Positions 1 through 64,000 of a stretch of 64,000 nucleotides of DNA are shown piece after piece. The stretch's first letter is position 1, and every line of letters begins with the position of its first letter. This DNA comes from Candidatus Saccharimonadota bacterium (lineage in GTDB: Bacteria > Patescibacteriota > Saccharimonadia > Saccharimonadales > Saccharimonadaceae), in assembly GCA_017432025.1 (NCBI GenBank), contig JAFRJX010000002.1:1-64000 (forward strand), given 5' to 3'. The position numbers and the translations under genes were made by a program. Under the pieces are notes generated by a model, which was not told where the DNA came from, searched no databases, and was given only the letters and a program-made list of their open reading frames with translations.

Positions 1-2
1 AT

Positions 3-224
3 ATGTGTAATATGATAGATAAAGAATTAAGATTTAAGAGACTTGCCGAACTTAGGGGTAACCGAATAATTAAAGATCTTAGGTTGTTAAGCAACCTATC
101 TAACAAAAGTAATTATTCATATTCGGCTGATGAAGTGAAAGCTATTTTTAATGCTATTGACGATGAATTAAAAAATACTAAACAGTGTTTTAAAAAAGAT
201 ACCAGAAGAAAGATAAGCTTATGA
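3..224 (+). CDS. Small hypothetical protein, first gene of the GHKL ATPase cassette (possibly 5'-truncated)
   Basis: A 73-residue, highly charged, apparently all-helical protein that I do not recognise. The first ATG is at base 3, so the true start may lie outside the window; an alternative in-frame ATG is at base 12. The stop codon overlaps the ATG of the next gene in an ATGA arrangement at 221-224, so the two are almost certainly translated together. The small size, lack of a membrane segment and coupling to an ATPase suggest an accessory or regulatory subunit, but this is inference from position only. Confidence 0.55.
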   Translation: MCNMIDKELRFKRLAELRGNRIIKDLRLLSNLSNKSNYSYSADEVKAIFNAIDDELKNTKQCFKKDTRRKISL

Positions 225-2074
225 GTATGATTTGGCATTTTCCAAAATTGGATGGTGGTGACGATGAGGGGGTTAATGATAACGGGGTATGGATTTTTGA
301 GGGTAACCGAGAAAATTCTATCACTAGAGAGTGTATACAAAACTCACTTGATGCACAGTTAGATGAATCTAAGCCAGTACGCGTCGTTTTTTCTAATTTT
401 GAGATTAATAGTTACGAGATACCTTTAATTGATGAACTTAGTGATGTTGTTAGAAGAGCAAGAGATTTTGCCGCCGATGACGAAAGAGCTACGAAGTTGT
501 ATGAAGAGGCCGTACGATGCATTAACTCGCAAAGAATAAGAATTCTAAAAATCAGCGATTACAATACATTCGGATTGGATGGTGGAGATTCTAGAAAAGA
601 CGACGGTAGATGGTATCGCTTGCTCTACTCGACTGGCTCTAGCCAGAACAGGAATGGTAGTGGTGGTTCATTCGGTATTGGGAAAAGTGCGCCATTTACT
701 GCTTCTATGATTAGGACGGTTTTTTATTCTACTATGCTCGGGGATGGGTCAGTGGCGTTTCAGGGTAAGACAAGATTGTCTAGTTTTGAAGATGATAACC
801 ATGTAGTTCGCCGTGGCTCTGGACGCTATGGGATAAGAAACGAGAGCGGATCGGCGTCTTCGATTCGCGATCGTTTATTGATTCCGGATGTTTTTGAAAG
901 GAACGAGCGTGGTACAGATGTTTTTATTGTGGGTTATAAATGTGCTGACGATTGGAAGAAACGTATTATAGAGTCTGTTATAAAGAGTTTTTACGTTGCT
1001 ATTATTGAGAATAAGCTGGAAGTGATTATAGAAGATGACAATAATCCGCAGATCCTTATTAATTCTGAAACATTAGCTGAAATTGTTGATAGTTATATAA
1101 CTGATGATGAGACTCTTTTGTACTATAACGCGGCAATTAGCCCTGACCGACGTTTCGAAGATGATCTTCCTGGCATTGGTAAAGTTGAAATGAGAGTGCG
1201 TTTAGGTGATGGGAAGAAACGTATCCAGGGAATGAGAAAAACGCTAATGAAAATTCATGAATTTACGCATCTGCGTAAAGCATTGAACGACGATTATACT
1301 GGCATTGTTATTGTTAGAGGCGATGATGGAAATAGTGAGCTTCGTAGACTTGAACCGCCTGCACATGATAGGTGGGATCCTGAGTTGGGAGAAACAACCG
1401 CTCAAGATGTTTTTAAACGTTTGCGGGATTGGGTTTGGTCTAATCTCAAATCTATTGCCAATGAAAAAACATACAATATAGAAGAAATACCAGAATTAAG
1501 TAAATATCTTCCTCAAGATATGGCAGATGATGATAGAGATCCGATTTTTTATAGTACGGGCTCTGGTACTACTAACGATGGTAATACTGATATTGAAACC
1601 GCTAGTGAGAGAAATACTATTGATAGTCAGGAAAGTGAAGTAACAATCGATATTGCTAACCGAATGGCGAATGTAAGAAAACCTGGTACGACGGGGGGAG
1701 ATAGAAAAAAACGTGGCAAGAACCGCGGTAAAGGTGGTGGTAAAGGTGGTGGCGCTAGTGGACAAGAAGGTGGCACTAATTATGTTGATGTTAGCGATAT
1801 GCACTCAAGGACAAAAGAACGTTTTATTGGTGGTAGAAGGGTTTATGAAATAACTATTACTCCAACGAAAGAGGACTCAGGAGATATACGTATTATCGGT
1901 ATTGGCGATGGACAGAATTATCCATTAGATGTTGAATGCGCGTATGATGAACAAGGAAATGAGCTTGAGAAGGACGGTGAAACTATTAAGGGCCTTTCTT
2001 TTAAGATGAATGAGACTAGAAAAATTACCGTCAAACTTAAGAGCTCTAGACGTTATATTGTAGGAGTTGCATGA
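221..2074 (+). CDS. GHKL (Bergerat-fold) ATPase, MORC/MutL/Hsp90-like, uncharacterised
   Basis: A 617-residue protein whose N-terminal part carries the ATP-binding signature of the GHKL superfamily. There is an N-box with E37, N41 and D44-A45, a degenerate G1 box with D113 and G118, and a glycine-rich lid GGSFGIGKSAPF at residues 148-159. The middle has no motif I recognise. A Gly/Lys-rich low-complexity linker lies at about residues 488-515 (bases 1687-1770), followed by a roughly 100-residue beta-rich tail. GHKL proteins of this size outside signalling often act as ATP-gated clamps on DNA or protein. It overlaps both neighbours by 4 bases, so the cassette is one operon. Nothing resembles a histidine kinase (no HisKA, no membrane segment) or MutL mismatch repair (no endonuclease motif). 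A role in defence is inferred from architecture only. Confidence 0.85.
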   Translation: MSMIWHFPKLDGGDDEGVNDNGVWIFEGNRENSITRECIQNSLDAQLDESKPVRVVFSNFEINSYEIPLIDELSDVVRRARDFAADDERATKLYEEAVRCINSQRIRILKISDYNTFGLDGGDSRKDDGRWYRLLYSTGSSQNRNGSGGSFGIGKSAPFTASMIRTVFYSTMLGDGSVAFQGKTRLSSFEDDNHVVRRGSGRYGIRNESGSASSIRDRLLIPDVFERNERGTDVFIVGYKCADDWKKRIIESVIKSFYVAIIENKLEVIIEDDNNPQILINSETLAEIVDSYITDDETLLYYNAAISPDRRFEDDLPGIGKVEMRVRLGDGKKRIQGMRKTLMKIHEFTHLRKALNDDYTGIVIVRGDDGNSELRRLEPPAHDRWDPELGETTAQDVFKRLRDWVWSNLKSIANEKTYNIEEIPELSKYLPQDMADDDRDPIFYSTGSGTTNDGNTDIETASERNTIDSQESEVTIDIANRMANVRKPGTTGGDRKKRGKNRGKGGGKGGGASGQEGGTNYVDVSDMHSRTKERFIGGRRVYEITITPTKEDSGDIRIIGIGDGQNYPLDVECAYDEQGNELEKDGETIKGLSFKMNETRKITVKLKSSRRYIVGVA

Positions 2075-2892
2075 TGGATAATTACATACCATACCCATAT
2101 CCAGTTTTAGGAAATGATGACGATTTTAATGGACATTTTACACCAAGTATGACATATAGTATCAATCCAACTGATGTGTCACTTGAAATAAGGTTTGATC
2201 TTGAGAATAATTATATTGAGCAATTAATTCAGGACGGTCGTGCTTCGTTTTTCATTGAAATCTCTTGTAGTAAAACTTATTATCGAAGATTTATAAAGAC
2301 CGATAAACTCTGTCTATCATATAAGGATTCTTCAAGGAAATTAAGAGGGAGGGTCGATGTTTCTTTCTTCATATGCACTAATGAAGCGATTGAGGATTAT
2401 TGTCCGTTGGGCGAATTATGCTTTGTTGAAGCGGGTGATATTATTGCAGTCGGTGGAGATGCTTCATTTGTGGCGGAGAAAGAATTTGATCCACTAAAAG
2501 CCCCAATTAAATCTATAGTAAAAATTACAAAATTAGATAAACCTCAAGATGAATTCACTATGGTCTATAAAGATGAATTTATTACTATCTGCATACCGGA
2601 AGATATGTGGGATCTTTATGAAAATGCCGCTAAAGATGCCGGCGCTGCGGAAATGTTGCACGCAAGTATCGTCCTTCCTGCATTAATGGATGCCATAGAT
2701 ACTTTAAAAGGAAAGGGTGATGCTAAGGATGCCGAGTTTGCGAATGCGCCGTGGGCGCTTAAGTTATCCGAATTATGTAATAACCGAAACATCGATATGG
2801 AAAGCGATTCTCTCATTATTGCGCAAAAGCTATTAGGTAATCCTGTAAAGAGGGCGCTTGACTGGTATGAAAAAAAGGAGGATGATGAGTAA
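2071..2892 (+). CDS. Hypothetical protein, GHKL ATPase cassette
   Basis: A 273-residue soluble, acidic protein with no motif I can name. The N-terminal two thirds look beta-rich with a Pro/Tyr-rich start. The C-terminal third, from about residue 180, is helical and ends in a charged Lys/Asp/Glu tail. The start ATG overlaps the stop of the ATPase gene, and its 3' end overlaps the next gene's start, showing strict co-expression. It has no signal peptide or membrane span. It could be an adaptor for the ATPase, but no family assignment is supported. Confidence 0.7.
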   Translation: MMDNYIPYPYPVLGNDDDFNGHFTPSMTYSINPTDVSLEIRFDLENNYIEQLIQDGRASFFIEISCSKTYYRRFIKTDKLCLSYKDSSRKLRGRVDVSFFICTNEAIEDYCPLGELCFVEAGDIIAVGGDASFVAEKEFDPLKAPIKSIVKITKLDKPQDEFTMVYKDEFITICIPEDMWDLYENAAKDAGAAEMLHASIVLPALMDAIDTLKGKGDAKDAEFANAPWALKLSELCNNRNIDMESDSLIIAQKLLGNPVKRALDWYEKKEDDE

Positions 2893-3688
2893 TCTAAAGG
2901 TTTTCAAAAATCAGTATTTATTGAATTTAGAGTTATCGGTTGGTGATAATCTCGATCATTATAGAAGCGTCGATAGTAGTTTTTTTAACGGTGATGGCAC
3001 CGGCGTTTTTGAAACGACTTGCGTTGTTCCTGATGAGGTACCGATTCTTATTCCAAACATCTCAAGCGAGTCTGAGAATGCTATACATTTATTCGAATAT
3101 CTGTCGCAAATTGATAATACCGTGGCTTCTGATCCCCGCCTTTGGGCGTATTTGGTACATGTGACTTTTTGTGATTACGCAATGAAACGTTGGGGTTCTG
3201 TTGAGAAAGATGAACTTAAAAAGAGAGTATTGAATCGTTTTTTTACGGATGGCGATGCGCGTACTCTTAGGCGCCAAGCAATATCTAGGCTATGGTGGGC
3301 GACAAAACTTACCGTGGCACCGTGGGAAGATGACCCGTTCTTTGAACCATTTAGGAAGGATGATAGATACTATTATACGAGAGTTTTAATGCGCGATGAG
3401 ACCACTTCGTCTGATTTACTTGAGCGTGTCCAACTGGCTTCTCGTCCTCAGTTATTAATCTTAATTCTTGATTTTCTTGATAATAATCCAAGATTTAGAA
3501 AGCGTGTGCTATGGCGAGAATTTATGAAGGAAATAATCTTAACTTTAGGGTACCGCAAAATAATGGCTTTAGATTTAAAAGCATTACAGTCTGAGATTAG
3601 CGATATCGCGTTCGAAGTAGAAAAAAGATATAGTAATGAAAAAAAACAAGATAAAACTGAAGAAATTGGAGGCAATGATTATTCGTAG
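2885..3688 (+). CDS. Hypothetical helical protein, last gene of the GHKL ATPase cassette (possibly DUF6339-like)
   Basis: About 267 residues. The start is set at 2885 because a strong AAGGAGG lies just upstream at 2875-2881; an ATG at 2882 is equally in frame, and an upstream ATG at 2858 lacks such a site. The protein is helical, with a central aromatic and arginine-rich stretch containing AISRLWWATKLT. From memory this resembles proteins labelled DUF6339, but that assignment is unverified and the function of that family is unknown to me. It overlaps the preceding gene by 8 bases. The hairpin at 3721-3743 lies just after the stop. Confidence 0.7.
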   Translation: MSNLKVFKNQYLLNLELSVGDNLDHYRSVDSSFFNGDGTGVFETTCVVPDEVPILIPNISSESENAIHLFEYLSQIDNTVASDPRLWAYLVHVTFCDYAMKRWGSVEKDELKKRVLNRFFTDGDARTLRRQAISRLWWATKLTVAPWEDDPFFEPFRKDDRYYYTRVLMRDETTSSDLLERVQLASRPQLLILILDFLDNNPRFRKRVLWREFMKEIILTLGYRKIMALDLKALQSEISDIAFEVEKRYSNEKKQDKTEEIGGNDYS

Positions 3689-3720
3689 AATTATAATGGC
3701 TAATTCTGAATTGACAAAAT

Positions 3721-3743
3721 ATTCTCCCACATAGTGGGAGAAT
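3721..3743. terminator. Bidirectional hairpin between convergent genes
   Basis: A perfect 10-bp stem with a 3-base loop (ATTCTCCCAC, ATA, GTGGGAGAAT) lies between the cassette and the convergent HD hydrolase gene. On the minus strand it is followed by ATTTTG, so it can serve as terminator for the minus-strand gene. On the plus strand the U-tract is poor. Confidence 0.6.
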
Positions 3744-3749
3744 GTTGGT

Positions 3750-4406
3750 TTAATAGATACCGCGGTTGCGGTTGAACTCTTGCTGGGTTTTTTTGAACTG
3801 CTCGGGATCGCGAGTGAGGCGGTCAACTTCTTTTAAGAATTCGTAGTATTCTTCTTTCAAGAAATAGATTTTGGTTGCGGCGTAGCCGTCCGGCGAGTAC
3901 TTGCGACGAAGAATCTTGCGAACCGCTTCGATGAGCTCATCTTCCGTGTAGTCCGGATGAAGTGTCTTGTTGTAATCGTAGGCGCGTGCCAGGATTTCGT
4001 TGACACTATACGAACGGTCGGCAGAAGAAACGATTTTACCGTAAATGCTACGAGGCTCCGGGCGTTCCGATGAAGCGCGGTGGTCTTCCACGGCTTCCGC
4101 CATGATTTCGATTTCTTCCGGCAGGAAGAGTTTCCTCAACTTTTCGTCGCGACGAAGCAGATAGGCAGACCATTCGTGATGTGTCTTGTTCGCAATTTCA
4201 CGGCCGAGGTCGTGATAGGCGGCGACGACGTAAACCATATTCACGTCGACTTCGGTATCAGTATTCTCGAGCAGAGAAACAATCCTAAGGCTACGTTCGA
4301 TGACGTTTTTGATGTGGTCGCCGGTGTGGCCGGGAAGCGCATCGTAACGTGGTAAGATTTCCGTTTCTATATACCTACGTACTTTTGGACAAACATGTGT
4401 GTTCAT
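3750..4406 (-). CDS. HD-domain phosphohydrolase
   Basis: A 218-residue protein of the HD superfamily of metal-dependent phosphohydrolases. The N-terminal GHTGDH supplies the first histidine and YHDLGRE supplies the HD pair; a further DHR and a SADR motif supply later metal ligands. The substrate cannot be deduced; small stand-alone HD proteins act on nucleotides or other phosphate esters. The start at 4406 is chosen because TTAGGAGGG lies 6 bases upstream of that ATG; the open frame runs further upstream into hairpin-rich DNA that is unlikely to be coding. A TGTTATAAT promoter lies about 45 bases upstream (around 4455). The gene is transcribed towards the GHKL cassette and is probably unrelated to it. 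Confidence 0.85.
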   Translation of the reverse strand: MNTHVCPKVRRYIETEILPRYDALPGHTGDHIKNVIERSLRIVSLLENTDTEVDVNMVYVVAAYHDLGREIANKTHHEWSAYLLRRDEKLRKLFLPEEIEIMAEAVEDHRASSERPEPRSIYGKIVSSADRSYSVNEILARAYDYNKTLHPDYTEDELIEAVRKILRRKYSPDGYAATKIYFLKEEYYEFLKEVDRLTRDPEQFKKTQQEFNRNRGIY

Positions 4407-4493
4407 AATTACCCTCCTAATGTACAGATTAGCTCTGATAGCTTGGGATATATTATAACATATTTTGGTGGGTAATGCATATTTGGCGGGAGT

Positions 4494-4545
4494 TAGCTCG
4501 CTACGCTCGCTATTCGCCTTCGGCGAGCGAACCCTGGGCTCGCCT
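4494..4545. repeat. GC-rich cluster of short hairpins
   Basis: Noncoding DNA between the HD hydrolase promoter and the tRNA-Glu terminator. It is packed with short inverted repeats such as TAGCTCGCTACGCTCGCTA and TTCGCCTTCGGCGA and is clearly GC-richer than its surroundings. A similar hairpin-dense spacer occurs between tRNA-Phe and tRNA-Lys at 26109-26168. Confidence 0.4.
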
Positions 4546-4560
4546 CTCTCCGACATTATC

Positions 4561-4603
4561 TAAGAATAAAAATAAGTCCCTTTGGGACTTCTTTTTATTC
4601 TTA
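4561..4603 (-). terminator. Long hairpin terminator downstream of tRNA-Glu
   Basis: Two 20-base arms (TAAGAATAAAAATAAGTCCC and its near-perfect complement, one mismatch) with a TTT loop start 2 bases beyond the encoded CCA of tRNA-Glu on the minus strand. The A/T-rich foot of the stem gives a U-tract in either direction, so it may work both ways. Confidence 0.75.
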
Positions 4604-4604
4604 G

Positions 4605-4679
4605 TGGTGATCTCGGCGGGAGTCGAACCCGCATTGTCGGGATGAAAACCCGATGTACTAACCGCTATACTACGAGACC
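4605..4679 (-). tRNA. tRNA-Glu (anticodon UUC)
   Basis: It folds as a complete cloverleaf. The acceptor stem GGTCTCG pairs with CGAGATC, followed by discriminator A and an encoded CCA. The anticodon stem TCGGG/CCCGA encloses loop TTTTCAT with anticodon TTC, and the T arm is GCGGG-TTCGACT-CCCGC. It stands alone and is followed directly by the long hairpin terminator. Confidence 0.95.
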
Positions 4680-4726
4680 GCAGGATTATTATAGCAAAAA
4701 AATGAATTCTTCGCAAGGGTTAGCGC

Positions 4727-5224
4727 CTAGAATGAGCAGGAGTATTGGTATTCAACCGTATAATCTTTGACACCGTATGGTTCTTTTGGATAATAGGTCA
4801 CGCGGGTGGCTTCGTCGCTACAGTACTTATTTAGGTATTTAGATTCTTTGGTGTCAGTGTAGCTCTTAAAGAGAAGCAGTTGGCGAAGAGTGACGGCAGC
4901 GAAGCCGGTTTCGGTATATTTCTTCAAGACTTCTTTATTGGTGCCATCATTAGTGGCAGTCTTGTAAAGAGAATTCTCATAATAATTAGCAGCAAGTGCG
5001 CTGACTTTGTCGGCGACTTGGCGCTCTGGTTTAGCAAATTGGATGGCGAGAACGCCTACGACCACGACAAGCATGGCACCTAAAATTACGCCAATGATGG
5101 CGGTTTGAGCAGTATCGGCTTTGATACGTTCGACTTTTTTGTCGTGAGCGATTCTGGAAGATTCAACGCGAGTGCGGGATGTATGCAAAGTAGAACTGGC
5201 TTTTTTCTTTTTTGCAGTCTTCAT
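4727..5224 (-). CDS. Hypothetical single-pass membrane protein
   Basis: 165 residues: a Lys/Arg-rich cytoplasmic N-terminus of about 40 residues, one hydrophobic helix at about 42-64, and an outside domain of about 100 residues. Two cysteines near the C-terminus (NKYCSDE and YSCSF) could form a disulfide. Function unknown. The start at 5224 is supported by a TGGTAATAT -10 box only 6 bases upstream, which gives a leaderless mRNA. It is divergent from pyk and shares the 46-base promoter region with it. Confidence 0.75.
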   Translation of the reverse strand: MKTAKKKKASSTLHTSRTRVESSRIAHDKKVERIKADTAQTAIIGVILGAMLVVVVGVLAIQFAKPERQVADKVSALAANYYENSLYKTATNDGTNKEVLKKYTETGFAAVTLRQLLLFKSYTDTKESKYLNKYCSDEATRVTYYPKEPYGVKDYTVEYQYSCSF

Positions 5225-5230
5225 AGTTTC

Positions 5231-5262
5231 ATATTACCATAAAAACTTTAATATGGTAATAT
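5231..5262. promoter_or_regulatory. Divergent leaderless promoters for pyk and the 165-residue membrane protein
   Basis: TGGTAATAT occurs on both strands: on the minus strand at 5231-5239 and on the plus strand at 5254-5262. Each -10 core lies close to its start codon (6 bases on the minus strand, 8 on the plus strand). No ribosome binding site fits in either gap, so both transcripts probably begin at or next to the start codon. Confidence 0.6.
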
Positions 5263-5270
5263 ATAAATAT

Positions 5271-6704
5271 ATGAGTAAGCTTTTTAAACGAACCAAGATT
5301 TTGGCGACGATTGGGCCATCGACAAATTCTAAGGAAAAGATTGAAGAAGTGATTATGGCCGGTGTTAACGGCTGTAGGCTCAACTGCTCTCACGGCTCAA
5401 ACGAAGAACGCGATCAGCAAATCGAGTGGATTCGCATGGCGGCGGAGAAGAAGGGTCGTTCAGTTGCGATTTTACAAGATTTACAAGGTCCAAAAATCCG
5501 TCTTGGTGAAATCAAAGACAATCATTTAGATCTAAAAAAAGGTGATGAACTAGTACTTGAGGCGAAGGAAGGTTTTGAACACGACGGTGGTATGACCGTG
5601 CCGGTGCAATATAACTTGGCTAAGAAGGTGAAAGTCGGGGAACCACTTTCGATGTTTGACGGCAAGATTAAAAGTGTGATTACTGAAATTGTTTCGGACA
5701 CGGCAATTCGGGTTGAGATTCAGAATGACGGATTTATCATGTCAAAGAAGGGATTGAACCTTCCAGATACTGATTTTGGTGGCGACATTTTAACACCAAA
5801 GGATATTGCTGATATTGAATACGGTGCAAATTGTGACTATGACTATGTGTCGCTTTCGTTTGTGCAAAGCGCAGCGGATATCGAGAGATTAAAGCAAATG
5901 CTTTTGTCGCTTGGTTCCACGGCAAAAGTAATTGCGAAGATTGAAACCAAGAAAGCGATTCAGTCTGACGAGCATCTCGAAGAAATTGTGAAAGCTTCGG
6001 ATGGTATTATGGTGGCACGTGGCGATATGGCCGTTGAGGCCGGTGCTGAAGTCGTGCCAATCGTGCAACGAAAACTCATTGCAATGTGCCGTGCACACGC
6101 GAAACTCTGTATTGTGGCGACACAAATGCTTTCATCGATGGTGGATTCGCCAGAACCAACTCGTGCAGAAGTCTCGGATGTCGCAACGGCAGTGGTCCAA
6201 GGTGCTGATGTAGTGATGCTTTCGGACGAGACGGCCAATGGTAACTATCCTGTAGAGACTGTAGCCGAGATGAAGAAAGTCATTCTTTATACGCAAAATC
6301 ACTCACGGATTGCTTCGATTTCGAGAGAGCCAGAAGGTGAAAAAGCGGTTTATGATGCGATTTCGGATGCTGCGGCAAGATTAGCGGAAAGAATTGATGC
6401 CGATGTAATTGTTTGTCAGACGGCTTCTGGTGCGACTGCTTTTGCAATGGCGGCGCAACGTCCGAATCTCCCAATTGTGTCGGTAACTTCGAACCAACGT
6501 GTAGCAAACCAACTCGCACTGATTTATGCAAACTCGGCTTTCGTACGTCCATATGCGGATGAATTTGGTTATAAATTGGCTGAAGAATTAAAAGAAAAGG
6601 AATATCTGAAAACTAAGGAAGGTGAGAAAGATCTTCTTGCGGTCATCGTTTCGGGGGATAAGAATAAATTTGGTTCAGATACGATAAGAGTACGTAACGT
6701 TTAA
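5271..6704 (+). CDS. pyk: Pyruvate kinase
   Basis: 477 residues, normal for the family. It converts phosphoenolpyruvate and ADP to pyruvate and ATP, the last step of glycolysis. Recognisable motifs are TKILATIGPS at the N-terminus, NCSHG (usually NFSHG), LQDLQGPKIR, the active-site lysine in AKIETKKA, the Mg-binding MVARGDMAVE, and ATQMLSSM. MLSDETA replaces the usual MLSGETA. The C-terminal regulatory-type domain is present. The start at 5271 (MSKLFKRTK) is preferred over an upstream ATG at 5172 because the promoter lies between them. It forms an operon with pgk, 21 bases downstream. Confidence 0.96.
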   Translation: MSKLFKRTKILATIGPSTNSKEKIEEVIMAGVNGCRLNCSHGSNEERDQQIEWIRMAAEKKGRSVAILQDLQGPKIRLGEIKDNHLDLKKGDELVLEAKEGFEHDGGMTVPVQYNLAKKVKVGEPLSMFDGKIKSVITEIVSDTAIRVEIQNDGFIMSKKGLNLPDTDFGGDILTPKDIADIEYGANCDYDYVSLSFVQSAADIERLKQMLLSLGSTAKVIAKIETKKAIQSDEHLEEIVKASDGIMVARGDMAVEAGAEVVPIVQRKLIAMCRAHAKLCIVATQMLSSMVDSPEPTRAEVSDVATAVVQGADVVMLSDETANGNYPVETVAEMKKVILYTQNHSRIASISREPEGEKAVYDAISDAAARLAERIDADVIVCQTASGATAFAMAAQRPNLPIVSVTSNQRVANQLALIYANSAFVRPYADEFGYKLAEELKEKEYLKTKEGEKDLLAVIVSGDKNKFGSDTIRVRNV

Positions 6705-6725
6705 AGGGTAGGCAGAAAGAGGAAT

Positions 6726-7784
6726 ATGGATTACAAGACCATTAAAGATATTAATTTTAAGGGCCAGGTTGTTTTGGTACGCGTGGATTATAACGTGCCA
6801 ATGAAGGATGGCAAGATTACGGATGATCTTAGAATTCGAGCAAGCATCCCGACTTTGCAATACCTTCGTGAACATGGTGCTAAGAAGATTATTCTGATTT
6901 CGCACCTTGGTCGTCCGGAAGGCAGAGACAAAAGTTTGTCGCTTAAACCAGTTTCTACGCAACTTGGAAAGCTGATTTCGGATGTTTCGTTTGTGGATGA
7001 TGTATCCGGACCAGACGTAGAAGAAGCAGTAGAAAGAGTCGGTAAAGGTGGCATCCTACTGCTTGAGAATCTCCGTTTTTATCCAGGCGAAGAGAAGAAT
7101 TCGGATGATTTTATTCGCGAGATTATTGATGCAACGGGTGCTGAAGTTTTCGTACAAGATGGTTTTGCTGTAGTGCACCGTGCGCATGCTTCGACAAATG
7201 CCGTAGCAAATCATCTACCGGTTTATGCTGGGTTGTTGCTGGAAAAGGAAATTGTGAACTTAAGCAAAGTGACCGAGAAGCCAGATCGCCCGCTACTTCT
7301 TATTATTGGCGGTGCAAAAGTGGATGACAAGCAACCGCTAATTGAAAAGTTTGAGAAATTTGCAGACCAGATTGTGGTGGGTGGCAAGATCGCTGCCGAC
7401 GGCTACAAGGGCGCTGGTAAGATTTTCGTCGCCGATGACTTTGATGAAGATGGCGAGGGAAATAGGCTCGATGTGGGTCCAATGTCGACGGGTAAAATCG
7501 CTGGCTACATTGCCGATGCAAAGACAATCATCTGGAATGGATTAATGGGCAAGGCAGAAGACCCAGCCTATTCGACGGCTTCCACGATTGTGGCAGAAAT
7601 GATGGGTGAAAAGCTCGGCGCCGAAACGGTAGTTTGTGGTGGTGATACAACTGGATTTGTCGAAAACCTTGTAAAAGAGCATCCGAACCTTCAATATTCA
7701 TTGATTTCGACTGGCGGTGGTGCGGCGCTTGAATTCTTGCTGGGCAAAGAACTTCCGGGTATTGCCGTACTTGAAGCAAAATAG
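6726..7784 (+). CDS. pgk: Phosphoglycerate kinase (short form)
   Basis: 352 residues, roughly 40 shorter than typical bacterial enzymes. It catalyses 1,3-bisphosphoglycerate plus ADP to 3-phosphoglycerate plus ATP. Motifs are RVDYNVP, SHLGRPEG, LLENLRFYPGEE, HRAHAS, GGAKVDDK and STGGGAALEF. Some normally strict motifs have changed: WNGLMGKAE for WNGPMGVFE, and CGGDTTGF for GGGDS. The substrate-binding arginines appear intact, so it is probably active. A GA-rich ribosome binding site (AGAGGA) precedes the ATG. It is co-transcribed with pyk. Confidence 0.94.
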   Translation: MDYKTIKDINFKGQVVLVRVDYNVPMKDGKITDDLRIRASIPTLQYLREHGAKKIILISHLGRPEGRDKSLSLKPVSTQLGKLISDVSFVDDVSGPDVEEAVERVGKGGILLLENLRFYPGEEKNSDDFIREIIDATGAEVFVQDGFAVVHRAHASTNAVANHLPVYAGLLLEKEIVNLSKVTEKPDRPLLLIIGGAKVDDKQPLIEKFEKFADQIVVGGKIAADGYKGAGKIFVADDFDEDGEGNRLDVGPMSTGKIAGYIADAKTIIWNGLMGKAEDPAYSTASTIVAEMMGEKLGAETVVCGGDTTGFVENLVKEHPNLQYSLISTGGGAALEFLLGKELPGIAVLEAK

Positions 7785-7806
7785 TTAACAAATATTCATT
7801 TTGTGA

Positions 7807-7812
7807 TATAAT
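7807..7812 (+). promoter_or_regulatory. -10 box of the HTH-MurA gene (leaderless)
   Basis: GTGATATAAT places TATAAT at 7807-7812, 6 bases before the ATG at 7819, with no room for a ribosome binding site. Confidence 0.6.
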
Positions 7813-7818
7813 TTTGCT

Positions 7819-9369
7819 ATGAAAAAGGCAAAGACTTATCAGCAGGTGATCGGGGAAACGATTGAGCAGATGCGTCTAGAAAAAGGCTGGACGCAGGGTG
7901 ATTTGGCTGAAGCCGTAGGCTCGAGCCAGTCCGCGATTCATCGTATTGAAAAAGGGGGCCAAAACATTTCACTGGAAATGGTGAAAAAACTTTCGGAGGC
8001 ACTTGGCAACCAAATCCTCTCTATTAATGATTCGGTTTCGCAGAGTTTTCGCATCCGTGGCGGCAAAGAATTAAGTGGTGAAATTACGATTAATACATCG
8101 AAAAATGCAGCCGTTGGTTTGCTGTGTGCGGCACTTCTTAATTCCGGTAAAACGGTACTTCACCGCGTAGCGAGAATTGAAGAAGTCTTTAGAATTATTG
8201 AAGTATTAGAATCGATTGGCGTGAAATGCCATTGGCAAAATCGTCATCGTGATTTGGAGATTATATCACCACGCGAATTAAAACTGGACGAATTAGACAT
8301 TGAAGCAGCCAGAAAGACGCGTTCGATTATTATGTTCTTAGGCCCTCTCCTTCATCGTTACCAAAAATTCCAACTACCTTATGCTGGTGGTTGTTCGCTG
8401 GGTACGCGTACGATTGAACCACATTTACTTGCCTTAAAATCTTTTGGTCTCAAAGTCGATGCAACGAAGAACTCCGGTTTTTACGAAGTGGAGGTGAACC
8501 AGGAAACGCTCAACAAATACACCGATCGTTATATTGTGTTAACCGAGCGTGGTGACACGGTGACGGAAAACGTATTGATGGCAGCGGCACTTTCGCCAGG
8601 TAAGACGACGATTGTGGGTGCTTCGCCAAACTACATGGTGCAAGACGTCTGTTTCTTCCTTGAAAAACTTGGCGTGAAGGTTTCTGGCATTGGTACGACG
8701 ACGCTCGTAGTGCGTGGTCGCTCGAGAATTAATGATGATGTAGAATATAACGTTTCGGAAGATCCGATTGAAGCAATGAGCTTTATCGCGGTGGCGCTTG
8801 CGACGCATTCCGAGATTAAACTGATCCGTGCACCGATTGAATTCCTAGAGGTTGAGCTCGAAGTTCTCAAAAACATGAATGCGAAATTTGAGAAATCGCC
8901 GGAGTATTTGTCGGCAAATGGCAGGACAAGGTTAGTTGATCTTACGATTAAGAAATCCGAACTGGTGGCGCCGGTCGATAAGATTCATCCGATGCCATTC
9001 CCGGGGCTTAATATTGATAATCTACCATTCTTTTCGGTGATTGCCGCGATGGCGAAGGGCAGAACTTTGATTCACGACTGGGTATTTGAAAACCGTGCCG
9101 TTTACATTACAGAACTTTCGAATTTGAATGCGAAGGTGGAACTTCTCGATGCACACCGCGTATACATTGAAGGCCCGACTAACTGGCGTCCAGCTGAACT
9201 TGTGGCGCCACAGGCACTGCGTCCGGCTGTGGTGGTACTGATTGGTATGCTCGCAGCGCCAGGCACATCAATTCTTCGCAATGTTTATCCGATTAATCGT
9301 GGCTACCAAGACTTTGCCGTGAGACTTCGCCATTTAGGGGCTGACATTGTACCATTAACTGGTATATAA
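7819..9369 (+). CDS. murA: UDP-N-acetylglucosamine 1-carboxyvinyltransferase fused to an N-terminal XRE-type HTH
   Basis: 516 residues. Residues about 11-65 form a Cro/C1-type helix-turn-helix (WTQGDLAEAVGSSQSAIHRIEKG). From about residue 77 the protein is a complete EPSP-synthase-fold MurA of normal length. It contains the substrate lysine in SKNAA and the catalytic-loop cysteine C192 in AGGCSLGTR. MurA transfers enolpyruvyl from PEP to UDP-GlcNAc, the first committed step of peptidoglycan synthesis. The fused HTH suggests the enzyme could bind DNA, possibly its own promoter, but this is inference. The mRNA is probably leaderless. Confidence 0.92.
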   Translation: MKKAKTYQQVIGETIEQMRLEKGWTQGDLAEAVGSSQSAIHRIEKGGQNISLEMVKKLSEALGNQILSINDSVSQSFRIRGGKELSGEITINTSKNAAVGLLCAALLNSGKTVLHRVARIEEVFRIIEVLESIGVKCHWQNRHRDLEIISPRELKLDELDIEAARKTRSIIMFLGPLLHRYQKFQLPYAGGCSLGTRTIEPHLLALKSFGLKVDATKNSGFYEVEVNQETLNKYTDRYIVLTERGDTVTENVLMAAALSPGKTTIVGASPNYMVQDVCFFLEKLGVKVSGIGTTTLVVRGRSRINDDVEYNVSEDPIEAMSFIAVALATHSEIKLIRAPIEFLEVELEVLKNMNAKFEKSPEYLSANGRTRLVDLTIKKSELVAPVDKIHPMPFPGLNIDNLPFFSVIAAMAKGRTLIHDWVFENRAVYITELSNLNAKVELLDAHRVYIEGPTNWRPAELVAPQALRPAVVVLIGMLAAPGTSILRNVYPINRGYQDFAVRLRHLGADIVPLTGI

Positions 9370-9370
9370 T
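9365..9370 (+). promoter_or_regulatory. -10 box of the UvrD/PcrA-like helicase gene, inside the end of murA
   Basis: TGGTATATAAT places TATAAT at 9365-9370, overlapping the murA stop and 6 bases before the helicase ATG at 9377. Confidence 0.55.
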
Positions 9371-9376
9371 GAAACA

Positions 9377-11395
9377 ATGAATCCGATTTTTGAAGGTTTG
9401 AATGCAGCGCAAAAAGAGGCTGTAGAGACGCTCGATGGCCCGCTCCTGATTTTGGCGGGTGCTGGTTCGGGCAAGACGAAAACTTTGACGCATCGCATTG
9501 CGAATTTAATTGCGCATGGCGTGAAACCGTCCAATATTCTCGCGGTCACATTTACAAATAAAGCTGCAAAAGAAATGCGCGACCGGTTGTTTAGAATTCT
9601 GACGCCGGGAGTAGAAAAGGACGCCGAAGCGCCACGCTCGTTTATGCCGTATATGGGGACGTTCCACGGGATTTGCGTGAAGATTCTCCGCCAAGAAGCG
9701 GATGCGGCTGGGCTCGACAAAAATTTTGTGATTTATGATATGGATGACCAAATTTCGCTGGTTCGTCGCGTGATGAAGAATCTTAATTTAAATGATAATA
9801 AGGCACTGAAACCAAAGTCGATTCAAGGAATTATTTCGACTGAGAAAAACATGGGGAACGATCCGAGCGACTACGAAGCGAAGGCACTCTATCCGAATCA
9901 ACGCGACATCGCGAAGGTTTTTAAGAAATATGAAGAAGAAAAGAATAAAGCTGAGGCACTGGATTTTGACGACCTTCTAATTAAAACTTTGGAATTATTC
10001 TCGAAACATCTGGAAGTCCGGAAAAAATGGCAAGACAAGTTTAAATACATTTTGATTGACGAGTATCAGGATACGAACATGGTGCAGTATCATTTAGTGA
10101 AGTTACTCGTGAACGAAAAGAATAATATTGCAGTGGTGGGCGACGATTGGCAGTCGATTTATTCGTGGCGTGGTGCTGACTTTACGAATATTTTGCATTT
10201 CGAAAGAGATTTTCCGGGTGCGAAGGTAATTAAACTCGAACAGAATTATCGTTCGACCGGAAATATTCTCACAGCTTCACAAAAAGTGATTAATAAGAAT
10301 AAAACGCGGACCGAAAAGACTTTGTTTACAGAGGCGGGGAATGGCGAACCGGTAGATATCGAGTCGCTTCGTGATGAAGAAACGGAAGCGAGTTTTGTGG
10401 CGATGTCGATTTTGAGACTGCAGAAAGACTTTCCGGATTATTCAAGTTTTGCAGTTTTATATCGCACGAATGCACAGTCGTACACATTTGAAAAAGCCTT
10501 CATGAATCTCCATATCCCGTACAAGATTGTGGGCGGTGTGAGATTCTATGACCGTAAGGAGGTGAAGGATGCGCTCGCTATCTTAAGACTAATCGTGAAT
10601 GGTCGCGACAAAGTGAGTTTGGAACGCGTAGTCGAGAATGTGTTGTCCGGAATTGGCGAAGCATCGCTCGCGAAGATTTTAGTGGCGATGGATTCAATGC
10701 CGGAAAGCGTCGATCCGATGCGAAGCTTAGATTTGCCAGAAGTTTTGACGACCGCCAAAGCGAAGAATGCCTTAATGAGATTGGTGCGTTTTGTTCGTGA
10801 AACAGCCGTGGGGACGAACCCAAGCGAGATTATTAAAAAAGTCGTAGACTACTTTGATTTCCAGAAACTGACAGACGATGGCACGCCAAGCAGTGATGAA
10901 AGAATGAAAAACCTTGAAGTATTGTCTGGCAATGCCGAATCGTTTGAAAACTTGGAAGACTTTTTGGCAGAGGCAAGTTTGATGTCGTCGGCGGACGAAA
11001 GTGCCGGTAAAAACTCGGTGACTTTGATGACGCTTCATGCCGCAAAAGGCTTGGAATTCCCGGTGGTGTTTATTGTAGGAATGGAGGAAGGATTGTTCCC
11101 GAGTGCGAGGTGCATGGATGACGAGGCAGGACTGGAAGAGGAAAGACGTCTGGCGTATGTCGGCATGACTAGGGCGATGAAGAGATTATTCCTTACTTAT
11201 GCGCTATCTCGCTATTCGTTTGGGAGCCGGAACTATAATATGCCATCGAGATTTCTTACGGAACTTGGTTACAATCCGTATGGTTCGGCTGGATTTAAGG
11301 ACGAAGATGGCGACGGCTTTACGGATGATTTTAGTGACGATTTTGGCGGAGATAACTTTGATCCATTCCCAGAAGATTTGCCAGTTTACGAATAA
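9377..11395 (+). CDS. pcrA: UvrD/PcrA-family DNA helicase
   Basis: 672 residues. It is a 3'-5' SF1A helicase for repair and replication restart. All motifs are visible: Q-motif and Walker A (LNAAQKEAV, AGAGSGKT), Ia (TFTNKAAKEM), II (LIDEYQDT), III (GDDWQSIYSWRGAD), IV (LEQNYRST), V (TLHAAKGLEFPVVF) and VI (RLAYVGMTRA). The usual C-terminal region is replaced by a short, strongly acidic, Asp/Gly/Phe-rich tail over the last 30 residues. The exact subfamily (UvrD, PcrA or Rep) cannot be fixed by eye. Confidence 0.93.
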   Translation: MNPIFEGLNAAQKEAVETLDGPLLILAGAGSGKTKTLTHRIANLIAHGVKPSNILAVTFTNKAAKEMRDRLFRILTPGVEKDAEAPRSFMPYMGTFHGICVKILRQEADAAGLDKNFVIYDMDDQISLVRRVMKNLNLNDNKALKPKSIQGIISTEKNMGNDPSDYEAKALYPNQRDIAKVFKKYEEEKNKAEALDFDDLLIKTLELFSKHLEVRKKWQDKFKYILIDEYQDTNMVQYHLVKLLVNEKNNIAVVGDDWQSIYSWRGADFTNILHFERDFPGAKVIKLEQNYRSTGNILTASQKVINKNKTRTEKTLFTEAGNGEPVDIESLRDEETEASFVAMSILRLQKDFPDYSSFAVLYRTNAQSYTFEKAFMNLHIPYKIVGGVRFYDRKEVKDALAILRLIVNGRDKVSLERVVENVLSGIGEASLAKILVAMDSMPESVDPMRSLDLPEVLTTAKAKNALMRLVRFVRETAVGTNPSEIIKKVVDYFDFQKLTDDGTPSSDERMKNLEVLSGNAESFENLEDFLAEASLMSSADESAGKNSVTLMTLHAAKGLEFPVVFIVGMEEGLFPSARCMDDEAGLEEERRLAYVGMTRAMKRLFLTYALSRYSFGSRNYNMPSRFLTELGYNPYGSAGFKDEDGDGFTDDFSDDFGGDNFDPFPEDLPVYE

Positions 11396-11398
11396 TGG

Positions 11399-11404
11399 TA
11401 TAAT
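11399..11404 (+). promoter_or_regulatory. -10 box of rnhA (leaderless)
   Basis: ATGGTATAAT overlaps the stop of the helicase gene; TATAAT at 11399-11404 is 6 bases before the ATG at 11411. Confidence 0.6.
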
Positions 11405-11410
11405 AAACTC

Positions 11411-11839
11411 ATGAAGATTCTATGGACAGACGGAAGTGCATCACCGAACCCAGGGCCGGGTGGTTTTGCCGTGATTGAGCAAACAGAAGACGGAGCGAAA
11501 CCGGTGGCACTTGGTCGTGATAAAGACACCAGTAATATCAAGATGGAAGGTCAGGCCATGATTGCAGCGATTAAATACGCTGGTGATGAAGGTTGCGAAA
11601 TTCATTCCGATTCGGAATTCTGGATTAATGTGCTCACGAAGTGGGCGCCGACTTGGAAGGCAAATGGCTGGGTCAAGAAATCCGGACCAATTAAGAATTT
11701 AGAGCTTGTACAAGAATTATATGAATTATATACGACACATGATGTCAAAATCGTGTGGGTGCGCGGACATGTTGGCACTGAACTAAACGAGATGGCAGAC
11801 ATTTGGGCCAACAAGGCGCGTGAAGGCGCTGAAATCTGA
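11411..11839 (+). CDS. rnhA: Ribonuclease HI
   Basis: 142 residues, the usual length. It cleaves RNA in RNA-DNA hybrids. The four acidic catalytic residues are visible: D7 in TDGSAS, E46 in KMEGQA, D67 in HSDSE and D130 in NEMAD. The basic-protrusion region and VWVRGHVG near the end also fit. It has its own leaderless promoter but follows the helicase closely. A TATATT box for tyrS follows the stop. Confidence 0.94.
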   Translation: MKILWTDGSASPNPGPGGFAVIEQTEDGAKPVALGRDKDTSNIKMEGQAMIAAIKYAGDEGCEIHSDSEFWINVLTKWAPTWKANGWVKKSGPIKNLELVQELYELYTTHDVKIVWVRGHVGTELNEMADIWANKAREGAEI

Positions 11840-11880
11840 TAGAATCTAGCGTTTCTCTGAAATTATGATATATTATATAT

Positions 11881-13146
11881 ATGAAACTATCAGAGGAACT
11901 AATTTATCGTGGCTTTAAAGCCGAAACAACCATAGAAAATCCTGCGGACCTTGATTCCAGAGAGAATAAAAAGTTCTATTGGGGCGCGGATCCGTCGGCC
12001 GATTCACTTACGATTGGTAACCTAGCAGCCATCATGATGTGTGCTTGCTTTGTGCGTCATGGTTACGAACCATATCTTTTGGTTGGTGGTGCCACGGGGC
12101 AAATTGGTGACCCGAAGGATAACGGTGAGCGTGATCTGAAATCACTCGAAGAAATCGACCATAACAAGAAATGCATTCGCGAGCAAATTGAACGCGTGAT
12201 TAATGCTGGTGACGGCGATGCCAAAGACCATACCACGCCAGGTCTCAAAATGGTTGATAATTATGATTGGTTTAAAGATATCCACTATCTCGATTTCCTA
12301 CGTGAAGTTGGTAAGGCCTTCTCGATGACGCAGTTACTTGACCGCGAGTTCGTCCAGAACCGAATTGGTGAAGGTGGCTCAGGTATTTCTTATGCGGAAT
12401 TCTCATACTCTTTGATTCAGGGTTATGATTTCTTGTATCTATATCGTACTTACGGTGTGGCAATGCAACTTTGTGGGGTAGACCAATTTGGTAACTGTTC
12501 ATCTGGCATTCACCTCATTAAAAGACTTGAGAACGGTTCGGCCGACGTGTGGTCGACACCACTCGTAATTGACCCAGTGACCGGACGAAAATTCGGTAAG
12601 TCTGAGGGCAATGCCATTTGGCTCGCGGCTTCGGACAATGGTTCTGGTAATTACACTTCAATCTTTGATTTCTATCAATTCTGGCTAAATCAACCGGATG
12701 AATCTGTTGAATATTTGATTAAGATTTACACTCTTCTATCAAAAGAAGAAATTGAAGATGTCTTGAAGCGCCATAAAGAAGCGCCAGAAAAGCGTATCGC
12801 ACAAAAGGCCTTAGCGCGAGGTGTTACGGAAGTGGTGCATGGTAAAGACAATGCCGCCGCCGTTGAAAATCTCACGGCTGTGCTCTTTGATAAGAATACA
12901 GATTTTGCTGATTTTACGGCTGATGAGATTACCGAATTTGCAGCGTATCTTCCAGTAGTTTCAAAAGGAACAGCGTTAGTAGATGCACTTGTTAACACTG
13001 GTCTTGCCGAATCAAAGAAGAAGGCACGTGAGTTTATCACGGGCGGCGCAATTACGGTTAATGGTGTGAAGGTGACCGAAGAGATTGATCTTAATCAAAC
13101 AGCTATCGTGAAAAAAGGTAAGAATAAGTTCGTAATTGTAAAATGA
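11881..13146 (+). CDS. tyrS: Tyrosyl-tRNA synthetase
   Basis: 421 residues. A class I synthetase of the bacterial TyrRS type. The HIGH signature appears as LTIGNL, the substrate pocket has GGATGQIGDP, the KMSKS equivalent is KFGKSEGN, and an S4-like RNA-binding domain makes up the last 65 residues. A TATATT -10 box lies 6 bases upstream of the ATG. The stop overlaps the ATG of the next gene (ATGA at 13143-13146), so it heads an operon with the methyltransferase and rpmA. Confidence 0.95.
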   Translation: MKLSEELIYRGFKAETTIENPADLDSRENKKFYWGADPSADSLTIGNLAAIMMCACFVRHGYEPYLLVGGATGQIGDPKDNGERDLKSLEEIDHNKKCIREQIERVINAGDGDAKDHTTPGLKMVDNYDWFKDIHYLDFLREVGKAFSMTQLLDREFVQNRIGEGGSGISYAEFSYSLIQGYDFLYLYRTYGVAMQLCGVDQFGNCSSGIHLIKRLENGSADVWSTPLVIDPVTGRKFGKSEGNAIWLAASDNGSGNYTSIFDFYQFWLNQPDESVEYLIKIYTLLSKEEIEDVLKRHKEAPEKRIAQKALARGVTEVVHGKDNAAAVENLTAVLFDKNTDFADFTADEITEFAAYLPVVSKGTALVDALVNTGLAESKKKAREFITGGAITVNGVKVTEEIDLNQTAIVKKGKNKFVIVK

Positions 13147-14294
13147 AATATTTAGCGGTTTTAGGTCGTCAACCGGAAATATCTGTCGCGGAACTCGAAG
13201 CGCTTTTTGGTGAAGTGAAACAAATTACGGGGAAGCTCGCAGTTTTTTACGCGGATAAAAAACCAGAAATTGATCGGCTAGGCGGAAGTTTGAAACTTGC
13301 TGAATTAATTGATGCTAAACCACTGGATTATTTGAGGGAACTAGCTGAAGGGAAGATTACGCTCGGCGTGTCCGATTTTTCGCGCGGGGCATCTAAGAAA
13401 ACCGCGACGATTGAATCGCTGAAACTAAAAAAGATTTTGGTAAGGCATGGTCGCTCGGTGCGGGTGGTTGAGAATAAAGATGCCGTAATTTCGACGGCGA
13501 CTTCGCTCCATAATGGTCTTTCTGGTAAAAATGAACGTAAAGTTGAACTCATCAAAGTGAACGATGAGTGGTACAAAGTGATTGGTGTGCAAGACATTGA
13601 TGCTTACACGAAGCGCGACCAGGCGCGTCCAGCAAGAGATGCAAAAGTTGGGATGCTCCCACCAAAACTCGCCCAGATTTTGATTAATCTTTGTGGCGAT
13701 TTGCCGGCTGGTTCGAGAGTACTAGATCCGTTTTGTGGAACTGGTGTAGTTCTACAAGAGGCATTGCTGATGGGATATCAGGCGTATGGGACCGATATTA
13801 ATGAACGGATGGTTGAATACACCGAAAAGAATCTTGAATGGCTCGTAAAATCTGAAAAAGCTTCCCTTCGGACACACTCAAGGCCGTTCGGCCAAGCTTA
13901 TGGTCCTCAGGAAAGGCTTTTTCAGATTTCGCAAGGAGATGCGACTTCTTTTCAGTGGGAGCAGCCGATTGATGCTGTGGCATGCGAAGGTTATCTCGGA
14001 AAGCCGATGTCGGCGGTGCCGGCGGAGATTAAGCTAAAAACCGAAAAGCAAGAATGCAAGGCAATTATGGTGGGATTCTTGAAGAATCTCGCTTCACAGA
14101 TTAAATCCGGGACGTCAGTGGTGGTGGCGATGCCGGCTTGGCTTAGGGAAGACGGCTCGTATTCAAGGTTAGAAATCCTTGACGAAATTACTGATATGGG
14201 GTATAATGTTTACAATAAATCTCGCGAGGGGCTTCTTTATCATCGAGAGGGGCAGATTGTTGCGAGAGATTTAATAATATTAAGGAAAGATTAA
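13143..14294 (+). CDS. Trm11/TrmG10-like RNA methyltransferase with an in-frame palindromic insertion
   Basis: 383 residues. The N-terminal half resembles the THUMP-containing region of tRNA guanine-N2 methyltransferases. The C-terminal half is a Rossmann methyltransferase with the SAM-binding LDPFCGTGVVLQEAL and acidic GTDIN. The usual DPPY catalytic motif is replaced by CEGYLG, so chemistry and target are uncertain. Between motif II and the QGDA strand, residues 236-263 are encoded by an 82-base near-perfect palindrome, giving a basic Ser/Arg/Gly-rich loop absent from relatives I know. The reading frame stays open through it. Translationally coupled to tyrS and immediately followed by rpmA. 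Confidence 0.82.
   Translation: MKYLAVLGRQPEISVAELEALFGEVKQITGKLAVFYADKKPEIDRLGGSLKLAELIDAKPLDYLRELAEGKITLGVSDFSRGASKKTATIESLKLKKILVRHGRSVRVVENKDAVISTATSLHNGLSGKNERKVELIKVNDEWYKVIGVQDIDAYTKRDQARPARDAKVGMLPPKLAQILINLCGDLPAGSRVLDPFCGTGVVLQEALLMGYQAYGTDINERMVEYTEKNLEWLVKSEKASLRTHSRPFGQAYGPQERLFQISQGDATSFQWEQPIDAVACEGYLGKPMSAVPAEIKLKTEKQECKAIMVGFLKNLASQIKSGTSVVVAMPAWLREDGSYSRLEILDEITDMGYNVYNKSREGLLYHREGQIVARDLIILRKD
13848..13929. repeat. Palindromic element inserted in frame within the methyltransferase gene
   Basis: A 14-bp perfect inverted repeat (AAATCTGAAAAAGC at 13848-13861 and its complement at 13916-13929) brackets 54 bases. These are themselves largely self-complementary around a central GGCC-GTTC-GGCC hairpin at 13882-13893. 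The whole unit folds as one long imperfect hairpin in DNA or mRNA. Its position in a surface-loop region of an otherwise intact gene is reminiscent of Rickettsia palindromic elements. No second copy was noticed by eye in this window. Confidence 0.7.
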
Positions 14295-14567
14295 ATGTCA
14301 CACGTAAAAGCTGGCGGTACCGCCAAGAACGTCCATAACAATGCTGGCCAGCGCCTCGGCGTCAAGCGCTTTGGTGGCCAAAAAGTTAAAAATGGCGAAG
14401 TAATTGTTCGCCAAACTGGTGCTACTAAACTTGCAGGCCCTGGTACCTACATGTCACGCAACTTTACTATTCATGCTGCGAAAGATGGTGTAGTTACATT
14501 TGTTAAGACTAAGAAAACTCATTTCTCTGGCAAATCGTTGCCAAGGATTCGCGTAGAAGTTCGCTAA
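14295..14567 (+). CDS. rpmA: 50S ribosomal protein L27
   Basis: 90 residues. The N-terminal KAGGTAKN reaches towards the peptidyl-transferase centre in known ribosomes; RLGVKRFGGQKV and the rest match L27. The ATG directly follows the stop of the methyltransferase gene. The usual partner gene rplU (L21) is not adjacent in this window. A strong terminator follows. Confidence 0.96.
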   Translation: MSHVKAGGTAKNVHNNAGQRLGVKRFGGQKVKNGEVIVRQTGATKLAGPGTYMSRNFTIHAAKDGVVTFVKTKKTHFSGKSLPRIRVEVR

Positions 14568-14572
14568 AAAAC

Positions 14573-14595
14573 AGCCCCAAACGGGGCTCTTTTTT
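14573..14595 (+). terminator. Rho-independent terminator after rpmA
   Basis: AGCCCC, loop AAAC, GGGGCT, then CTTTTTT. It ends the tyrS-methyltransferase-rpmA operon. Confidence 0.85.
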
Positions 14596-14599
14596 ATGG

Positions 14600-14605
14600 T
14601 ATAAT
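14600..14605 (+). promoter_or_regulatory. -10 box of the flippase-like gene and exonuclease VII operon (leaderless)
   Basis: TATGGTATAAT lies right behind the rpmA terminator; TATAAT is 6 bases before the ATG at 14612. Confidence 0.6.
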
Positions 14606-14611
14606 GTTCTT

Positions 14612-15682
14612 ATGGTAAAAAAGCGCTTTGGCATTTCTTTTCGGACCATTTTGTCTGTCGGTACAGTGATACTGGTTGGTTATGTGATTCATCAAAACTG
14701 GCCAGATATGGTGGAGACTTTCCATCATTTAAGCGACACAAATATCCCGGTGCTTTTGCTTCTGATTCCAGAGCAATTATTTATGTATTTTGCTTGTGGG
14801 CAGATCTTTTTCTCATATCTAAAAAATAGCAAGGAAGTGAAAGAGTTTTCAAGAAAAGAAATTCTCACGATTTCGACGGAACTTAATTTCGTGAATCACG
14901 CTGTGCCGGCCGGTGGCCTTGGGGGCCTCGCTTATCTTACTTATCGCCTCCGTCCATACAATGTGACGGCAGGGCAATCTGGATTCCTTTATATTTTCCG
15001 TTATGCGGTGACGACGGTGATTAATTATTTTCAGGCACTTATCGCGATTGTTGTGCTGTTATGTCTCAATCTGATTCTGGGCGAAGCGATGTGGGTGATT
15101 CCGGTAGCGCTCATCATGAATTTTGGTGTGTTTATCGGACTTTCGCTGATTGTTTATATTGCAAGTAGCAAGAAGCGTATCGAATTCTTTACTTTGAAAG
15201 CGACCAGGTTTATTAATGCCGTAATTAAGATTTTGACTTTCGGCCATAAAAAGAAGGCGATTAAAGAAGATAAAATTAAGCATTATTTTGACGACATCCA
15301 CGAAAGCGTGATGATTGCAAAAGCAAATAAAAAGTATTTGAAGTATCCGCTGTATTGGGGGTTTGTTTATAGCTTCTTCGAAGTGGCGACTTATTGGATT
15401 GTGGCGATTTCGCTTGGTCGTCCAGAATTGCTACCATTTATTCTAGTCGGCGAAGCGATTGGCTCGGTATTTGACGGAATCGTGCCTTATGGTCTATATG
15501 AGCTTGGTATGGCGGGTGTGATGATTGCACTTGGCGTAGATTTCCCGACGGCAACAATTGTGACGGTAATGACACGCGTACTCACGTTAATTCTTACGAT
15601 TGCCACCGGGACACTTCCGTATTATAAAGTGATTAGAGGAAAAGAACATGACGATAAATCCACTGAAAACAGCAAAAGCTGA
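14612..15682 (+). CDS. Flippase-like integral membrane protein (lysylphosphatidylglycerol synthase TM-region / UPF0104 family)
   Basis: 356 residues with about eight hydrophobic segments. The overall pattern, including an NHAVPAGGLGGLAYLTYRLR stretch and a C-terminal GEAIGSVFDGIVPYGLYELG stretch, matches the AglD2/MprF N-terminal family of lipid flippase-like proteins. It has no MprF aminoacyltransferase domain, so it probably moves or handles a lipid or lipid-linked sugar. A basic cytoplasmic loop lies around residue 200. Its end overlaps the xseA start by 35 bases, which couples the two genes though their functions appear unrelated. Confidence 0.8.
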   Translation: MVKKRFGISFRTILSVGTVILVGYVIHQNWPDMVETFHHLSDTNIPVLLLLIPEQLFMYFACGQIFFSYLKNSKEVKEFSRKEILTISTELNFVNHAVPAGGLGGLAYLTYRLRPYNVTAGQSGFLYIFRYAVTTVINYFQALIAIVVLLCLNLILGEAMWVIPVALIMNFGVFIGLSLIVYIASSKKRIEFFTLKATRFINAVIKILTFGHKKKAIKEDKIKHYFDDIHESVMIAKANKKYLKYPLYWGFVYSFFEVATYWIVAISLGRPELLPFILVGEAIGSVFDGIVPYGLYELGMAGVMIALGVDFPTATIVTVMTRVLTLILTIATGTLPYYKVIRGKEHDDKSTENSKS

Positions 15683-16799
15683 TATTCCAATCCCGGGCGA
15701 GCCACCTAGGTTTACGCCGTCTACATTAATTGCGGCAATGAATCAGACTTTGGAATATGCCTACGAAGGTGCTTTACTCGTGGGTGAGGTAGCGAGCTAT
15801 AAAGTGAATCAAGGTAAATGGGTATTCTTTGATCTGAAGGATGAGGAATCAAGCATCTCTTGTTTTATGTCGATTTACCAGCTCCGCGTGCCACTTGAGG
15901 ATGGCATGAAAATCGTAGTGCGAGGTGTGCCAAGGGTCACGAAGTGGGGGAAGTTCTCGTTTACGGTTTCGGCGATTAAGCCGGTCGGTGATGGTAGTAT
16001 CAAGAAGGCCTTTGAGTTATTAAAGAAGAAATTGTCGGATGAAGGTTTGTTTGCGCCAGAGAAAAAGCGCGAACTGCCAAAAGATCTCACGAAACTTGGC
16101 GTGATTTCGAGCACGGGCGCGGCTGGTTACGCGGATTTCGTGAAGATTTTGAACGCCAGGTGGGGTGGTATTCATGTGCAGGTGGCGCACACGCAGGTGC
16201 AGGGAATGGATGCGCCGGATCAAATCATTCGGGCGCTCAAATATTTCAATGAACGGTCGGAAGTGCAAGTAATTGCAATCTTGCGTGGTGGTGGCTCGGC
16301 TGATGATTTGTCTTGCTTTAACGACGAGGAATTAGTGCGTGCAATTGCGGCTTCGAAGATTCCGGTGATTACGGGAATTGGACACGAAGTCGATGAAAGT
16401 CTAGCGGACCTTGCGGCTGATGTGCGAGCTTCAACGCCATCAAATGCAGCCGAGATGCTGACGCCAGACCGAGAAGCAGTCGGCTATACGGTAGATATGT
16501 CCGTATCGCGAGCCGAATCGATTATTTATAACAAGATTGATGCGGCGCTTGAGAGAGTAGATCAGCCATTTGATAATATTCGTAGATTCATTAAGCAAAA
16601 AATCGATTTTTATCATAATATGTTGTTCCAGAAAGTGAAGATTCTGGAGGCCTTGAATCCGGAAAAGGTCCTCCGACAAGGCTATGCGATATTATCCGGT
16701 AAAGTTTCGCCAGGGAGTGTTGTAAATATTACAACATTTGATAAAGAGATAATGGCTGAAATAAAGGAGATACATGAGCGAAAAAATGTCACTAAATAA
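15648..16799 (+). CDS. xseA: Exodeoxyribonuclease VII large subunit
   Basis: 383 residues, a little shorter than usual. With XseB it degrades single-stranded DNA from both ends. An N-terminal OB-fold (VGEVASYKVNQGKWVFFDLKD) is followed by the catalytic domain with GVISSTGAAGYADF, ILRGGGSADDLSCFN and GIGHEVDESLAD, and ends in a coiled region. It starts inside the previous gene and overlaps xseB by 26 bases. Confidence 0.93.
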   Translation: MTINPLKTAKADIPIPGEPPRFTPSTLIAAMNQTLEYAYEGALLVGEVASYKVNQGKWVFFDLKDEESSISCFMSIYQLRVPLEDGMKIVVRGVPRVTKWGKFSFTVSAIKPVGDGSIKKAFELLKKKLSDEGLFAPEKKRELPKDLTKLGVISSTGAAGYADFVKILNARWGGIHVQVAHTQVQGMDAPDQIIRALKYFNERSEVQVIAILRGGGSADDLSCFNDEELVRAIAASKIPVITGIGHEVDESLADLAADVRASTPSNAAEMLTPDREAVGYTVDMSVSRAESIIYNKIDAALERVDQPFDNIRRFIKQKIDFYHNMLFQKVKILEALNPEKVLRQGYAILSGKVSPGSVVNITTFDKEIMAEIKEIHERKNVTK

Positions 16800-16971
16800 G
16801 AAGATGGAAGAACTCGACAAGAAGACGAGTTGGTTCTATTCCGATGATTTTAAACTAGAGGAGTCGGCAGAACGCTACAAGGATGCAATGGCGCTTGCAA
16901 ACGATATTAAAAAAGATTTAAATGAATTAAAGAACGAAATCGAAGTTTTGTCTGAAGATTTTAGTAAATAA
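16774..16971 (+). CDS. xseB: Exodeoxyribonuclease VII small subunit
   Basis: 65 residues, all helical, with the typical LEESAERYKDAMALANDIKK region. AAGGAG lies just upstream of the ATG at 16774; an alternative start at 16786 is possible. It overlaps xseA, consistent with complex formation at a fixed ratio. Confidence 0.88.
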   Translation: MSEKMSLNKKMEELDKKTSWFYSDDFKLEESAERYKDAMALANDIKKDLNELKNEIEVLSEDFSK

Positions 16972-16974
16972 TGG

Positions 16975-16980
16975 TATAAT
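16975..16980 (+). promoter_or_regulatory. -10 box of the 257-residue membrane protein gene (leaderless)
   Basis: ATGGTATAAT overlaps the last codon of xseB; TATAAT is 6 bases before the ATG at 16987. Confidence 0.6.
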
Positions 16981-16986
16981 AAACTT

Positions 16987-17760
16987 ATGGATAATCAAAT
17001 GATGCCACCAGTACAACAAAATGTACCTGTCATGCAATCACCAGTCTTATCTCCAATTACGCCGCCGCAGCCAGTTTTGCCACCGGATGTGGGGCCAAAA
17101 AAGTATGGAGATCCAAATAGTTTAATTAAGACAATTGTGATTGTGATTCTTGGTCTTACGACCATTGCATTTATTTGTCTATTTATTTACTTCTTGAATC
17201 AATACAATGAGATTAGCACTGATATCCAGAGCCAGATTGATGTGGCAGTGGCGGATGCAAAAGACGAGCAGTACCAGAAGGATCAAAAAGATTTTGCCGA
17301 ACGCGAAAAATATCCATACAAATCTTTTGCTGGTCCGGTAGATTATGGTGAACTTACCTTTAAGTATCCAAAGACTTGGAGTGTTTACATCGCGAGTGAT
17401 TTGTTAAAGACTTCGGGCGATTTTGAAGCATACCTCAATCCGGGCGAAGTTGAATCAACTAGTAGCAAGAACTCGATTTATGGTCTTCGTGTCAAAATTC
17501 GCGATAAAGCTTTCGAAACTGTCGTGGCGGAATATCAGAAAGCACTCGAGAAGAAAAATTCTAATTTGTCAGTCGAATCAATTACTCTTAAGAACGGCAC
17601 TTCGGCTAATAAGTATACTGGCACGATTCCAAACACTGAGTTTAGTGGTTACATCGTTATCTTCAAGATTCGCGACAAAACTGCGATTCTTCAAACTGAT
17701 TCGATTCTCTTTGAGTCAGACTTCAATAAGATTCTCGATTCAGTCACCTTCAATGCCTAG
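16987..17760 (+). CDS. Hypothetical membrane-anchored protein with PsbP-like outer domain
   Basis: 257 residues: a Pro/Gln/Met-rich cytoplasmic start, one membrane helix at about 48-70, a short coiled stretch, then an outside domain of about 160 residues. The outer part (LTFKYPKTWSVY, then alternating strands and a final FNKILDSVTF helix-strand) resembles PsbP/Mog1-like folds, by eye only. Function unknown. The gene has its own leaderless promoter. Confidence 0.7.
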   Translation: MDNQMMPPVQQNVPVMQSPVLSPITPPQPVLPPDVGPKKYGDPNSLIKTIVIVILGLTTIAFICLFIYFLNQYNEISTDIQSQIDVAVADAKDEQYQKDQKDFAEREKYPYKSFAGPVDYGELTFKYPKTWSVYIASDLLKTSGDFEAYLNPGEVESTSSKNSIYGLRVKIRDKAFETVVAEYQKALEKKNSNLSVESITLKNGTSANKYTGTIPNTEFSGYIVIFKIRDKTAILQTDSILFESDFNKILDSVTFNA

Positions 17761-17765
17761 TGTGC

Positions 17766-17771
17766 TATAAT
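17766..17771 (+). promoter_or_regulatory. -10 box of the histidine kinase-receiver-recO operon (leaderless)
   Basis: TGTGCTATAAT places TATAAT at 17766-17771, 6 bases before the ATG at 17778. The spacing decides this start over the upstream ATG at 17760. Confidence 0.6.
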
Positions 17772-17777
17772 CAAGAT

Positions 17778-18458
17778 ATGGATGTGGAGGTAGATGGTAT
17801 TTTGGTAGCGGCGCATGAGCTCAAAGCTCCGCTCGCGGTACTACGCCAATTAGCCCTCTCGTTTGAAGGTGTGGGTGCGAGTGACGAACGAATCAGGGAT
17901 GAAATGGTGAGTGTTTCTGAACGCGCGATTCGGCAAGTCAATGACCTAACCAAGGTGCGAAGACTCGAAGATGGGCTCTTTATGATGGAACCAGTGGCCG
18001 TGCGTCCAATTTGTGACGAAGTAACGAGAGAGCTAATGCACTTATTTAAGTTTAATAAAAGAGATCTTTCGATTAAATATTCCAATCGCTCGCAACTCGT
18101 GATTGCAAATCGCGAGCTGCTCCATGGTGTGATTTATAACTTCCTGCTCAATGCGATGCACTATTCTGGGGCGGAAACGCGTTCGGAACTTATGGTAAAA
18201 GATAAAAATGACCGCGTGCGCGTAGTGGTGAGAGATTTTGGACCAGAGCTTCCGACAGACGTGTGGCGAGAGATGAATCGCGGATTCGTAGAAAAGCCAA
18301 CTTCAATTGCGATGCGTCCAGGTTCGTCTGGGCTCGGATTATTTATCGCGTCGAGATTTTCACGTTATATGAATGCTGAGGTGGGGGCGATTCGTCATCG
18401 GGATGGGACGAGCTTTTATGTCGATTTAATGAAGTCCAAGCAGGCGAGCTTGTTTTAG
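17778..18458 (+). CDS. Soluble sensor histidine kinase
   Basis: 226 residues without any membrane helix or sensor domain. A HisKA-type dimerisation helix carries the phospho-accepting histidine in AAHELKAPLAVLR near residue 14. The ATPase domain has an N-box (NFLLNAMHYSG), G1 (VRDFGPEL) and G2 (GSSGLGLFIA). It would phosphorylate the receiver protein encoded 8 bases downstream. With no input domain, the signal must come through a partner or from the cytoplasm. Confidence 0.87.
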   Translation: MDVEVDGILVAAHELKAPLAVLRQLALSFEGVGASDERIRDEMVSVSERAIRQVNDLTKVRRLEDGLFMMEPVAVRPICDEVTRELMHLFKFNKRDLSIKYSNRSQLVIANRELLHGVIYNFLLNAMHYSGAETRSELMVKDKNDRVRVVVRDFGPELPTDVWREMNRGFVEKPTSIAMRPGSSGLGLFIASRFSRYMNAEVGAIRHRDGTSFYVDLMKSKQASLF

Positions 18459-18466
18459 GAGCGGGC

Positions 18467-18811
18467 ATGATTTTTGTGATTGATGACGATGAAATAATGT
18501 CCGAGTGTATTGCGAACGCGGCTAGTGGAGCGATGGTTTTTTCAAATGCGATTGAAGCGATGAATGAGATTATCAAGGGGAATATCCCGAAATTAATCTT
18601 TCTCGATATTTTACTCGATGGGCCGGACGGCTTTACTTTTTTAAATGAGATGATTTCTTATGATGACACGGCGAAAATTCCGGTGGTAATTGTGACGTCG
18701 CTAGATTTATCGGATAAGGATTTGTCGGTGTATGGCGTGGTGAAAGTACTTTCGAAAGACGACATGACGCCAAAGGATATTAAAGCGTTGGTGAAGTATT
18801 ATGCAAAATGA
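18467..18811 (+). CDS. Receiver-only response regulator
   Basis: 114 residues, a single CheY-like receiver. The acidic pair is in VIDDDE, the phosphorylated aspartate in IFLDILLD, followed by VTS and the conserved lysine in VLSKDD. There is no DNA-binding or enzymatic output domain, so it must act by binding another protein. Lies between the kinase and recO and overlaps recO by 11 bases. Confidence 0.87.
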   Translation: MIFVIDDDEIMSECIANAASGAMVFSNAIEAMNEIIKGNIPKLIFLDILLDGPDGFTFLNEMISYDDTAKIPVVIVTSLDLSDKDLSVYGVVKVLSKDDMTPKDIKALVKYYAK

Positions 18812-19475
18812 GATTAAAACTAAGAGTTATGTGCTGCGCCGAACGAATTATGGCGAAGCGGATCGGATTCTCAATTTGATTACGTCGGCCGGGAAGATTT
18901 CGGCGATTGCAAAGGGTGTAAGAAAAGAAAAATCGAAACTCGCGGGTAGCGTAGAGATGTTTTCACTTACAGAATTAACTATCCATAAAGGTAAGGGTGA
19001 ATTTGGCACGATTACGAGCGCAAAAATGCTCCGGTTCTATGAGAATTTATTAAAGGATTATAACCGGATGGAACTCGCATCGATGATTTTAAAAAAGATT
19101 AGCTTAGCGGCAGAGCATTCAGACTCGCCAAAATTCTTTGAGATTACGGACGAGAGTCTGAAGGCCCTAAATGACGGAGTGAGTCCGGCGCTTGTCGAAG
19201 CGTGGTTTTTAATTAATCTCACGAAAGAAACTGGCGAAGATATTAATTTGTATCGTGATGCGAAGGGTGAGAAATTATCGCCGGATGAGAATTATGTGTG
19301 GGATGTATCGGAGTCGGCTTTTTGTAAAAAAGAGAATGGCGAATTTGGTGTGGATGAAATCAAAATGCTGAGATTAATGATGACAAACAAATTAGAAATC
19401 GCGGCGAGAGTAAAAGATTACGATAAAATTACTCCGTTATTACTTAAATTTGCAAGAATTATCGCTAAACAATAA
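18801..19475 (+). CDS. recO: DNA repair protein RecO
   Basis: 224 residues. RecO loads RecA onto single-stranded DNA together with RecR. The N-terminal OB-fold begins with the typical KTKSYVLRRTNYGEADRILNL and a KGVRKEKSKLAG segment; the C-terminal helical domain is present. No zinc-binding cysteine cluster is seen, which occurs in some RecO proteins. Coupled to the two-component genes by overlap. Confidence 0.88.
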   Translation: MQNEIKTKSYVLRRTNYGEADRILNLITSAGKISAIAKGVRKEKSKLAGSVEMFSLTELTIHKGKGEFGTITSAKMLRFYENLLKDYNRMELASMILKKISLAAEHSDSPKFFEITDESLKALNDGVSPALVEAWFLINLTKETGEDINLYRDAKGEKLSPDENYVWDVSESAFCKKENGEFGVDEIKMLRLMMTNKLEIAARVKDYDKITPLLLKFARIIAKQ

Positions 19476-19484
19476 AAACTGTGC

Positions 19485-19490
19485 TAAAAT
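19485..19490 (+). promoter_or_regulatory. -10 box of the 164-residue membrane protein gene (leaderless)
   Basis: TGTGCTAAAAT, with TAAAAT 6 bases before the ATG at 19497. Confidence 0.5.
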
Positions 19491-19496
19491 ATAAGC

Positions 19497-19991
19497 ATGG
19501 GCGTATTAACAAAGCGCAAAATAGAGTTTCGTGAGGACTTTGCGGTAGCACTTATTATCACGGGTGTCTTTCTTTTAGTGGCTGTAATGGTCGGTATAGG
19601 TATGAACCTCCAAGCCATTAATAAACTTGACAATTCATACTTTAAATCCGATGCAATGAAGTTGGTGCTCTCAATGGATAGGGATATTGCATCGTTTGAA
19701 GATGGTGAATACGAACCGGATATTACGCATGTAGTATATTATTACACTGGTAATACTATTAATAATGTAAGAATTTTCTTTGCTTATGACACTAAGGTTG
19801 AAGCAAAAACGGCCTATAATAATATTTCCATGGAAGATAAGAATTGGGCGTTAAAGAAAAAGCTCCATGGTAAATATGTGGTTTTTGAACTTGATTCGTC
19901 GCAATACAATCAGTTAACTACTGAGATGGTAAAGGAAGGCATTGCCAGTATGACGGCGGCCGGTGGCACAGTTGAGCTCAGCGAAAACTAA
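19497..19991 (+). CDS. Hypothetical single-pass membrane protein, paralogue of the gene at 20624-21166
   Basis: 164 residues: short basic N-terminus, one membrane helix at about 17-38, then an outside alpha/beta domain. Shared features with the 180-residue protein at 20624-21166 are Y/WFKSD--KLVL near the helix, a HxVYxYxG-T segment, a strand followed by KAKTAY or EAKTAY, and GKYVV/GRYVV. The two genes flank ppa in opposite orientations. Function unknown. Confidence 0.75.
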   Translation: MGVLTKRKIEFREDFAVALIITGVFLLVAVMVGIGMNLQAINKLDNSYFKSDAMKLVLSMDRDIASFEDGEYEPDITHVVYYYTGNTINNVRIFFAYDTKVEAKTAYNNISMEDKNWALKKKLHGKYVVFELDSSQYNQLTTEMVKEGIASMTAAGGTVELSEN

Positions 19992-20049
19992 ACTGAATAT
20001 TCTAAAAAATATGTTATAATATATCCTATATAAAAACATAGGAGATATT

Positions 20050-20580
20050 ATGGCAGACTTTAATAAAGTTTTGACACCAGGGGATTACAAAAAAGGCGAA
20101 CTTAACGTCGTAATTGAAATTCCAACCGGTTCAAACCACAAGATTGAATGGGACCGCGAGCACGCTTGCTTTATGCTCGATCGTGTTGAGCCAATGGCAT
20201 TTGCAAAGCCATGTAATTACGGCTTTATTCCACAAACGATTGATGAAGACGGCGATGAGCTTGATGTTTTAATGATTACCGATCAACCACTTACGACTGG
20301 CATTTGGATGAAGGCGAAAATCCTTGGTGTGATGAAATTCGTGGATGGTGGCGAAGTTGATGATAAAATTATCTGCGTACCAGCTGATGACCGCAACAAT
20401 GGCGATTGCTACAACTCACTTAAAGATTTGCCAGCTCAGACTTTGAAGCAAATTGAATTCCATTTCAACCATTACAAGGATTTGAAGAAGCCGGGCACGA
20501 CTGAAGTGAAGTGCTTTGAAGGTGTCGAAGAAGCTAAGGAAGTGATCGCTGCAGCCATTAAGCGCTGGGAAGATAAATAA
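20050..20580 (+). CDS. ppa: Inorganic pyrophosphatase (family I)
   Basis: 176 residues. It hydrolyses pyrophosphate and so drives biosynthetic reactions. The metal-binding signature DEDGDELDVL is intact, with the E-IPTGSNHKIEWD start, YGFIPQT and DDRNNGD segments. Unlike many neighbours it has a leader: a GTTATAAT box near 20017 and a good AGGAGATATT site before the ATG. Confidence 0.96.
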   Translation: MADFNKVLTPGDYKKGELNVVIEIPTGSNHKIEWDREHACFMLDRVEPMAFAKPCNYGFIPQTIDEDGDELDVLMITDQPLTTGIWMKAKILGVMKFVDGGEVDDKIICVPADDRNNGDCYNSLKDLPAQTLKQIEFHFNHYKDLKKPGTTEVKCFEGVEEAKEVIAAAIKRWEDK

Positions 20581-20590
20581 TTAGCGAATA

Positions 20591-20621
20591 AAAAAATACT
20601 CCCTTTGGGGAGTATTTTTTG
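20591..20621. terminator. Bidirectional terminator between ppa and the convergent paralogue gene
   Basis: AAAAAATACTCCC, loop TTT, GGGGAGTATTTTTT. Runs of A and T on both sides give U-tracts in either direction. Confidence 0.85.
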
Positions 20622-20623
20622 TT

Positions 20624-21166
20624 TTATTCAGCTTCAGCTGGGGCTTCAACTGATTCGTCCGGAGCTTGTTCGCTACCGCTGACTGGATCAGAAGAAGTGG
20701 TTTTCATCATTTCCATGAAGTCGATTTGTTGCTTCACGTCGGATGCTTTAAGGTGCTCATATTCAGAATCGACAGCGACGAGAACAACATAGCGACCATC
20801 TAAGAGAACATCTTTGTATTGGCCGTTGTTGGAATCGTGCAAAGTTTCGTAGGCAGTTTTAGCTTTGACTGGATTCTCGTATTGATAGTAGACCTTGAGG
20901 CCAGTAACAGTTTCGCCAGAATAGGTATAGACGAGATGTGAATTAATTGGAGTTTGTTCGTTCTCGGCGACCATGGTTGGGTCTGATTCGATGGTCAAGA
21001 CTAATTTGGAACCATCAGATTTGAACCAGTTTTCATTTAATTCACCACCGCCACGACCAAGCACTAATACCAGTACCAATACGGTAACCGCAGCAGCAAC
21101 TACACCGATGATTGCAATAAGCAAATTCTTATTTAACTTCTTTTTTTCTCTAACTTCTTCAGTCAT
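20624..21166 (-). CDS. Hypothetical single-pass membrane protein, paralogue of the gene at 19497-19991
   Basis: 180 residues: cytoplasmic Lys-rich start, one membrane helix at about 12-34, an outside domain, and a Pro/Glu/Ala-rich acidic tail (SEQAPDESVEAPAEAE). The outer domain is clearly related to the protein at 19497-19991 (WFKSDGSKLVL, HLVYTYSGETV, KAKTAYETL, DGRYVVLVAV). AGGAGGTAAA precedes the ATG. Function unknown. Confidence 0.75.
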   Translation of the reverse strand: MTEEVREKKKLNKNLLIAIIGVVAAAVTVLVLVLVLGRGGGELNENWFKSDGSKLVLTIESDPTMVAENEQTPINSHLVYTYSGETVTGLKVYYQYENPVKAKTAYETLHDSNNGQYKDVLLDGRYVVLVAVDSEYEHLKASDVKQQIDFMEMMKTTSSDPVSGSEQAPDESVEAPAEAE

Positions 21167-21201
21167 TTTACCTCCTATTAATATTATTTTACCATAAATA
21201 G

Positions 21202-22554
21202 TTACAAATCGGCGATTTTAACACGAGTTTGCTCGGTCGTGTCGCGGTCACGTACGGTGACAGTGTCATCTTCAAGAGTGTCGAAGTCGATTACGACACA
21301 CTTTGGCGTACCGATTTCATCTTGCTTGCGATAGCGCTTACCGATGTTGCCGGAATCATCCCAAGTGACGTTGCCATACTTCTTGCGAAGCTGGTCGTAA
21401 ACGGTCTTCGCTTTTTCGACGAGTTCCGGTTTGTTCTTTAGAAGTGGGGAAACGCAGAAACGATATGGTGCAAGGTTTTCGGCGAGCTTCAAGACGACGC
21501 GCTTTTCACCATTGATTTCATCTTCGGAATAAGCGGTCGAGAGAACAGCGAGGAATAGACGCTCAACGCCGATTGAAGGTTCAATTACGTGCGGGATAAA
21601 GACTTCACCAGTGACTTTGTCACGATAATCCATGGATTTACCGGATTCGCGTGCAATGTTCGAAAGATCGAAATCGGTGCGATAAGCAAGACCCATCAGC
21701 TCTTCTTCGCCATTTGGATAGTCAAACATGAAGTCGGTGGTGCGCTTGCTATAGTGAGCACGATCTTCGGCTGGGACGTCGTATTCGTGGATATTTTTAG
21801 CCGGAAGCCCAACGATTTTCTCGAGGAATTCGTGCTGAAGCTGGCGCATCTTTTCGAAGTTTTCTTCCCAAGTATTTGGCGCGACGAAGTATTCGATTTC
21901 CATCTGGCTACATTCGCGGTCGCGGAGGATAAAGTCGCGTGGCGAAATTTCGTTGCGGAAAGCCTTACCTTGTTGAGCGATACCAAATGGCAGGCTTGGG
22001 TAAATCGTATCAACGACATTTTTGTAATTCGTGAAAATGCCCTGAGCAGTTTCTGGACGAAGGTAAGCAATTGATTTCTCGGCGAGTTCTTTGTTTTCGG
22101 AAGTATCTTCCGGAAGCACAGCACCAACGTGAGTAGAGAACATCATATTAAACTTGCGAATCGGACCCCAGTTTTCTTTGCCACAGACTGGACATTTGGT
22201 GTGAGTGGCTAAGAATTCTTCTGTAGTGACGGATTCGGTGATACCATTAGCGATTTTGTCAGCACGAAAACGGGATTTGCATTCTTTACATTCGACTAAT
22301 GGGTCGGCAAAAGTGGCCACGTGGCCAGAAGCAACCCAAGTCTTTGGGTTCATGATGATAGCAGCATCAACGCCATACATATCATCGCGGTTCTCGACGA
22401 AGAACTCCCACCAGGCATCCATTATTTTCTTTTTTAGCGTAACACCGAGCGGACCAAAGTCCCACGTACCGGCCATACCGCCATAGACATCGCTCCCTGG
22501 AAAAATAAATCCACGGCGCTTGCATAAACTTACTATATCCTCTAATTTACTCAT
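21202..22554 (-). CDS. glyQS: Glycyl-tRNA synthetase (homodimeric type)
   Basis: 450 residues. A class II synthetase of the single-chain type. Visible are the N-terminal CKRRGFIFPGSDVYGG, motif 2 with FRNEISPRDFILRDREC, and motif 3 with EPSIGVERLFLAVL, followed by an anticodon-binding domain. Two cysteine pairs (CKECKSR and CPVCGKE) suggest a bound zinc. A GCTATAAT box 7 bases upstream of the ATG predicts a leaderless mRNA. Confidence 0.95.
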   Translation of the reverse strand: MSKLEDIVSLCKRRGFIFPGSDVYGGMAGTWDFGPLGVTLKKKIMDAWWEFFVENRDDMYGVDAAIIMNPKTWVASGHVATFADPLVECKECKSRFRADKIANGITESVTTEEFLATHTKCPVCGKENWGPIRKFNMMFSTHVGAVLPEDTSENKELAEKSIAYLRPETAQGIFTNYKNVVDTIYPSLPFGIAQQGKAFRNEISPRDFILRDRECSQMEIEYFVAPNTWEENFEKMRQLQHEFLEKIVGLPAKNIHEYDVPAEDRAHYSKRTTDFMFDYPNGEEELMGLAYRTDFDLSNIARESGKSMDYRDKVTGEVFIPHVIEPSIGVERLFLAVLSTAYSEDEINGEKRVVLKLAENLAPYRFCVSPLLKNKPELVEKAKTVYDQLRKKYGNVTWDDSGNIGKRYRKQDEIGTPKCVVIDFDTLEDDTVTVRDRDTTEQTRVKIADL

Positions 22555-22581
22555 ATCTATTATTATAGCATAGATAGAGAT

Positions 22582-23772
22582 TTATTTGACTTCCGTGCTT
22601 TTAAAAATCTTTTCGTCTTTAATGGAGTCTGGGAGATAGTTTTTGTCGAGGTGGAAACCGGATTCCCATTTTTGACCTTTGCCAAAGCCGAGGTCTTTCA
22701 TGAGTTTGGTTGGAGCGTTGCGAAGCCAGATCGGGACTGGCTCGTTTGGCGCTTTGCGGGCGAGATCCATCGCCTTATACCAGGCATCGGCGGAGTCGCG
22801 GTTCTTTTTAGATTTGCTTAGTGCAATACAGGTGTGGGCAAGAATCAAACCGGATTCTGGCATGCCAACGCGTTCGACGGCTTGGAAACAGGCGGCGGCA
22901 AGAGAAAGAGCGCCATTTCCGGCAAGGCCGATATCTTCCGAAGCAAAAATCACCATGCGACGAGCAATGAATTTTGGATCCTCACCAGCTTGAACCATGC
23001 GAGCGAGATAGTAGAGGGCGGCGTCAGTGTCGGAGCCGCGCATTGACTTGATAAATGCCGAAATTGTGTCATAATGTTTGTCGCCTTTTTTGTCGTAACC
23101 CGGCATCTTGCGACCGGCGGCTTCTTCGACGACTTTTTCATCAACCTTTTCGGCAAGGGAAAGCGCGAGTTCTAGGTCGCCTAAGGCCGAGCGAGCATCG
23201 CCACCGGATAAATCGGCAATCATTTCAATCGCTTTCTTGGTGACGCGTTTAGTGGCTTTTTCGGCTTTGATGGCACGCTTTAAAACTTCGATAATGGAAT
23301 CACGATCAAGACCTTTAATAACAACTACGCGGGAACGAGAAAGCAGTGGCGAAATCACTTCAAAACTTGGGTTCTCAGTAGTGGCGCCAATCAAGGTGAT
23401 TAAACCAGATTCGACGTGTGGCAAGAAGGCGTCTTGCTGAGCTTTGTTAAAACGATGAATTTCGTCTACAAAGAGTACGGTTCTAGTTTTTAAATTCCAG
23501 TTAACCTTAGCGCGTTCTACAACTTCTTCAACGTCTTTTTTGCCGGCGGTAACGGCGGAAATTTCAATAAAGTCTGCATTAAATTCTTTAGCAAGAATTC
23601 TGGCAAGAGTGGTTTTACCGGTGCCTGGAGGCCCCCAAAAAATCAAATTAACAGGTTCGCCCTTTTTGACGATTTCCGTCAAAATTTTGCCTTCGCCAAT
23701 AATCTCGTTTTGGCCTAAAACCTCTGATAATTTAGTTGGTCGCATACGCTCGGCCAGGGGTACTCTATTCAT
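22582..23772 (-). CDS. rarA: Replication-associated AAA+ ATPase RarA/MgsA
   Basis: 396 residues. A clamp-loader-like ATPase acting at stalled replication forks. Walker A is GPPGTGKTT, Walker B is FVDEIHRF, sensor 1 is GATTENP, and the arginine finger is in LLSRSRVV. The C-terminal helical oligomerisation domain includes KSMRGSDTDAALYYLARM. A TATAAT 7 bases before the ATG suggests a leaderless mRNA. Confidence 0.94.
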   Translation of the reverse strand: MNRVPLAERMRPTKLSEVLGQNEIIGEGKILTEIVKKGEPVNLIFWGPPGTGKTTLARILAKEFNADFIEISAVTAGKKDVEEVVERAKVNWNLKTRTVLFVDEIHRFNKAQQDAFLPHVESGLITLIGATTENPSFEVISPLLSRSRVVVIKGLDRDSIIEVLKRAIKAEKATKRVTKKAIEMIADLSGGDARSALGDLELALSLAEKVDEKVVEEAAGRKMPGYDKKGDKHYDTISAFIKSMRGSDTDAALYYLARMVQAGEDPKFIARRMVIFASEDIGLAGNGALSLAAACFQAVERVGMPESGLILAHTCIALSKSKKNRDSADAWYKAMDLARKAPNEPVPIWLRNAPTKLMKDLGFGKGQKWESGFHLDKNYLPDSIKDEKIFKSTEVK

Positions 23773-23854
23773 AAAAATGATTATATAAGATTTTTATACA
23801 AAAATAAATTTTTTATGTTATTATTAAGTTAATAATAAAAGGAGTTATTAAAAA

Positions 23855-24277
23855 ATGGACTTACAATCATTAATGAATACTGCTTATAGCTCTTATACAA
23901 GCACGAGCAATACCATCTTAGGTATTCAGATTTGGACGATTGTTGCGACAATTCTTGCAATTGCTGCCGCTATCCTAATCTACTTCCTATTCGTGAAGTC
24001 GAAAGCTGATTTCAAGGGTTTTGCAAAGAGCCTACGCGATTATCTTTCATTCAAGACTATGCACATCGAAGCACTTGCAAAGATGTTCTACTATGCATTT
24101 GTAATTTACTTTGTATTAACTTCTATTAATAATCTTATCCTTCTTGGTGGTAATGGTGTGTTGCCGTTCTTCGAACAGCTTCTCCTTTACCCACTCGTAC
24201 TTCGCCTTGCCTTTGAACTTATCTTGGTTCTTTGCCGCATTTGGCGCAATACCGACAAACTTGCTGAGAAGAAATAA
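23855..24277 (+). CDS. Hypothetical membrane protein with about three helices
   Basis: 140 residues with hydrophobic segments near residues 26-47, 74-96 and 106-126. Short polar N-terminus rich in Ser, Thr and Tyr. No family recognised. AAAGGAG lies before the ATG. It is followed by a strong terminator shared with murI on the other strand. Confidence 0.7.
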   Translation: MDLQSLMNTAYSSYTSTSNTILGIQIWTIVATILAIAAAILIYFLFVKSKADFKGFAKSLRDYLSFKTMHIEALAKMFYYAFVIYFVLTSINNLILLGGNGVLPFFEQLLLYPLVLRLAFELILVLCRIWRNTDKLAEKK

Positions 24278-24288
24278 TCAAGTAGCTG

Positions 24289-24317
24289 AAAAATCCCCCG
24301 TAAAGGGGGATTTTTTT
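24289..24317. terminator. Bidirectional terminator between the membrane protein gene and murI
   Basis: AAAATCCCCC, loop GTAAA, GGGGGATTTTTTT. It overlaps the last codons of murI on the minus strand. Confidence 0.85.
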
Positions 24318-24987
24318 AAGCTTCTTTTTTTCGGATTTCTTCGGCGATGGCGCCCACTCTTCTCGCAATGCCTTCGTTGCCGTCAATGAGTTTTGCAGTA
24401 GGGAAAAACTTTTGGATCATCGGTTTAATTAATGAATAGTGAGTACAGCCAAGGACGATAGCATCGTAATTTTTATCGGCGTCTTTTAAAAGTTCACCCA
24501 GTTTTTGCTCAATTTTGGAATTATCTTCGTCGAGATTAAACTCAATCGTGTCAGCAAGGCCTGGGCAAGCCAGAAGATCAATGGTTTGGTCTTTTTTCTG
24601 ATTATCTTTCACGAGTGTTTCGAGACGTTCGGAATGGATGGTGCCGGGAGTGGCGAGGACGAGAATCTTTTTGGCATCGGAATTTGCCGCGAGTTTTACG
24701 GCTGGTTCGGTACCGATAAAAGGCATGTCTGGGAAATCTTCACGGAGTCTTTTAATACAACGAGTGGTAGCGGTGTTGCAGGCAATGACAACCATATCGA
24801 GGTTAGCATTAACGAAGCCTCGGACGATTCTAGAAACGAGTCCATAGAGAGTTTCGTCGTCTTTTTCGCCGTACGGACAATGCTCGGCATCGGAAACATA
24901 GATCACGTGAATACCGGGATTCATTTCGATGATAGTGTCCGCGACCGTTGTGCCGCCTCTTCCTGAATCAAATACACCAATAATCAT
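24316..24987 (-). CDS. murI: Glutamate racemase
   Basis: 223 residues, slightly short. It makes D-glutamate for peptidoglycan. GVFDSGRGG at the N-terminus and both catalytic cysteine contexts, ACNTAT and LGCTHY, are present, together with the CPYGEKDDE loop. The mRNA is probably leaderless, starting from a -10 box that overlaps the -10 box of the divergent DUF167 gene. Confidence 0.95.
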   Translation of the reverse strand: MIIGVFDSGRGGTTVADTIIEMNPGIHVIYVSDAEHCPYGEKDDETLYGLVSRIVRGFVNANLDMVVIACNTATTRCIKRLREDFPDMPFIGTEPAVKLAANSDAKKILVLATPGTIHSERLETLVKDNQKKDQTIDLLACPGLADTIEFNLDEDNSKIEQKLGELLKDADKNYDAIVLGCTHYSLIKPMIQKFFPTAKLIDGNEGIARRVGAIAEEIRKKEA

Positions 24988-24992
24988 TGGTT

Positions 24993-25004
24993 TATTATAT
25001 AATA
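24993..25004. promoter_or_regulatory. Palindromic -10 element shared by murI and the DUF167 gene
   Basis: The perfect palindrome TATTATATAATA contains TATAAT on the plus strand (24998-25003) and on the minus strand (24994-24999). The two boxes overlap by 2 bp. They are 7 and 6 bases from the two start codons, so polymerase can serve only one gene at a time. Confidence 0.65.
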
Positions 25005-25010
25005 GATGTA

Positions 25011-25235
25011 ATGTTAATTAAAGTTTTAGTGAAGCCTGGATCGAAAAAGGGTCCGTTAGTGGAGGAAGTAGCAGAGGGTGTCACCGTGTATTTGCGGGAA
25101 AAACCGCATGATGGTGAAGCGAACGATGCTTTGGTGCGCCTACTGGCGGATTATTATGATGTGGCGAAAAGTTGCGTTGAGATTCGGTCGGGTGGAAGGT
25201 CTCACCAAAAAACGATAGAAATTATCGGCAAATAG
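25011..25235 (+). CDS. DUF167 (YggU-like) protein
   Basis: 74 residues, typical of the family. It shows VKPGSKK near the start, the signature EKPHDGEANDALVRLLA, and SGGRSHQKTIEI at the end. The biochemical role is not established. The start at 25011 is chosen from its 7-base distance to the -10 box. It is followed after 7 bases by the channel gene. Confidence 0.85.
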   Translation: MLIKVLVKPGSKKGPLVEEVAEGVTVYLREKPHDGEANDALVRLLADYYDVAKSCVEIRSGGRSHQKTIEIIGK

Positions 25236-25242
25236 GAGGTTT

Positions 25243-25995
25243 ATGCCAGACGAAATAGCAACAAAAGCGGTGAGCGCTGGGATTAAGAAAGCAAATCTCA
25301 GTATATTTAAAATGATTTTACTCGGGATGTTTGCAGGGGCATTTATTGCGCTTGCCGGAGTGGGTGCAACTTTCGGAAATGTTTATGCCGGAAAACTTGC
25401 CGGCGCATTGATTTTTCCAGCCGGGCTCGCAATGGTGGTAGTGGCAGGAAGCGAATTGTTTACGGGGAACTGTTTGATGGTGACGGCGCTTCTTAGCCGG
25501 GAGATTGGACCACTTAGATTATTAAAGAACTGGTTGTTTGTGTTCATCGGGAACTTTATCGGCGCTTTACTTGTGGCTCTCATTGTCACTTCTAGTGGCG
25601 TGCTCGATCCAATTTCGGATTCAGTGGTAGCGACAGCAAGTGCGAAGGTTAGTATGGGCTTTCCGGTGGCGATGCTGAGGGGTGTGCTTTGTAATTTTCT
25701 AGTTTGTATTGCGGTTTGGATGGCGTTTGGCGCAAAGACGGTGGGTGGTAAAATTGCGGCAGTGTTTTTCCCAGTGTTCTTGTTCGTGCTCTGTGGGTTT
25801 GAACACTCAATCGCTAATATGTATTATGTGCCAGCGGGGCTATTTATGAATTGGTTTAATGGCACGGCAACGGCTGGGCTATCGGTACAATCGTTCTTAG
25901 TCGAGAATTTACTGCCGGTTACGATTGGAAATATCATCGGTGGGGCCGTACTCGTCGGTGGTGGTTACTATTTGGCGTATCTAAGAAAAAAATAG
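25243..25995 (+). CDS. Formate/nitrite-type (FNT) channel
   Basis: 250 residues with six hydrophobic segments, a pentameric anion/weak-acid channel family. The family features SELFTGN and FEHSIANMYYVPAG, with the central pore histidine, are present. The substrate could be formate, lactate, nitrite or hydrosulfide. In a glycolytic organism export of an acid end product is plausible, but that is inference. AGGAGG lies just upstream of the ATG. Confidence 0.9.
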   Translation: MPDEIATKAVSAGIKKANLSIFKMILLGMFAGAFIALAGVGATFGNVYAGKLAGALIFPAGLAMVVVAGSELFTGNCLMVTALLSREIGPLRLLKNWLFVFIGNFIGALLVALIVTSSGVLDPISDSVVATASAKVSMGFPVAMLRGVLCNFLVCIAVWMAFGAKTVGGKIAAVFFPVFLFVLCGFEHSIANMYYVPAGLFMNWFNGTATAGLSVQSFLVENLLPVTIGNIIGGAVLVGGGYYLAYLRKK

Positions 25996-26016
25996 ACAAA
26001 AGTCGGCAAATTGTGG

Positions 26017-26022
26017 TATAAT
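26017..26022 (+). promoter_or_regulatory. -10 box of the tRNA array
   Basis: TGTGGTATAAT, with TATAAT 10 bases before the first base of tRNA-Phe. Confidence 0.6.
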
Positions 26023-26032
26023 AGCAAGTACT

Positions 26033-26108
26033 GGCGCTGTAGCTCAGTTGGTAGAGCAGAGGCCTGAAGAGCCTTGTGTCACTGGTTCAAGTCCAGTCGG
26101 CGCCACCA
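26033..26108 (+). tRNA. tRNA-Phe (anticodon GAA)
   Basis: Acceptor GGCGCTG pairs with CGGCGCC, followed by A and encoded CCA. The anticodon stem GAGGC/GCCTT encloses CTGAAGA with anticodon GAA. The T arm is ACTGG-TTCAAGT-CCAGT. First of a three-tRNA array. Confidence 0.94.
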
Positions 26109-26168
26109 AATGCTTCGCATTTGGCGTCGCCGGAGCTTCGCAAACGGCGCCACCACAATTAACAACTT
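26109..26168 (+). repeat. Hairpin-rich spacer carrying a copy of the tRNA-Phe 3' end
   Basis: Between tRNA-Phe and tRNA-Lys there is a small hairpin (AATGC-TTC-GCATT) and then an exact 11-base copy of the tRNA-Phe acceptor strand with CCA (CGGCGCCACCA at 26145-26155, also at 26098-26108). It may be a relic of a duplication or a processing element. Confidence 0.5.
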
Positions 26169-26245
26169 GGGTCGGTAGCTCAGCAGGTTAGAGCACGGGC
26201 CTTTTAAGCCCGGTGTCGAGGGTTCGAGCCCCTCCCGACTCACCA
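26169..26245 (+). tRNA. tRNA-Lys (anticodon UUU)
   Basis: Acceptor GGGTCGG pairs with CCGACTC, with encoded CCA. The anticodon stem CGGGC/GCCCG encloses CTTTTAA with anticodon TTT. The T arm is GAGGG-TTCGAGC-CCCTC. Confidence 0.94.
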
Positions 26246-26250
26246 AATCA

Positions 26251-26327
26251 GGGCGGTTAGCTCAGTTGGCTAGAGCGCGTCTTTGACGTAGACGAGGTCA
26301 CAGGTTCGACTCCTGTATCGCCCACCA
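26251..26327 (+). tRNA. tRNA-Val (anticodon GAC)
   Basis: Acceptor GGGCGGT pairs with ATCGCCC, with encoded CCA. The anticodon stem CGTCT/AGACG encloses TTGACGT with anticodon GAC. Only 5 bases separate it from tRNA-Lys. Confidence 0.94.
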
Positions 26328-26365
26328 TATGTTCATATGGTTGTTCCTTTCTATTTAGGTTGATA

Positions 26366-26396
26366 CAGAAAACCCCCGTTATCGGGGGCTTTTCTG
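26366..26396. terminator. Bidirectional terminator between the tRNA array and the convergent membrane protein gene
   Basis: CAGAAAACCCCCG, loop TTAT, CGGGGGCTTTTCTG; U-rich flanks on both strands. Confidence 0.8.
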
Positions 26397-26399
26397 TTA

Positions 26400-26963
26400 T
26401 TATTCAACTTCAGTTTCTGTTTCTGCTTCGGTTTCGACTTCGGCGAGCGCTTCTTCTTTTTCGAGTTTATTGAGTTCGTGGATGCTGACAATGCCGTAGA
26501 GCATGACGCTAAGGGCGATGCCGATGCCGGCGATGATTAATAAATGATAATTAAATAAGAATTCGTAGAAGATTTCTGGACCGACGAATGGTGTAAGTGC
26601 CAGTATTATTATATAGGTTGCTTTGATGAGTAGGCTGATAATTGCCATGCCTCTATAACGAGTGCGGAGTGCCGCAAAGGCAAAGGACATGGAGAGCACA
26701 CCAAGAATAAAACCGATGGTCGTAATGTAATAGGCGGCAAGAATCCACCACTGTGCGGCACCGCCTTCTTGTTTGAGGCTACCGCCGGAAGCATTTAGAC
26801 AAATTGTGTATAAAATAAAAGGCAATACTGCAAGACAAATTGAAGCGATGGGAAGCGAAATTCTAACCTCGTCGTCTGGATCTTCTTCGAGGATAGCGTT
26901 TTCGACTTCGGGAGTCTCTTCGACTACTTCTTCTGCTATGACTTCTTGCTCGTCTTCGCTCAT
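26400..26963 (-). CDS. Hypothetical membrane protein with acidic ends
   Basis: 187 residues: a Glu/Val-rich acidic N-terminus of about 30 residues, four hydrophobic segments, and a Glu/Thr-rich C-terminal repeat (alternating AE, TE and VE). No enzyme motif seen. GGTATAAT lies 6 bases before the ATG at 26963, again leaderless, and back-to-back with the hisS promoter. Confidence 0.7.
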   Translation of the reverse strand: MSEDEQEVIAEEVVEETPEVENAILEEDPDDEVRISLPIASICLAVLPFILYTICLNASGGSLKQEGGAAQWWILAAYYITTIGFILGVLSMSFAFAALRTRYRGMAIISLLIKATYIIILALTPFVGPEIFYEFLFNYHLLIIAGIGIALSVMLYGIVSIHELNKLEKEEALAEVETEAETETEVE

Positions 26964-26988
26964 GCTTATATTATACCATTTTTAGTGT

Positions 26989-26994
26989 TATAAT
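26989..26994 (+). promoter_or_regulatory. -10 box of hisS (leaderless)
   Basis: AGTGTTATAAT, with TATAAT 6 bases before the ATG at 27001. Confidence 0.6.
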
Positions 26995-27000
26995 TAATCT

Positions 27001-28272
27001 ATGAAAAAGATGAATACTTCACCAATCTCTGGTATGCAAGAGTTGCTACCAGAAACACAAGCAATTTTTGATCGATACAAAAACGTAATCAGTGAAGTTT
27101 ATCATAACCATGGCTTTCTTAGCATCGAGACTCCGATTATTGACCGCAACGAAATCCTTTTAGCCAAGGCGGGTGGTGATACTGAAAAACAAATTTACAA
27201 AGTGATTAAGACGGCTGAGTCCGAGGATGATGCTGACCAGGCGCTTCGTTTTGATCACACCGTGCCGCTAGCACGTTACGTGGTTGAACACGAGAATGAG
27301 CTGACTTTTCCGTTTAAGGTGACGCAAATTGGGCGGAACTTCCGTGGCGAGAGAGCACAAAAGGGACGCTTCCGTGAATTCTATCAGTGTGATGTGGATG
27401 TGATTGGTAGAGGTAATTTGCCGATTTATTACGATGCCGATGTGATTGCGACTTTGCTGGACGCATTTAAAGGATTTGAACTTGGTACGCCGGTGCTCGC
27501 GAGAATTAATAACCGTAAGATTCTGTCTGGTTTTATTGAAGCAATGGGGCTAACGGAACTTTCTGGGAAGATTTTTGGTGTAATTGATCACGCGGAAAAG
27601 GTGCCACCGGAAGCAACGCGCGGAGCCTTTGAAGAACTCGGTATTGAGAATGCAAAGATTAATCAGTTGATTAAGTTTATCGGTATTCATGGTGGTAGGG
27701 CCAGCGTAACACAGGCGCTTCGCGAATTTGGCGATCTGAATGATACTTACAAGAAAGGTATCGCGGAACTCGAGAAGGTGATGCTCGCACTTGAAATGGA
27801 TGGCCGTGGTACGGATATCGAAGCTGACATGCTGATTGTGCGTGGGCTTGATTATTACACTGGCACTGTATTTGAATTTGTTTTGCCGGAATATAAGCAA
27901 GTGGGTTCGGTTTGTGGCGGCGGTCGCTACGAGAATTTGGCCGGTTTCTTTACCGAGCAAGAATTACCAGGCGTCGGGGGTTCGATTGGACTTACGCGCC
28001 TGTTTTATGTTCTAAATGAAAATAATTTGGTTAAAAGTCAAGAAGGCAAACCAATTGATACGGCGGTGATTCCGATTACGGAAAATGAGATTGAATTTGC
28101 GATGAAAGTGGCAAAAGACCGTCGTGACCAGGGTGAAAAAGTGACAATTGTGGCGACCGATAAAAAATTAGGCGATAAACTAGCTTATGCAGCCAAGCTT
28201 GCCGAAAATGGTATCGTGGTCGGAGAAAATGAAGCTAAATCCGGCACTTATGATATTAAAAAGTTTAACTAA
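27001..28272 (+). CDS. hisS: Histidyl-tRNA synthetase
   Basis: 423 residues. A class II synthetase. Motif 1 region TPIIDRNE, motif 2 with RGERAQKGRFREFYQCDVDVIG, the histidine-specific GLDYYTGTVFEF, motif 3 with GGSIGLTRLF, and a C-terminal anticodon-binding domain are all present. An ATG at 27010 is an alternative start, but the -10 spacing favours 27001. Confidence 0.95.
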   Translation: MKKMNTSPISGMQELLPETQAIFDRYKNVISEVYHNHGFLSIETPIIDRNEILLAKAGGDTEKQIYKVIKTAESEDDADQALRFDHTVPLARYVVEHENELTFPFKVTQIGRNFRGERAQKGRFREFYQCDVDVIGRGNLPIYYDADVIATLLDAFKGFELGTPVLARINNRKILSGFIEAMGLTELSGKIFGVIDHAEKVPPEATRGAFEELGIENAKINQLIKFIGIHGGRASVTQALREFGDLNDTYKKGIAELEKVMLALEMDGRGTDIEADMLIVRGLDYYTGTVFEFVLPEYKQVGSVCGGGRYENLAGFFTEQELPGVGGSIGLTRLFYVLNENNLVKSQEGKPIDTAVIPITENEIEFAMKVAKDRRDQGEKVTIVATDKKLGDKLAYAAKLAENGIVVGENEAKSGTYDIKKFN

Positions 28273-28288
28273 ATCATTTTACTTGTGC

Positions 28289-28294
28289 TAAAAT
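28289..28294 (+). promoter_or_regulatory. -10 box of the redox-like membrane protein gene (leaderless)
   Basis: TGTGCTAAAAT, with TAAAAT 6 bases before the ATG at 28301. Confidence 0.5.
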
Positions 28295-28300
28295 AGTTTC

Positions 28301-28927
28301 ATGAATTGGAGGAAGTGGCTAGATGAGTTCGTCCTCGCGGGCAAAGGTATTTTGCTGGCGACGAAGGAGAGGAGATTCTGGATTGGATTTATTATCGCAT
28401 TTTTGCTCTTCGGAACTTTGATGAATTTATTGTCTGGGGGGTTTTCGAAGTTTGAGCTAATGGGGATGGTTGGCTTCGGTGGGAGCATGAAAATTATCTT
28501 TGATGCTCTGATTGGAGTATTCGGTATTAATATGATCTTTCTCGAGTGGTTGCCGGTGTTTCTATTAGCATTACTTCAAGGTATTCTGATCGGCCTTATT
28601 GTTCTACTCTGGCATAAGAAACGAATTAAAAATGGTAAAGAAAGCTCGAACTCGGCGAACGTTGAGAAGGCGGGAATTATTACCGGATTAATCGCACTTG
28701 GTGCTGGGTGCCCGACTTGCGGAACGACGCTTCTTACGCCACTTCTTGGCGCGCTGTTCTCGACTGGTGGTCTCGCGATGGTGGGGGTGATTTCGGGAAT
28801 CGTGACGGCACTTGCAATTATTATTGCAATTTTGTCGCTTAAGAGGCTCGGCGAAGAAACGTATGTTATAATAGTGAATGAAAAATACATGAAGAAGAAA
28901 AAGGAGGAGTGTGAAGACGGCGTTTAG
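28301..28927 (+). CDS. Multi-pass membrane protein with a Cys-Pro-Thr-Cys motif
   Basis: 208 residues with four to five membrane helices. After a basic loop at about residues 106-122 comes GAGCPTCGTTLLTPLLG at the start of a helix, a CxxC pair placed at the membrane surface. The C-terminus is Lys/Glu-rich. It overlaps the DsbA-like gene by 17 bases. A CxxC membrane protein next to a secreted thioredoxin-fold protein suggests it feeds or drains electrons, like DsbB, CcdA or VKOR, but it matches none of these that I can recognise. That role is inference. Confidence 0.75.
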   Translation: MNWRKWLDEFVLAGKGILLATKERRFWIGFIIAFLLFGTLMNLLSGGFSKFELMGMVGFGGSMKIIFDALIGVFGINMIFLEWLPVFLLALLQGILIGLIVLLWHKKRIKNGKESSNSANVEKAGIITGLIALGAGCPTCGTTLLTPLLGALFSTGGLAMVGVISGIVTALAIIIAILSLKRLGEETYVIIVNEKYMKKKKEECEDGV

Positions 28928-29600
28928 GATTATTGGTGTGGTGGCCGTGCTCGTAGTTTTGATTGCTGCGATCGCTACAAGTATGACACATAAAACACCA
29001 AATTCGGAGATTGTCTGGGATGAAGCGATGACCGTTGGTAATATGGATGCCAAAAACTATTTTATTATCTATTCGGATATTGCTTGTCCATATTGTCTAG
29101 CTTTTGAAAATGCCATTATCGAGCATGAAGAAGAATTCCATGAATACATTGAAAAGCACGATATTCTGGTGGAAATTCGCTTATCTGACTTTATGTATGA
29201 ATATGGCCAAAGTCAGTCGATTCAGTCGCGATATTCGGCCGAAGCAATTTACTGTGCTAAGAATGAAGGTAAATTCTGGGACTATTATAATAAGTTGATT
29301 GTGAAAGTCTGGAATGACTGGTTTAAGGATATGGGCAAGGCCGCCTTTACTGAATTTAATAAAACGCCAATCGATTACTACATCAAGATTGGTAAAGAAG
29401 TTGGATTAGGTGAAACATTCGAGGCTTGCGTTGAGAATGAAGAGCCACTTGAGGATATTGTAAAGAATGCCCAAAAGATGGCAAAGTTGGTGGATGGGAT
29501 GCCACACTTTAAGTTTAACAATTACACACCAAGTGGCTTTGATTTGAACTGGGGTTGGGAATATGTACTCCTATTCTTCGACGCTGGCCTGAAATCGTAA
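28911..29600 (+). CDS. DsbA-like thioredoxin-fold oxidoreductase, membrane-anchored
   Basis: 229 residues starting at a GTG preceded by AAGGAGGA. An N-terminal hydrophobic helix (about 5-27) anchors or exports it. The active site is CPYC in YSDIACPYCLAFE, and the cis-proline loop is VDGMPHFKF. The helical insert typical of DsbA lies between them. It would form or rearrange disulfides in surface proteins, several of which in this window carry cysteine pairs. It overlaps the CxxC membrane protein gene. Confidence 0.88.
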   Translation: MKTAFRIIGVVAVLVVLIAAIATSMTHKTPNSEIVWDEAMTVGNMDAKNYFIIYSDIACPYCLAFENAIIEHEEEFHEYIEKHDILVEIRLSDFMYEYGQSQSIQSRYSAEAIYCAKNEGKFWDYYNKLIVKVWNDWFKDMGKAAFTEFNKTPIDYYIKIGKEVGLGETFEACVENEEPLEDIVKNAQKMAKLVDGMPHFKFNNYTPSGFDLNWGWEYVLLFFDAGLKS

Positions 29601-29602
29601 AG

Positions 29603-30160
29603 ATGAGAGATCCGAATTTATCGCAACACTTTTTAAGATCGCCGAAACTGGCGCTGATTCTGATTGGTCATTCAAATCTCAAAAAACGCGATACCGTGTT
29701 AGAGATTGGGGCAGGTTCTGGGGTGATTACGAGTGCCCTGGCAAACAGGGTGACGAGAGTGATAGCGGTGGAGCCAGACCATGCGACGGCGGTGAAACTC
29801 CGTGCGAATCTCAACAAGCGGGGAATTAAGAATGTCGAGATTATTGAAGATGATTTTATGAACGTGGGGCTTCCGGAAGGGCCATATAAAGTATTTTCGA
29901 ATCCACCGTTTCATCTGAGTTCGGCAATCATCCATAAATTAATAGAGGCGGAGAATCCACCGGAGTCTTTTTATTTAATCTTACAGAAGCAGATGGCGCT
30001 GAAGTTAATTAACACGGAGCGGCATTATACCTCGCAGCTCGGGCTGAAATTAATCCAGGACTATAATACTAAGATCCGTTTACCATTAAAACCCACTGAT
30101 TTTACACCGCCTCCGGCTGTGCCGACCGTGCTTTTTGAAGCGAAACATATCAAATTGTAA
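29603..30160 (+). CDS. rRNA adenine N6-dimethyltransferase family protein, Erm-like, short
   Basis: 185 residues. The Erm/KsgA features are SQHFLRSPKLA at the start, the SAM loop VLEIGAGSGVIT, the acidic AVEPD, and the catalytic NPPFHLSS. A true KsgA is encoded separately at 31555-32307. The N-terminal SQHFL and NPPF spellings are closer to Erm-type 23S rRNA methyltransferases, which confer macrolide-lincosamide-streptogramin resistance. The C-terminal domain is shorter than in classical Erm proteins (about 250 residues), so target and activity are uncertain. The start at 29603 follows the dsbA-like stop by 2 bases. Confidence 0.78.
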   Translation: MRDPNLSQHFLRSPKLALILIGHSNLKKRDTVLEIGAGSGVITSALANRVTRVIAVEPDHATAVKLRANLNKRGIKNVEIIEDDFMNVGLPEGPYKVFSNPPFHLSSAIIHKLIEAENPPESFYLILQKQMALKLINTERHYTSQLGLKLIQDYNTKIRLPLKPTDFTPPPAVPTVLFEAKHIKL

Positions 30161-30285
30161 AAAAATCTTGTAAAATAAAGTTAATATTTGTCAAGTGAAA
30201 AGTGTTCGGTTTTTGCATTTGCACCTCTGTTTGCTTGTGGAAAACTTTTAACATTAAAAAACATCAAAAAAGTCAAAAATCAATA

Positions 30286-30313
30286 TTGACATACAAATTG
30301 GCTATGCTAAAAT
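30286..30313 (+). promoter_or_regulatory. Promoter of the candidate small RNA
   Basis: A consensus TTGACA at 30286-30291, a 16-base spacer, and TAAAAT at 30308-30313 with an extended TGC. It is one of the few promoters here with a perfect -35 box. Confidence 0.7.
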
Positions 30314-30319
30314 AAAGGT

Positions 30320-30447
30320 AGATTCAAGTCAATCTAACGTTGAGAGGGACTGGAATCAAGTTTTATTGGGTGGAGAGCGTTGAGTTAATTTGGCTAAATT
30401 GTTTTCCACCTAGAGATTATTGAAAAACCCGGTCCCACCGGGTTTTT
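30320..30447 (+). ncRNA. Candidate small noncoding RNA of about 128 nt, family not recognised
   Basis: A 308-base intergenic region (30161-30468) has no credible ORF but a full transcription unit: promoter, about 100 bases of structured sequence, and a strong terminator. A 5' hairpin forms from AGATT/AATCT. A larger arm is closed by GGTGGA/TCCACC (about 30377-30413) with an inner AATTT-GGCT-AAATT hairpin. I see no SRP Alu/GGAAG motif, no 6S-like long bubble, no tmRNA or RNase P core. It sits just before the G5/3D protein gene, which has its own promoter after the terminator. Confidence 0.6.
30423..30447 (+). terminator. Rho-independent terminator of the candidate small RNA
   Basis: AAAAACCCGG, loop TCCCA, CCGGGTTTTT. 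It separates the small RNA from the next promoter by about 10 bases. Confidence 0.85.
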
Positions 30448-30456
30448 ATTATGTGG

Positions 30457-30462
30457 TATAAT
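30457..30462 (+). promoter_or_regulatory. -10 box of the G5/3D protein gene (leaderless)
   Basis: TGTGGTATAAT, with TATAAT 6 bases before the ATG at 30469. Confidence 0.6.
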
Positions 30463-30468
30463 AGTAAT

Positions 30469-31554
30469 ATGAGACTTTCGAAAAACCTCGATCAGGCTCT
30501 GATTTTATTAGTAATTAGTGTTGTCTTGCTTCTAGCGGGTTCGATTTTTACGCTGACTTTACAAAAAACCTTTGCAGCGGGCGAGGATGAACCAGCTACG
30601 TTTTTATCTGAATACTTTGTGAATATTTTTGACGGTTCCGATAAGCTGACTGTGAAATCTAGAGAGGCGACGGTGGCGGAAATCTTGGAGCGCTCCGGCG
30701 TGAAGCTTTCCTCTGGTGACATTGTTGAGCCGGCCCTTGAGACGGTCGTAAACACCGATAACTACTTTATTAATATTCACCGGGCACGTCCGGCACTTGT
30801 GCGCGATGGTGAGGTTAATAAATATGTAATGACGGCAAGTTATGATCTTAAGACGATTGCGAGAGATGCTGGGTTCGAGGTTTATGATGGCGATGAAGTG
30901 AAACCAGTAATCAATACTCTGTTCCTAGAGCTCGGTATGGTGGAAATCTATGACATTAAAAGAAATGGTGGCTCGACTGTGACCGAAGAAGTCGAGATTC
31001 CGTTTGGCGAACAGAGAGTAAAAGATTATAATGTGGCGCCGGGTAAGGAAGAGGTGCGTCAGTATGGTGAAGTTGGTATTAAAGTGAAGACTTATGAAGT
31101 CCACTATGTTGATGGCGCCGAAGCGACGAGAAAACTGGTTTCTGAGGAAGTGAAGAAAGAACCGGTGACGAGAATTGTGGCGGTGGGTGCTAGCGCCATT
31201 GAACAGACGCCACTGACGAAGTCGAAAGGCCGTAATCGCTATACCGTAACGAAGGCGAATGGTCAGAAGGTAGAGCGTCAGGAAACTTATTATGATCTCA
31301 ATATGAGTGGCGTGATGAGAATTGCGGCGCGTGAATGTGGTGTGCCGGCAACCTATTCGGTCCGAGCGGACGGTGTTAAGGTGGATGCAGAAGGATATGT
31401 GCTAGTAGCGGCGAACTTAAGCCGTTATCCGCGTTGCTCGGTAGTAGAGACGAGCCTTGGGCTTGGTAGAGTATATGATACTGGTTCGTTTGCACAAGCG
31501 AACCCTGAACAATTTGATCTTGCGACCGACTGGACTCGGCGCGACGGAGTATAA
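30469..31554 (+). CDS. Secreted G5/3D-domain cell wall protein (YabE/RpfB-like)
   Basis: 361 residues. A signal or anchor helix (about 11-33) is followed by two ubiquitin-like DUF348-type repeats (KLTVKSREATVAEILERSGV; YDLKTIARDAGFEVYDGDEV). A G5-like domain comes next (about 160-230), then a C-terminal region ending with VYDTG--FDLATDW that resembles the 3D domain of murein lytic enzymes. It lacks the Rpf lysozyme domain. It probably binds and perhaps cleaves peptidoglycan. The start at 30469 is set by promoter spacing. ksgA follows directly (TAAATG). Confidence 0.82.
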   Translation: MRLSKNLDQALILLVISVVLLLAGSIFTLTLQKTFAAGEDEPATFLSEYFVNIFDGSDKLTVKSREATVAEILERSGVKLSSGDIVEPALETVVNTDNYFINIHRARPALVRDGEVNKYVMTASYDLKTIARDAGFEVYDGDEVKPVINTLFLELGMVEIYDIKRNGGSTVTEEVEIPFGEQRVKDYNVAPGKEEVRQYGEVGIKVKTYEVHYVDGAEATRKLVSEEVKKEPVTRIVAVGASAIEQTPLTKSKGRNRYTVTKANGQKVERQETYYDLNMSGVMRIAARECGVPATYSVRADGVKVDAEGYVLVAANLSRYPRCSVVETSLGLGRVYDTGSFAQANPEQFDLATDWTRRDGV

Positions 31555-32307
31555 ATGAAAAACAACAAATCACTAGGACAACATTGGCTTAATAATCGCG
31601 TAGTGCTCGATGAAATTGCGAGTCTCGCGAAGACTCCGGACGATGTATCGCTAGTGGTGGAGATTGGGCCAGGGCTTGGGACTCTTACTTCGAGTTTACT
31701 CCGGAATTTTAACCGAGTAGTAGCAGTAGAATTTGATACACACCTTGCGACTAATTTACCAAAATCGTTCCCAGGTAAGAATCTTGAAGTAATTAATAAA
31801 GATATTTTAAAATTTGATTTTGATGAAATTTCGGAACGCTATGCGGTGGCCGGAAATATACCATATTATATTACGAGCCCGATTATTGAGAGACTGCTCA
31901 CGACTAAGAACATTCCAGCAAGGATTGTGCTTTTAGTGCAAAAAGAAGTGGCAGAAAGAATTGCTGATGATAAAGAAACAATGCTTTCGCTGTTTGTGAA
32001 GAACCGTGCGAGCGTGGCGCTCGGCCCGGTAGTGAAGAAAAATGAGTTTACGCCACCACCAAAAGTGGACAGTCGCGTGATTGTACTCGCGCCGCATTCC
32101 TCCGGTCCAATTTTCCCAGACGAAATTTTCAAGGTTATAGCGCAAGCGTTTTCGGCACCAAGAAAGAAATTGATTCACAATTTGACGCCACTCGCGAGTA
32201 AGGAAAAGCTTACGGATATTTTCAACGAGCTTCAGCTTAATTTGGATGCCCGTCCGTCCGACCTCCATCTCGGCGACTATTTCAACCTTTGGCGCAAGCT
32301 AAACTAG
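31555..32307 (+). CDS. rsmA: 16S rRNA (A1518/A1519) dimethyltransferase
   Basis: 250 residues, the KsgA/RsmA family. SLGQHWLNN at the start, VEIGPGLGTLT for SAM binding, and GNIPYYITSPI as motif IV with a full C-terminal domain (FTPPPKVDSRV). It methylates two adjacent adenines of helix 45 in 16S rRNA. The ATG follows the previous stop without a gap. Confidence 0.93.
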   Translation: MKNNKSLGQHWLNNRVVLDEIASLAKTPDDVSLVVEIGPGLGTLTSSLLRNFNRVVAVEFDTHLATNLPKSFPGKNLEVINKDILKFDFDEISERYAVAGNIPYYITSPIIERLLTTKNIPARIVLLVQKEVAERIADDKETMLSLFVKNRASVALGPVVKKNEFTPPPKVDSRVIVLAPHSSGPIFPDEIFKVIAQAFSAPRKKLIHNLTPLASKEKLTDIFNELQLNLDARPSDLHLGDYFNLWRKLN

Positions 32308-32339
32308 CCTATTTTAACCGATTTTTAACTTTTTAGTGT

Positions 32340-32345
32340 TATAAT
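32340..32345 (+). promoter_or_regulatory. -10 box of serS
   Basis: AGTGTTATAAT, with TATAAT 9 bases before the ATG at 32355; the leader is at most a few bases. Confidence 0.55.
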
Positions 32346-32354
32346 AGCTTTAAT

Positions 32355-33599
32355 ATGTTAGATGTGAAGTTTATCAGAGAAAATCTCGATTTGGTGAAGA
32401 AGTCCACCAAAGAAAAAGGCTATAAAATTAATGTAGACGATGTTGTGCGACTGGATGATGAACGAAAATCTATTCTTTCGCGCGTGGAGGCGCTAAGGCA
32501 AAAGCGTAATGAAATCGCCGGCAAAATGAAAGGCGGGAAGCCAGCTCCGGCGCTAGTCGAAGAAGGCAAGAAAGTGAAAGCTGAGCTTGCAGAATGCGAA
32601 GCTGAGCTGACTGAAGCTGAGGCGAAACTCAATGCACTACTAAAGACTGTGCCAAACATCATTTTTGACGATGTGCCACTTGGTGGTGAAGAATGTTCAA
32701 AGGAAGTGAAAACTTGGGGTAAGCATCACGAGAAAGGTGTCGATCATTTGGATTATGCCGTCTCTCGTGACTGGGTAGATTTTGAACGTGGTGCGAAAGT
32801 AGCCGGTGCGAAATTCTACTATCTTAAAGGTGAAATGGCTTTACTCGAGAATGCATTACTGCAATATGGTTTGTCAAAAGTCTTGGAACACGGTTTTACC
32901 TTTATGACGGTGCCAGACATGGTATGTTCGAGAGTACTCGAGGGTTGTGGTTTTAACCCACGCACTTCGGATCAATCTGATGAATACTATATCGAAGGTG
33001 AAGACTTGGCATTAATCGCTACAGCGGAGATGTCTCTTACCGGCTATCACATGGATGAGATTATTGACGAAGATAAGCTTCCGTTATTCTACGCTGGTTA
33101 TTCGCCATGCTTTAGAAAAGAGGCGGGTACGTATGGTAAGTACACTCGTGGTTTGTTCCGTGTGCATCAATTCAATAAGCTCGAAATGTACGCATTTTGT
33201 TTGCCAGAGCAATCTAAAGAGATTCACGAAAAGATTCTCGCGATTGAAGAAGACATTTGGCAAGGACTTGGTATTCCTTATCATGTAATTAACATTGCGG
33301 CTGGTGACCTAGGTGCGCCAGCGGCGAAGAAGTATGATATGGAATATTGGTCGCCAGTGAATCAGAAGTATCAGGAAATCACGAGCTGTTCGAACTGTAC
33401 AGATTTCCAAGCCCGTGCCGTAAACTGTCGCGTACGTCGCAAAGATGGCACGATTGAATTTGTACACACTTTGAATGGTACGGCAATTCCGTTAGCCAGA
33501 GCGCTCGTAGTGCTCCTCGAAAACTACGCAACTGAAGGTGGAAAACTCAAAGTACCAGAGGTACTCAGGCCATATCTAAACAATAAGGAGGAAATCTAA
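32355..33599 (+). CDS. serS: Seryl-tRNA synthetase
   Basis: 414 residues. It has the N-terminal coiled-coil arm (about 30-105) that holds tRNA-Ser. The class II catalytic domain has PLFYAGYSPCFRKEAGTYGK, motif 2 RVHQFNKLEMY, and motif 3 with HTLNGTAIPLARALVVLLENY. hpf follows after 1 base, so the two form an operon. Confidence 0.96.
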   Translation: MLDVKFIRENLDLVKKSTKEKGYKINVDDVVRLDDERKSILSRVEALRQKRNEIAGKMKGGKPAPALVEEGKKVKAELAECEAELTEAEAKLNALLKTVPNIIFDDVPLGGEECSKEVKTWGKHHEKGVDHLDYAVSRDWVDFERGAKVAGAKFYYLKGEMALLENALLQYGLSKVLEHGFTFMTVPDMVCSRVLEGCGFNPRTSDQSDEYYIEGEDLALIATAEMSLTGYHMDEIIDEDKLPLFYAGYSPCFRKEAGTYGKYTRGLFRVHQFNKLEMYAFCLPEQSKEIHEKILAIEEDIWQGLGIPYHVINIAAGDLGAPAAKKYDMEYWSPVNQKYQEITSCSNCTDFQARAVNCRVRRKDGTIEFVHTLNGTAIPLARALVVLLENYATEGGKLKVPEVLRPYLNNKEEI

Positions 33600-33600
33600 A

Positions 33601-33966
33601 ATGATTGAAAAAATTGAAGTCACTGGAAACAATGGCTATAAGGTTGAGGATGGCTTTCGTAAGTACGTCGAGAAGAGAATCGGTAAACTCGATCGTTATT
33701 TGCCACGCGGTTCGAAAAAAGATGTAGTTGTGAAGATGATTGTGACTGAAATCGGTAAAAGTAAGGGTGATAAATATGAAATCTCGGTGGCGATGGATAT
33801 TCCTGGTGGCAAAGTCGTAGCAGCTAAAGATGAGTGTTCAAATGTGTTTGCGGGTGTTGATTTGGTGGAGGCAAAACTCACCGGACAAATCCGTCGTTAT
33901 AAACTTGAAGTACAACCACATCGCCAAAAAAGAAGCCTCAAAAATCTCTTTATTAAGAGACACTAG
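33601..33966 (+). CDS. hpf: Ribosome hibernation promoting factor (short HPF/YfiA type)
   Basis: 121 residues: a single beta-alpha-beta-beta-beta-alpha domain with EVTGNNGYKVEDGFRKYVEKRIGKLDRYL and a DLVEAKL helix. The C-terminal dimerisation domain of long HPF is missing; a basic tail (PHRQKRSLKN) replaces it. It would inactivate or protect idle ribosomes. A GGAGG site precedes the ATG. Confidence 0.88.
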   Translation: MIEKIEVTGNNGYKVEDGFRKYVEKRIGKLDRYLPRGSKKDVVVKMIVTEIGKSKGDKYEISVAMDIPGGKVVAAKDECSNVFAGVDLVEAKLTGQIRRYKLEVQPHRQKRSLKNLFIKRH

Positions 33967-33998
33967 TGTGCTAGAATAAAGAGAAGATTGGAGATAAT

Positions 33999-36767
33999 AT
34001 GGCGAAAAAGGAAAAGAAGCCGACTGATAAATTGGCTGATAAAACTGCCCTCACTAAATTTTTGCAGGGCGTGTTTGGTGACGCCCAGAAGAAGATTCTG
34101 AAGAAATACTGGAAACGTGCACAAGAGATTAATAAGCTTGAGCCAAAATACGAAAAAATGACCAACAAAGAGCTCGCAGCTCAGACTGACATTTTTAAGA
34201 GTAAAATTGAAAAAGCCCTGAAAACCGCTAAGCTCGAAGAAAAGAAGGTTGATACTAAGGGCAAGAAGGCTAAGAAGTCTAAGAAAGCCAAGAAGCATGT
34301 ACAGGCTGATGATACGAAGATCTTAAACGAGCTTCTTCCAAATGCTTTTGCTGTAGCCAGAGAAGCATCGAAGCGTGTTTTAAAGATGCGCCCATATGAT
34401 GTGCAGCTAATTGGTGGTATGGCGCTTCACGAAGGTAATGTAGCTGAGATGAAGACGGGTGAAGGTAAAACTCTTGTTGCTATGCTCCCGGCATATCTTA
34501 ATGCTCTTACTGGACGTGGTGTGCATATCGTTACGGTAAACGATTATCTTGCACAACGTGATGCCGGTTGGAACGGTCCAATCTACGATTTTCTCGGTAT
34601 TTCTGTTGGTGTAATCATTAATGAAGCTTCATTCATTTATGATAAAGAATATGAAAATGAAGAGCATGATGATGAGAGATTTCGCCATCTCCGCCCATGC
34701 ACGAGAAAAGAAGCTTATAACGCAGACATTACTTATGGTACGAACAACGAGTTCGGTTTCGATTATCTCCGCGACAACATGACCTCTGAAGTTCAGTATC
34801 TTCGCCAGCGCGAATTGAACTTTGCAATTGTGGATGAGGTGGACTCTATCTTAATCGATGAGGCCAGAACGCCACTCATTATCTCGGCGCCGGCTGGTGA
34901 TAACCCGGAATCGTATTATCAATTTGCAAAAGTTGCCGGTAGACTTACTCCGGATGATTATGTCTTTGATGAAAAGCGTCGTTCGGTGACATTGACCGAT
35001 GCTGGTATTGATAAAGTCCAGAAGATTTTGGGTGTCGATAATTTGTATTCAACTAAGAATACGCGTCTCGTGTATCACATGGAACAGGCTCTTCGCGCAG
35101 AAGTAATCTTCAAGCGTGATAAAGACTATGTGGTGACGAATTCTGGCGAAGTAATCATTGTAGACGAGCACACTGGCCGCTTGATGCAAGGGCGCCGTTA
35201 CAACGAAGGTCTACATCAGGCGATTGAAGCTAAGGAAGGTGTGGTGGTAAAGCAAGAATCGATGACGCTTGCCACGATTTCATTCCAGAACTTCTTTAGA
35301 CTTTACAAGAAGCTTTCGGGTATGACCGGTACGGCATTTACTGAAGCGGAAGAATTCCAACAGATTTATGCACTTGATGTGATTCAAATTCCACCAAACA
35401 AGCCGATTATCCGTGTAGATAAAGACGATTTGATTTACAAGACTAAGGCAGGGAAACTTCGCGCCATTGCAGCTGAAGTGAAGAAGTATCACGACAAAGG
35501 CCAGCCGGTGCTCGTGGGTTCCGGCTCAATTGCGAACAACGAGGAAATCGCAAGGTATCTAGATCAATTTGGTTTACCATATGAAATCCTGAACGCCAAG
35601 AACAACGAGCGTGAGGCTGCGATTATTGCGAAAGCCGGTGAAAAAGGCGCGATTACGCTTGCAACGAACATGGCAGGTCGTGGTACCGATATTAAACTTG
35701 GTAAAGGTGTTAAAGAGCTTGGTGGCCTCGTCGTGATTGGTTCGGAACGTCATGATTCGCGTCGCGTAGATAACCAGCTCCGTGGTCGTGGTGGCCGTCA
35801 GGGCGATCCGGGCACGACACAGTTCTTCGTGTCGTGTGAAGATGATTTGATGCGCATTTTCCAAGGCGACCGCGTGAAGATGATTCTTACGAGACTGGGC
35901 GTAGATGAAGATACGCCAATTCAAACGAAGACGATTTCGAAGACTCTCGAGGCCGCACAAAAGCGCATCGAAGGATTTAACTTCGATTCACGCAAGAATG
36001 TGGTGCAATACGATAACGTGATTAACCGTCATCGTAAGGTAGTTTACATGATTCGCCGTAAGATTCTTGAGGGTGAAGACATTTATAAGGAAATTCATCG
36101 TTTAATGGTGGACGAGACGAAGATGCTAACCGAATTCTCGTCACGCGTGAACAAGAATTTCAACGAAGAATTTAAGGCCGTCTTTGATTTCGATGATGAC
36201 TTGATTTCCGAAATTGGTTTGAAGCGTAAAGAAAAAGACCGTGAGAAATTGGCGCTTGAGGCAGTTGAACAAGCTTACAAACTGAAAGAAGATGAATTTA
36301 CACCAGAGATTATGCGTAAGATTGAGCGTGAAGTATATCTCAAAGTGCTCGATACTTTGTGGATGCAACACCTCGAGAATATGCAACATCTCCGTGAAGG
36401 TATTCACTGGCGTTCAGTTGGCCAACGCGATCCACTCGTGGAGTATCGTTCCGAATCGCAAAAACTCTTTGATGGTTTACAAAGGAATCTCCGTGAAGAA
36501 GTGCTTCATATTCTCCTTTCAATCACGCCGGCTGAGGCTCGCGATGATAATGTAACGGATGGTGAAGAATATGAATCTGAGCTCACTAAGATGGCGGGCA
36601 AACAAACCGAGCGTGGCGTGAACGAAATTCAGAAGGGCGAAAAGAATCTCGATTCTGAATTTAAGAAGAAAACTCCGGGTGCAACTGGCAAGAAAGCACC
36701 AGTGAGGAAATCGAAGAAAAAATCTGGTTCAAAGAAGAAATCTTCCAAGTCGAAAAAACGTAAATAA
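33999..36767 (+). CDS. secA: Preprotein translocase ATPase SecA
   Basis: 922 residues. It powers protein export through SecYEG. Walker A is MKTGEGKTLVAM, Walker B is VDEVDSILIDEARTPL, with AGRGTDIKLG, DNQLRGRGGRQGDPG and LWMQHLENMQHLREGI. Two oddities: a Lys-rich insertion of about 30 residues (about 82-105, TKGKKAKKSKKAKK) before the DEAD-motor domain, and a Lys/Ser-rich C-terminus (SKKKSGSKKKSSKSKKRK) in place of the zinc-binding tail. TGCTAGAAT and GGAG precede the ATG. Confidence 0.96.
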   Translation: MAKKEKKPTDKLADKTALTKFLQGVFGDAQKKILKKYWKRAQEINKLEPKYEKMTNKELAAQTDIFKSKIEKALKTAKLEEKKVDTKGKKAKKSKKAKKHVQADDTKILNELLPNAFAVAREASKRVLKMRPYDVQLIGGMALHEGNVAEMKTGEGKTLVAMLPAYLNALTGRGVHIVTVNDYLAQRDAGWNGPIYDFLGISVGVIINEASFIYDKEYENEEHDDERFRHLRPCTRKEAYNADITYGTNNEFGFDYLRDNMTSEVQYLRQRELNFAIVDEVDSILIDEARTPLIISAPAGDNPESYYQFAKVAGRLTPDDYVFDEKRRSVTLTDAGIDKVQKILGVDNLYSTKNTRLVYHMEQALRAEVIFKRDKDYVVTNSGEVIIVDEHTGRLMQGRRYNEGLHQAIEAKEGVVVKQESMTLATISFQNFFRLYKKLSGMTGTAFTEAEEFQQIYALDVIQIPPNKPIIRVDKDDLIYKTKAGKLRAIAAEVKKYHDKGQPVLVGSGSIANNEEIARYLDQFGLPYEILNAKNNEREAAIIAKAGEKGAITLATNMAGRGTDIKLGKGVKELGGLVVIGSERHDSRRVDNQLRGRGGRQGDPGTTQFFVSCEDDLMRIFQGDRVKMILTRLGVDEDTPIQTKTISKTLEAAQKRIEGFNFDSRKNVVQYDNVINRHRKVVYMIRRKILEGEDIYKEIHRLMVDETKMLTEFSSRVNKNFNEEFKAVFDFDDDLISEIGLKRKEKDREKLALEAVEQAYKLKEDEFTPEIMRKIEREVYLKVLDTLWMQHLENMQHLREGIHWRSVGQRDPLVEYRSESQKLFDGLQRNLREEVLHILLSITPAEARDDNVTDGEEYESELTKMAGKQTERGVNEIQKGEKNLDSEFKKKTPGATGKKAPVRKSKKKSGSKKKSSKSKKRK

Positions 36768-36770
36768 TCT

Positions 36771-38042
36771 ATGAAGCATTCAGTTGAAGAAATTACGCTA
36801 AAAAATGGCGCCAAAGGACTCTTAATTGACATCCCGGGTGCGTCAGTGATGTCAACCAGGATTCAGTTCCGGGCCGGTATGATGTATGCAAAAAGCCACG
36901 ATGTGTATGAAATTCCACATGTGGTTGAGCATCTGGCTTTTGGTGCGAACTCAAAGTTTAAAGATGAGCAAGCTTTCGAAGCGGAGTTTACAAAAAACGG
37001 CGCTTATCACAATGCGTGGACTTCGGATATTTCAGTGTGTTACGAAACGGAATGTGCCGATTTTGAATGGGATCGCATTATGGATTTACAGAAGCTTTCT
37101 ATTTGCGAACCGAGGTTCAATGAAGAAGAATTAAAGTCCGAAAAAGCCAATGTGAAGTCGGAGCTCACGGGTTATATGAATGATTATTATCGTTTGCTAT
37201 GGCCACGCGTGCAACAGGCCGTAGGTGAAGATATTCTGGATTTGCCGGAGAGACTTAAAACAATTCCGAATATTGAATTAAAAGATATTCGTGAACATTA
37301 TCGCAGAACACACACGGCGAAAAATATGTTGTTTATTATCGCTGGAAAAATCCATGGTCGGAAACATAAAATCATTCATGAACTCGAGAATTGGGACCTA
37401 AAAGAAGGTGAGAAATTCGAGATTCCACGTTCGGATTTACATTCATCGGAAGCGGTGTCGATTAGAAGAAAAGACGCGTCGAATATCACCTTTGGGTTTT
37501 CACTCGTCACACCAAGGCATTTAGAGCCGAATGAAGTCTTTGCGATGAGCTGTCTAAATCACATATTAAACGGCACGATGAATTCGAAAATTTTTGGTGC
37601 GGCGAGAAAACGTGGCTTAGTTTATGGTATGGGTAGCTCGATTGCGAGCAACGCCACGAATTCGTATTGGGATTTTGACGGGGAAGTAAACATTGAAAAT
37701 GCGATGGAGCTATTCGAACTAATCCAAACTGAAATGGTGAAGGCATTAAACGGCGAGATTTTGGACGAAGATTTCGAAGCGGCGCGTTCGTATGCGCTTG
37801 GCAGATTCCAAATGGGTGCGCAAACGGTCGGCCAGATTGCCGATTATTATGCGGAGAATTACTTCACGAACGAAACGATTGAACGATATGACGATATGCC
37901 AAATCTCATCAAGGGAATTGATAAGGCGAAGATGATTGAACTCGCGCGTGAATTTGCCGGCTCTGGCATTAAAGGTTTTGCGACCGTTTCCTCTGTGGAA
38001 AAAGCCGTAATTTCGGAACTCGAAACGCATTTAAATTTCTAA
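36771..38042 (+). CDS. M16-family zinc metallopeptidase
   Basis: 423 residues. The inverted zinc motif HxxEH is PHVVEHLAF (H50, E53, H54), with the third ligand probably among the glutamates near residues 121-126 (FNEEELKSEKANVKSEL). The second M16 half contains the usual RKRGLVYGMGSS. No signal peptide, so it is likely cytoplasmic, where such enzymes degrade peptides, perhaps signal peptides. It starts 3 bases after secA, suggesting co-expression with export. Confidence 0.9.
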   Translation: MKHSVEEITLKNGAKGLLIDIPGASVMSTRIQFRAGMMYAKSHDVYEIPHVVEHLAFGANSKFKDEQAFEAEFTKNGAYHNAWTSDISVCYETECADFEWDRIMDLQKLSICEPRFNEEELKSEKANVKSELTGYMNDYYRLLWPRVQQAVGEDILDLPERLKTIPNIELKDIREHYRRTHTAKNMLFIIAGKIHGRKHKIIHELENWDLKEGEKFEIPRSDLHSSEAVSIRRKDASNITFGFSLVTPRHLEPNEVFAMSCLNHILNGTMNSKIFGAARKRGLVYGMGSSIASNATNSYWDFDGEVNIENAMELFELIQTEMVKALNGEILDEDFEAARSYALGRFQMGAQTVGQIADYYAENYFTNETIERYDDMPNLIKGIDKAKMIELAREFAGSGIKGFATVSSVEKAVISELETHLNF

Positions 38043-38060
38043 AAAACATAAGCTTAATTA

Positions 38061-38088
38061 TTGATTTTTTCAGAGAAAAAAGTATAAT
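38061..38088 (+). promoter_or_regulatory. Promoter of the dockerin surface operon (leaderless)
   Basis: TTGATT at 38061-38066, a 16-base spacer and TATAAT at 38083-38088, 7 bases before the ATG at 38096. Confidence 0.6.
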
Positions 38089-38095
38089 TAAGTTA

Positions 38096-41000
38096 ATGCT
38101 TAGGTCAAAGCTAAAAAACAGATATATTTTAGTGATTACAGCATTTGCTATATTTGCTGGCTTTTTTGGTTTTCAGAAAGCTTACGCACTTGAAGCGATT
38201 GAAATTATTCTTAAGTCCGACGAATACAGTTATCTTCCAGACGTAGCAAAAGAATTAGTTCGTAAAAATTACGAAGAAAACGGTTCTTTGATTTTAACCG
38301 AAAAGAATCAGAAACCAGGTGAGATTTATTTGAACCCGGAATACATCAAATATCTCGAACTTAGTGATGAGGAAAAACAAGAAGTTGATGTGATTCCAAT
38401 GACTTTTGTGATAAGTCCGGAAGAAACGACGACTAAGCGTGGTGTAAAATCACCTACAACCGATACCACTGATGCGCAAACATACAATGAGTTCATTAGT
38501 ATAAGTGATAATCTTCCGACCTCATTTGATCTTCGCAATGTGAATAACGAATCTTACATTACACCACTCAAAAATCAGGGTTCTTATGGTCTTTGTTGGG
38601 ATTTTGCGTTTAACGAACAAGCCGAAAGCTATTTAATGAGAACGAAGAACGAACCATACAATGCACTGACGACGCAACAGTTTTCAATTCGCCAAATGGA
38701 CTACGCAACGAGCTCGAATGGTTTTAATAATTACGTAAACGAAGATGGCTCACGTGCCCTCACAAAGGGCGGTAATTTCTATATGGCTTCTTGGGTAGCC
38801 GCCAATGGTTTGGCACTTGCAAATGACTCCTTCTTCCCGTATACGACTAACGATACTAATCCGCGCGAGATGGCGGATATTTTGAATTACAATGTTGCGA
38901 AATATGAAGTCAACCGTGCGATTATGCTTGGGTCACTTAGATCAACGCTCGGTGATTATAATTTCCTTAGATATGCTAAAAGCGGTATTATGCGCTATGG
39001 TGGCGCAGAAGTTTCGACTGGTTCACCAAACGGTACTTGCGGTTCGATGTGGAACGGCAGATCGATAATCTTTGATGAAACGTCTTGTTCGCAGGATGAC
39101 AATTTCGGTGCGCACTCAATGCACATCATTGGTTGGGATGATAATTATTCCTGGGCCTTTTGCCGCTTTGGTTCGATGCATGTAGCGCCAAATGCTTACG
39201 GGGCTTGCGATGCTGGTGATTTAGTCACCGGTACTGGTGCATGGTTAGTGAGAAACTCGTGGGGCGTAAGAAGCGATGGCCGTGATTATATTTACATCGC
39301 TTACGACTCAACTAGAGCGACAATGCAAATAAACTTTACGACTGATATGTCGCTCATGAGCGAAAGAACCTGGGATAACAATTACCATAGGAATCACTGG
39401 TATCACGGTGTTGGCACAGCGCTTTCGGATTCGATTACAGTTGAACGCAAAGTTCCTGGTGCCGAAAAACTTGAATTAATTAAGTTCTTGCCGTATTCGT
39501 ACAATGCCAATTACATAGTCACAGCAACTGATGGCACCCATACGTATACTTTGTTTAACGGAAATATATTATGGCCAGGTGTGTTTACGATTGACGTATC
39601 GGATCAGAATGTAGTGTTCGATGCGGATACATTTACAGTGACGATAACCAGCTCGAAAGTCATGATTACGAACATGATTGGTGTGTTTACGTCGAATGTA
39701 AACAAAACACCACGAATGGGTACAGATGATATAGATATTAATGTCGGTATTATTCCGCAAAACTCGACGCACGATCTTAAAGTGATGACCTACACAAAGA
39801 ATATTCCTTCTGATGCGACGCCAACTTATTCTTTGTGGGATGGCAGTAATGATATTACATCTGGTAATCTTACCGTCCTGCACAATAAGGTGGGTGCCAA
39901 CAAGATTAATGCTTATGTGGCAATTAACACTAATATTGGTTCTGGCGATTTTGTACTCAGGGTTTGTTATTTAGAAAATTGTGACGATATACAAATTACG
40001 ATTTCTGGCGTATCGGTAGCGGGCGGTACTGGTGTGGATGGTGATCCGTATCTCATTTCGAGAGAAAGCGAATTCTCGGCAATGAGGGCATATCCGTACG
40101 CTTTGTTTGAATTAAGTAACGATATTGTGCTCACAAAGCCATTTACGCCAATCGGTACAGCGATGACGCCATTTACGGGTAAACTTTCTGGTGGTGGGCA
40201 TACGATTTCGAATTTGCAAGTGACCGGTGATGGTGAATGTGTGGGTATGTTTGGCTATATGCAGGGTAGTGGTGGCTCTTATTATCCATTGATTTCATTA
40301 TTTATTGACAATATGAGTATTAGGGGCTCGCAAAATGTAGGGTTAATTGGTTGTTTCTATAATCCACTTAACACTACGCCACAAATTAAGGATATATATA
40401 TTATTGGTGGTTCAGTTGAATCGACCGGAGGAAATGCCGGTGCCCTGATTGGTAAGACAACTTTTGCGGAGGGCGCAAACAACATTTCGGTTTCATATAC
40501 TTATTCTTCGGCGAATGTGTCTGGGCAAGAATCTAGTGGCATATTTGGTAGTGTCGGTCCAAATGGTGGGTTGACGCTAAGGTTTATCCAGAATACCGGT
40601 ACGGTGACTGCAAAAGCTAAGGATGATGATACTTATACTGACTATCATAATCAGATTGTGGGTAAGGAAGACAATACTGATATTAATTTGGCGAACTATA
40701 TTACATCGGCATTGATTAAACGCGGTAGATTCTACGAAAATGAGATTAATAATTATAAAACTGGAATTGGTTGGACGACGAGAACTATCGATGGTGCAGC
40801 CAGAACGCCACTACTCGCGAAAGTTGCCAACGCTTCATTATTTGAGTTCTCAACGATTGAAACGAATGTGACTTTGAAACAGGGCGAGACGATGTCGCTC
40901 ATGCATTACATCACGCCGTCAATGGACGCAGCAAGAGTTACCTATAGCGTGACGGATTCTGGTGACGGTGCGATTGAAGTGATTGATGAAAAGAATGCTG

Positions 41001-41551
41001 ATAATAATTATTATCCAGAAGATATTAAGATTGTGGGTAAAAAAGCTGGCGTTGGGACGATTCATCTATCGCTTCAATACGATGGAAATGAACGTGATAT
41101 GACCGTGGACGTGATTGGCCCGGTGGTGGATACTCAGGATGGTACGATTGCTGAGAGCGGGTCGGATGTTCTGATGATGCATGAGGGCGTTGTCGGCGAC
41201 GTGACGAGCCGTCTTGAGATGTCGAACGCCGCAGAAGTGACGTACACACATTATGATAAGGACGATAATATTGTAGAGGATAACACAATTAAGACCGGCG
41301 ACAAGATTAGGATGTCGGTGGATGATGATTGGTATTATGATTATTTGATGATAGTCTATGGCGATGTAAATGGCGATGGCGCTGTAGGCTCAGGCGATTA
41401 CGTTAAAATCAAGAAACACATCATGGATGTGGAGACCTTGACCGGTTCCTCGCCGGGGTTCTTAGCGGCGGATCTAAATGATGATAAGAATGTTTCATCA
41501 ATAGATTATATAAAAGTAAGAAATTATATTATGAATGGAGGTAATTCATGA
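38096..41551 (+). CDS. Secreted papain-family (C1) cysteine protease with C-terminal dockerin
   Basis: 1151 residues. A signal peptide (about 8-31) is followed by a propeptide-like region and a C1 catalytic domain. The catalytic cysteine is C167 in NQGSYGLCWDFA, the histidine is H340 in GAHSMHIIGWDD, and the asparagine is N387 in LVRNSWG. Then comes a beta-rich region, a stretch with GLUG-like repeats (about 640-850), a Big-like region, and two calcium-loop dockerin repeats at the end (GDVNGDGAVGSGDYVKIKKH; DLNDDKNVSSIDYIKVRNY). The protein is exported and could attach to a cohesin-like partner. Its stop overlaps the next gene's ATG. Confidence 0.9.
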   Translation: MLRSKLKNRYILVITAFAIFAGFFGFQKAYALEAIEIILKSDEYSYLPDVAKELVRKNYEENGSLILTEKNQKPGEIYLNPEYIKYLELSDEEKQEVDVIPMTFVISPEETTTKRGVKSPTTDTTDAQTYNEFISISDNLPTSFDLRNVNNESYITPLKNQGSYGLCWDFAFNEQAESYLMRTKNEPYNALTTQQFSIRQMDYATSSNGFNNYVNEDGSRALTKGGNFYMASWVAANGLALANDSFFPYTTNDTNPREMADILNYNVAKYEVNRAIMLGSLRSTLGDYNFLRYAKSGIMRYGGAEVSTGSPNGTCGSMWNGRSIIFDETSCSQDDNFGAHSMHIIGWDDNYSWAFCRFGSMHVAPNAYGACDAGDLVTGTGAWLVRNSWGVRSDGRDYIYIAYDSTRATMQINFTTDMSLMSERTWDNNYHRNHWYHGVGTALSDSITVERKVPGAEKLELIKFLPYSYNANYIVTATDGTHTYTLFNGNILWPGVFTIDVSDQNVVFDADTFTVTITSSKVMITNMIGVFTSNVNKTPRMGTDDIDINVGIIPQNSTHDLKVMTYTKNIPSDATPTYSLWDGSNDITSGNLTVLHNKVGANKINAYVAINTNIGSGDFVLRVCYLENCDDIQITISGVSVAGGTGVDGDPYLISRESEFSAMRAYPYALFELSNDIVLTKPFTPIGTAMTPFTGKLSGGGHTISNLQVTGDGECVGMFGYMQGSGGSYYPLISLFIDNMSIRGSQNVGLIGCFYNPLNTTPQIKDIYIIGGSVESTGGNAGALIGKTTFAEGANNISVSYTYSSANVSGQESSGIFGSVGPNGGLTLRFIQNTGTVTAKAKDDDTYTDYHNQIVGKEDNTDINLANYITSALIKRGRFYENEINNYKTGIGWTTRTIDGAARTPLLAKVANASLFEFSTIETNVTLKQGETMSLMHYITPSMDAARVTYSVTDSGDGAIEVIDEKNADNNYYPEDIKIVGKKAGVGTIHLSLQYDGNERDMTVDVIGPVVDTQDGTIAESGSDVLMMHEGVVGDVTSRLEMSNAAEVTYTHYDKDDNIVEDNTIKTGDKIRMSVDDDWYYDYLMIVYGDVNGDGAVGSGDYVKIKKHIMDVETLTGSSPGFLAADLNDDKNVSSIDYIKVRNYIMNGGNS

Positions 41552-42378
41552 AAAAACTAAAACAAAAATTAATAGGAGCGACACTTGCCGTAGTAGTGCT
41601 AACGTTGGCGTTCTGCTCCGGTATGACGGCTTTTGCAGTTGGTAGCATCGCTGTATCGACCAATAGCCTCAACATTGCAATTGGTGGTGATGCCACCTTT
41701 ACGATTTCGGCAACTAATGCGGCCGGTCGTATCGATATCGTTTCGAATGATACTGATGTGGCGACCGTCTCCGACGATAGCGTGTTCCTTGATTCGAATC
41801 TTGAGAACGAAGGTGAAGCCACGATTACTGTAACGGCTGAAGGTGCTGGTAATACTACAATCACGGTGACTTTGACCGATGTGGTGACGTTTGATGAAGA
41901 GCAACTTTCTCCATCCACGACTTACACTGTGAATGTGACGGTAGGTCCGGAAATCGAAGAAGATAGCGTTCTTGAAGCAGTTACCGATGGCATCTTGCTT
42001 CTGAACAGTGGCGATTTTAGCGATGTGGAAAGTAGGGTCAATACCGGTTCGGCCGTAGCGACGATTTCGCACCTCAGAAGTGACATGTCTGAAGCCGATA
42101 GTGATGCTGTGAAAACTGGCGATGTTTTAAGAGTTGCGATTGGTGGTGTGAACTATGATTATACTTTGGCATTTCTTGGCGATGTTGATGGCAATGCCTT
42201 AGTAAACTCAGCTGACTACATTAAAGTCAGGAAGCATATCATGGATATTGAGACAATTACCGAGAACACAGTGACTTGGTTCGCTGCCGATATCAACAAA
42301 AATGATACGATTACCTCTGCTGATTACATTAAAATCAGGCTATATATCATGGATGGGACTGGAGAATGGCGACCATGA
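41548..42378 (+). CDS. Secreted Big2-like protein with C-terminal dockerin
   Basis: 276 residues. A signal peptide (about 8-31), one Big2-like immunoglobulin domain (about 32-132), a linker domain, and two dockerin repeats at the C-terminus (GDVDGNALVNSADYIKVRKH; DINKNDTITSADYIKIRLY). The Big2-like domain is a paralogue of the one in the next gene. AGGAGGT precedes the ATG. No catalytic motif is seen, so it is probably a structural or bridging surface protein. Confidence 0.87.
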   Translation: MKKLKQKLIGATLAVVVLTLAFCSGMTAFAVGSIAVSTNSLNIAIGGDATFTISATNAAGRIDIVSNDTDVATVSDDSVFLDSNLENEGEATITVTAEGAGNTTITVTLTDVVTFDEEQLSPSTTYTVNVTVGPEIEEDSVLEAVTDGILLLNSGDFSDVESRVNTGSAVATISHLRSDMSEADSDAVKTGDVLRVAIGGVNYDYTLAFLGDVDGNALVNSADYIKVRKHIMDIETITENTVTWFAADINKNDTITSADYIKIRLYIMDGTGEWRP

Positions 42379-43436
42379 TGAAGAACCTCAAAAAAATCTT
42401 ACTTACTTTTATATTATCTTTTTCAATCATTTTACCTTCAGGGTTAGTGTATGCTGATATTGGCGATATGAGGGTAAGCACGGATGCCCTAACTATCGAA
42501 AAGGGCAAATCGGCGACATTCACTATTTCGGCGGTGTCGGCTGCCGGTAGAGTTGATATTTCAATTAGTAACTCAACAGTTGCATCAATCTCTTCAACTA
42601 AGGAATTCCTAGACTGCGCTCCGGGTCAATCTTGTACTCCGGCTACAATTACTGTCAAAGGATTGGTGGCGGGCAACGCTGCGATTTCAGTAACTGCGAC
42701 TGATATGACCGGTTATGACGATATTTCAATCAATGGTAAGACGCGTAATATTCGGGTGACCGTGAAGGATCCAGAACCAACTCCGACTCCAACCCCAACA
42801 CCTACACCAACCCCAACACCTACACCAACTCCGACTCCGGATACACCGGTGCCGGATACTGCGGCAAAGAGTAGTGATACGAGTATCAAGGCCGTTAAGA
42901 TTGGTAATAAGGAACTCAAACTCGAAGACGAGAAGTATAAGATTACGGTTGAGAATGACGTTTCGGAAATTGAACTTAGTGTAACGGCTACGGATAGCAA
43001 AGCAACTGTGACCGGTGCAGTGGGAAAACAAATCTTAAAGGTTGGTCTTAATAAACTCGTGGTGATTGTGACGGCCGAAGATGGCACAAGAAAAGATTAC
43101 ATCATTGAAGTCACGAGAGCGAGTGTCGATTGTCCAGTTTGCGAAACTTGTAAGAAGTGCGAAGAAAAAGAAGATAACTCTTTGATTTGGATGATTATTG
43201 CAATCTCAGAGGGTGTCCTAATCGTGCTTGGTCTACTATTCTTATTAATTAAGAAACTTGGTAAAGGCAAGAAAGACAACGGCGGCGAAGGCGAAACGCC
43301 GTCCGAACCGGAGAAAGAAAACCCATTTAAGAATGAGGCGGCGGCTCCAGGAACAGGAACAGTGGTAACGCCGGTTACTACGGCTGACACTACTAAGCCA
43401 GTGACTGAGGAAGAATTAAAAGAGGCGTTTAATTAA
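42366..43436 (+). CDS. Membrane-anchored surface protein: Big2-like domain, Thr-Pro linker, cadherin-like domain
   Basis: 356 residues (ATGs at 42375 and 42378 are alternative starts). A signal peptide is followed by a Big2-like domain related to that of the previous protein. Next is a (Thr-Pro)n spacer of about 20 residues, a cadherin-like beta-sandwich (about 172-260, ending RKDYIIEVTRA), and a Cys-rich hinge CPVCETCKKCEE. A membrane helix (about 276-298) and a charged cytoplasmic tail rich in Pro and Thr complete it. It has no dockerin, so it may be the anchor for the two dockerin proteins, although no classical cohesin is recognised. Its 3' end overlaps the convergent murD by 21 bases. 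Confidence 0.82.
   Translation: MATMMKNLKKILLTFILSFSIILPSGLVYADIGDMRVSTDALTIEKGKSATFTISAVSAAGRVDISISNSTVASISSTKEFLDCAPGQSCTPATITVKGLVAGNAAISVTATDMTGYDDISINGKTRNIRVTVKDPEPTPTPTPTPTPTPTPTPTPTPDTPVPDTAAKSSDTSIKAVKIGNKELKLEDEKYKITVENDVSEIELSVTATDSKATVTGAVGKQILKVGLNKLVVIVTAEDGTRKDYIIEVTRASVDCPVCETCKKCEEKEDNSLIWMIIAISEGVLIVLGLLFLLIKKLGKGKKDNGGEGETPSEPEKENPFKNEAAAPGTGTVVTPVTTADTTKPVTEEELKEAFN
42777..42840 (+). repeat. Tandem repeat encoding a Thr-Pro wall-spanning linker
   Basis: Degenerate 6-base ACNCCN units; the 18-base unit CCAACCCCAACACCTACA is repeated exactly at 42789-42806 and 42807-42824. Such repeats can change length by slippage. Confidence 0.8.
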
Positions 43437-44642
43437 AGCCTGGTATTTAGCACCGCGATCGTAAACGTTTTCGAACATATCAAAGCTGGCAGCGGAGGGG
43501 GACATCAAAACGATGGCACTAGCCAGTTTTTCGGCTTCTTGTTTGGCCGTCTTTACGGCGTCTTTCAAAGACTCAACGACGATGAAACGGTCATCTTGCC
43601 AGTGCTTCGCGATTTCGTGACCGGATTCGCCCATTAGGATGACTTTTTTCACGTTCTTTGCGGAAATAACTTCGTAGATTTCTGAGAGATCTTCGTTATC
43701 CGTCTTGTCGCGACCGCCAATGATGGCGATAATATTGTTATCTGGGAAGGCATCAATGGCTACCCTGGTCGAAGCTGGGTTGGTGGAGAAATTATCGTCG
43801 TAATATTTAACACCATTTAATTCGCCGACGTATTCGAGGCGATGCGGGAGGCCTTTAAAGCTCTTTAAGCCTTTAATAATTTCGGTTTTATAGGTGCTTA
43901 AATATTCGTCTGGTGAGATATTTTTGTAACAGGCGACGGCGGCGATGGCGGCCATGGCGTTCATTTTGTTGTGTTCACCAGGGATAACGATGGCGTCGAG
44001 GATGTCGGATGGCAAATTAAATGGGTAAGTAAGTTTCTTGGCGCTTGACGTATCGGCAATCTTTTTCGAGTCGCTACTTAACGAGAAATAAACTAAATAA
44101 TCATCGGCCGATTGATGACGGCAGATGTTGGCTTTGGCGTTTACGTAATCATCGAAACCATTATGGACGTTTAAGTGATCCGGTTCGATGGTACCAACGA
44201 CGGCGACGTGTGGAGATTTTTCGAGATCCCAGAGCTGGAAACTACTCATTTCGTAGACAACGACGGAATTAGGTTTCAAAGCATCAAGCGATTCAATGGC
44301 TGGGGTGCCGATGTTGCCGACGAGATAGGCATCTTCGTGATGGGCGTCGAGCAAGGATTTGATAAACGAGCAAGTGGTGCCTTTGCCTTTGGTAGCGGTG
44401 ACGCCGATGATTGGGCAAGGGCAGTGTTCAAAGAAATAACGGGTTAAACTGGATTCATTTTTAAGATGAAGTGGTGGGACGGAAGGGCTACGCAAAACTA
44501 AGTCGAAACTAGAGAAATCTTTTTTCTCGATTTCATCGCGCGTGAAGTTCTCAAAGATTTCGAACTCCGCGTCGAATTTAGCTTTAAAATATTTTTCGGC
44601 AGCTTTGCCTTCTTTGCCGTAACCTAATAATGCGATTTTCAT
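43416..44642 (-). CDS. murD: UDP-N-acetylmuramoyl-L-alanine--D-glutamate ligase
   Basis: 408 residues. The ATP-binding loop is GVTATKGKGTTCSF. It also shows the Mg-binding YEMSSFQLW, GTIEPDHLNVH, the HR-equivalent GLPHRLEYVGE, and NFSTNPASTRVA with GGRDK in the C-terminal domain. It adds D-glutamate, made by MurI, to the peptidoglycan precursor. GCTATAAT 6 bases upstream of the ATG predicts a leaderless mRNA, although the stop of dus overlaps its ATG so it can also be read from dus. Confidence 0.92.
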   Translation of the reverse strand: MKIALLGYGKEGKAAEKYFKAKFDAEFEIFENFTRDEIEKKDFSSFDLVLRSPSVPPLHLKNESSLTRYFFEHCPCPIIGVTATKGKGTTCSFIKSLLDAHHEDAYLVGNIGTPAIESLDALKPNSVVVYEMSSFQLWDLEKSPHVAVVGTIEPDHLNVHNGFDDYVNAKANICRHQSADDYLVYFSLSSDSKKIADTSSAKKLTYPFNLPSDILDAIVIPGEHNKMNAMAAIAAVACYKNISPDEYLSTYKTEIIKGLKSFKGLPHRLEYVGELNGVKYYDDNFSTNPASTRVAIDAFPDNNIIAIIGGRDKTDNEDLSEIYEVISAKNVKKVILMGESGHEIAKHWQDDRFIVVESLKDAVKTAKQEAEKLASAIVLMSPSAASFDMFENVYDRGAKYQALIKRLF

Positions 44643-45577
44643 GACTCTATTATAGCACGCGCTTCAGGTACGGAATGAGTTTCCATCAGTTTGGCGCGGA
44701 GGTCCGAAGCGCCAGGGAAGTTGTTGATGTAAATCTTGAAGAAATGCTTTAATGGTTCGTAAGAAAGATAATGCTTCTTCGATTCGGCTTCGTGTAAATC
44801 AAGGTGAAAACGGAGTAAATCCATGAGCTCTTCGCGAGTTGGCGTGTGGTCGGTAAAACAATATGGATTAGCGAAGACGCCGCGGCCAATCATGAAGCCG
44901 TCAACCTCAGGATAAGTTTCGTGAAGTTTAAGTGCAGCGGTCCTATCTTTAATATCACCATTAATGATTAGTTTCGTTTCTGGGCTAAGCGTGTCGCGAA
45001 GTTTAATAATCTCTGGAATTAATTCATAGTGAGCTGGAACTTTACTCATTTCTTTTTTAGTGCGGAGATGAACAGTAAGGGCAGCCGGATGTTCATTTAA
45101 GAGAGTAGATAGCCAATCCTTGTATTCGTCGAGTTTAGCCCAGCCGAGACGAGTCTTAATCGAAACTGGGAGATTAGTGGATTTTACAGCGTTGCGAAAA
45201 CATTCGACGGCGAGCTCCGGAGTCTTAATCATAGCGGCGCCGCCACCGGCTTTGTTGACGTGCTTGTCTGGGCAGCCGAAGTTTAGATCGACACCGACAA
45301 AACCAAGACCTTCAAGGGCCTCGCAAGTTTTCGCGAAATGCTCTGGGTTTTTACCCCAGATTTGGGCAATGATTGGAGAATCGGTTGGAGCGATTTCGAG
45401 GCGTTCGAGCGCATTTGTACGACCTTTTTCTGAGGCGTAGCTCGAAACATTGGTAAATTCCGTGAAAAAGAGATCCGGGCGACCGGCGCGCGCGACAACT
45501 TGGCGAAAAACCACGTCAGTGACGCCTTCCATCGGAGCTAAAATCAGAAATGGTCTCTTTAAATCGTTCCAAATCAT
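44639..45577 (-). CDS. dus: tRNA-dihydrouridine synthase
   Basis: 312 residues. An FMN TIM-barrel enzyme that reduces uridine in the tRNA D-loop. LAPMEGVTDVVFR at the start, GVDLNFGCPDKHVNKAGGGAAM with the catalytic cysteine, KTRLGW, and DGFMIGRGVFANP are diagnostic. The start at 45577 is chosen because GTTATAAT lies 7 bases upstream; the open frame extends 69 codons further into the terminator and the next gene and is not coding there. Confidence 0.94.
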   Translation of the reverse strand: MIWNDLKRPFLILAPMEGVTDVVFRQVVARAGRPDLFFTEFTNVSSYASEKGRTNALERLEIAPTDSPIIAQIWGKNPEHFAKTCEALEGLGFVGVDLNFGCPDKHVNKAGGGAAMIKTPELAVECFRNAVKSTNLPVSIKTRLGWAKLDEYKDWLSTLLNEHPAALTVHLRTKKEMSKVPAHYELIPEIIKLRDTLSPETKLIINGDIKDRTAALKLHETYPEVDGFMIGRGVFANPYCFTDHTPTREELMDLLRFHLDLHEAESKKHYLSYEPLKHFFKIYINNFPGASDLRAKLMETHSVPEARAIIES

Positions 45578-45590
45578 AAGAAATATTATA

Positions 45591-45621
45591 ACATAAAAAA
45601 TCCCCGTTGTAAAAACGGGGA
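45591..45621 (-). terminator. Terminator of the 281-residue hypothetical gene
   Basis: On the minus strand TCCCCGTT, loop TTTAC, AACGGGGA, followed by TTTTTTA. It separates that gene from dus. Confidence 0.8.
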
Positions 45622-45629
45622 GTCTGGGA

Positions 45630-46475
45630 TTAGATTGGGTCAAGGTACCACCAAAAGTGGGACTCTTCCATGTGCCCCAAAACTTCAGCGTCCGTAGAGA
45701 TACGAATCGATTCTTTGGTGAAATGCTTTTTGGGGACTCTGGCAGTAAGTTTATTACCATCTCTTGAGACTGTAATTTCGCCAAAGATTTCGTCCATGCT
45801 GAGATAAAGTGGGGGTTCTTCCATGCGACCGAGTTTAGTCTTGGTGGTTTTTAAGAGTATTTCGCGGTTCTCTGCAATAGAAAACCAACATCTGCCATTA
45901 CCGCCGGCAAGTTCGCCGCAAATAAGATGCGTGATGTCTTTTTCGACCGAATCGCAGATAATTGGATTGATGCCAAGAGCGTACTCATGAGGACCGTTCC
46001 AGCGCTTGAAGATTTCAAAACAAGTGTCTTTTAGAGCATCTAATTTGATTTCTTCATAACGCGGAAGTGATTCGTCTAAATACATGTGTGGCACCATTTT
46101 TAAGGCACCGCCTGTAATGGCATATTTTAGGCCAGAATAGCCTAAACATTCCGATCTTGGCAAGCGATAATATTTAATGCCACTAATTGCAAAAGTGCCG
46201 TCTTTTAGCTCCACGACGAAATTGTCGTGACAATGCGTCAGGTCGATGCCGTCGGTGTAATGCCCAAATGGCTCAACGATACGTTTGATGCTTTCTCCGA
46301 GTTCGACTTCGCGACCATACCAATCATAAAGGACGCCCCTTTGGATGATGGTTCCGCGATTTTCGGGAAATTTCACAATGGTAAGCGACGGCGGATTTGT
46401 AGCATCATCTTCGAATACTATTAACCTATCACCAAGCTTTTTCAGGTCATCGATAGCAGAGACTGCTCTCTCCAT
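45630..46475 (-). CDS. Hypothetical soluble protein
   Basis: 281 residues, no signal peptide or membrane helix, five to six cysteines spread through the sequence, mixed alpha/beta. No recognised motif. The start at 46475 is decided by a strong AAAGGAGGTGG just upstream; the frame runs further but the promoter lies there. It is divergent from the 84-residue gene, with which it shares a palindromic promoter. Confidence 0.7.
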   Translation of the reverse strand: MERAVSAIDDLKKLGDRLIVFEDDATNPPSLTIVKFPENRGTIIQRGVLYDWYGREVELGESIKRIVEPFGHYTDGIDLTHCHDNFVVELKDGTFAISGIKYYRLPRSECLGYSGLKYAITGGALKMVPHMYLDESLPRYEEIKLDALKDTCFEIFKRWNGPHEYALGINPIICDSVEKDITHLICGELAGGNGRCWFSIAENREILLKTTKTKLGRMEEPPLYLSMDEIFGEITVSRDGNKLTARVPKKHFTKESIRISTDAEVLGHMEESHFWWYLDPI

Positions 46476-46514
46476 ATCAACCACCTCCTTTTTTAATGTT
46501 CTCCCAGGGTTACT

Positions 46515-46536
46515 ATTATACCACATGTGGTAAAAT
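46515..46536. promoter_or_regulatory. Palindromic divergent promoter
   Basis: The 14-bp palindrome TACCACATGTGGTA (46519-46532) places extended -10 boxes back to back: TATAAT on the minus strand (46515-46520) and TAAAAT on the plus strand (46531-46536). It serves the 281-residue gene and the leader of the 84-residue gene. Confidence 0.6.
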
Positions 46537-46542
46537 AGAAGT

Positions 46543-46680
46543 GTCTCTTGCTATACTTCGGTCACTGGTAAAGAGAAAAGTTTAAGGTAGTAAGGTATTG
46601 TCATTTTGCCTTATTACTACGAGCCAATAAAACAGAGGCTCACATAAATGACTCTAATAATTTAATTAAAGGAGTCTTTT
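46543..46680 (+). promoter_or_regulatory. Structured 5' leader of the 84-residue gene
   Basis: About 140 bases of untranslated leader, unusual among the leaderless genes here. Three successive hairpins can form: TCTCTT/AAGAGA (46544-46576), GTAGTAAGG/CCTTATTACTAC (46587-46620) and GAGCC/GGCTC (46621-46641). An AAAGGAG ribosome binding site follows. It could be a regulatory leader; no known riboswitch core is recognised. Confidence 0.5.
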
Positions 46681-46935
46681 ATGAAAAACTTTAACAAAAA
46701 CAACAAAACAGAACAAGTCGAAGTGATGGCGCTTTTCAGCTACGAAATGACGCCATGCCAGCCTCTCACTTTCAGGCGACGTGGACAAACGGAAACTGAA
46801 GTGACAGAGCTGCTCCGCACCCATATTCACTTCGCGGGGCAAGCCACGCTTCACATTTTCGACATTCTGGTTGGTCGGGAGCAAATGCGACTCGAGTTTA
46901 ACTCGAGTGATTTGTCCTGGCATCTCACACGGTAG
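46681..46935 (+). CDS. Small hypothetical protein
   Basis: 84 residues, soluble, no known motif. A polar Asn/Lys-rich start is followed by a probable beta/alpha region. A good AAAGGAG and a terminator directly after the stop support it as a real single-gene unit. Confidence 0.6.
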   Translation: MKNFNKNNKTEQVEVMALFSYEMTPCQPLTFRRRGQTETEVTELLRTHIHFAGQATLHIFDILVGREQMRLEFNSSDLSWHLTR

Positions 46936-46968
46936 AGAATGGCCCCTTTTATAGGGGCCTCTCTGCTT
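46934..46968 (+). terminator. Terminator after the 84-residue gene
   Basis: AGAG-aat-GGCCCC, loop TTTTATA, GGGGCC-t-CTCT, then GCTTTTTA. Confidence 0.8.
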
Positions 46969-46977
46969 TTTAAGGAA

Positions 46978-47012
46978 TAAAAAAGGCCCGCTAGAAAAGC
47001 GAGCCGGGCCCG
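46978..47012 (-). terminator. Terminator of the 96-residue-frame hypothetical gene
   Basis: On the minus strand GGCCCGGCTCGCT, loop TTTCT, AGCGGGCC, then TTTTTTATT. A second small stem (CCCGCTCTTAGCGGG) precedes it. Confidence 0.75.
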
Positions 47013-47288
47013 CTAAGAGCGGGAATTAATGGCGGCGCGAGTCGTAAGAGCGCGAGCGAGCTCGACAGATTCACTAGTCGAAAGGACCATCGGGACGCCA
47101 AGGGCGCGGAAACCACGCTCGATTACGGCCCATTCTAATCCCGTAAGGAAATATGGGCCATTGCAGCGGAGCCTTTGGAAAGCCAAAGTTTTGCCAAGTT
47201 TATTGATGAATTCATTTTGAAAAACATCCTCGTCCAGATTCTTGACAAAACCTTCAGAATCAAAGGGCCTGTAAAATTTCTCGTTCAT
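47013..47288 (-). CDS. Small hypothetical protein
   Basis: 91 residues from the ATG at 47288, which has GGGGGTGG 5 bases upstream. Soluble, helical, with LEWAVIERGFRALGVPMVLSTS near the end. No family recognised. The gene has the strongest consensus promoter in the window and its own terminator. Confidence 0.6.
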   Translation of the reverse strand: MNEKFYRPFDSEGFVKNLDEDVFQNEFINKLGKTLAFQRLRCNGPYFLTGLEWAVIERGFRALGVPMVLSTSESVELARALTTRAAINSRS

Positions 47289-47320
47289 AGTAACCACCCC
47301 CAAGATAGAACGATAGATAA

Positions 47321-47349
47321 ATTATAGCATATATGCTTAAAAATGTCAA
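47321..47349 (-). promoter_or_regulatory. Perfect consensus sigma-70 promoter
   Basis: On the minus strand TTGACA (47349-47344), exactly 17 bases, TATAAT (47326-47321) with extended TGC. It drives the 91-residue hypothetical gene. Confidence 0.75.
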
Positions 47350-47375
47350 TGATACTATCTGATAGATAAGAGTGG

Positions 47376-47381
47376 TATAAT
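47376..47381 (+). promoter_or_regulatory. -10 box of prfB (leaderless)
   Basis: AGTGGTATAAT, with TATAAT 6 bases before the ATG at 47388. Confidence 0.6.
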
Positions 47382-47387
47382 TATCTC

Positions 47388-48482
47388 ATGCAGGAAATAC
47401 AGAAACGGCTGACGGAACTTGAGAAGGACTTTTTGGTGGCTTATGAACGGCTGAAGATTGAAGATAAACTCGCCAAGATGGCGAAGCTCGAAGAAGAGGT
47501 GGCAGTGCCGGAAATTTGGCACAATATCGAAGAAGCGACCAGTAAAAATCAGGAGTTAGCGCGAATTACTGAAGAAACTCAGCCATGGCGACTGCTCAAA
47601 ACTCAGATTGAAGATCTGAAAGAATTAATTGAAATGTCCGACGAGAGTTTGAAAGAAGAGATTTCGGGGCAGGTTGAAGCGATGGAGAAAGATTTCCAGG
47701 ATCTAAAAAAGGCGCTTCGATTCAATGGACCGTACGATGATAAAGACGCGATTATTCGCATTACGGCGGGAGCCGGTGGTACGGAAGCGATGGATTGGTC
47801 CGGGATGCTCGAAAGAATGTATTTAAGATTCTTTGAACGAAAAGGCTTCAAAGTGCAAACTCTCGAGCGCGTGGCGGGCGAGGAAGCTGGAATTAAAACT
47901 GGTGTTTATGAAGTAAATGGCACGAACGCGTATGGATTACTGAAATCCGAGCATGGCGTTCATAGATTAGTGAGGCTTTCGCCATTTAACGCAAATAATC
48001 TCCGTCAGACTTCGTTTGCGTTAGTGGAGATTTTGCCGGTAATTAAAGCCGATACGGATGTAAAAATTGATGAAAAGGACTTAAGAATTGATGTTTATCA
48101 TTCTGGCGGGCATGGTGGGCAGAGTGTAAACACGACAAATTCAGCAGTGCGCATTACGCACTTACCGACTAATACCGTGGTAGCGATTCAGAACGAGCGT
48201 TCGCAACTTCAGAACAAGGAAAAAGCGATGGAAATTCTCCGTGGTAAATTAGTGCAGATGCAACTCGAGCAACATGCCGAATCTATTGATAAGCTCCGCG
48301 CGGGTGAGTCCGCTGGCTGGGGACAGCAAATTCGCAATTATGTGCTTCAACCGTATAAGTTAGTAAAAGATACGCGCACCGGATACGAAGAGACCGATCC
48401 GGAGGCGGTTTTGGATGGTGAGATAGACGGGTTTATTGATAATTTCTTAGAAAATTGTTATGCTCAAAGTGATGAAGCGTAA
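47388..48482 (+). CDS. prfB: Peptide chain release factor 2
   Basis: 364 residues. It reads UGA and UAA stops. The RF2 recognition tripeptide SPF lies in RLSPFNANNLR and the catalytic GGQ in GGHGGQSVNTT. The gene is one continuous frame, without the programmed frameshift found in many bacteria. It overlaps the next gene by 11 bases. Confidence 0.95.
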   Translation: MQEIQKRLTELEKDFLVAYERLKIEDKLAKMAKLEEEVAVPEIWHNIEEATSKNQELARITEETQPWRLLKTQIEDLKELIEMSDESLKEEISGQVEAMEKDFQDLKKALRFNGPYDDKDAIIRITAGAGGTEAMDWSGMLERMYLRFFERKGFKVQTLERVAGEEAGIKTGVYEVNGTNAYGLLKSEHGVHRLVRLSPFNANNLRQTSFALVEILPVIKADTDVKIDEKDLRIDVYHSGGHGGQSVNTTNSAVRITHLPTNTVVAIQNERSQLQNKEKAMEILRGKLVQMQLEQHAESIDKLRAGESAGWGQQIRNYVLQPYKLVKDTRTGYEETDPEAVLDGEIDGFIDNFLENCYAQSDEA

Positions 48483-49797
48483 ATTATTTCTGATTACGTG
48501 CATTCTCGGAACGAGCCTGGTTTTTACGACCAGTACGTTTGCAGCTAAGAATAAAATGACCGAAGATGAACTCTCGATTTATGCGGACAACAACATTCTT
48601 TTTTACGATCCGTATGGTAGCTGCATTGGCTCGTACGAAGGCGGAGTTTTAAGTGGCGAACCGGATGGCACGCAGGTAGGTTTTATCAAAACGTATCACG
48701 ACATCGCAGTAATGCACAGTATTAATTATGGAATTCCTTGGGAAACCGTGATGGCGCAGGGAATCTTGGAATCGGCTTCGGGTACGTCTTATTTTGCAAG
48801 AGAAAGAAACAATTTCTTTGGTATTGGAGCGTTTGACAGTAATCCGGACAACGCTTTTTCGTATGCTACACCGGCGGAAGGTTGGGAAGGCTATTATAAA
48901 AACATTGTAAACACTCCGACTTACCGAAATCACGGTGTATTTCAGGGTGATACGGTGACGAATCCGTACGCGTATGCGCAGGCAATTAAGAATGCTGGAT
49001 ATGCGACTGATCCAAATTACGTATCGAAACTGAGCTCTCTGATTTCGATGATTGAAAAAGTGTCAGAAGAAGAGGGATGGAAGTCGTCAAAAGAATTAGC
49101 CGAGGAACATCCGGAATGGTACGAAAATGCGGCCAGGAATGCAGCCGGTGGCGGTGATGGCGGCGACGGAGTGGGGCTCGACGAAATTTCGTCTTGTGTA
49201 GTAACGAAGACTACCGAAACTAAAGCCGAAGAAAATGCCGCAGTGGCAGAAGGCAAGCTCGTAAATGGTGGCATGGAAGCTAGCCAAGCGCAATCTTTCA
49301 TGGAAGCGTATGCGAGAGAGTCAGATAAAATGCAACATGGTACAGTGACTTTTGAAGGCGTATCGATTGAAGACGCGGGATGCCCAAGTGGTTCACTCAA
49401 CAACTGCTCGGCGTTTACGAAGTGGTTTCTAAATCGTTATACGACGCTGGGGCCAAACGGCGTAGCACTAATTCAAGGTTCGCAGGCCGTAAGGCAAAAT
49501 CTAGCGATGCACCCACAACTCCAAAATGGTGGGAAAGTGCCGAGACTTTATGCAATTATGAGCTCTGGGCCAATGAGTGGTTCGGCGGATGGTTGGGCAA
49601 ATCATACCGGCATCGTGCTAGGAATTGATGAAGCAAAAAACCAGATAATTATCGGCGAAGCGAGTTGTGGCTCTAGCCGAGGCGCGAGGAGCTATCGTCC
49701 GCGAGCACAGGTTTACAGCCTGTCTGATTACACGAATTCACCAAGCCCATACGGGCCAACTTATGCGTACACAGATAATGTATTGAAAGGAATCTAA
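48472..49797 (+). CDS. Secreted peptidoglycan hydrolase: glucosaminidase plus CHAP-like domain
   Basis: 441 residues from the ATG at 48472. A signal peptide (about 5-25) is followed by a NNILFYDPYGS motif shared with the protein at 50562-51875. A glucosaminidase domain (about 75-200) has the probable catalytic glutamate in GILESASGTSYFA and NNFFGIGAF. A linker with Gly/Asp repeats leads to a CHAP-like cysteine peptidase domain with NNCSAFTKWF and a histidine in WANHTGIVLG. It would cut both glycan and peptide parts of the wall, its own or a host's. Confidence 0.85.
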   Translation: MKRKLFLITCILGTSLVFTTSTFAAKNKMTEDELSIYADNNILFYDPYGSCIGSYEGGVLSGEPDGTQVGFIKTYHDIAVMHSINYGIPWETVMAQGILESASGTSYFARERNNFFGIGAFDSNPDNAFSYATPAEGWEGYYKNIVNTPTYRNHGVFQGDTVTNPYAYAQAIKNAGYATDPNYVSKLSSLISMIEKVSEEEGWKSSKELAEEHPEWYENAARNAAGGGDGGDGVGLDEISSCVVTKTTETKAEENAAVAEGKLVNGGMEASQAQSFMEAYARESDKMQHGTVTFEGVSIEDAGCPSGSLNNCSAFTKWFLNRYTTLGPNGVALIQGSQAVRQNLAMHPQLQNGGKVPRLYAIMSSGPMSGSADGWANHTGIVLGIDEAKNQIIIGEASCGSSRGARSYRPRAQVYSLSDYTNSPSPYGPTYAYTDNVLKGI

Positions 49798-50514
49798 ATG
49801 CAGAACAAACCATCGCTTTCACTGCCAAAAATTGGAATTATCAGTATCGGAGTGACGCTAGTCATTGTATTAATTGCGGTGATTTTGTCGATTGTCGAAA
49901 GCCAGTCATGGGCGAAAAGCCACGTGACGATTACCGGCTATCCGGAATCAATGCCAAAAGCACAGGTAGAAAGTTTGGGGTTACAATTAAAGAATTTATT
50001 AGTGGCAAAAGCCGGTGCGACCGACGAAGATAAAGTGAGTGCAGTAATCCGTTCGGATTCGTACGGAACAAAAACTGACCAAGATATTACGACGGCGAAT
50101 TTCTTAATAGATGTTGACGATTTTAAACAAACTTATAAGGTCATCATGGATTGGTCTAAGAAAGTTGAAGTATCGGATGGGATTATTATCCGTTGTGCTA
50201 CCACAAAAGAAAGTAAATATCCGGAAAGTCATTGCGTAAGTATGTATGATAATACAGAAATGGCAAATACACTTGATGAAGTACGAGGACTAAAGGATTT
50301 TCCAATCGTGATTGATTCTTTTGATTTTAATTCAAGAATGGCGATTCACGTTGAAATACGTGGCGCAGTGCTAGAGGATGGTTCGCTTAGCTTTACGATT
50401 GTTGATTATAGTGGCGGACAAAGAGAAGCGGGAATTGAAATCTTACAACAAAAAGGGTTTGAGATGGATGGCCATGTGATGGTGAATTATATTGATTTAT
50501 CCGCCGACTATTAA
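49798..50514 (+). CDS. Hypothetical single-pass membrane protein
   Basis: 238 residues with one N-terminal membrane helix (about 11-33) and an outside domain of about 200 residues containing two cysteines (IIRCATT and SHCVSMY). No motif recognised. The ATG immediately follows the hydrolase stop (TAAATG), so it is translated with it and may help place or control the hydrolase. Confidence 0.7.
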   Translation: MQNKPSLSLPKIGIISIGVTLVIVLIAVILSIVESQSWAKSHVTITGYPESMPKAQVESLGLQLKNLLVAKAGATDEDKVSAVIRSDSYGTKTDQDITTANFLIDVDDFKQTYKVIMDWSKKVEVSDGIIIRCATTKESKYPESHCVSMYDNTEMANTLDEVRGLKDFPIVIDSFDFNSRMAIHVEIRGAVLEDGSLSFTIVDYSGGQREAGIEILQQKGFEMDGHVMVNYIDLSADY

Positions 50515-50561
50515 AAGCATTATGCTTGATATCTTCTAAAAAACATATTATACTTATATCA

Positions 50562-51875
50562 ATGGACAAGCGTAGACTTAAAGCAGGTTTCTTGGTGACG
50601 TTGGCATTTATGCTCGGCACGGTAGTTCCGTGCGTTTCAGCTTATGCAACGATGCCGGAAGTGATGCTGGAAATGTTTGCGCAGAACAACATTCTGTTTT
50701 ACGATCCATACGGTTCAAATGCTTGCGTGGATGCCGGTTCGCCAAACTATCAAGTGGTAGATCCGTCAACGGTTTATATTAATGCAGATGATAACGCGAG
50801 TGCAATTATGGGCACTTTGATGGCGAATGGCTATTCCGAGCAATCAGCAGCTGCAATTATTGGTAACATGTACGCCGAGTCGGGGCTTAACCCAAGGATT
50901 CTCCAAGGTGGTGCGATTGTGTCAGAAGATTTCCGTGCCTATGATAATGGTAGCAAAACTTATTCCGGTGGTTTTGGTTTAGTGCAGTGGGATTTCTGGT
51001 CACGCGTGGAAGGCTTGCAGAATTATGCTGATAGCCATGGCTATCCGGTGACTTCAATGCAAGCGCAGGTAGGTTGGGCAATTGAAGAGCTACCGCAGTA
51101 CGGTTATGGACCGAGCCAGCTCAATGCTATGAGTATGGAAGATGCCGTGTATGGTATTTGGCGTAACTACGAAAACCCAGCTACGGAAGATTACGAAACG
51201 CGTCTGAGCTATGCTTATCAGTTCCTTGGGATTGACCCAAGTGAACTTCCGGAACTAGTTCCGGGTGATGGTTCTGGTGGCGGTAGTGGAGAATACGTGA
51301 ACTGTGTGCCAGAAGGTTACGGCGATTCCGGTACACCGATTACGGTGGATGGTGTAGTTTCATACAACCAGTGCGATCCGGCGTGGGGTAGCATGAACTA
51401 TGGCAACCAAGGTATTCATGGTAGCGATATGAACTCAATTTGTGAATCTGGTTGTGGCCCGACTTCATTTGCTTCGATTCTTGCTACGATGGGTATGAGC
51501 GTTACTCCGGCGGAGACGGCGGATATTGCCGGTCAAGCGGGTATGCACGTACGGTGTGGTGACGGTAGTTTGTGCGGTAGTAGCTGGGAGATTTCGCGAG
51601 TACTAGCTAACCATTACGGACTTCAAGCTGAAAACTTAGGTAATGCTAGCGTGGACACGATTAATGCAGCGCTCAAAGCTGGCAAAATGATTCATGCGGT
51701 GGGCGCTGGTGGCTTGCCATTTACTGAAGGTGGTCACTATGTAGCGATTGTTGGCATTACGGATTCTGGTGAATGGATTGTGGCTGATTCGGCCGGTAGC
51801 CACGAGCCAGTAGCAAGCTATGACCCATATCAAGTAACATCGGGCTTATCAAACGCCTACGCAATCAGTAAATAG
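50562..51875 (+). CDS. Secreted peptidoglycan hydrolase: phage-tail-lysozyme-like domain plus C39-like peptidase
   Basis: 437 residues. A signal peptide (about 8-28) is followed by the NNILFYDPYGS motif. A phage-tail-lysozyme-type domain (about 75-225) has AAAIIGNMYAESGLNP with the probable catalytic glutamate, and GGFGLVQWDF. The C-terminal half resembles C39-like papain-fold peptidases: CGPTSFASILATMG with the catalytic cysteine, and GGHYVAIVGI with the histidine. TATACT lies 7 bases before the ATG at 50562, which decides this start. Confidence 0.85.
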   Translation: MDKRRLKAGFLVTLAFMLGTVVPCVSAYATMPEVMLEMFAQNNILFYDPYGSNACVDAGSPNYQVVDPSTVYINADDNASAIMGTLMANGYSEQSAAAIIGNMYAESGLNPRILQGGAIVSEDFRAYDNGSKTYSGGFGLVQWDFWSRVEGLQNYADSHGYPVTSMQAQVGWAIEELPQYGYGPSQLNAMSMEDAVYGIWRNYENPATEDYETRLSYAYQFLGIDPSELPELVPGDGSGGGSGEYVNCVPEGYGDSGTPITVDGVVSYNQCDPAWGSMNYGNQGIHGSDMNSICESGCGPTSFASILATMGMSVTPAETADIAGQAGMHVRCGDGSLCGSSWEISRVLANHYGLQAENLGNASVDTINAALKAGKMIHAVGAGGLPFTEGGHYVAIVGITDSGEWIVADSAGSHEPVASYDPYQVTSGLSNAYAISK

Positions 51876-51876
51876 T

Positions 51877-52395
51877 ATGAATAACGAGAATTTATTAACC
51901 GGGACTAAAAGGGGCAGAGCCATTCTAGTAATTGGCGGGCTTTTTGTATTTGCGATTATCGTACTGGTTGTTTTAATCGCGACTGGCGTAATTAAGCTGG
52001 GTGAAGAAAAACCAGGTTTACCGTCTGACGATGAACGTATCACGACGGAAGTTGACCCGATTTCTGGTGAAACAATTCGTAAAATCAAGGAAGATCCGGA
52101 AGTAAAAGAAGGCTCAATTATCATGATTGGTATTTACCAAATCAAGAAGATGGGCCTCATGGCAGACCAATATTCGAAGCTTGTGAACACGCTTGCAAAA
52201 TACGTTTCCACGAATCGCCCAGACGTGAAGCAAATCAGCTATAAGCGCGACAGCTACAAATATACCAATACCAAGCGTACCAAGATGTATTTCATGTTCG
52301 TAACAAATGAAGGTGAGTCATTTGACGTCAATATGGACACTAAAGGTTCGATTAAAGACATTGATATCAAAATCACCAAACACGAAGACGAATAA
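51877..52395 (+). CDS. Hypothetical single-pass membrane protein
   Basis: 172 residues: cytoplasmic start, one membrane helix (about 17-38), then an outside domain of about 130 residues that is Lys-rich and likely alpha/beta. Starts 1 base after the hydrolase stop. Function unknown; position matches that of the 238-residue protein behind the first hydrolase. Confidence 0.7.
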   Translation: MNNENLLTGTKRGRAILVIGGLFVFAIIVLVVLIATGVIKLGEEKPGLPSDDERITTEVDPISGETIRKIKEDPEVKEGSIIMIGIYQIKKMGLMADQYSKLVNTLAKYVSTNRPDVKQISYKRDSYKYTNTKRTKMYFMFVTNEGESFDVNMDTKGSIKDIDIKITKHEDE

Positions 52396-52421
52396 TTCTC
52401 AAAAAATCTCTTAAAAACCCC

Positions 52422-52450
52422 TTGTAATCTCTTGAAAAGTGTGGTAAAAT
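52422..52450 (+). promoter_or_regulatory. Promoter of the ribosomal protein operon
   Basis: TTGTAA at 52422-52427, 17-base spacer, TAAAAT at 52445-52450 preceded by TGTGG. Confidence 0.6.
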
Positions 52451-52456
52451 TATAGC

Positions 52457-52556
52457 GTTATCTAGACATAAGGTGAGGTCTTCTGTGATTTTAACAGGGG
52501 AAACCGGCCTAAAAGTCTAGTTTTAATAGTGTAAAAAAATAAAGGAAAGGATAAGG
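52457..52556 (+). promoter_or_regulatory. Structured leader of the ribosomal protein operon
   Basis: About 100 bases of leader. A stem closed by CTAGAC (52462-52467) and GTCTAG (52515-52520) encloses about 47 bases that include AAGG and CCTAA partners. A single-stranded A-rich stretch and a purine-rich AAAGGAAAGG follow, then the L3 ATG. The position suits autoregulation by an operon-encoded protein such as L4; that is inference. Confidence 0.5.
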
Positions 52557-53177
52557 ATGCAAGTCATTCTCGGCACCAAAATTGGTATGACCCAGATCAT
52601 CGGCGAAGATGGTGTAGTTACTCCTGTAACGATTCTTCAAGCCGGCCCAGCCACGGTGACTCAGATTAAAACCGTCGAAACCGATGGTTATAACGCTGTG
52701 CAGGTGGGTTATGGTCAGGGTAAGAATCTGAGCAAGTCGGTTGCTGGCCACGTAAAGAAGGCCGGTGAAAATATTAATCCTAAAGTCTTGAAGGAATTTC
52801 GTGTTGATGAAATCCCAGAAGGACTAAAGCTTGGTGATACTCTCACGGTTGAGAGCTTCAAGCTTGGTGACAAAGTTTCTGTGACTGGCACGAGCAAAGG
52901 TAAAGGCTATGCCGGTACCGTCAAGCGCTGGAACTTTAACGAATCCCGTAATACCCATGGTTTTAAGGGCGACATTCGTAAAGTTGGTTCCATTGGTTCG
53001 ATGTACCCACAGAAAGTCTTCAAAGGCAAAAGAATGCCAGGCCGTATGGGCCACGACACCGTCACTGTCAAAAACTTGGTTGTTGCATACATTGATGCAG
53101 CCAACAATCTAATCGGTCTTAAAGGCGCTGTGCCTGGTCCGAAAAAAGGAATCGTAACGGTGGAGGGAAAGGAATAA
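52557..53177 (+). CDS. rplC: 50S ribosomal protein L3
   Basis: 206 residues. It begins VILGTKIGMTQI and has the loop segment TRNTHGFKGDIRKVGSIGSMYPQKVFKGKRMPGRMG in the usual position (here with N for S). First gene of the operon; rpsJ (S10), normally before it, is absent. Confidence 0.96.
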   Translation: MQVILGTKIGMTQIIGEDGVVTPVTILQAGPATVTQIKTVETDGYNAVQVGYGQGKNLSKSVAGHVKKAGENINPKVLKEFRVDEIPEGLKLGDTLTVESFKLGDKVSVTGTSKGKGYAGTVKRWNFNESRNTHGFKGDIRKVGSIGSMYPQKVFKGKRMPGRMGHDTVTVKNLVVAYIDAANNLIGLKGAVPGPKKGIVTVEGKE

Positions 53178-53178
53178 G

Positions 53179-53775
53179 ATGGCTACTTTAGATAAAGATG
53201 TATTCGGCCTTTCCGTCGAAAATCATGAATTAGTAAAGCTTGCATACGATGCATATCTTGCAAATTCACGTTCATCACACGCTAAAACTTTGAAGCGTGG
53301 TGAAGTCCGTGGTGGTGGCAAGAAGCCATGGAAGCAAAAAGGTACTGGTCGTGCTCGTTTTGGTTCGACTCGTAACCCAATCTGGCGCCATGGTGGTGTA
53401 GCATTTGGTCGCACCGGCGAAGAGAACTTCACTAAGAAGATCTCACGCGGCGCTAAACTCCAAGCCGTACGCCAAGCTCTTTCAATTAAGAACAAAGACA
53501 AGGCTGTATTTGTACTTGAGCCAACCGTTAAACTTGATGGTAAGACCAAGACCGCAGCTAAGGTTCTTAAAGACATGAAGCTCGAAGATAAGTTAGTACT
53601 CGCCGTGGTTTCTGAGAAGACCCCAGAGATTCTTCGCTCAACCAACAATCTTCCAAACGTGAAGCTTGTACGTGCAACTTATCTCAATGTATTTGATATC
53701 ATGAACGCTGATGCAATCGTATTTGGCGATGCAGGACTTAAAGCAACTGTAAAGTGGCTGAAGGGAGAGAAGTAA
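53179..53775 (+). CDS. rplD: 50S ribosomal protein L4
   Basis: 198 residues. SSHAKTLKRGEVRGGGKKPWKQKGTGRAR is the long loop lining the exit tunnel; the C-terminal part has PNVKLVRATYLNVFDIMNAD. One base separates it from rplC. In enterobacteria L4 represses this operon. Confidence 0.96.
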   Translation: MATLDKDVFGLSVENHELVKLAYDAYLANSRSSHAKTLKRGEVRGGGKKPWKQKGTGRARFGSTRNPIWRHGGVAFGRTGEENFTKKISRGAKLQAVRQALSIKNKDKAVFVLEPTVKLDGKTKTAAKVLKDMKLEDKLVLAVVSEKTPEILRSTNNLPNVKLVRATYLNVFDIMNADAIVFGDAGLKATVKWLKGEK

Positions 53776-53776
53776 A

Positions 53777-54220
53777 ATGGCAGACGCAAAAACCAATATT
53801 AATCTTCACATCCTCGAGCCACGTGCTACTGAGAAAACCTACCTTGAGCAAACCAAGCGCACTTACGTATTTATCGTAAAGCGCTCGACTTCAAAACAAG
53901 AAGTGGCCAAGATGGTTGAAAAAGAATTTAATGTGAAAGTTACAGACGTTCGCACGATGATCCGCGACGGTAAGAAAACTAAATTCAGCAAGGGCAAGCA
54001 CGCTTACCCAGGCATTACTCACCGCCAAGATCGCAAGTTCGCTTATGTAACTTTAGCTGAAGGCAATTCAATTCGTGTATTTGATGAGCCAGAAAAAGAA
54101 GATAATAAAACCAGCGCAAAGGAAGCCAAGAAAGCTGAAAAAGCAGCTAAGAAGGCTGATTCGAAGAACAGCCGCAGCGCAGCGAAGGCTGACAAGAATG
54201 CAGGTAAGGAGAATAAATAA
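53777..54220 (+). CDS. rplW: 50S ribosomal protein L23 with long charged C-terminal tail
   Basis: 147 residues against about 95-100 usually. The core (PRATEKTYLEQTKRTYVFIV; KEFNVKVTDVRTM) is typical. Residues from about 105 form a Lys/Ala-rich tail (KEAKKAEKAAKKADSKN). L23 sits at the exit tunnel and docks SRP and trigger factor, so a tail here is notable. It overlaps rplB by 1 base. Confidence 0.94.
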   Translation: MADAKTNINLHILEPRATEKTYLEQTKRTYVFIVKRSTSKQEVAKMVEKEFNVKVTDVRTMIRDGKKTKFSKGKHAYPGITHRQDRKFAYVTLAEGNSIRVFDEPEKEDNKTSAKEAKKAEKAAKKADSKNSRSAAKADKNAGKENK

Positions 54221-55053
54221 TGGCTATAAAAGCATATCGCCCGATTACTCCGGCGCAACGTCAGAAGACGACAGAAGATTATGACCAAATCACGACTAAG
54301 AAGCCGATGAAGTCACTTCTCGCCGCCAAGAAGCAGCAAGCGGGTAAGAACAATCAAGGCCGTATCACCGTCCGCCATCGTGGTGGTGGTGTAAAGCGCC
54401 ACTATCGTATTATGACCTACAACCTTCCAAAAGGTCTTACCCTTAAGGTTGAGGAAATCGAATACGATCCAAACCGTTCAGCACGCATTGCTCGTGTGAA
54501 AGATCAAAACGGTACATATTATTATGTACTCGCTGATACGAAGATGGAAAAAGGTACCACCTTCAAGACCGGCGATGTTGAAGTTGAAGATTCAAACCGT
54601 CTTCCACTCGAAAACATCCCAGTCGGTACATTTGTTTACGCAATCGAATTAACGCCAGGTCGTGGAGCTCAAATGGTTCGCGCTGCTGGTGCTTCTGCAC
54701 AATTAATGGCAAAAGAAGATGGCTATGCTACCCTCAAGATGCCTTCAGGCGAAGTCCGCAAGGTCCTCGCTAGTTGCGAAGCTTCGATTGGTACCGTATC
54801 AAACTTACAGCATCAGAACGTTAAAATTGGTGCAGCCGGTCGCAAGCGCCGCAAAGGCATTCGCCCAACTGTACGTGGTGTCGTGATGAACGCTACGGAT
54901 CACCCACACGGTGGTGGTGACGGTGGTCGTCACGGTTCTGGTAAAGCTCCAAGAACTCCTTGGGGTCAGCTCACGCTTGGTTACCGTACTCGTCATAATA
55001 AGAAAACTAATAAAATGATCGTGCGCAGTCGCCACGAAGGAAAGAGGAAATAA
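54220..55053 (+). CDS. rplB: 50S ribosomal protein L2
   Basis: 277 residues. It shows [44 protein letters not shown] with the conserved histidine, and [16 protein letters not shown]. Full length. Confidence 0.97.
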
Positions 55054-55346
55054 TGTCTCGGAGTCTTAAGAAAGGTCTATTTGTAGACTACAAACTCGCG
55101 AAGAAGGTTGCCGCTCTCTCCGCCGAAGATCGCACCGTGATCAAGACTTGGGCCCGCCAGTCGACGATTTCACCAGAAATGGTTGGTCGTACGATTGCCG
55201 TTCACAACGGTAAAATGCACGTGCCTGTGTTTATTTCAGAAAACATGGTCGGTCACAAGCTTGGCGAGTTCGCGCCAACCCGTAAATTTAAGCGCCATGG
55301 CGGTAAGAAAGCCGCTGAAGCTGCAGCTGCGAAAGGAAAGGCATAA
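55053..55346 (+). CDS. rpsS: 30S ribosomal protein S19
   Basis: 97 residues: [36 protein letters not shown] and [16 protein letters not shown]. The ATG overlaps the rplB stop by 1 base. An Ala/Lys-rich tail of about 12 residues is added. Confidence 0.96.
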
Positions 55347-55348
55347 TT

Positions 55349-55720
55349 ATGACTACACATTTCGCACATGCATATGAAAAAGGCATTGATTCACAGCCAC
55401 GCAAGACCAGCGTAGTTGCATCACTCGTACGTGATCGCTATGTAGCTGACGCGGTAGTGATTCTTGAGAACACTCCACGCCGTGCTGCTCGTGCAGTTCT
55501 TAAAGCCGTTGAATCAGCTAATGCAAATTTGATTAATAATTCGAAGGTTTCGATTGATCCGAAAACCATTAGAATCGCCCGTATCTTTGTAACGAGTGGC
55601 ACCCGTATGCGTCGCTATGTCCCAGCATCACGTGGTCGCGCACTTCCTTACGAAAAGATTAGTAGCAATATCTTTGTCGAGGTCGCCGGCGAAGAAAAAG
55701 TAAAGAAGGAGAATAAGTAA
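55349..55720 (+). CDS. rplV: 50S ribosomal protein L22
   Basis: 123 residues. The helical core (TSVVASLVRDRYVADAVVILENTPRRAARAVLKAVESANAN) and the tunnel-lining hairpin with RYVPASRGRALPYEK match L22. Confidence 0.94.
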   Translation: MTTHFAHAYEKGIDSQPRKTSVVASLVRDRYVADAVVILENTPRRAARAVLKAVESANANLINNSKVSIDPKTIRIARIFVTSGTRMRRYVPASRGRALPYEKISSNIFVEVAGEEKVKKENK

Positions 55721-55721
55721 T

Positions 55722-56348
55722 ATGGGTCAAAAGGTTAATCCCATCTCTTACCGTCTCCAGGTCAGCAAAGACTGGTCTTCCAAGTGGTTTACCCGCAAGG
55801 CTGATTTCCGTCACTGGCTTGTTGAGGACGTCAAGATTCGCGAAATGATTGAGGATCGCTTTAAGAGCCGCCCAACCATCGCTAGAATCAATATTGAACG
55901 CTCCGCTAACCTTACTACGATTACGATTCTCACCGCTAAAGCTGGTGCTGTAATCGGTAAGCAAGGCGCAGGTATCAATGAGCTTAAGAAAGAGCTCGAA
56001 AAGATCGTCGCTGGTCCAGTACGTATCAACGTCGAAGAAGTTAAAAAACCAGAATTAAACGCTAAACTTGTGGCCGAGAACATCGGTTTCCAACTTGGCA
56101 AGCGTATGAATTTCCGCCGTGCAGTCAAGATGGCTCTGCAATCAACGATGAATGCCGGTGCTAAGGGTGTACGTATCGAGGTTTCCGGTCGTCTCAACGG
56201 TGCTGAAATGTCTCGCCGTGAGAAATTCATTGAAGGCTCAGTGCCTCTACATACGCTAAGAGCAGACATTGATTTCCATTGTCATCATGCTCCAACCATT
56301 GCCGGTATCGTTGGCGTAAAGGTTTGGATCTACAAGGGGGAGAAATAA
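55722..56348 (+). CDS. rpsC: 30S ribosomal protein S3
   Basis: 208 residues: GQKVNPISYRLQ, a KH domain with VIGKQGAGINELKKEL, and the C-terminal RIEVSGRLNGAEMSRREKF and GIVGVKVWIYKGE. Confidence 0.97.
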   Translation: MGQKVNPISYRLQVSKDWSSKWFTRKADFRHWLVEDVKIREMIEDRFKSRPTIARINIERSANLTTITILTAKAGAVIGKQGAGINELKKELEKIVAGPVRINVEEVKKPELNAKLVAENIGFQLGKRMNFRRAVKMALQSTMNAGAKGVRIEVSGRLNGAEMSRREKFIEGSVPLHTLRADIDFHCHHAPTIAGIVGVKVWIYKGEK

Positions 56349-56349
56349 G

Positions 56350-56769
56350 ATGGCTATTTTACTTCCAAAGAAAACTGCACACCGCAAGGTACGCAAAGGT
56401 AAAAATGAAGGCGTTGCAACTCGTTGCAACACGGTCGCTTTCGGTGATTACGGTCTGATGTCACTCGACAATGAACGTATCAACAGCCGCCAAATCGAGG
56501 CTGCCCGTCAGGCGATTACCCGTTACATTAAACGTGGTGGTAAGATCTGGATTCGCATTTTCCCGCATACTCCAGTGACCAAGAAACCACTTGATGTGAA
56601 AATGGGTTCCGGTAAAGGTGAACCACAGTTCTTCGTAGCTAAGGTGAAAGCCGGTACCGTGATGTTTGAGATTGCTGATGTAACTGATGAGCAAGCAAAA
56701 GAAGCACTTCGCTTAGCTTCTCACAAGTTGCCAGTTAAATGCAAAATTATTAAGAAAGAGGAGTTCTAA
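56350..56769 (+). CDS. rplP: 50S ribosomal protein L16
   Basis: 139 residues: HRKVRKGKNEGVATR, IEAARQAITRYIKRGGKIWIRIFPHTPVTKKP, and MGSGKGEPQFFVAKVKAG. One base before rpsQ, leaving no room for rpmC (L29), which normally lies here. Confidence 0.96.
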   Translation: MAILLPKKTAHRKVRKGKNEGVATRCNTVAFGDYGLMSLDNERINSRQIEAARQAITRYIKRGGKIWIRIFPHTPVTKKPLDVKMGSGKGEPQFFVAKVKAGTVMFEIADVTDEQAKEALRLASHKLPVKCKIIKKEEF

Positions 56770-56770
56770 T

Positions 56771-57106
56771 ATGGCACACACATTACAAGGAATTGTGACC
56801 TCCGACAAGCGTGATAAGACCATTACCGTCTCCATCGTAAGTCGCGAGACTCATCCACTCTATCGTAAGCAGTACACGAAGACTCGTAAGTACACCGCTC
56901 ACGATGAGAAGAATGAAGCCAAGGTTGGCGATCGTGTAGAAATCATGATGGTCGCTCCAATCTCCAAGACGAAGGCATACAAGCTCGTGAAGATTCTCGA
57001 GAAGTCACGTGGTACTGTCGAACTTAAGGACGATGTAAACACCGTGGAAATGCCAGAGAAGATTGGCGCTGACAAAGTCGCTAAGGCAGAGAAGGGGGAA
57101 GAATAA
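56771..57106 (+). CDS. rpsQ: 30S ribosomal protein S17 with C-terminal extension
   Basis: 111 residues, about 25 longer than usual. The core has [50 protein letters not shown] and SKTKAYKLV. The acidic/basic tail after about residue 82 is extra. Confidence 0.94.
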
Positions 57107-57107
57107 T

Positions 57108-57476
57108 ATGATTCAACAAGAAACCAGATTAAAAGTTGCTGACAACAGCGGCGCCAAGGAGCTCGGAGTCATCCGCGTGCTCGGTGGTACCCGTGCTCGT
57201 TATGCACGTGTCGGCGATATCGTCACTTGTTCAGTGAAGGATGCATCCCCAACTGGTAACGTCAAGAAGAAGGCAGTGGTGAAGGCCGTAATCGTACGTA
57301 CCGTTCAACCAATTCGCCGTCCAGATGGTTCGACCATCCGTTTCGATGAAAACGCAGCTGTGCTCGTCAATGAGGACAAGACGCCAAAAGGCACTCGTGT
57401 CTTTGGCCCAATCCCACGCGAGCTTCGTGATCTCGGCTTTACGAAGATTATTAGCTTAGCACCGGAGGTACTCTAA
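57108..57476 (+). CDS. rplN: 50S ribosomal protein L14
   Basis: 122 residues from the ATG at 57108 ([19 protein letters not shown]). [28 protein letters not shown] and [17 protein letters not shown] are diagnostic. An upstream in-frame ATG at 57063 lies inside rpsQ and is not the start. GGGGGAA precedes the ATG. Confidence 0.97.
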
Positions 57477-57477
57477 G

Positions 57478-57774
57478 ATGGCACAGAATTTGAAAGCAAA
57501 TGACACCGTGCTTGTAATCGCAGGCGACAACAAAGGCAAGAAAACTAAAATTGTCAAAATCGATCGCAAGGCCGGTAAAGCTATGCTCGAGGGCATCGGT
57601 GTAGTGGAACGCCACATGAAGAAGTCTTACACCAATCCAAAAGGTGGCAAAAAGACCATTCACGTTGGAATTGATTTATCGAATTTGAAGCTTGTAGAAG
57701 CGGCAAAGGTTGAAAAGAAAGCTGCTAAGAAAGCAGACAAGAAAGACGCTAAGGCAAAGAAAGGAGCTAAGTAA
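57478..57774 (+). CDS. rplX: 50S ribosomal protein L24
   Basis: 98 residues: a KOW motif (NDTVLVIAGDNKGKKTKIVKI), VVERHMKK and a Lys/Ala-rich tail (KKAAKKADKKDAKAKKGAK). The stop overlaps the rplE ATG by 1 base. Confidence 0.94.
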   Translation: MAQNLKANDTVLVIAGDNKGKKTKIVKIDRKAGKAMLEGIGVVERHMKKSYTNPKGGKKTIHVGIDLSNLKLVEAAKVEKKAAKKADKKDAKAKKGAK

Positions 57775-58358
57775 TGGCGGACAAGAAATCTGCAGCTAAA
57801 ACTGCACCTCGCCTTAAAGAGCTCTACAACAACGAGCTGAAGGCGAAACTCATGAAGGAACTCAAGTTAAAGAACATTAATGAGGTTCCAGAACTTAAAA
57901 AAGTGATTGTCTCTTGTGGCGTCGGTAAGAAGCGCGAAGATAAGAAATTCACCGAAACGGTGGAACTTACCATCGCTAAGATTACCGGTCAAGCAGCCAC
58001 TTCGAGACTCGCAAAGAAATCGATTGCTACATTTAAGATTCGTAAAGGTATGGGCGCCCCAGTTGGCTACCTCACCACTCTACGTAACGACAAAATGTAT
58101 GAATTCGTCGATCGTTTGATCAATATCGCACTCCCTCACGTTCGTGATTTCCACGGTGTGAGCCGCACTGCATTTGATAAGCAAGGTAATTACAATCTCG
58201 GTCTCAAAGAGCAAACTGTGTTCCCAGAAATTACTTTCGAAGACGCAGCTGCACTCCACGGCCTTGAAGTTACGTTTATTATTAAGAATGGTTCAAAGGA
58301 AGGAAGCACTAAATTGCTAGAACTCTTCGGAATGCCGTTTGAGAAAGGAGACAAGTAA
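57774..58358 (+). CDS. rplE: 50S ribosomal protein L5
   Basis: 194 residues: [46 protein letters not shown]-like [26 protein letters not shown], and a short N-terminal extension. Binds 5S rRNA in known ribosomes. Confidence 0.96.
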
Positions 58359-58359
58359 G

Positions 58360-58629
58360 ATGGCTAAGAAATCTGCTGTACTCCGTGACGAAAAACGCCG
58401 CAAAATGTACGAAAAATATAAAGCTAAGCGTGCCGAATTAAAGGCTGCTGGTGATCTCGAAGGTCTCCAGAAGCTTCCACGCAACGCATCACCTACGCGT
58501 CTCAAAAACCGTGACATGCTAGATGGTCGTCCACGTGGTTACATGCGCCGCTTTGGCCTCAGTCGTATTAACTTCCGGGAAAAAGCATCGAAGGGCGAGA
58601 TTCCTGGTGTAACTAAGAGTAGCTGGTAG
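58360..58629 (+). CDS. rpsN: 30S ribosomal protein S14 (zinc-free type)
   Basis: 89 residues from the ATG at 58360. [37 protein letters not shown] is typical. The four zinc cysteines of the short S14 type are absent. An upstream ATG at 58339 lies inside rplE. Confidence 0.95.
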
Positions 58630-58645
58630 GAGAAAGGAGAAAGAT

Positions 58646-59047
58646 ATGTCACTTCAAACAACTGATCAAATCGCCGATTTACTTACCCGCATTCGTAATG
58701 CGATTTCGGCAAACAAGACTGAAATCCTCGTTCCTACTTCGAAACTCAAAGAGGCAATCGTTGCGATTTTAGTAAAGAATGGTTATCTCGCTTCATATAA
58801 AGTTGAGGATGGCAAACCACGTGGTTTACTCCACATTGTCATTAACGAACCAGGCACTTTGGCAAAAATCAATGAAATCACCAAGGTTTCAAAGCCAGGT
58901 CGCCGCGTTTACTCAGCCGCTGATGAACTCCCAGTAGTTAAGTCTGGTCGTGGTACGGTAATCGTATCCACCTCAAAAGGCTTAATGACTGGCCGCGATG
59001 CTAAGAAGAATCGTCTTGGCGGTGAGATTCTCGTTCGCGTTTGGTAA
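58646..59047 (+). CDS. rpsH: 30S ribosomal protein S8
   Basis: 133 residues: DQIADLLTRIRNAISANK, SKPGRRVYSAADELPVVKSGRGTVIVSTSKGLMTGRDAKKNRLGGEILVRVW. It is the last gene of the operon; L6, L18, S5, L15 and secY, which normally follow, are not in the remaining window. Confidence 0.97.
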   Translation: MSLQTTDQIADLLTRIRNAISANKTEILVPTSKLKEAIVAILVKNGYLASYKVEDGKPRGLLHIVINEPGTLAKINEITKVSKPGRRVYSAADELPVVKSGRGTVIVSTSKGLMTGRDAKKNRLGGEILVRVW

Positions 59048-59071
59048 CGCAAAAGTTTGACCGCTTCACGA

Positions 59072-59103
59072 ATACCACCATATATAATATATGGTGGTAT
59101 TTT
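59072..59103 (+). terminator. Palindromic terminator after rpsH
   Basis: ATACCACCATATATA and its complement, closing directly into a TATTTTC tail. It ends the ribosomal protein operon. Confidence 0.7.
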
Positions 59104-59194
59104 CTATGTTTAAACCATAAAAATTAACATAAACAATACTTGTTTTAGGCATGGCTTAAGCATTATAATTGATGTATAAAACTGTGGAGGAAAA

Positions 59195-61234
59195 ATGGCA
59201 AAAAAGAAAGCAGCTATTGCTTTTTCGGTAGCAGCGCTTGCGGCAGGCGTCAATATTTTGGCGCCGCATTTCGTGGGTGGTGCCTATGCCTACACGATGG
59301 ACGGTGGTTATGCCGTACCAGAGGGTGAGACCGAACAAGCAAAGTATAACGATCTGAAACAAGCGATTGCGGATGGCGAGAACGTAAAGCTTGGCTCAGA
59401 TATTACGTACTATGTACAAGTATCCAAAAAACCGTCCATTACGGTTGATCATTCAATGACATTGGATTTGAATGGTCACGTGCTGGATACCGCTAGTACC
59501 AGTGGTGGTTCTGGTGGTAATACTGCGATTGCTGTAACCGGCGAGGGTTCAGTTTTAACAGTACTTGATTCTAGTAATGAAAAAACCGGTACGATTCGCT
59601 ATGGTCACACTGGCAACACTGCGCCAGAGCTGATCAGAGTGGAAGCTGGCGCAAAGTTAGTGTTAAATAGCGGTACGCTAGTTTCTCCGCTCGGTAGAGC
59701 AAATAATAGAGAAGGTTTCGCTGTGAAAGTTGCAACTGATGGCGCATTCGAAATGAACGGTGGCGAAATCAAGAGTCCAGGAGAAGCACCAAGCGGCTAC
59801 TATGGTATTTACGCTGGTGGTGCTGGTACGATTGACCTCAATGCAGGTAGTGTTACGACTAATGGTACCGCGGCTTGGATCAAAACCGGTGCTGCCGTAA
59901 TCAATATTAAGAGTGGCGTAGTACTTACTGGTACTACCGGCAAAGATCTTGAAATTGATACAACTACGGCGACTGGTACAGTAACTGGTGTAACTTTGAA
60001 GGATGCTGTAATCGCGGGTGCCGTTGTGTTAAATAATGTTACCATCACCGGCGATCTTGACGTCAAGGGTGGCGAGCGTACACTTAGCGGTGTTACGGTT
60101 GGTGGTGCCATGAATATCACTGCTGGTACCACGACGGTTGAGAATGTGACTGTAACTGGTCTAACTTCCGTAACGGGTGGTACTACGACATTTGGTAACG
60201 GTGCGGTCCTCAACGGTGGCTTGGCTTATCAAGCATCATACAGCACTAATCTAACGATTAATGAAGGTGCAGAGATTAACGGTTTCACTCAGACTGGCAA
60301 GTCCATGAACATGAGCTATACCGACAAAGATACAAAAGAAAAAGTTTCCACCACAGTAGATTCTTATGGTAGTTTAACGATTAACGGCGGTACATTTACC
60401 GGTTCGTTTAGCGTTCCTACCGCAGAGCAGATTGAACAGAGCAATACTGCTCGTGAAAATTTCGTAAACGCTTACAATGAGCATTCCACGGCAAGCAACC
60501 CAATCACTTATGTACCTTATGCGATTGCTCCGGAAGTTTCTGGCGGTACTTTTATGGTAGAGCCAAGCGCGGATGCGATTACGCCAGGTAACGAAGCCGA
60601 GCTTAATAATAACGGTGTATACGAGATCTATCCAATCAATGTTGACTATAATAACGAATTCCTTGAAGACGGTGGTGCGGTGGCAGGCCATGTCTCTACC
60701 ACGGTTGAATTTAATAGCGAGCTAATTGTCGATAGGAAAGCAACGCTGAGTGCGGTAGATGCGACTGCGGGTGGTTTAACGCTTAATGCAGAGGAAGGTG
60801 GCACTTTAATTCTTGCGGCAGATGTCAATATGCTTGATCGTGACGGCCAAACCATTGGTATTAACGGTGTAGATATGACGCTTGTATTCGATTTGACCGC
60901 AGAACAAGGTGTTGCACTTTCGCAATACGATGGTGGTGTGGCGATTGTCTACTTCGAAAACGGTGTTGAGGTAGAGCGCCATACGGCACAGCTTCTTGGC
61001 GAAACTGGTCACCAATGGGTTGAAGGTGCTATTACTCACCTTTCCACCTATGGTGTGGTTGGCCTTGGTAATTCAGCTGCGCCAACTCCAGCTGGTACTC
61101 CAGACACTGGTAGATTCACGATGGTGACTGCATCAGCAACGGGTGCTTCAATGGTGGCCGCTGTAATGGTTGGCATGATTGTGTCAGCGGCGACATTTAG
61201 AAAATTGCGCCACATGCGCCTATACAGAAGATAG
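59195..61234 (+). CDS. Large secreted surface protein with PDTG-type C-terminal anchor signal
   Basis: 679 residues. A signal peptide (about 5-32) is followed by Gly/Thr/Val-rich repeats that look like a right-handed beta-helix (many short strands such as LVLNSGTLVSPL, FEMNGGEIKSPG, LTINGGTFTGSF). A more globular region lies at about 490-620. At the C-terminus a Pro/Thr linker with TPDTGRF, a hydrophobic helix and a basic end (RKLRHMRLYRR) match the layout of sortase sorting signals, with PDTG in place of LPXTG. It has a TATAAT promoter (around 59165) and a GGAGGA site. Probably an adhesin or surface-layer-type protein. Confidence 0.82.
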   Translation: MAKKKAAIAFSVAALAAGVNILAPHFVGGAYAYTMDGGYAVPEGETEQAKYNDLKQAIADGENVKLGSDITYYVQVSKKPSITVDHSMTLDLNGHVLDTASTSGGSGGNTAIAVTGEGSVLTVLDSSNEKTGTIRYGHTGNTAPELIRVEAGAKLVLNSGTLVSPLGRANNREGFAVKVATDGAFEMNGGEIKSPGEAPSGYYGIYAGGAGTIDLNAGSVTTNGTAAWIKTGAAVINIKSGVVLTGTTGKDLEIDTTTATGTVTGVTLKDAVIAGAVVLNNVTITGDLDVKGGERTLSGVTVGGAMNITAGTTTVENVTVTGLTSVTGGTTTFGNGAVLNGGLAYQASYSTNLTINEGAEINGFTQTGKSMNMSYTDKDTKEKVSTTVDSYGSLTINGGTFTGSFSVPTAEQIEQSNTARENFVNAYNEHSTASNPITYVPYAIAPEVSGGTFMVEPSADAITPGNEAELNNNGVYEIYPINVDYNNEFLEDGGAVAGHVSTTVEFNSELIVDRKATLSAVDATAGGLTLNAEEGGTLILAADVNMLDRDGQTIGINGVDMTLVFDLTAEQGVALSQYDGGVAIVYFENGVEVERHTAQLLGETGHQWVEGAITHLSTYGVVGLGNSAAPTPAGTPDTGRFTMVTASATGASMVAAVMVGMIVSAATFRKLRHMRLYRR

Positions 61235-61250
61235 TAAAACACAGAGAGAA

Positions 61251-61276
61251 GAGCCCGTAAACGCGGGCTCTTTTTT
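61251..61276 (+). terminator. Terminator after the surface protein gene
   Basis: GAGCCCG, loop TAAACG, CGGGCTC, then TTTTTT. Confidence 0.9.
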
Positions 61277-61372
61277 GATCACGCCTATGGTTTTTATATT
61301 ATGTATAATAATTGACAATTTGGCAACTCTGTGATATATTAATAGATAGTTGGTGGGCATCATAGGAGAAGG

Positions 61373-62095
61373 ATGCCAAAGAAGAAAATTGTTGCGAGCA
61401 CTGCGGAACAGCAGGTGCTTAAAATCAGTACGGTCAGAACGCCACTGCAAGAGAAACTCCATGCAGTGCATTTTGTAGTTTATGGCACCTTCAAGCGCGT
61501 AATGGATCTCACGATTTCGGCGGTAGTACTAGTGTTGCTATCGCCGCTTTTCGTGATTACGGCGATTGCAATTAAATGCGATTCAAAGGGTCCAGTTTTA
61601 TTTAAGCAACTTCGCACCGGTAAGGACGGCAAGGAATTCTATATCTTTAAATTCCGTTCGATGGTGGCAGATAATGATGTGATGAATACTAAATGCGAGG
61701 ATCAGTATACGAAGGTGGGGAAGCTGATTCGGAGAACCTCGATCGACGAGCTTCCGCAGTTTATTAATGTGTTTCTTGGACAGATGAGTTTTATTGGGCC
61801 GAGGCCATGGATTCCACAATACTGGCAGAATATGAATGAGATGGAACGTGGACGCGCTAAAGTCCGCCCTGGTATTACCGGACTCGCTGCAGCGAAGGGC
61901 AGAAACGGCCTCACGATTTTTGAGAAGATTGATTACGACCTAGAATACGTGGAGAATTATTCGCTATGGATGGATATGAAAGTCATCTTTATTACCGTGA
62001 AGACTGTCTTTACGGGTGAAGGAGTGGATGCCGGTAAGGCCGGAATCCATGACGATATAAGGGATTTAAAGAAAAGGAATCGTGCAGCACTGTAG
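61373..62095 (+). CDS. Undecaprenyl-phosphate sugar-phosphotransferase (bacterial sugar transferase family)
   Basis: 240 residues. One N-terminal membrane segment (about 44-66) precedes the catalytic core: KFRSMVADND, RRTSIDELPQFINVFLGQMSFIGPRPW with the Asp-Glu pair, and RPGITGLAAAKGRN. It transfers a sugar phosphate to undecaprenyl phosphate and so starts a polysaccharide or glycan repeat unit. It lacks the four extra membrane helices of WbaP/WcaJ. AGGAGAAGG precedes the ATG. First gene of the terminal exopolysaccharide cluster. Confidence 0.9.
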   Translation: MPKKKIVASTAEQQVLKISTVRTPLQEKLHAVHFVVYGTFKRVMDLTISAVVLVLLSPLFVITAIAIKCDSKGPVLFKQLRTGKDGKEFYIFKFRSMVADNDVMNTKCEDQYTKVGKLIRRTSIDELPQFINVFLGQMSFIGPRPWIPQYWQNMNEMERGRAKVRPGITGLAAAKGRNGLTIFEKIDYDLEYVENYSLWMDMKVIFITVKTVFTGEGVDAGKAGIHDDIRDLKKRNRAAL

Positions 62096-62113
62096 TGTCT
62101 GTTTATTGTTGAA

Positions 62114-63004
62114 ATGAAGAATACGATAGACTGTAGCAACCGACACGCTTTTCTTATCATGGCCCATAAAGATGATGTTGTTTTTCGTACGCTAATACGG
62201 ATGCTTGATAATCCCCGCAATGATATTTTTATCCATATGGATTTAAAGAATAAGAATTATAAAGAACCAGAGATCAGCAGTTTAGTAAAAAATTGTAATA
62301 TATATCATTGCCCTCGCATAAAGGTGACCTGGGGTGGATACAGTATGATAATGGCCGAATTGCTATTGTTAAAAGAAGCTTCAGAAAAAGGACATTATAA
62401 GTATTACCATTTGTTATCAGGGCAAGACTTGCCAATTAAAAAACAAGAATATATCCAAAGATTCTTTGATGATAATGGTGGTAAGGAATTTGTTCAATTC
62501 CAGAGTCCAACTTTTTCATTCCAATCTAGAGTACGATATTATCATCTTTTACAGGAAAAAATAGGAAAAGCGGGCCCATTCGTCATTCGTGCTTGTAATA
62601 AGGTTTTATTAGGTGCTCAAAAGGGTTTAGGCATTAATAGAAATACTGGCGTTGTATTTCAAAAAGGCGCAAATTGGTTTAGCATCACTGACGGCCTTGC
62701 TCGATATGTTTTGTCAAAGGAGATGTGGATTGAGAAAACATTTAAGCATACAAAGTGCTGCGACGAAGTATTCTTACAGACCATAGTAACGAATTCAGAA
62801 TATAATGATAATCTATTCCATGATAGGTACGATGATAATCCTTGCGCCATCATGCGTTTGGCTGACTTTAAGAGAGGGAATCCATATATTTTTAGAAAAT
62901 CTGATTATTCTGAATTAGAAAAAAGCAACTGTCTGTTTGCTAGAAAGTTTGATGCTGCTATTGATCAAAAAATCGTAAATGATATTTTTGAAAAATATCG
63001 ATAA
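62114..63004 (+). CDS. Beta-1,6-N-acetylglucosaminyltransferase-like glycosyltransferase (core-2/I-branching, GT14-type)
   Basis: 296 residues. HAFLIMAHKDDVVFRTLIRMLDNPRNDIFIHMDLK at the start, a WGGYSMIMAELLLLKEA segment, YYHLLSGQDLPIK and a GANWFSITDGLARYVL segment are typical of the core-2/I-branching family. No membrane helix. The gene is distinctly richer in A+T than its upstream neighbours, suggesting recent transfer. It would add a branching or chain sugar to the polysaccharide begun by the previous enzyme. Confidence 0.85.
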   Translation: MKNTIDCSNRHAFLIMAHKDDVVFRTLIRMLDNPRNDIFIHMDLKNKNYKEPEISSLVKNCNIYHCPRIKVTWGGYSMIMAELLLLKEASEKGHYKYYHLLSGQDLPIKKQEYIQRFFDDNGGKEFVQFQSPTFSFQSRVRYYHLLQEKIGKAGPFVIRACNKVLLGAQKGLGINRNTGVVFQKGANWFSITDGLARYVLSKEMWIEKTFKHTKCCDEVFLQTIVTNSEYNDNLFHDRYDDNPCAIMRLADFKRGNPYIFRKSDYSELEKSNCLFARKFDAAIDQKIVNDIFEKYR

Positions 63005-63015
63005 TTATTCTTAGG

Positions 63016-64000
63016 CTATATTTTTTTATAGATATCGTTTAGGCTTTTGCGTGGGCTATATGGAATTGCCATTTTGTCGCAATAGTATCCTGCCGCAATA
63101 AAAACCGCAATTCTTTCGCCACTCGGAATGTTCAGTATTCTTTTTACTGTCTCTTCCTCTTTCACGGTGTTCCCAAATTGGCAAAAACAAGATCCGATTC
63201 CAATAGAGTGCAACGCATTTGCTAAATTCATAGAGAATAAACCAGCGTTGAACCAGCCTTGGTTGCGTTCTCCTATCATATAGTTGGCGTTTATATTAAA
63301 GGTGACTACTAATAGATTGATTGTATCCTTTTCAAAACCGCCAAAGCCTTGCGCTAACTGTATTAATTTGTTTGCTTTTGTTTTATCATTCACGTAGTAT
63401 ACTTTACACATTTGTCTATTGCAGGCTGATGGAGATAGTGCAGCGATTTCGACAGCTTTTTCCATATCTGAGTCCGTTATTTTTTTTGGCAGAAACTCGC
63501 GGACTGAATGTCTACTGAAAAGGAATTGCCTGTAATCTATGGTCGCATCTTTTATAAAGTCTTTTTTGAATATGGTATGGCTGCCGACGTCCATTTGCTT
63601 GATGTTTTTATATTCTCTTAGGTTATTAATGACCGTTTTGTACTCATCTGATTCTTGCCAGCCCATTTTTTCGTAGAATGAAGCATATCCGCGTAAGATG
63701 TTTATGGCATTTATAAAAGCAAAGTCATTTTCGTAATCCGAGTACAATGAATAACGACTAAGCATTTTTATCAATTCTGTGGTTTTTTTGCCTCCAAATC
63801 TGCGAGGGTTTTTATTGGACATGCCTTTTTCGAGTGAATGGGATATTAGCAACATATTGTATCCGAGTTTTTCTTTGTTTTCTTTGGAGTGCGAATAATT
63901 CTTTCTGAAAAAACGTTTATCGTAACTAAATTGCGAATTAAACTTGTGGTGTTCGTTTAATTGTTTTAAACCAGGCGTCTTTTTAATGCCTTTATTAATA
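63016..64000 (-). CDS. Nitroreductase-family protein of a polysaccharide cluster (5' end beyond the window)
   Basis: At least 328 residues visible; the frame is open to the window edge on the 5' side, so the ATG at 63855 is unlikely to be the start. The FMN-binding nitroreductase fold is seen in FLFSRHSVREFLPKKITD, ALSPSACNRQMCKVYYV, NAGLFSMNLANALHSIGIGSCFCQFG and RIAVFIAAGYY. An N-terminal part with SHSLEKGMSNKNPRRFGGKK precedes it; I recall such fused proteins from exopolysaccharide clusters. Low GC like the adjacent glycosyltransferase. Substrate unknown. Confidence 0.82.
   Translation of the reverse strand, partial: INKGIKKTPGLKQLNEHHKFNSQFSYDKRFFRKNYSHSKENKEKLGYNMLLISHSLEKGMSNKNPRRFGGKKTTELIKMLSRYSLYSDYENDFAFINAINILRGYASFYEKMGWQESDEYKTVINNLREYKNIKQMDVGSHTIFKKDFIKDATIDYRQFLFSRHSVREFLPKKITDSDMEKAVEIAALSPSACNRQMCKVYYVNDKTKANKLIQLAQGFGGFEKDTINLLVVTFNINANYMIGERNQGWFNAGLFSMNLANALHSIGIGSCFCQFGNTVKEEETVKRILNIPSGERIAVFIAAGYYCDKMAIPYSPRKSLNDIYKKI

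What the first reader, a model, noticed from the sequence alone, without database searches (positions are those of the whole stretch)
3..3688. Four-gene cassette built on a GHKL-fold ATPase, possibly an undescribed defence system
Four overlapping genes encode a small helical protein, a 617-residue Bergerat-fold ATPase (E37, N41, D44; lid GGSFGIGKSAPF) with a Gly/Lys linker, and two proteins of about 270 residues with no recognisable enzyme motif. Stop-start overlaps throughout imply a multi-protein machine. The cassette is AT-richer than the downstream backbone. GHKL ATPases of the MORC/MutL type are recurrent parts of bacterial defence cassettes, but this combination matches none that I can name. 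The upstream edge is cut, so further components may exist.
Basis: partly seen in the sequence, partly recalled or inferred. Interest (0 to 1): 0.75.

Follow-up and report, generated by a model that had tools for sequence, protein, structure and literature searches.

The report
GHKL-ATPase defence candidate beside restriction-modification genes
A four-gene cassette built round a MutL/MORC-like ATPase is real and conserved across many phyla; three of its genes are already catalogued as an untested phage-defence candidate (PDC-M33), and here it sits in one island with a DNA methyltransferase and a probable restriction enzyme found on the neighbouring contig.

Summary
Confirmed: S (73 aa), A (617 aa, GHKL-type ATPase), B (273 aa) and C (~270 aa) overlap stop-to-start at 3-3688. 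A, B and C match PADLOC's phage-defence candidate PDC-M33A/B/C (E 3e-135, 7e-49, 6e-30), so the combination is catalogued but, in the papers searched, untested. A-B-C keeps its order in nearly all of 92 loci from many phyla. S is in no library searched, yet lies directly before A in 35 of them. The cut edge is resolved: contig C7 ends in ligA, the genome's only C5-cytosine methyltransferase and a probable restriction enzyme; relatives join ligA to tRNA-Glu/pyk, so C7 and the window are neighbours. Of 59 loci with 5 kb on both sides, 31 have a C5 methyltransferase (about 0.6 expected), but 13 of 50 host genomes have none. B models as an Ig-like sandwich plus helices, C as all-helical; neither has conserved nuclease residues. 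Best reading: a mobile, nuclease-free, ATP-driven DNA-engaging defence module, usually embedded in restriction-modification loci. The GHKL call rests on ordered motifs, not on Pfam or a fold; the mechanism is inferred.

The parts
3..224 (+). S: 73-aa protein, probably helical, conserved core NLxNxxNYxY; fourth component not covered by the PADLOC models
   Evidence: ORF; alignment with five plasmid homologues, 36-49% identity, 14 invariant columns; directly upstream of A in 35 of 92 loci; no meaningful Pfam, PADLOC or NCBIfam match
221..2074 (+). A: 617-aa GHKL-type ATPase, PDC-M33A; probable paraMORC2-type (ExxxH = E378-H382)
   Evidence: PADLOC E 2.5e-135; invariant motif residues in 54 homologues; ordered weak matches to MutL/Hsp90 motif boxes
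326..355 (+). N-box of A, residues 36-45 (RECIQNSLDA: E37, N41, D44)
   Evidence: E37, N41, D44 in 54 of 54 homologues; aligns with MutL SVVKELVENSLDA
662..697 (+). ATP-lid motif of A, residues 148-159 (GGSFGIGKSAPF)
   Evidence: G149, G152, G154 in 54 of 54, K155 in 52 of 54
1538..1795 (+). Low-complexity flexible linker of A (about residues 440-525) joining the ATPase half to a small C-terminal domain
   Evidence: Alignments: present in all 54, length and charge variable
2071..2892 (+). B: 273-aa PDC-M33B; N-terminal Ig/FnIII-like beta-sandwich plus helical C-terminus
   Evidence: PADLOC E 6.5e-49; AlphaFold model pLDDT 90; VIA-align Z up to 8.8 to Ig-like domains over residues about 10-138
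2858..3688 (+). C: PDC-M33C / DUF6339, nearly all-helical protein (likely start ATG 2882 or 2885)
   Evidence: Pfam PF19866 E 4.5e-34; PADLOC E 6.4e-30; AlphaFold model pLDDT 93 with no confident PDB match
3750..4556 (-). HD-domain protein in the same variable slot (ligA to tRNA-Glu); not shown to belong to the system
   Evidence: Pfam HD E 7.2e-10; present in 11 of 36 genus genomes including this one
4605..4679 (-). tRNA-Glu marking the right boundary of the variable slot
   Evidence: ARAGORN; same tRNA beside ligA in relatives L137 and L141

Best explanation
A laterally acquired anti-phage/anti-plasmid candidate module of the PDC-M33 kind, embedded in a type II C5-cytosine restriction-modification island. 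Shown: the S-A-B-C operon, its conservation, its membership of PDC-M33, its place beside a C5 methyltransferase and a probable restriction enzyme between ligA and tRNA-Glu, and the absence of any conserved nuclease-like site in B and C. Inferred: A works like MutL/MORC, an ATP-gated dimeric clamp (N-terminal ATPase, flexible linker, small C-terminal domain) that closes on DNA; B (Ig-like plus helices) and C (helical) are adaptor/scaffold subunits that recruit or sense the target, and S is a small helical cofactor needed by some lineages. The complex would trap or remodel incoming DNA, either blocking it by itself or presenting it to whichever nuclease is at hand. Because it occurs with many different nucleases and in genomes without any C5 methyltransferase, I rank independent action first and obligate dependence on the R-M enzymes second.
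For: PADLOC matches A/B/C. Order A-B-C in nearly all 92 loci over Bacillota, Bacteroidota, Actinomycetota, Pseudomonadota, several CPR phyla, Omnitrophota and a haloarchaeal plasmid. Scattered: 1 of 36 same-genus genomes, 3 full copies among 380 genomes of the phylum; the A tree mixes phyla. Defence neighbours in 59 loci with 5 kb on both sides: C5 methyltransferase 31, Vsr 15, PLD-helicase 13, Sau3AI/MutH-type 11, McrC 6, GmrS 5; expected C5 methyltransferases about 0.6; CBASS, TIR, Shedu and AbiG genes also adjacent in single loci. Own genome: the only C5 methyltransferase sits at the C7 end beside a gene for a protein with an NgoFVII-type B3 domain; relative L017 has that MTase (85% identical), that protein (61%) and S-A-B-C on one contig. 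Independence: 13 of 50 host genomes lack PF00145.
Against: No phage or plasmid challenge of any PDC-M33 locus was found in the papers searched. No Pfam ATPase model matches A and the profile link to MutL/Hsp90 is weak (best single-comparison E 0.002). Some S-A-B-C loci have no recognised defence neighbour (for example L060, L086, L096). The clamp mechanism and all interactions are inferred; no structure of A or of a complex was computed.
Confidence: 0.6

Rival explanations
1. S-A-B-C is an obligate cofactor of the neighbouring R-M enzymes: an ATP-driven looping/activation complex that links recognition of unmethylated sites to cleavage by the partner nuclease, as Iyer et al. 2008 proposed for MORC/paraMORC proteins.
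For: C5 methyltransferase within the flanks in 31 of 59 loci; MTase-(Vsr)-S-A-B-C is a compact collinear run in several CPR loci; methyltransferase, RE and S-A-B-C occur together in two Saccharibacteria despite a rearranged order; proposal in PMC2292703.
Against: 13 of 50 host genomes have no C5 methyltransferase at all, including S-carrying L060; nuclease partners differ widely (NgoFVII-B3, HNH, Sau3AI/MutH, AlwI, PLD-helicase) and some CPR loci show no RE beside the cassette.
Confidence: 0.25
2. A repair or anti-suicide module: a MutL-like helper for Vsr-type repair of deaminated 5-methylcytosine or of self-cleavage by the R-M system, not a defence effector.
For: Vsr next to the cassette in 15 of 59 loci; MutL-like motif order; this genome has no MutL.
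Against: This genome has no Vsr, most loci have none, and many hosts have no C5 methyltransferase; B, C and S are unexplained; presence is sporadic and mobile.
Confidence: 0.07
3. An abortive-infection system: the complex senses phage DNA structures and one subunit kills or arrests the cell.
For: Co-localised with CBASS, AbiG and TIR genes in some loci; multi-subunit sensor-like composition without a nuclease site.
Against: No toxin-like domain or conserved catalytic cluster in S, B or C; nothing here tests cell death.
Confidence: 0.15

Closest known systems
PDC-M33 (PADLOC-DB 2.0.0 phage-defence candidate)
   Same: A, B and C match M33A, M33B and M33C, in that order
   Different: PADLOC lists no fourth protein; S is an additional component in 35 of 92 loci. 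PDC systems are described as largely unvalidated candidates found by 'guilt by embedding' (PMC12988326, citing Payne et al. 2024)
paraMORC2 family of GHKL ATPases in R-M systems (Iyer, Abhiman and Aravind 2008, PMC2292703)
   Same: GHKL-type motifs, ExxxH motif after the presumed S5 region, prevalence in Gram-positives, R-M/Vsr/C5-methylase neighbourhoods
   Different: The text read does not mention S, B or C; cyanobacteria, said to be a main home of paraMORC2, are not among the loci found here; the sequences of the paper could not be compared
MutL
   Same: N-box; layout of ATPase half, flexible linker and small C-terminal domain; Vsr and MutH-type partners in some loci
   Different: No significant profile match; no MutL C-terminal domain; sporadic and mobile
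VcSduA, Shedu with a GHKL N-terminal domain (PMC12137116)
   Same: GHKL ATPase in an experimentally tested phage-defence protein
   Different: Single protein with its own nuclease domain; here four proteins and no recognisable nuclease

Membership tests
PDC-M33 | Protein A matching the PDC-M33A model | tested here: met
   E 2.5e-135, residues 1-616 against 1-621 of 627
PDC-M33 | Protein B matching PDC-M33B | tested here: met
   E 6.5e-49
PDC-M33 | Protein C matching PDC-M33C | tested here: met
   E 6.4e-30; also DUF6339 E 4.5e-34
PDC-M33 | Anti-phage activity | not testable with these tools
   No experiment found in the papers searched
GHKL ATPase superfamily | Motif residues in order: N-box E..N..D, D-box, glycine-rich lid, GT | tested here: met
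   E37, N41, D44, D113, G118, G149, G152, G154 in 54 of 54; T232 in 53 of 54
GHKL ATPase superfamily | Match to a GHKL/HATPase profile | tested here: not met
   0 of 54 members match HATPase models in Pfam at E 0.1; hhalign to MutL and Hsp90 weak, best E 0.002
GHKL ATPase superfamily | Bergerat fold | not tested
[quoted passage not shown]
   E378 and H382 in 54 of 54; position relative to an S5 domain not verified by structure
paraMORC2 | R-M gene neighbourhood | tested here: met
paraMORC2 | Sequence relationship to the published members | tested here: inconclusive
   Sequences are not in the text; Geobacillus thermodenitrificans is in its alignment legend and carries A here (L036), which is only suggestive
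MutL | MutL S5 and C-terminal domains (PF01119, PF08676) | tested here: not met
   No match in A; the models match E. coli MutL in the same kind of test

The most novel reading that the evidence does not exclude
S-A-B-C is a complete, nuclease-free immune system in which a MORC/MutL-like ATP clamp with an Ig-like and a helical partner traps or compacts invading DNA, a prokaryotic counterpart of eukaryotic MORC silencing, with S as an unrecorded dedicated cofactor.
Probability: 0.25. Interest if true: 0.75.

Novelty: new member of a known kind. Interest (0 to 1): 0.45.

Why it matters
PDC-M33 is a widespread candidate for which I found no tested function. The findings sharpen it: an overlooked fourth gene, a composition without a recognisable nuclease, a strong but not obligate tie to C5-methyltransferase R-M systems, and compact versions in CPR genomes. 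If it defends by itself, prokaryotic MORC-like ATPases would be immune effectors rather than R-M accessories, which bears on the origin of eukaryotic MORC silencing.

Tried and rejected
Viral-contig search with the window ATPase alone found nothing; an alignment that included divergent plasmid members had no searchable stretch. Hit L003 in G049 is a weak match (E 6e-4) confined to the linker/C-terminal region (profile 458-595), not an ATPase. GrwAB, met in the V. cholerae GHKL paper, is a DUF262 (GmrSD-type) system and unrelated. PDB sequence searches with profiles of A, B and C gave no significant hit. Structure search of C gave nothing confident (Foldseek best E 4.3; VIA-align Z 5.8 to 4pqk over 90 residues), which does not show a new fold. 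Matches of B are to common Ig-like domains and show no function. A first hhalign run used a global mode by mistake and is void. The first structure job for B failed and was rerun. An S search in plasmids with the window S found only Deinococcus. Vsr-repair helper rejected as the general role.
Full report
Observation. The window is the start of contig C8 of an 858,689-base, 8-contig genome, so the cassette begins at an assembly edge. Four ORFs lie at 3-224, 221-2074, 2071-2892 and 2858-3688 with stop-start overlaps throughout. The cassette has 38.2% GC against 44.0% for the rest of the window, in which the lowest stretch of equal length has 40.5%.

Identity. Pfam knows only C, as DUF6339 (E 4.5e-34). 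PADLOC-DB 2.0.0 matches A, B and C to PDC-M33A, PDC-M33B and PDC-M33C (E 2.5e-135, 6.5e-49, 6.4e-30). NCBIfam has no meaningful match for any of them. Papers describe PDC entries as unpublished or unvalidated candidates, found by a guilt-by-embedding approach (PMC12988326, PMC11811056); no paper in the library names PDC-M33 or DUF6339.

The ATPase. E37, N41, D44, D113, T116, G118, G149, G152, G154, R339, M343, E378 and H382 are identical in all 54 aligned homologues, K155 in 52. The order of N-box, D-box, glycine-rich lid and GT motif is that of GHKL ATPases, and hhalign places the N-box on MutL's (SLAREICQNSLDA on SVVKELVENSLDA) and, separately and weakly, the D-box and lid on theirs. Statistically this is thin: no Pfam ATPase model matches any member. 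The E378-x3-H382 pair fits the ExxxH motif that Iyer et al. give for paraMORC2 ATPases of R-M systems (PMC2292703). I call A a probable paraMORC2-type GHKL ATPase; its fold was not computed.

Conservation. A scan of GTDB genomes with A found 146 relatives, of which the best 80 were kept; with plasmids, viral contigs and the window this gives 92 loci carrying A. B is found in 90 loci and C in 89, in the order A-B-C. A small protein S lies directly before A in 35 of 92 loci; L062 has an S in another place, before an 804-aa protein with a GHKL-like N-box. In 18 S-carrying genomes S occurs once per genome (twice, close together, in one), and in 7 genomes without it beside A it is absent altogether; on the A tree S presence needs at least 9 changes by starred branches. 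S is thus a dedicated but dispensable component that PADLOC does not list.

Distribution. Only this genome of 36 same-genus genomes has A, and 3 full copies were seen in 380 genomes of the phylum (the window, G412, G469). The A tree mixes CPR, Omnitrophota, Alphaproteobacteria, Actinomycetota and Gammaproteobacteria. I read this as a laterally moving module.

The missing upstream part. The genome has exactly one C5 cytosine methyltransferase, at C7:33135-34070, and C7 ends at 35402. The C7 tail reads ligA, methyltransferase (365 aa), and convergent to it a 397-aa protein with an NgoFVII-type B3 DNA-binding domain (E 1.5e-13), taken to be the restriction enzyme; then 88 bp and the contig end. 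In some relatives ligA is followed by tRNA-Glu and pyk with no cargo between (L137: 214 bp from ligA to the 165-aa gene; L141: 157 bp from ligA to pyk, tRNA-Glu included), whereas other relatives carry unrelated genes in the slot. The window has tRNA-Glu, the 165-aa gene and pyk to the right of S-A-B-C. C7 and C8 are therefore neighbours, and the island reads methyltransferase, RE, gap of unknown length, S, A, B, C. The join itself is inferred from synteny, not sequenced. A Saccharibacteria genome (L017) carries S-A-B-C, the same RE (61% identical) and the same methyltransferase (85%) on one contig in another order; my ORF caller split its A, but one frame there carries further A sequence on both sides, so I make nothing of it.

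Neighbourhoods. In 59 loci with at least 5 kb on both sides, 31 have a C5 methyltransferase, 15 Vsr, 13 a PLD-helicase, 11 a Sau3AI/MutH-type nuclease, 6 McrC and 5 GmrS. Given 78 PF00145 matches in 161 Mb of host genomes, 0.6 loci would be expected by chance; loci are related, so the formal probability overstates the case, but the excess is large. Several CPR loci are methyltransferase-(Vsr)-S-A-B-C without an RE beside them; L018 adds an HNH nuclease. On the other side, 13 of 50 host genomes have no C5 methyltransferase anywhere, and L060, L086 and L096 show S-A-B-C without recognised defence neighbours. The tie is strong but not obligate.

Partners. B models with pLDDT 90 as an N-terminal beta-sandwich of Ig/FnIII type plus helices; C with pLDDT 93 as nearly all-helical without a confident PDB match. 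Invariant or nearly invariant positions in B and C are mainly P, W, L, A, Y and G with single R, D, N, Q, C and S; there is no cluster of acids or histidines as in nucleases. The cassette appears to lack a nuclease of its own.

How it probably works. Shown: conservation, embedding, composition. Inferred: A is an ATP-gated clamp on DNA in the manner of MutL or MORC; B and C are adaptors; S is a cofactor. The linker of A is low-complexity in all members, but its charge runs from -22 to +18, so a DNA-binding role of the Lys-rich linker seen here is not general. I rank independent action on invading DNA first because no single nuclease or methyltransferase is obligatory, and a cofactor role for the R-M enzymes second. 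A Vsr-repair helper is unlikely here: the genome has neither Vsr nor MutL by Pfam search.

Verdict. A real, conserved, mobile module; a new member of a catalogued but apparently untested defence candidate, with a newly noted fourth gene and a resolved R-M context.

Noticed in passing
between ligA (contig C7) and tRNA-Glu at window 4605-4679: A variable slot in this genus: relatives carry nothing, or secreted/membrane proteins, or metabolic genes there (L133, L135, L136, L132), while this genome carries the R-M and S-A-B-C island.
   Followed up: yes
L062 6908-9549: An S homologue stands before an 804-aa protein with a GHKL-like N-box (VEKIVNSVDAL) and no Pfam match, so S may serve more than one ATPase family.
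   Followed up: partly
L041 13803-15317; L019 6290-7615; L022 13905-14591: CBASS-type nucleotidyltransferases (one with a Cap15 effector) and a ThsB-like TIR protein lie just downstream of the cassette in CPR/Omnitrophota loci.
   Followed up: partly
L041, second S-like match about 3.8 kb after the first: A second S-like ORF appears near the end of C in the Omnitrophota locus; role unknown.
   Followed up: no
L014 1-6190 (unverified faecal phage record MT837792): A-B-C preceded by a Cro/C1-type HTH gene instead of S and followed by an HNH nuclease and a C5 methyltransferase, as in a regulated type II R-M operon.
   Followed up: partly
window 3750-4556: HD-domain protein in the same slot, present in only 11 of 36 genus genomes; it may be passenger cargo.
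   Followed up: partly
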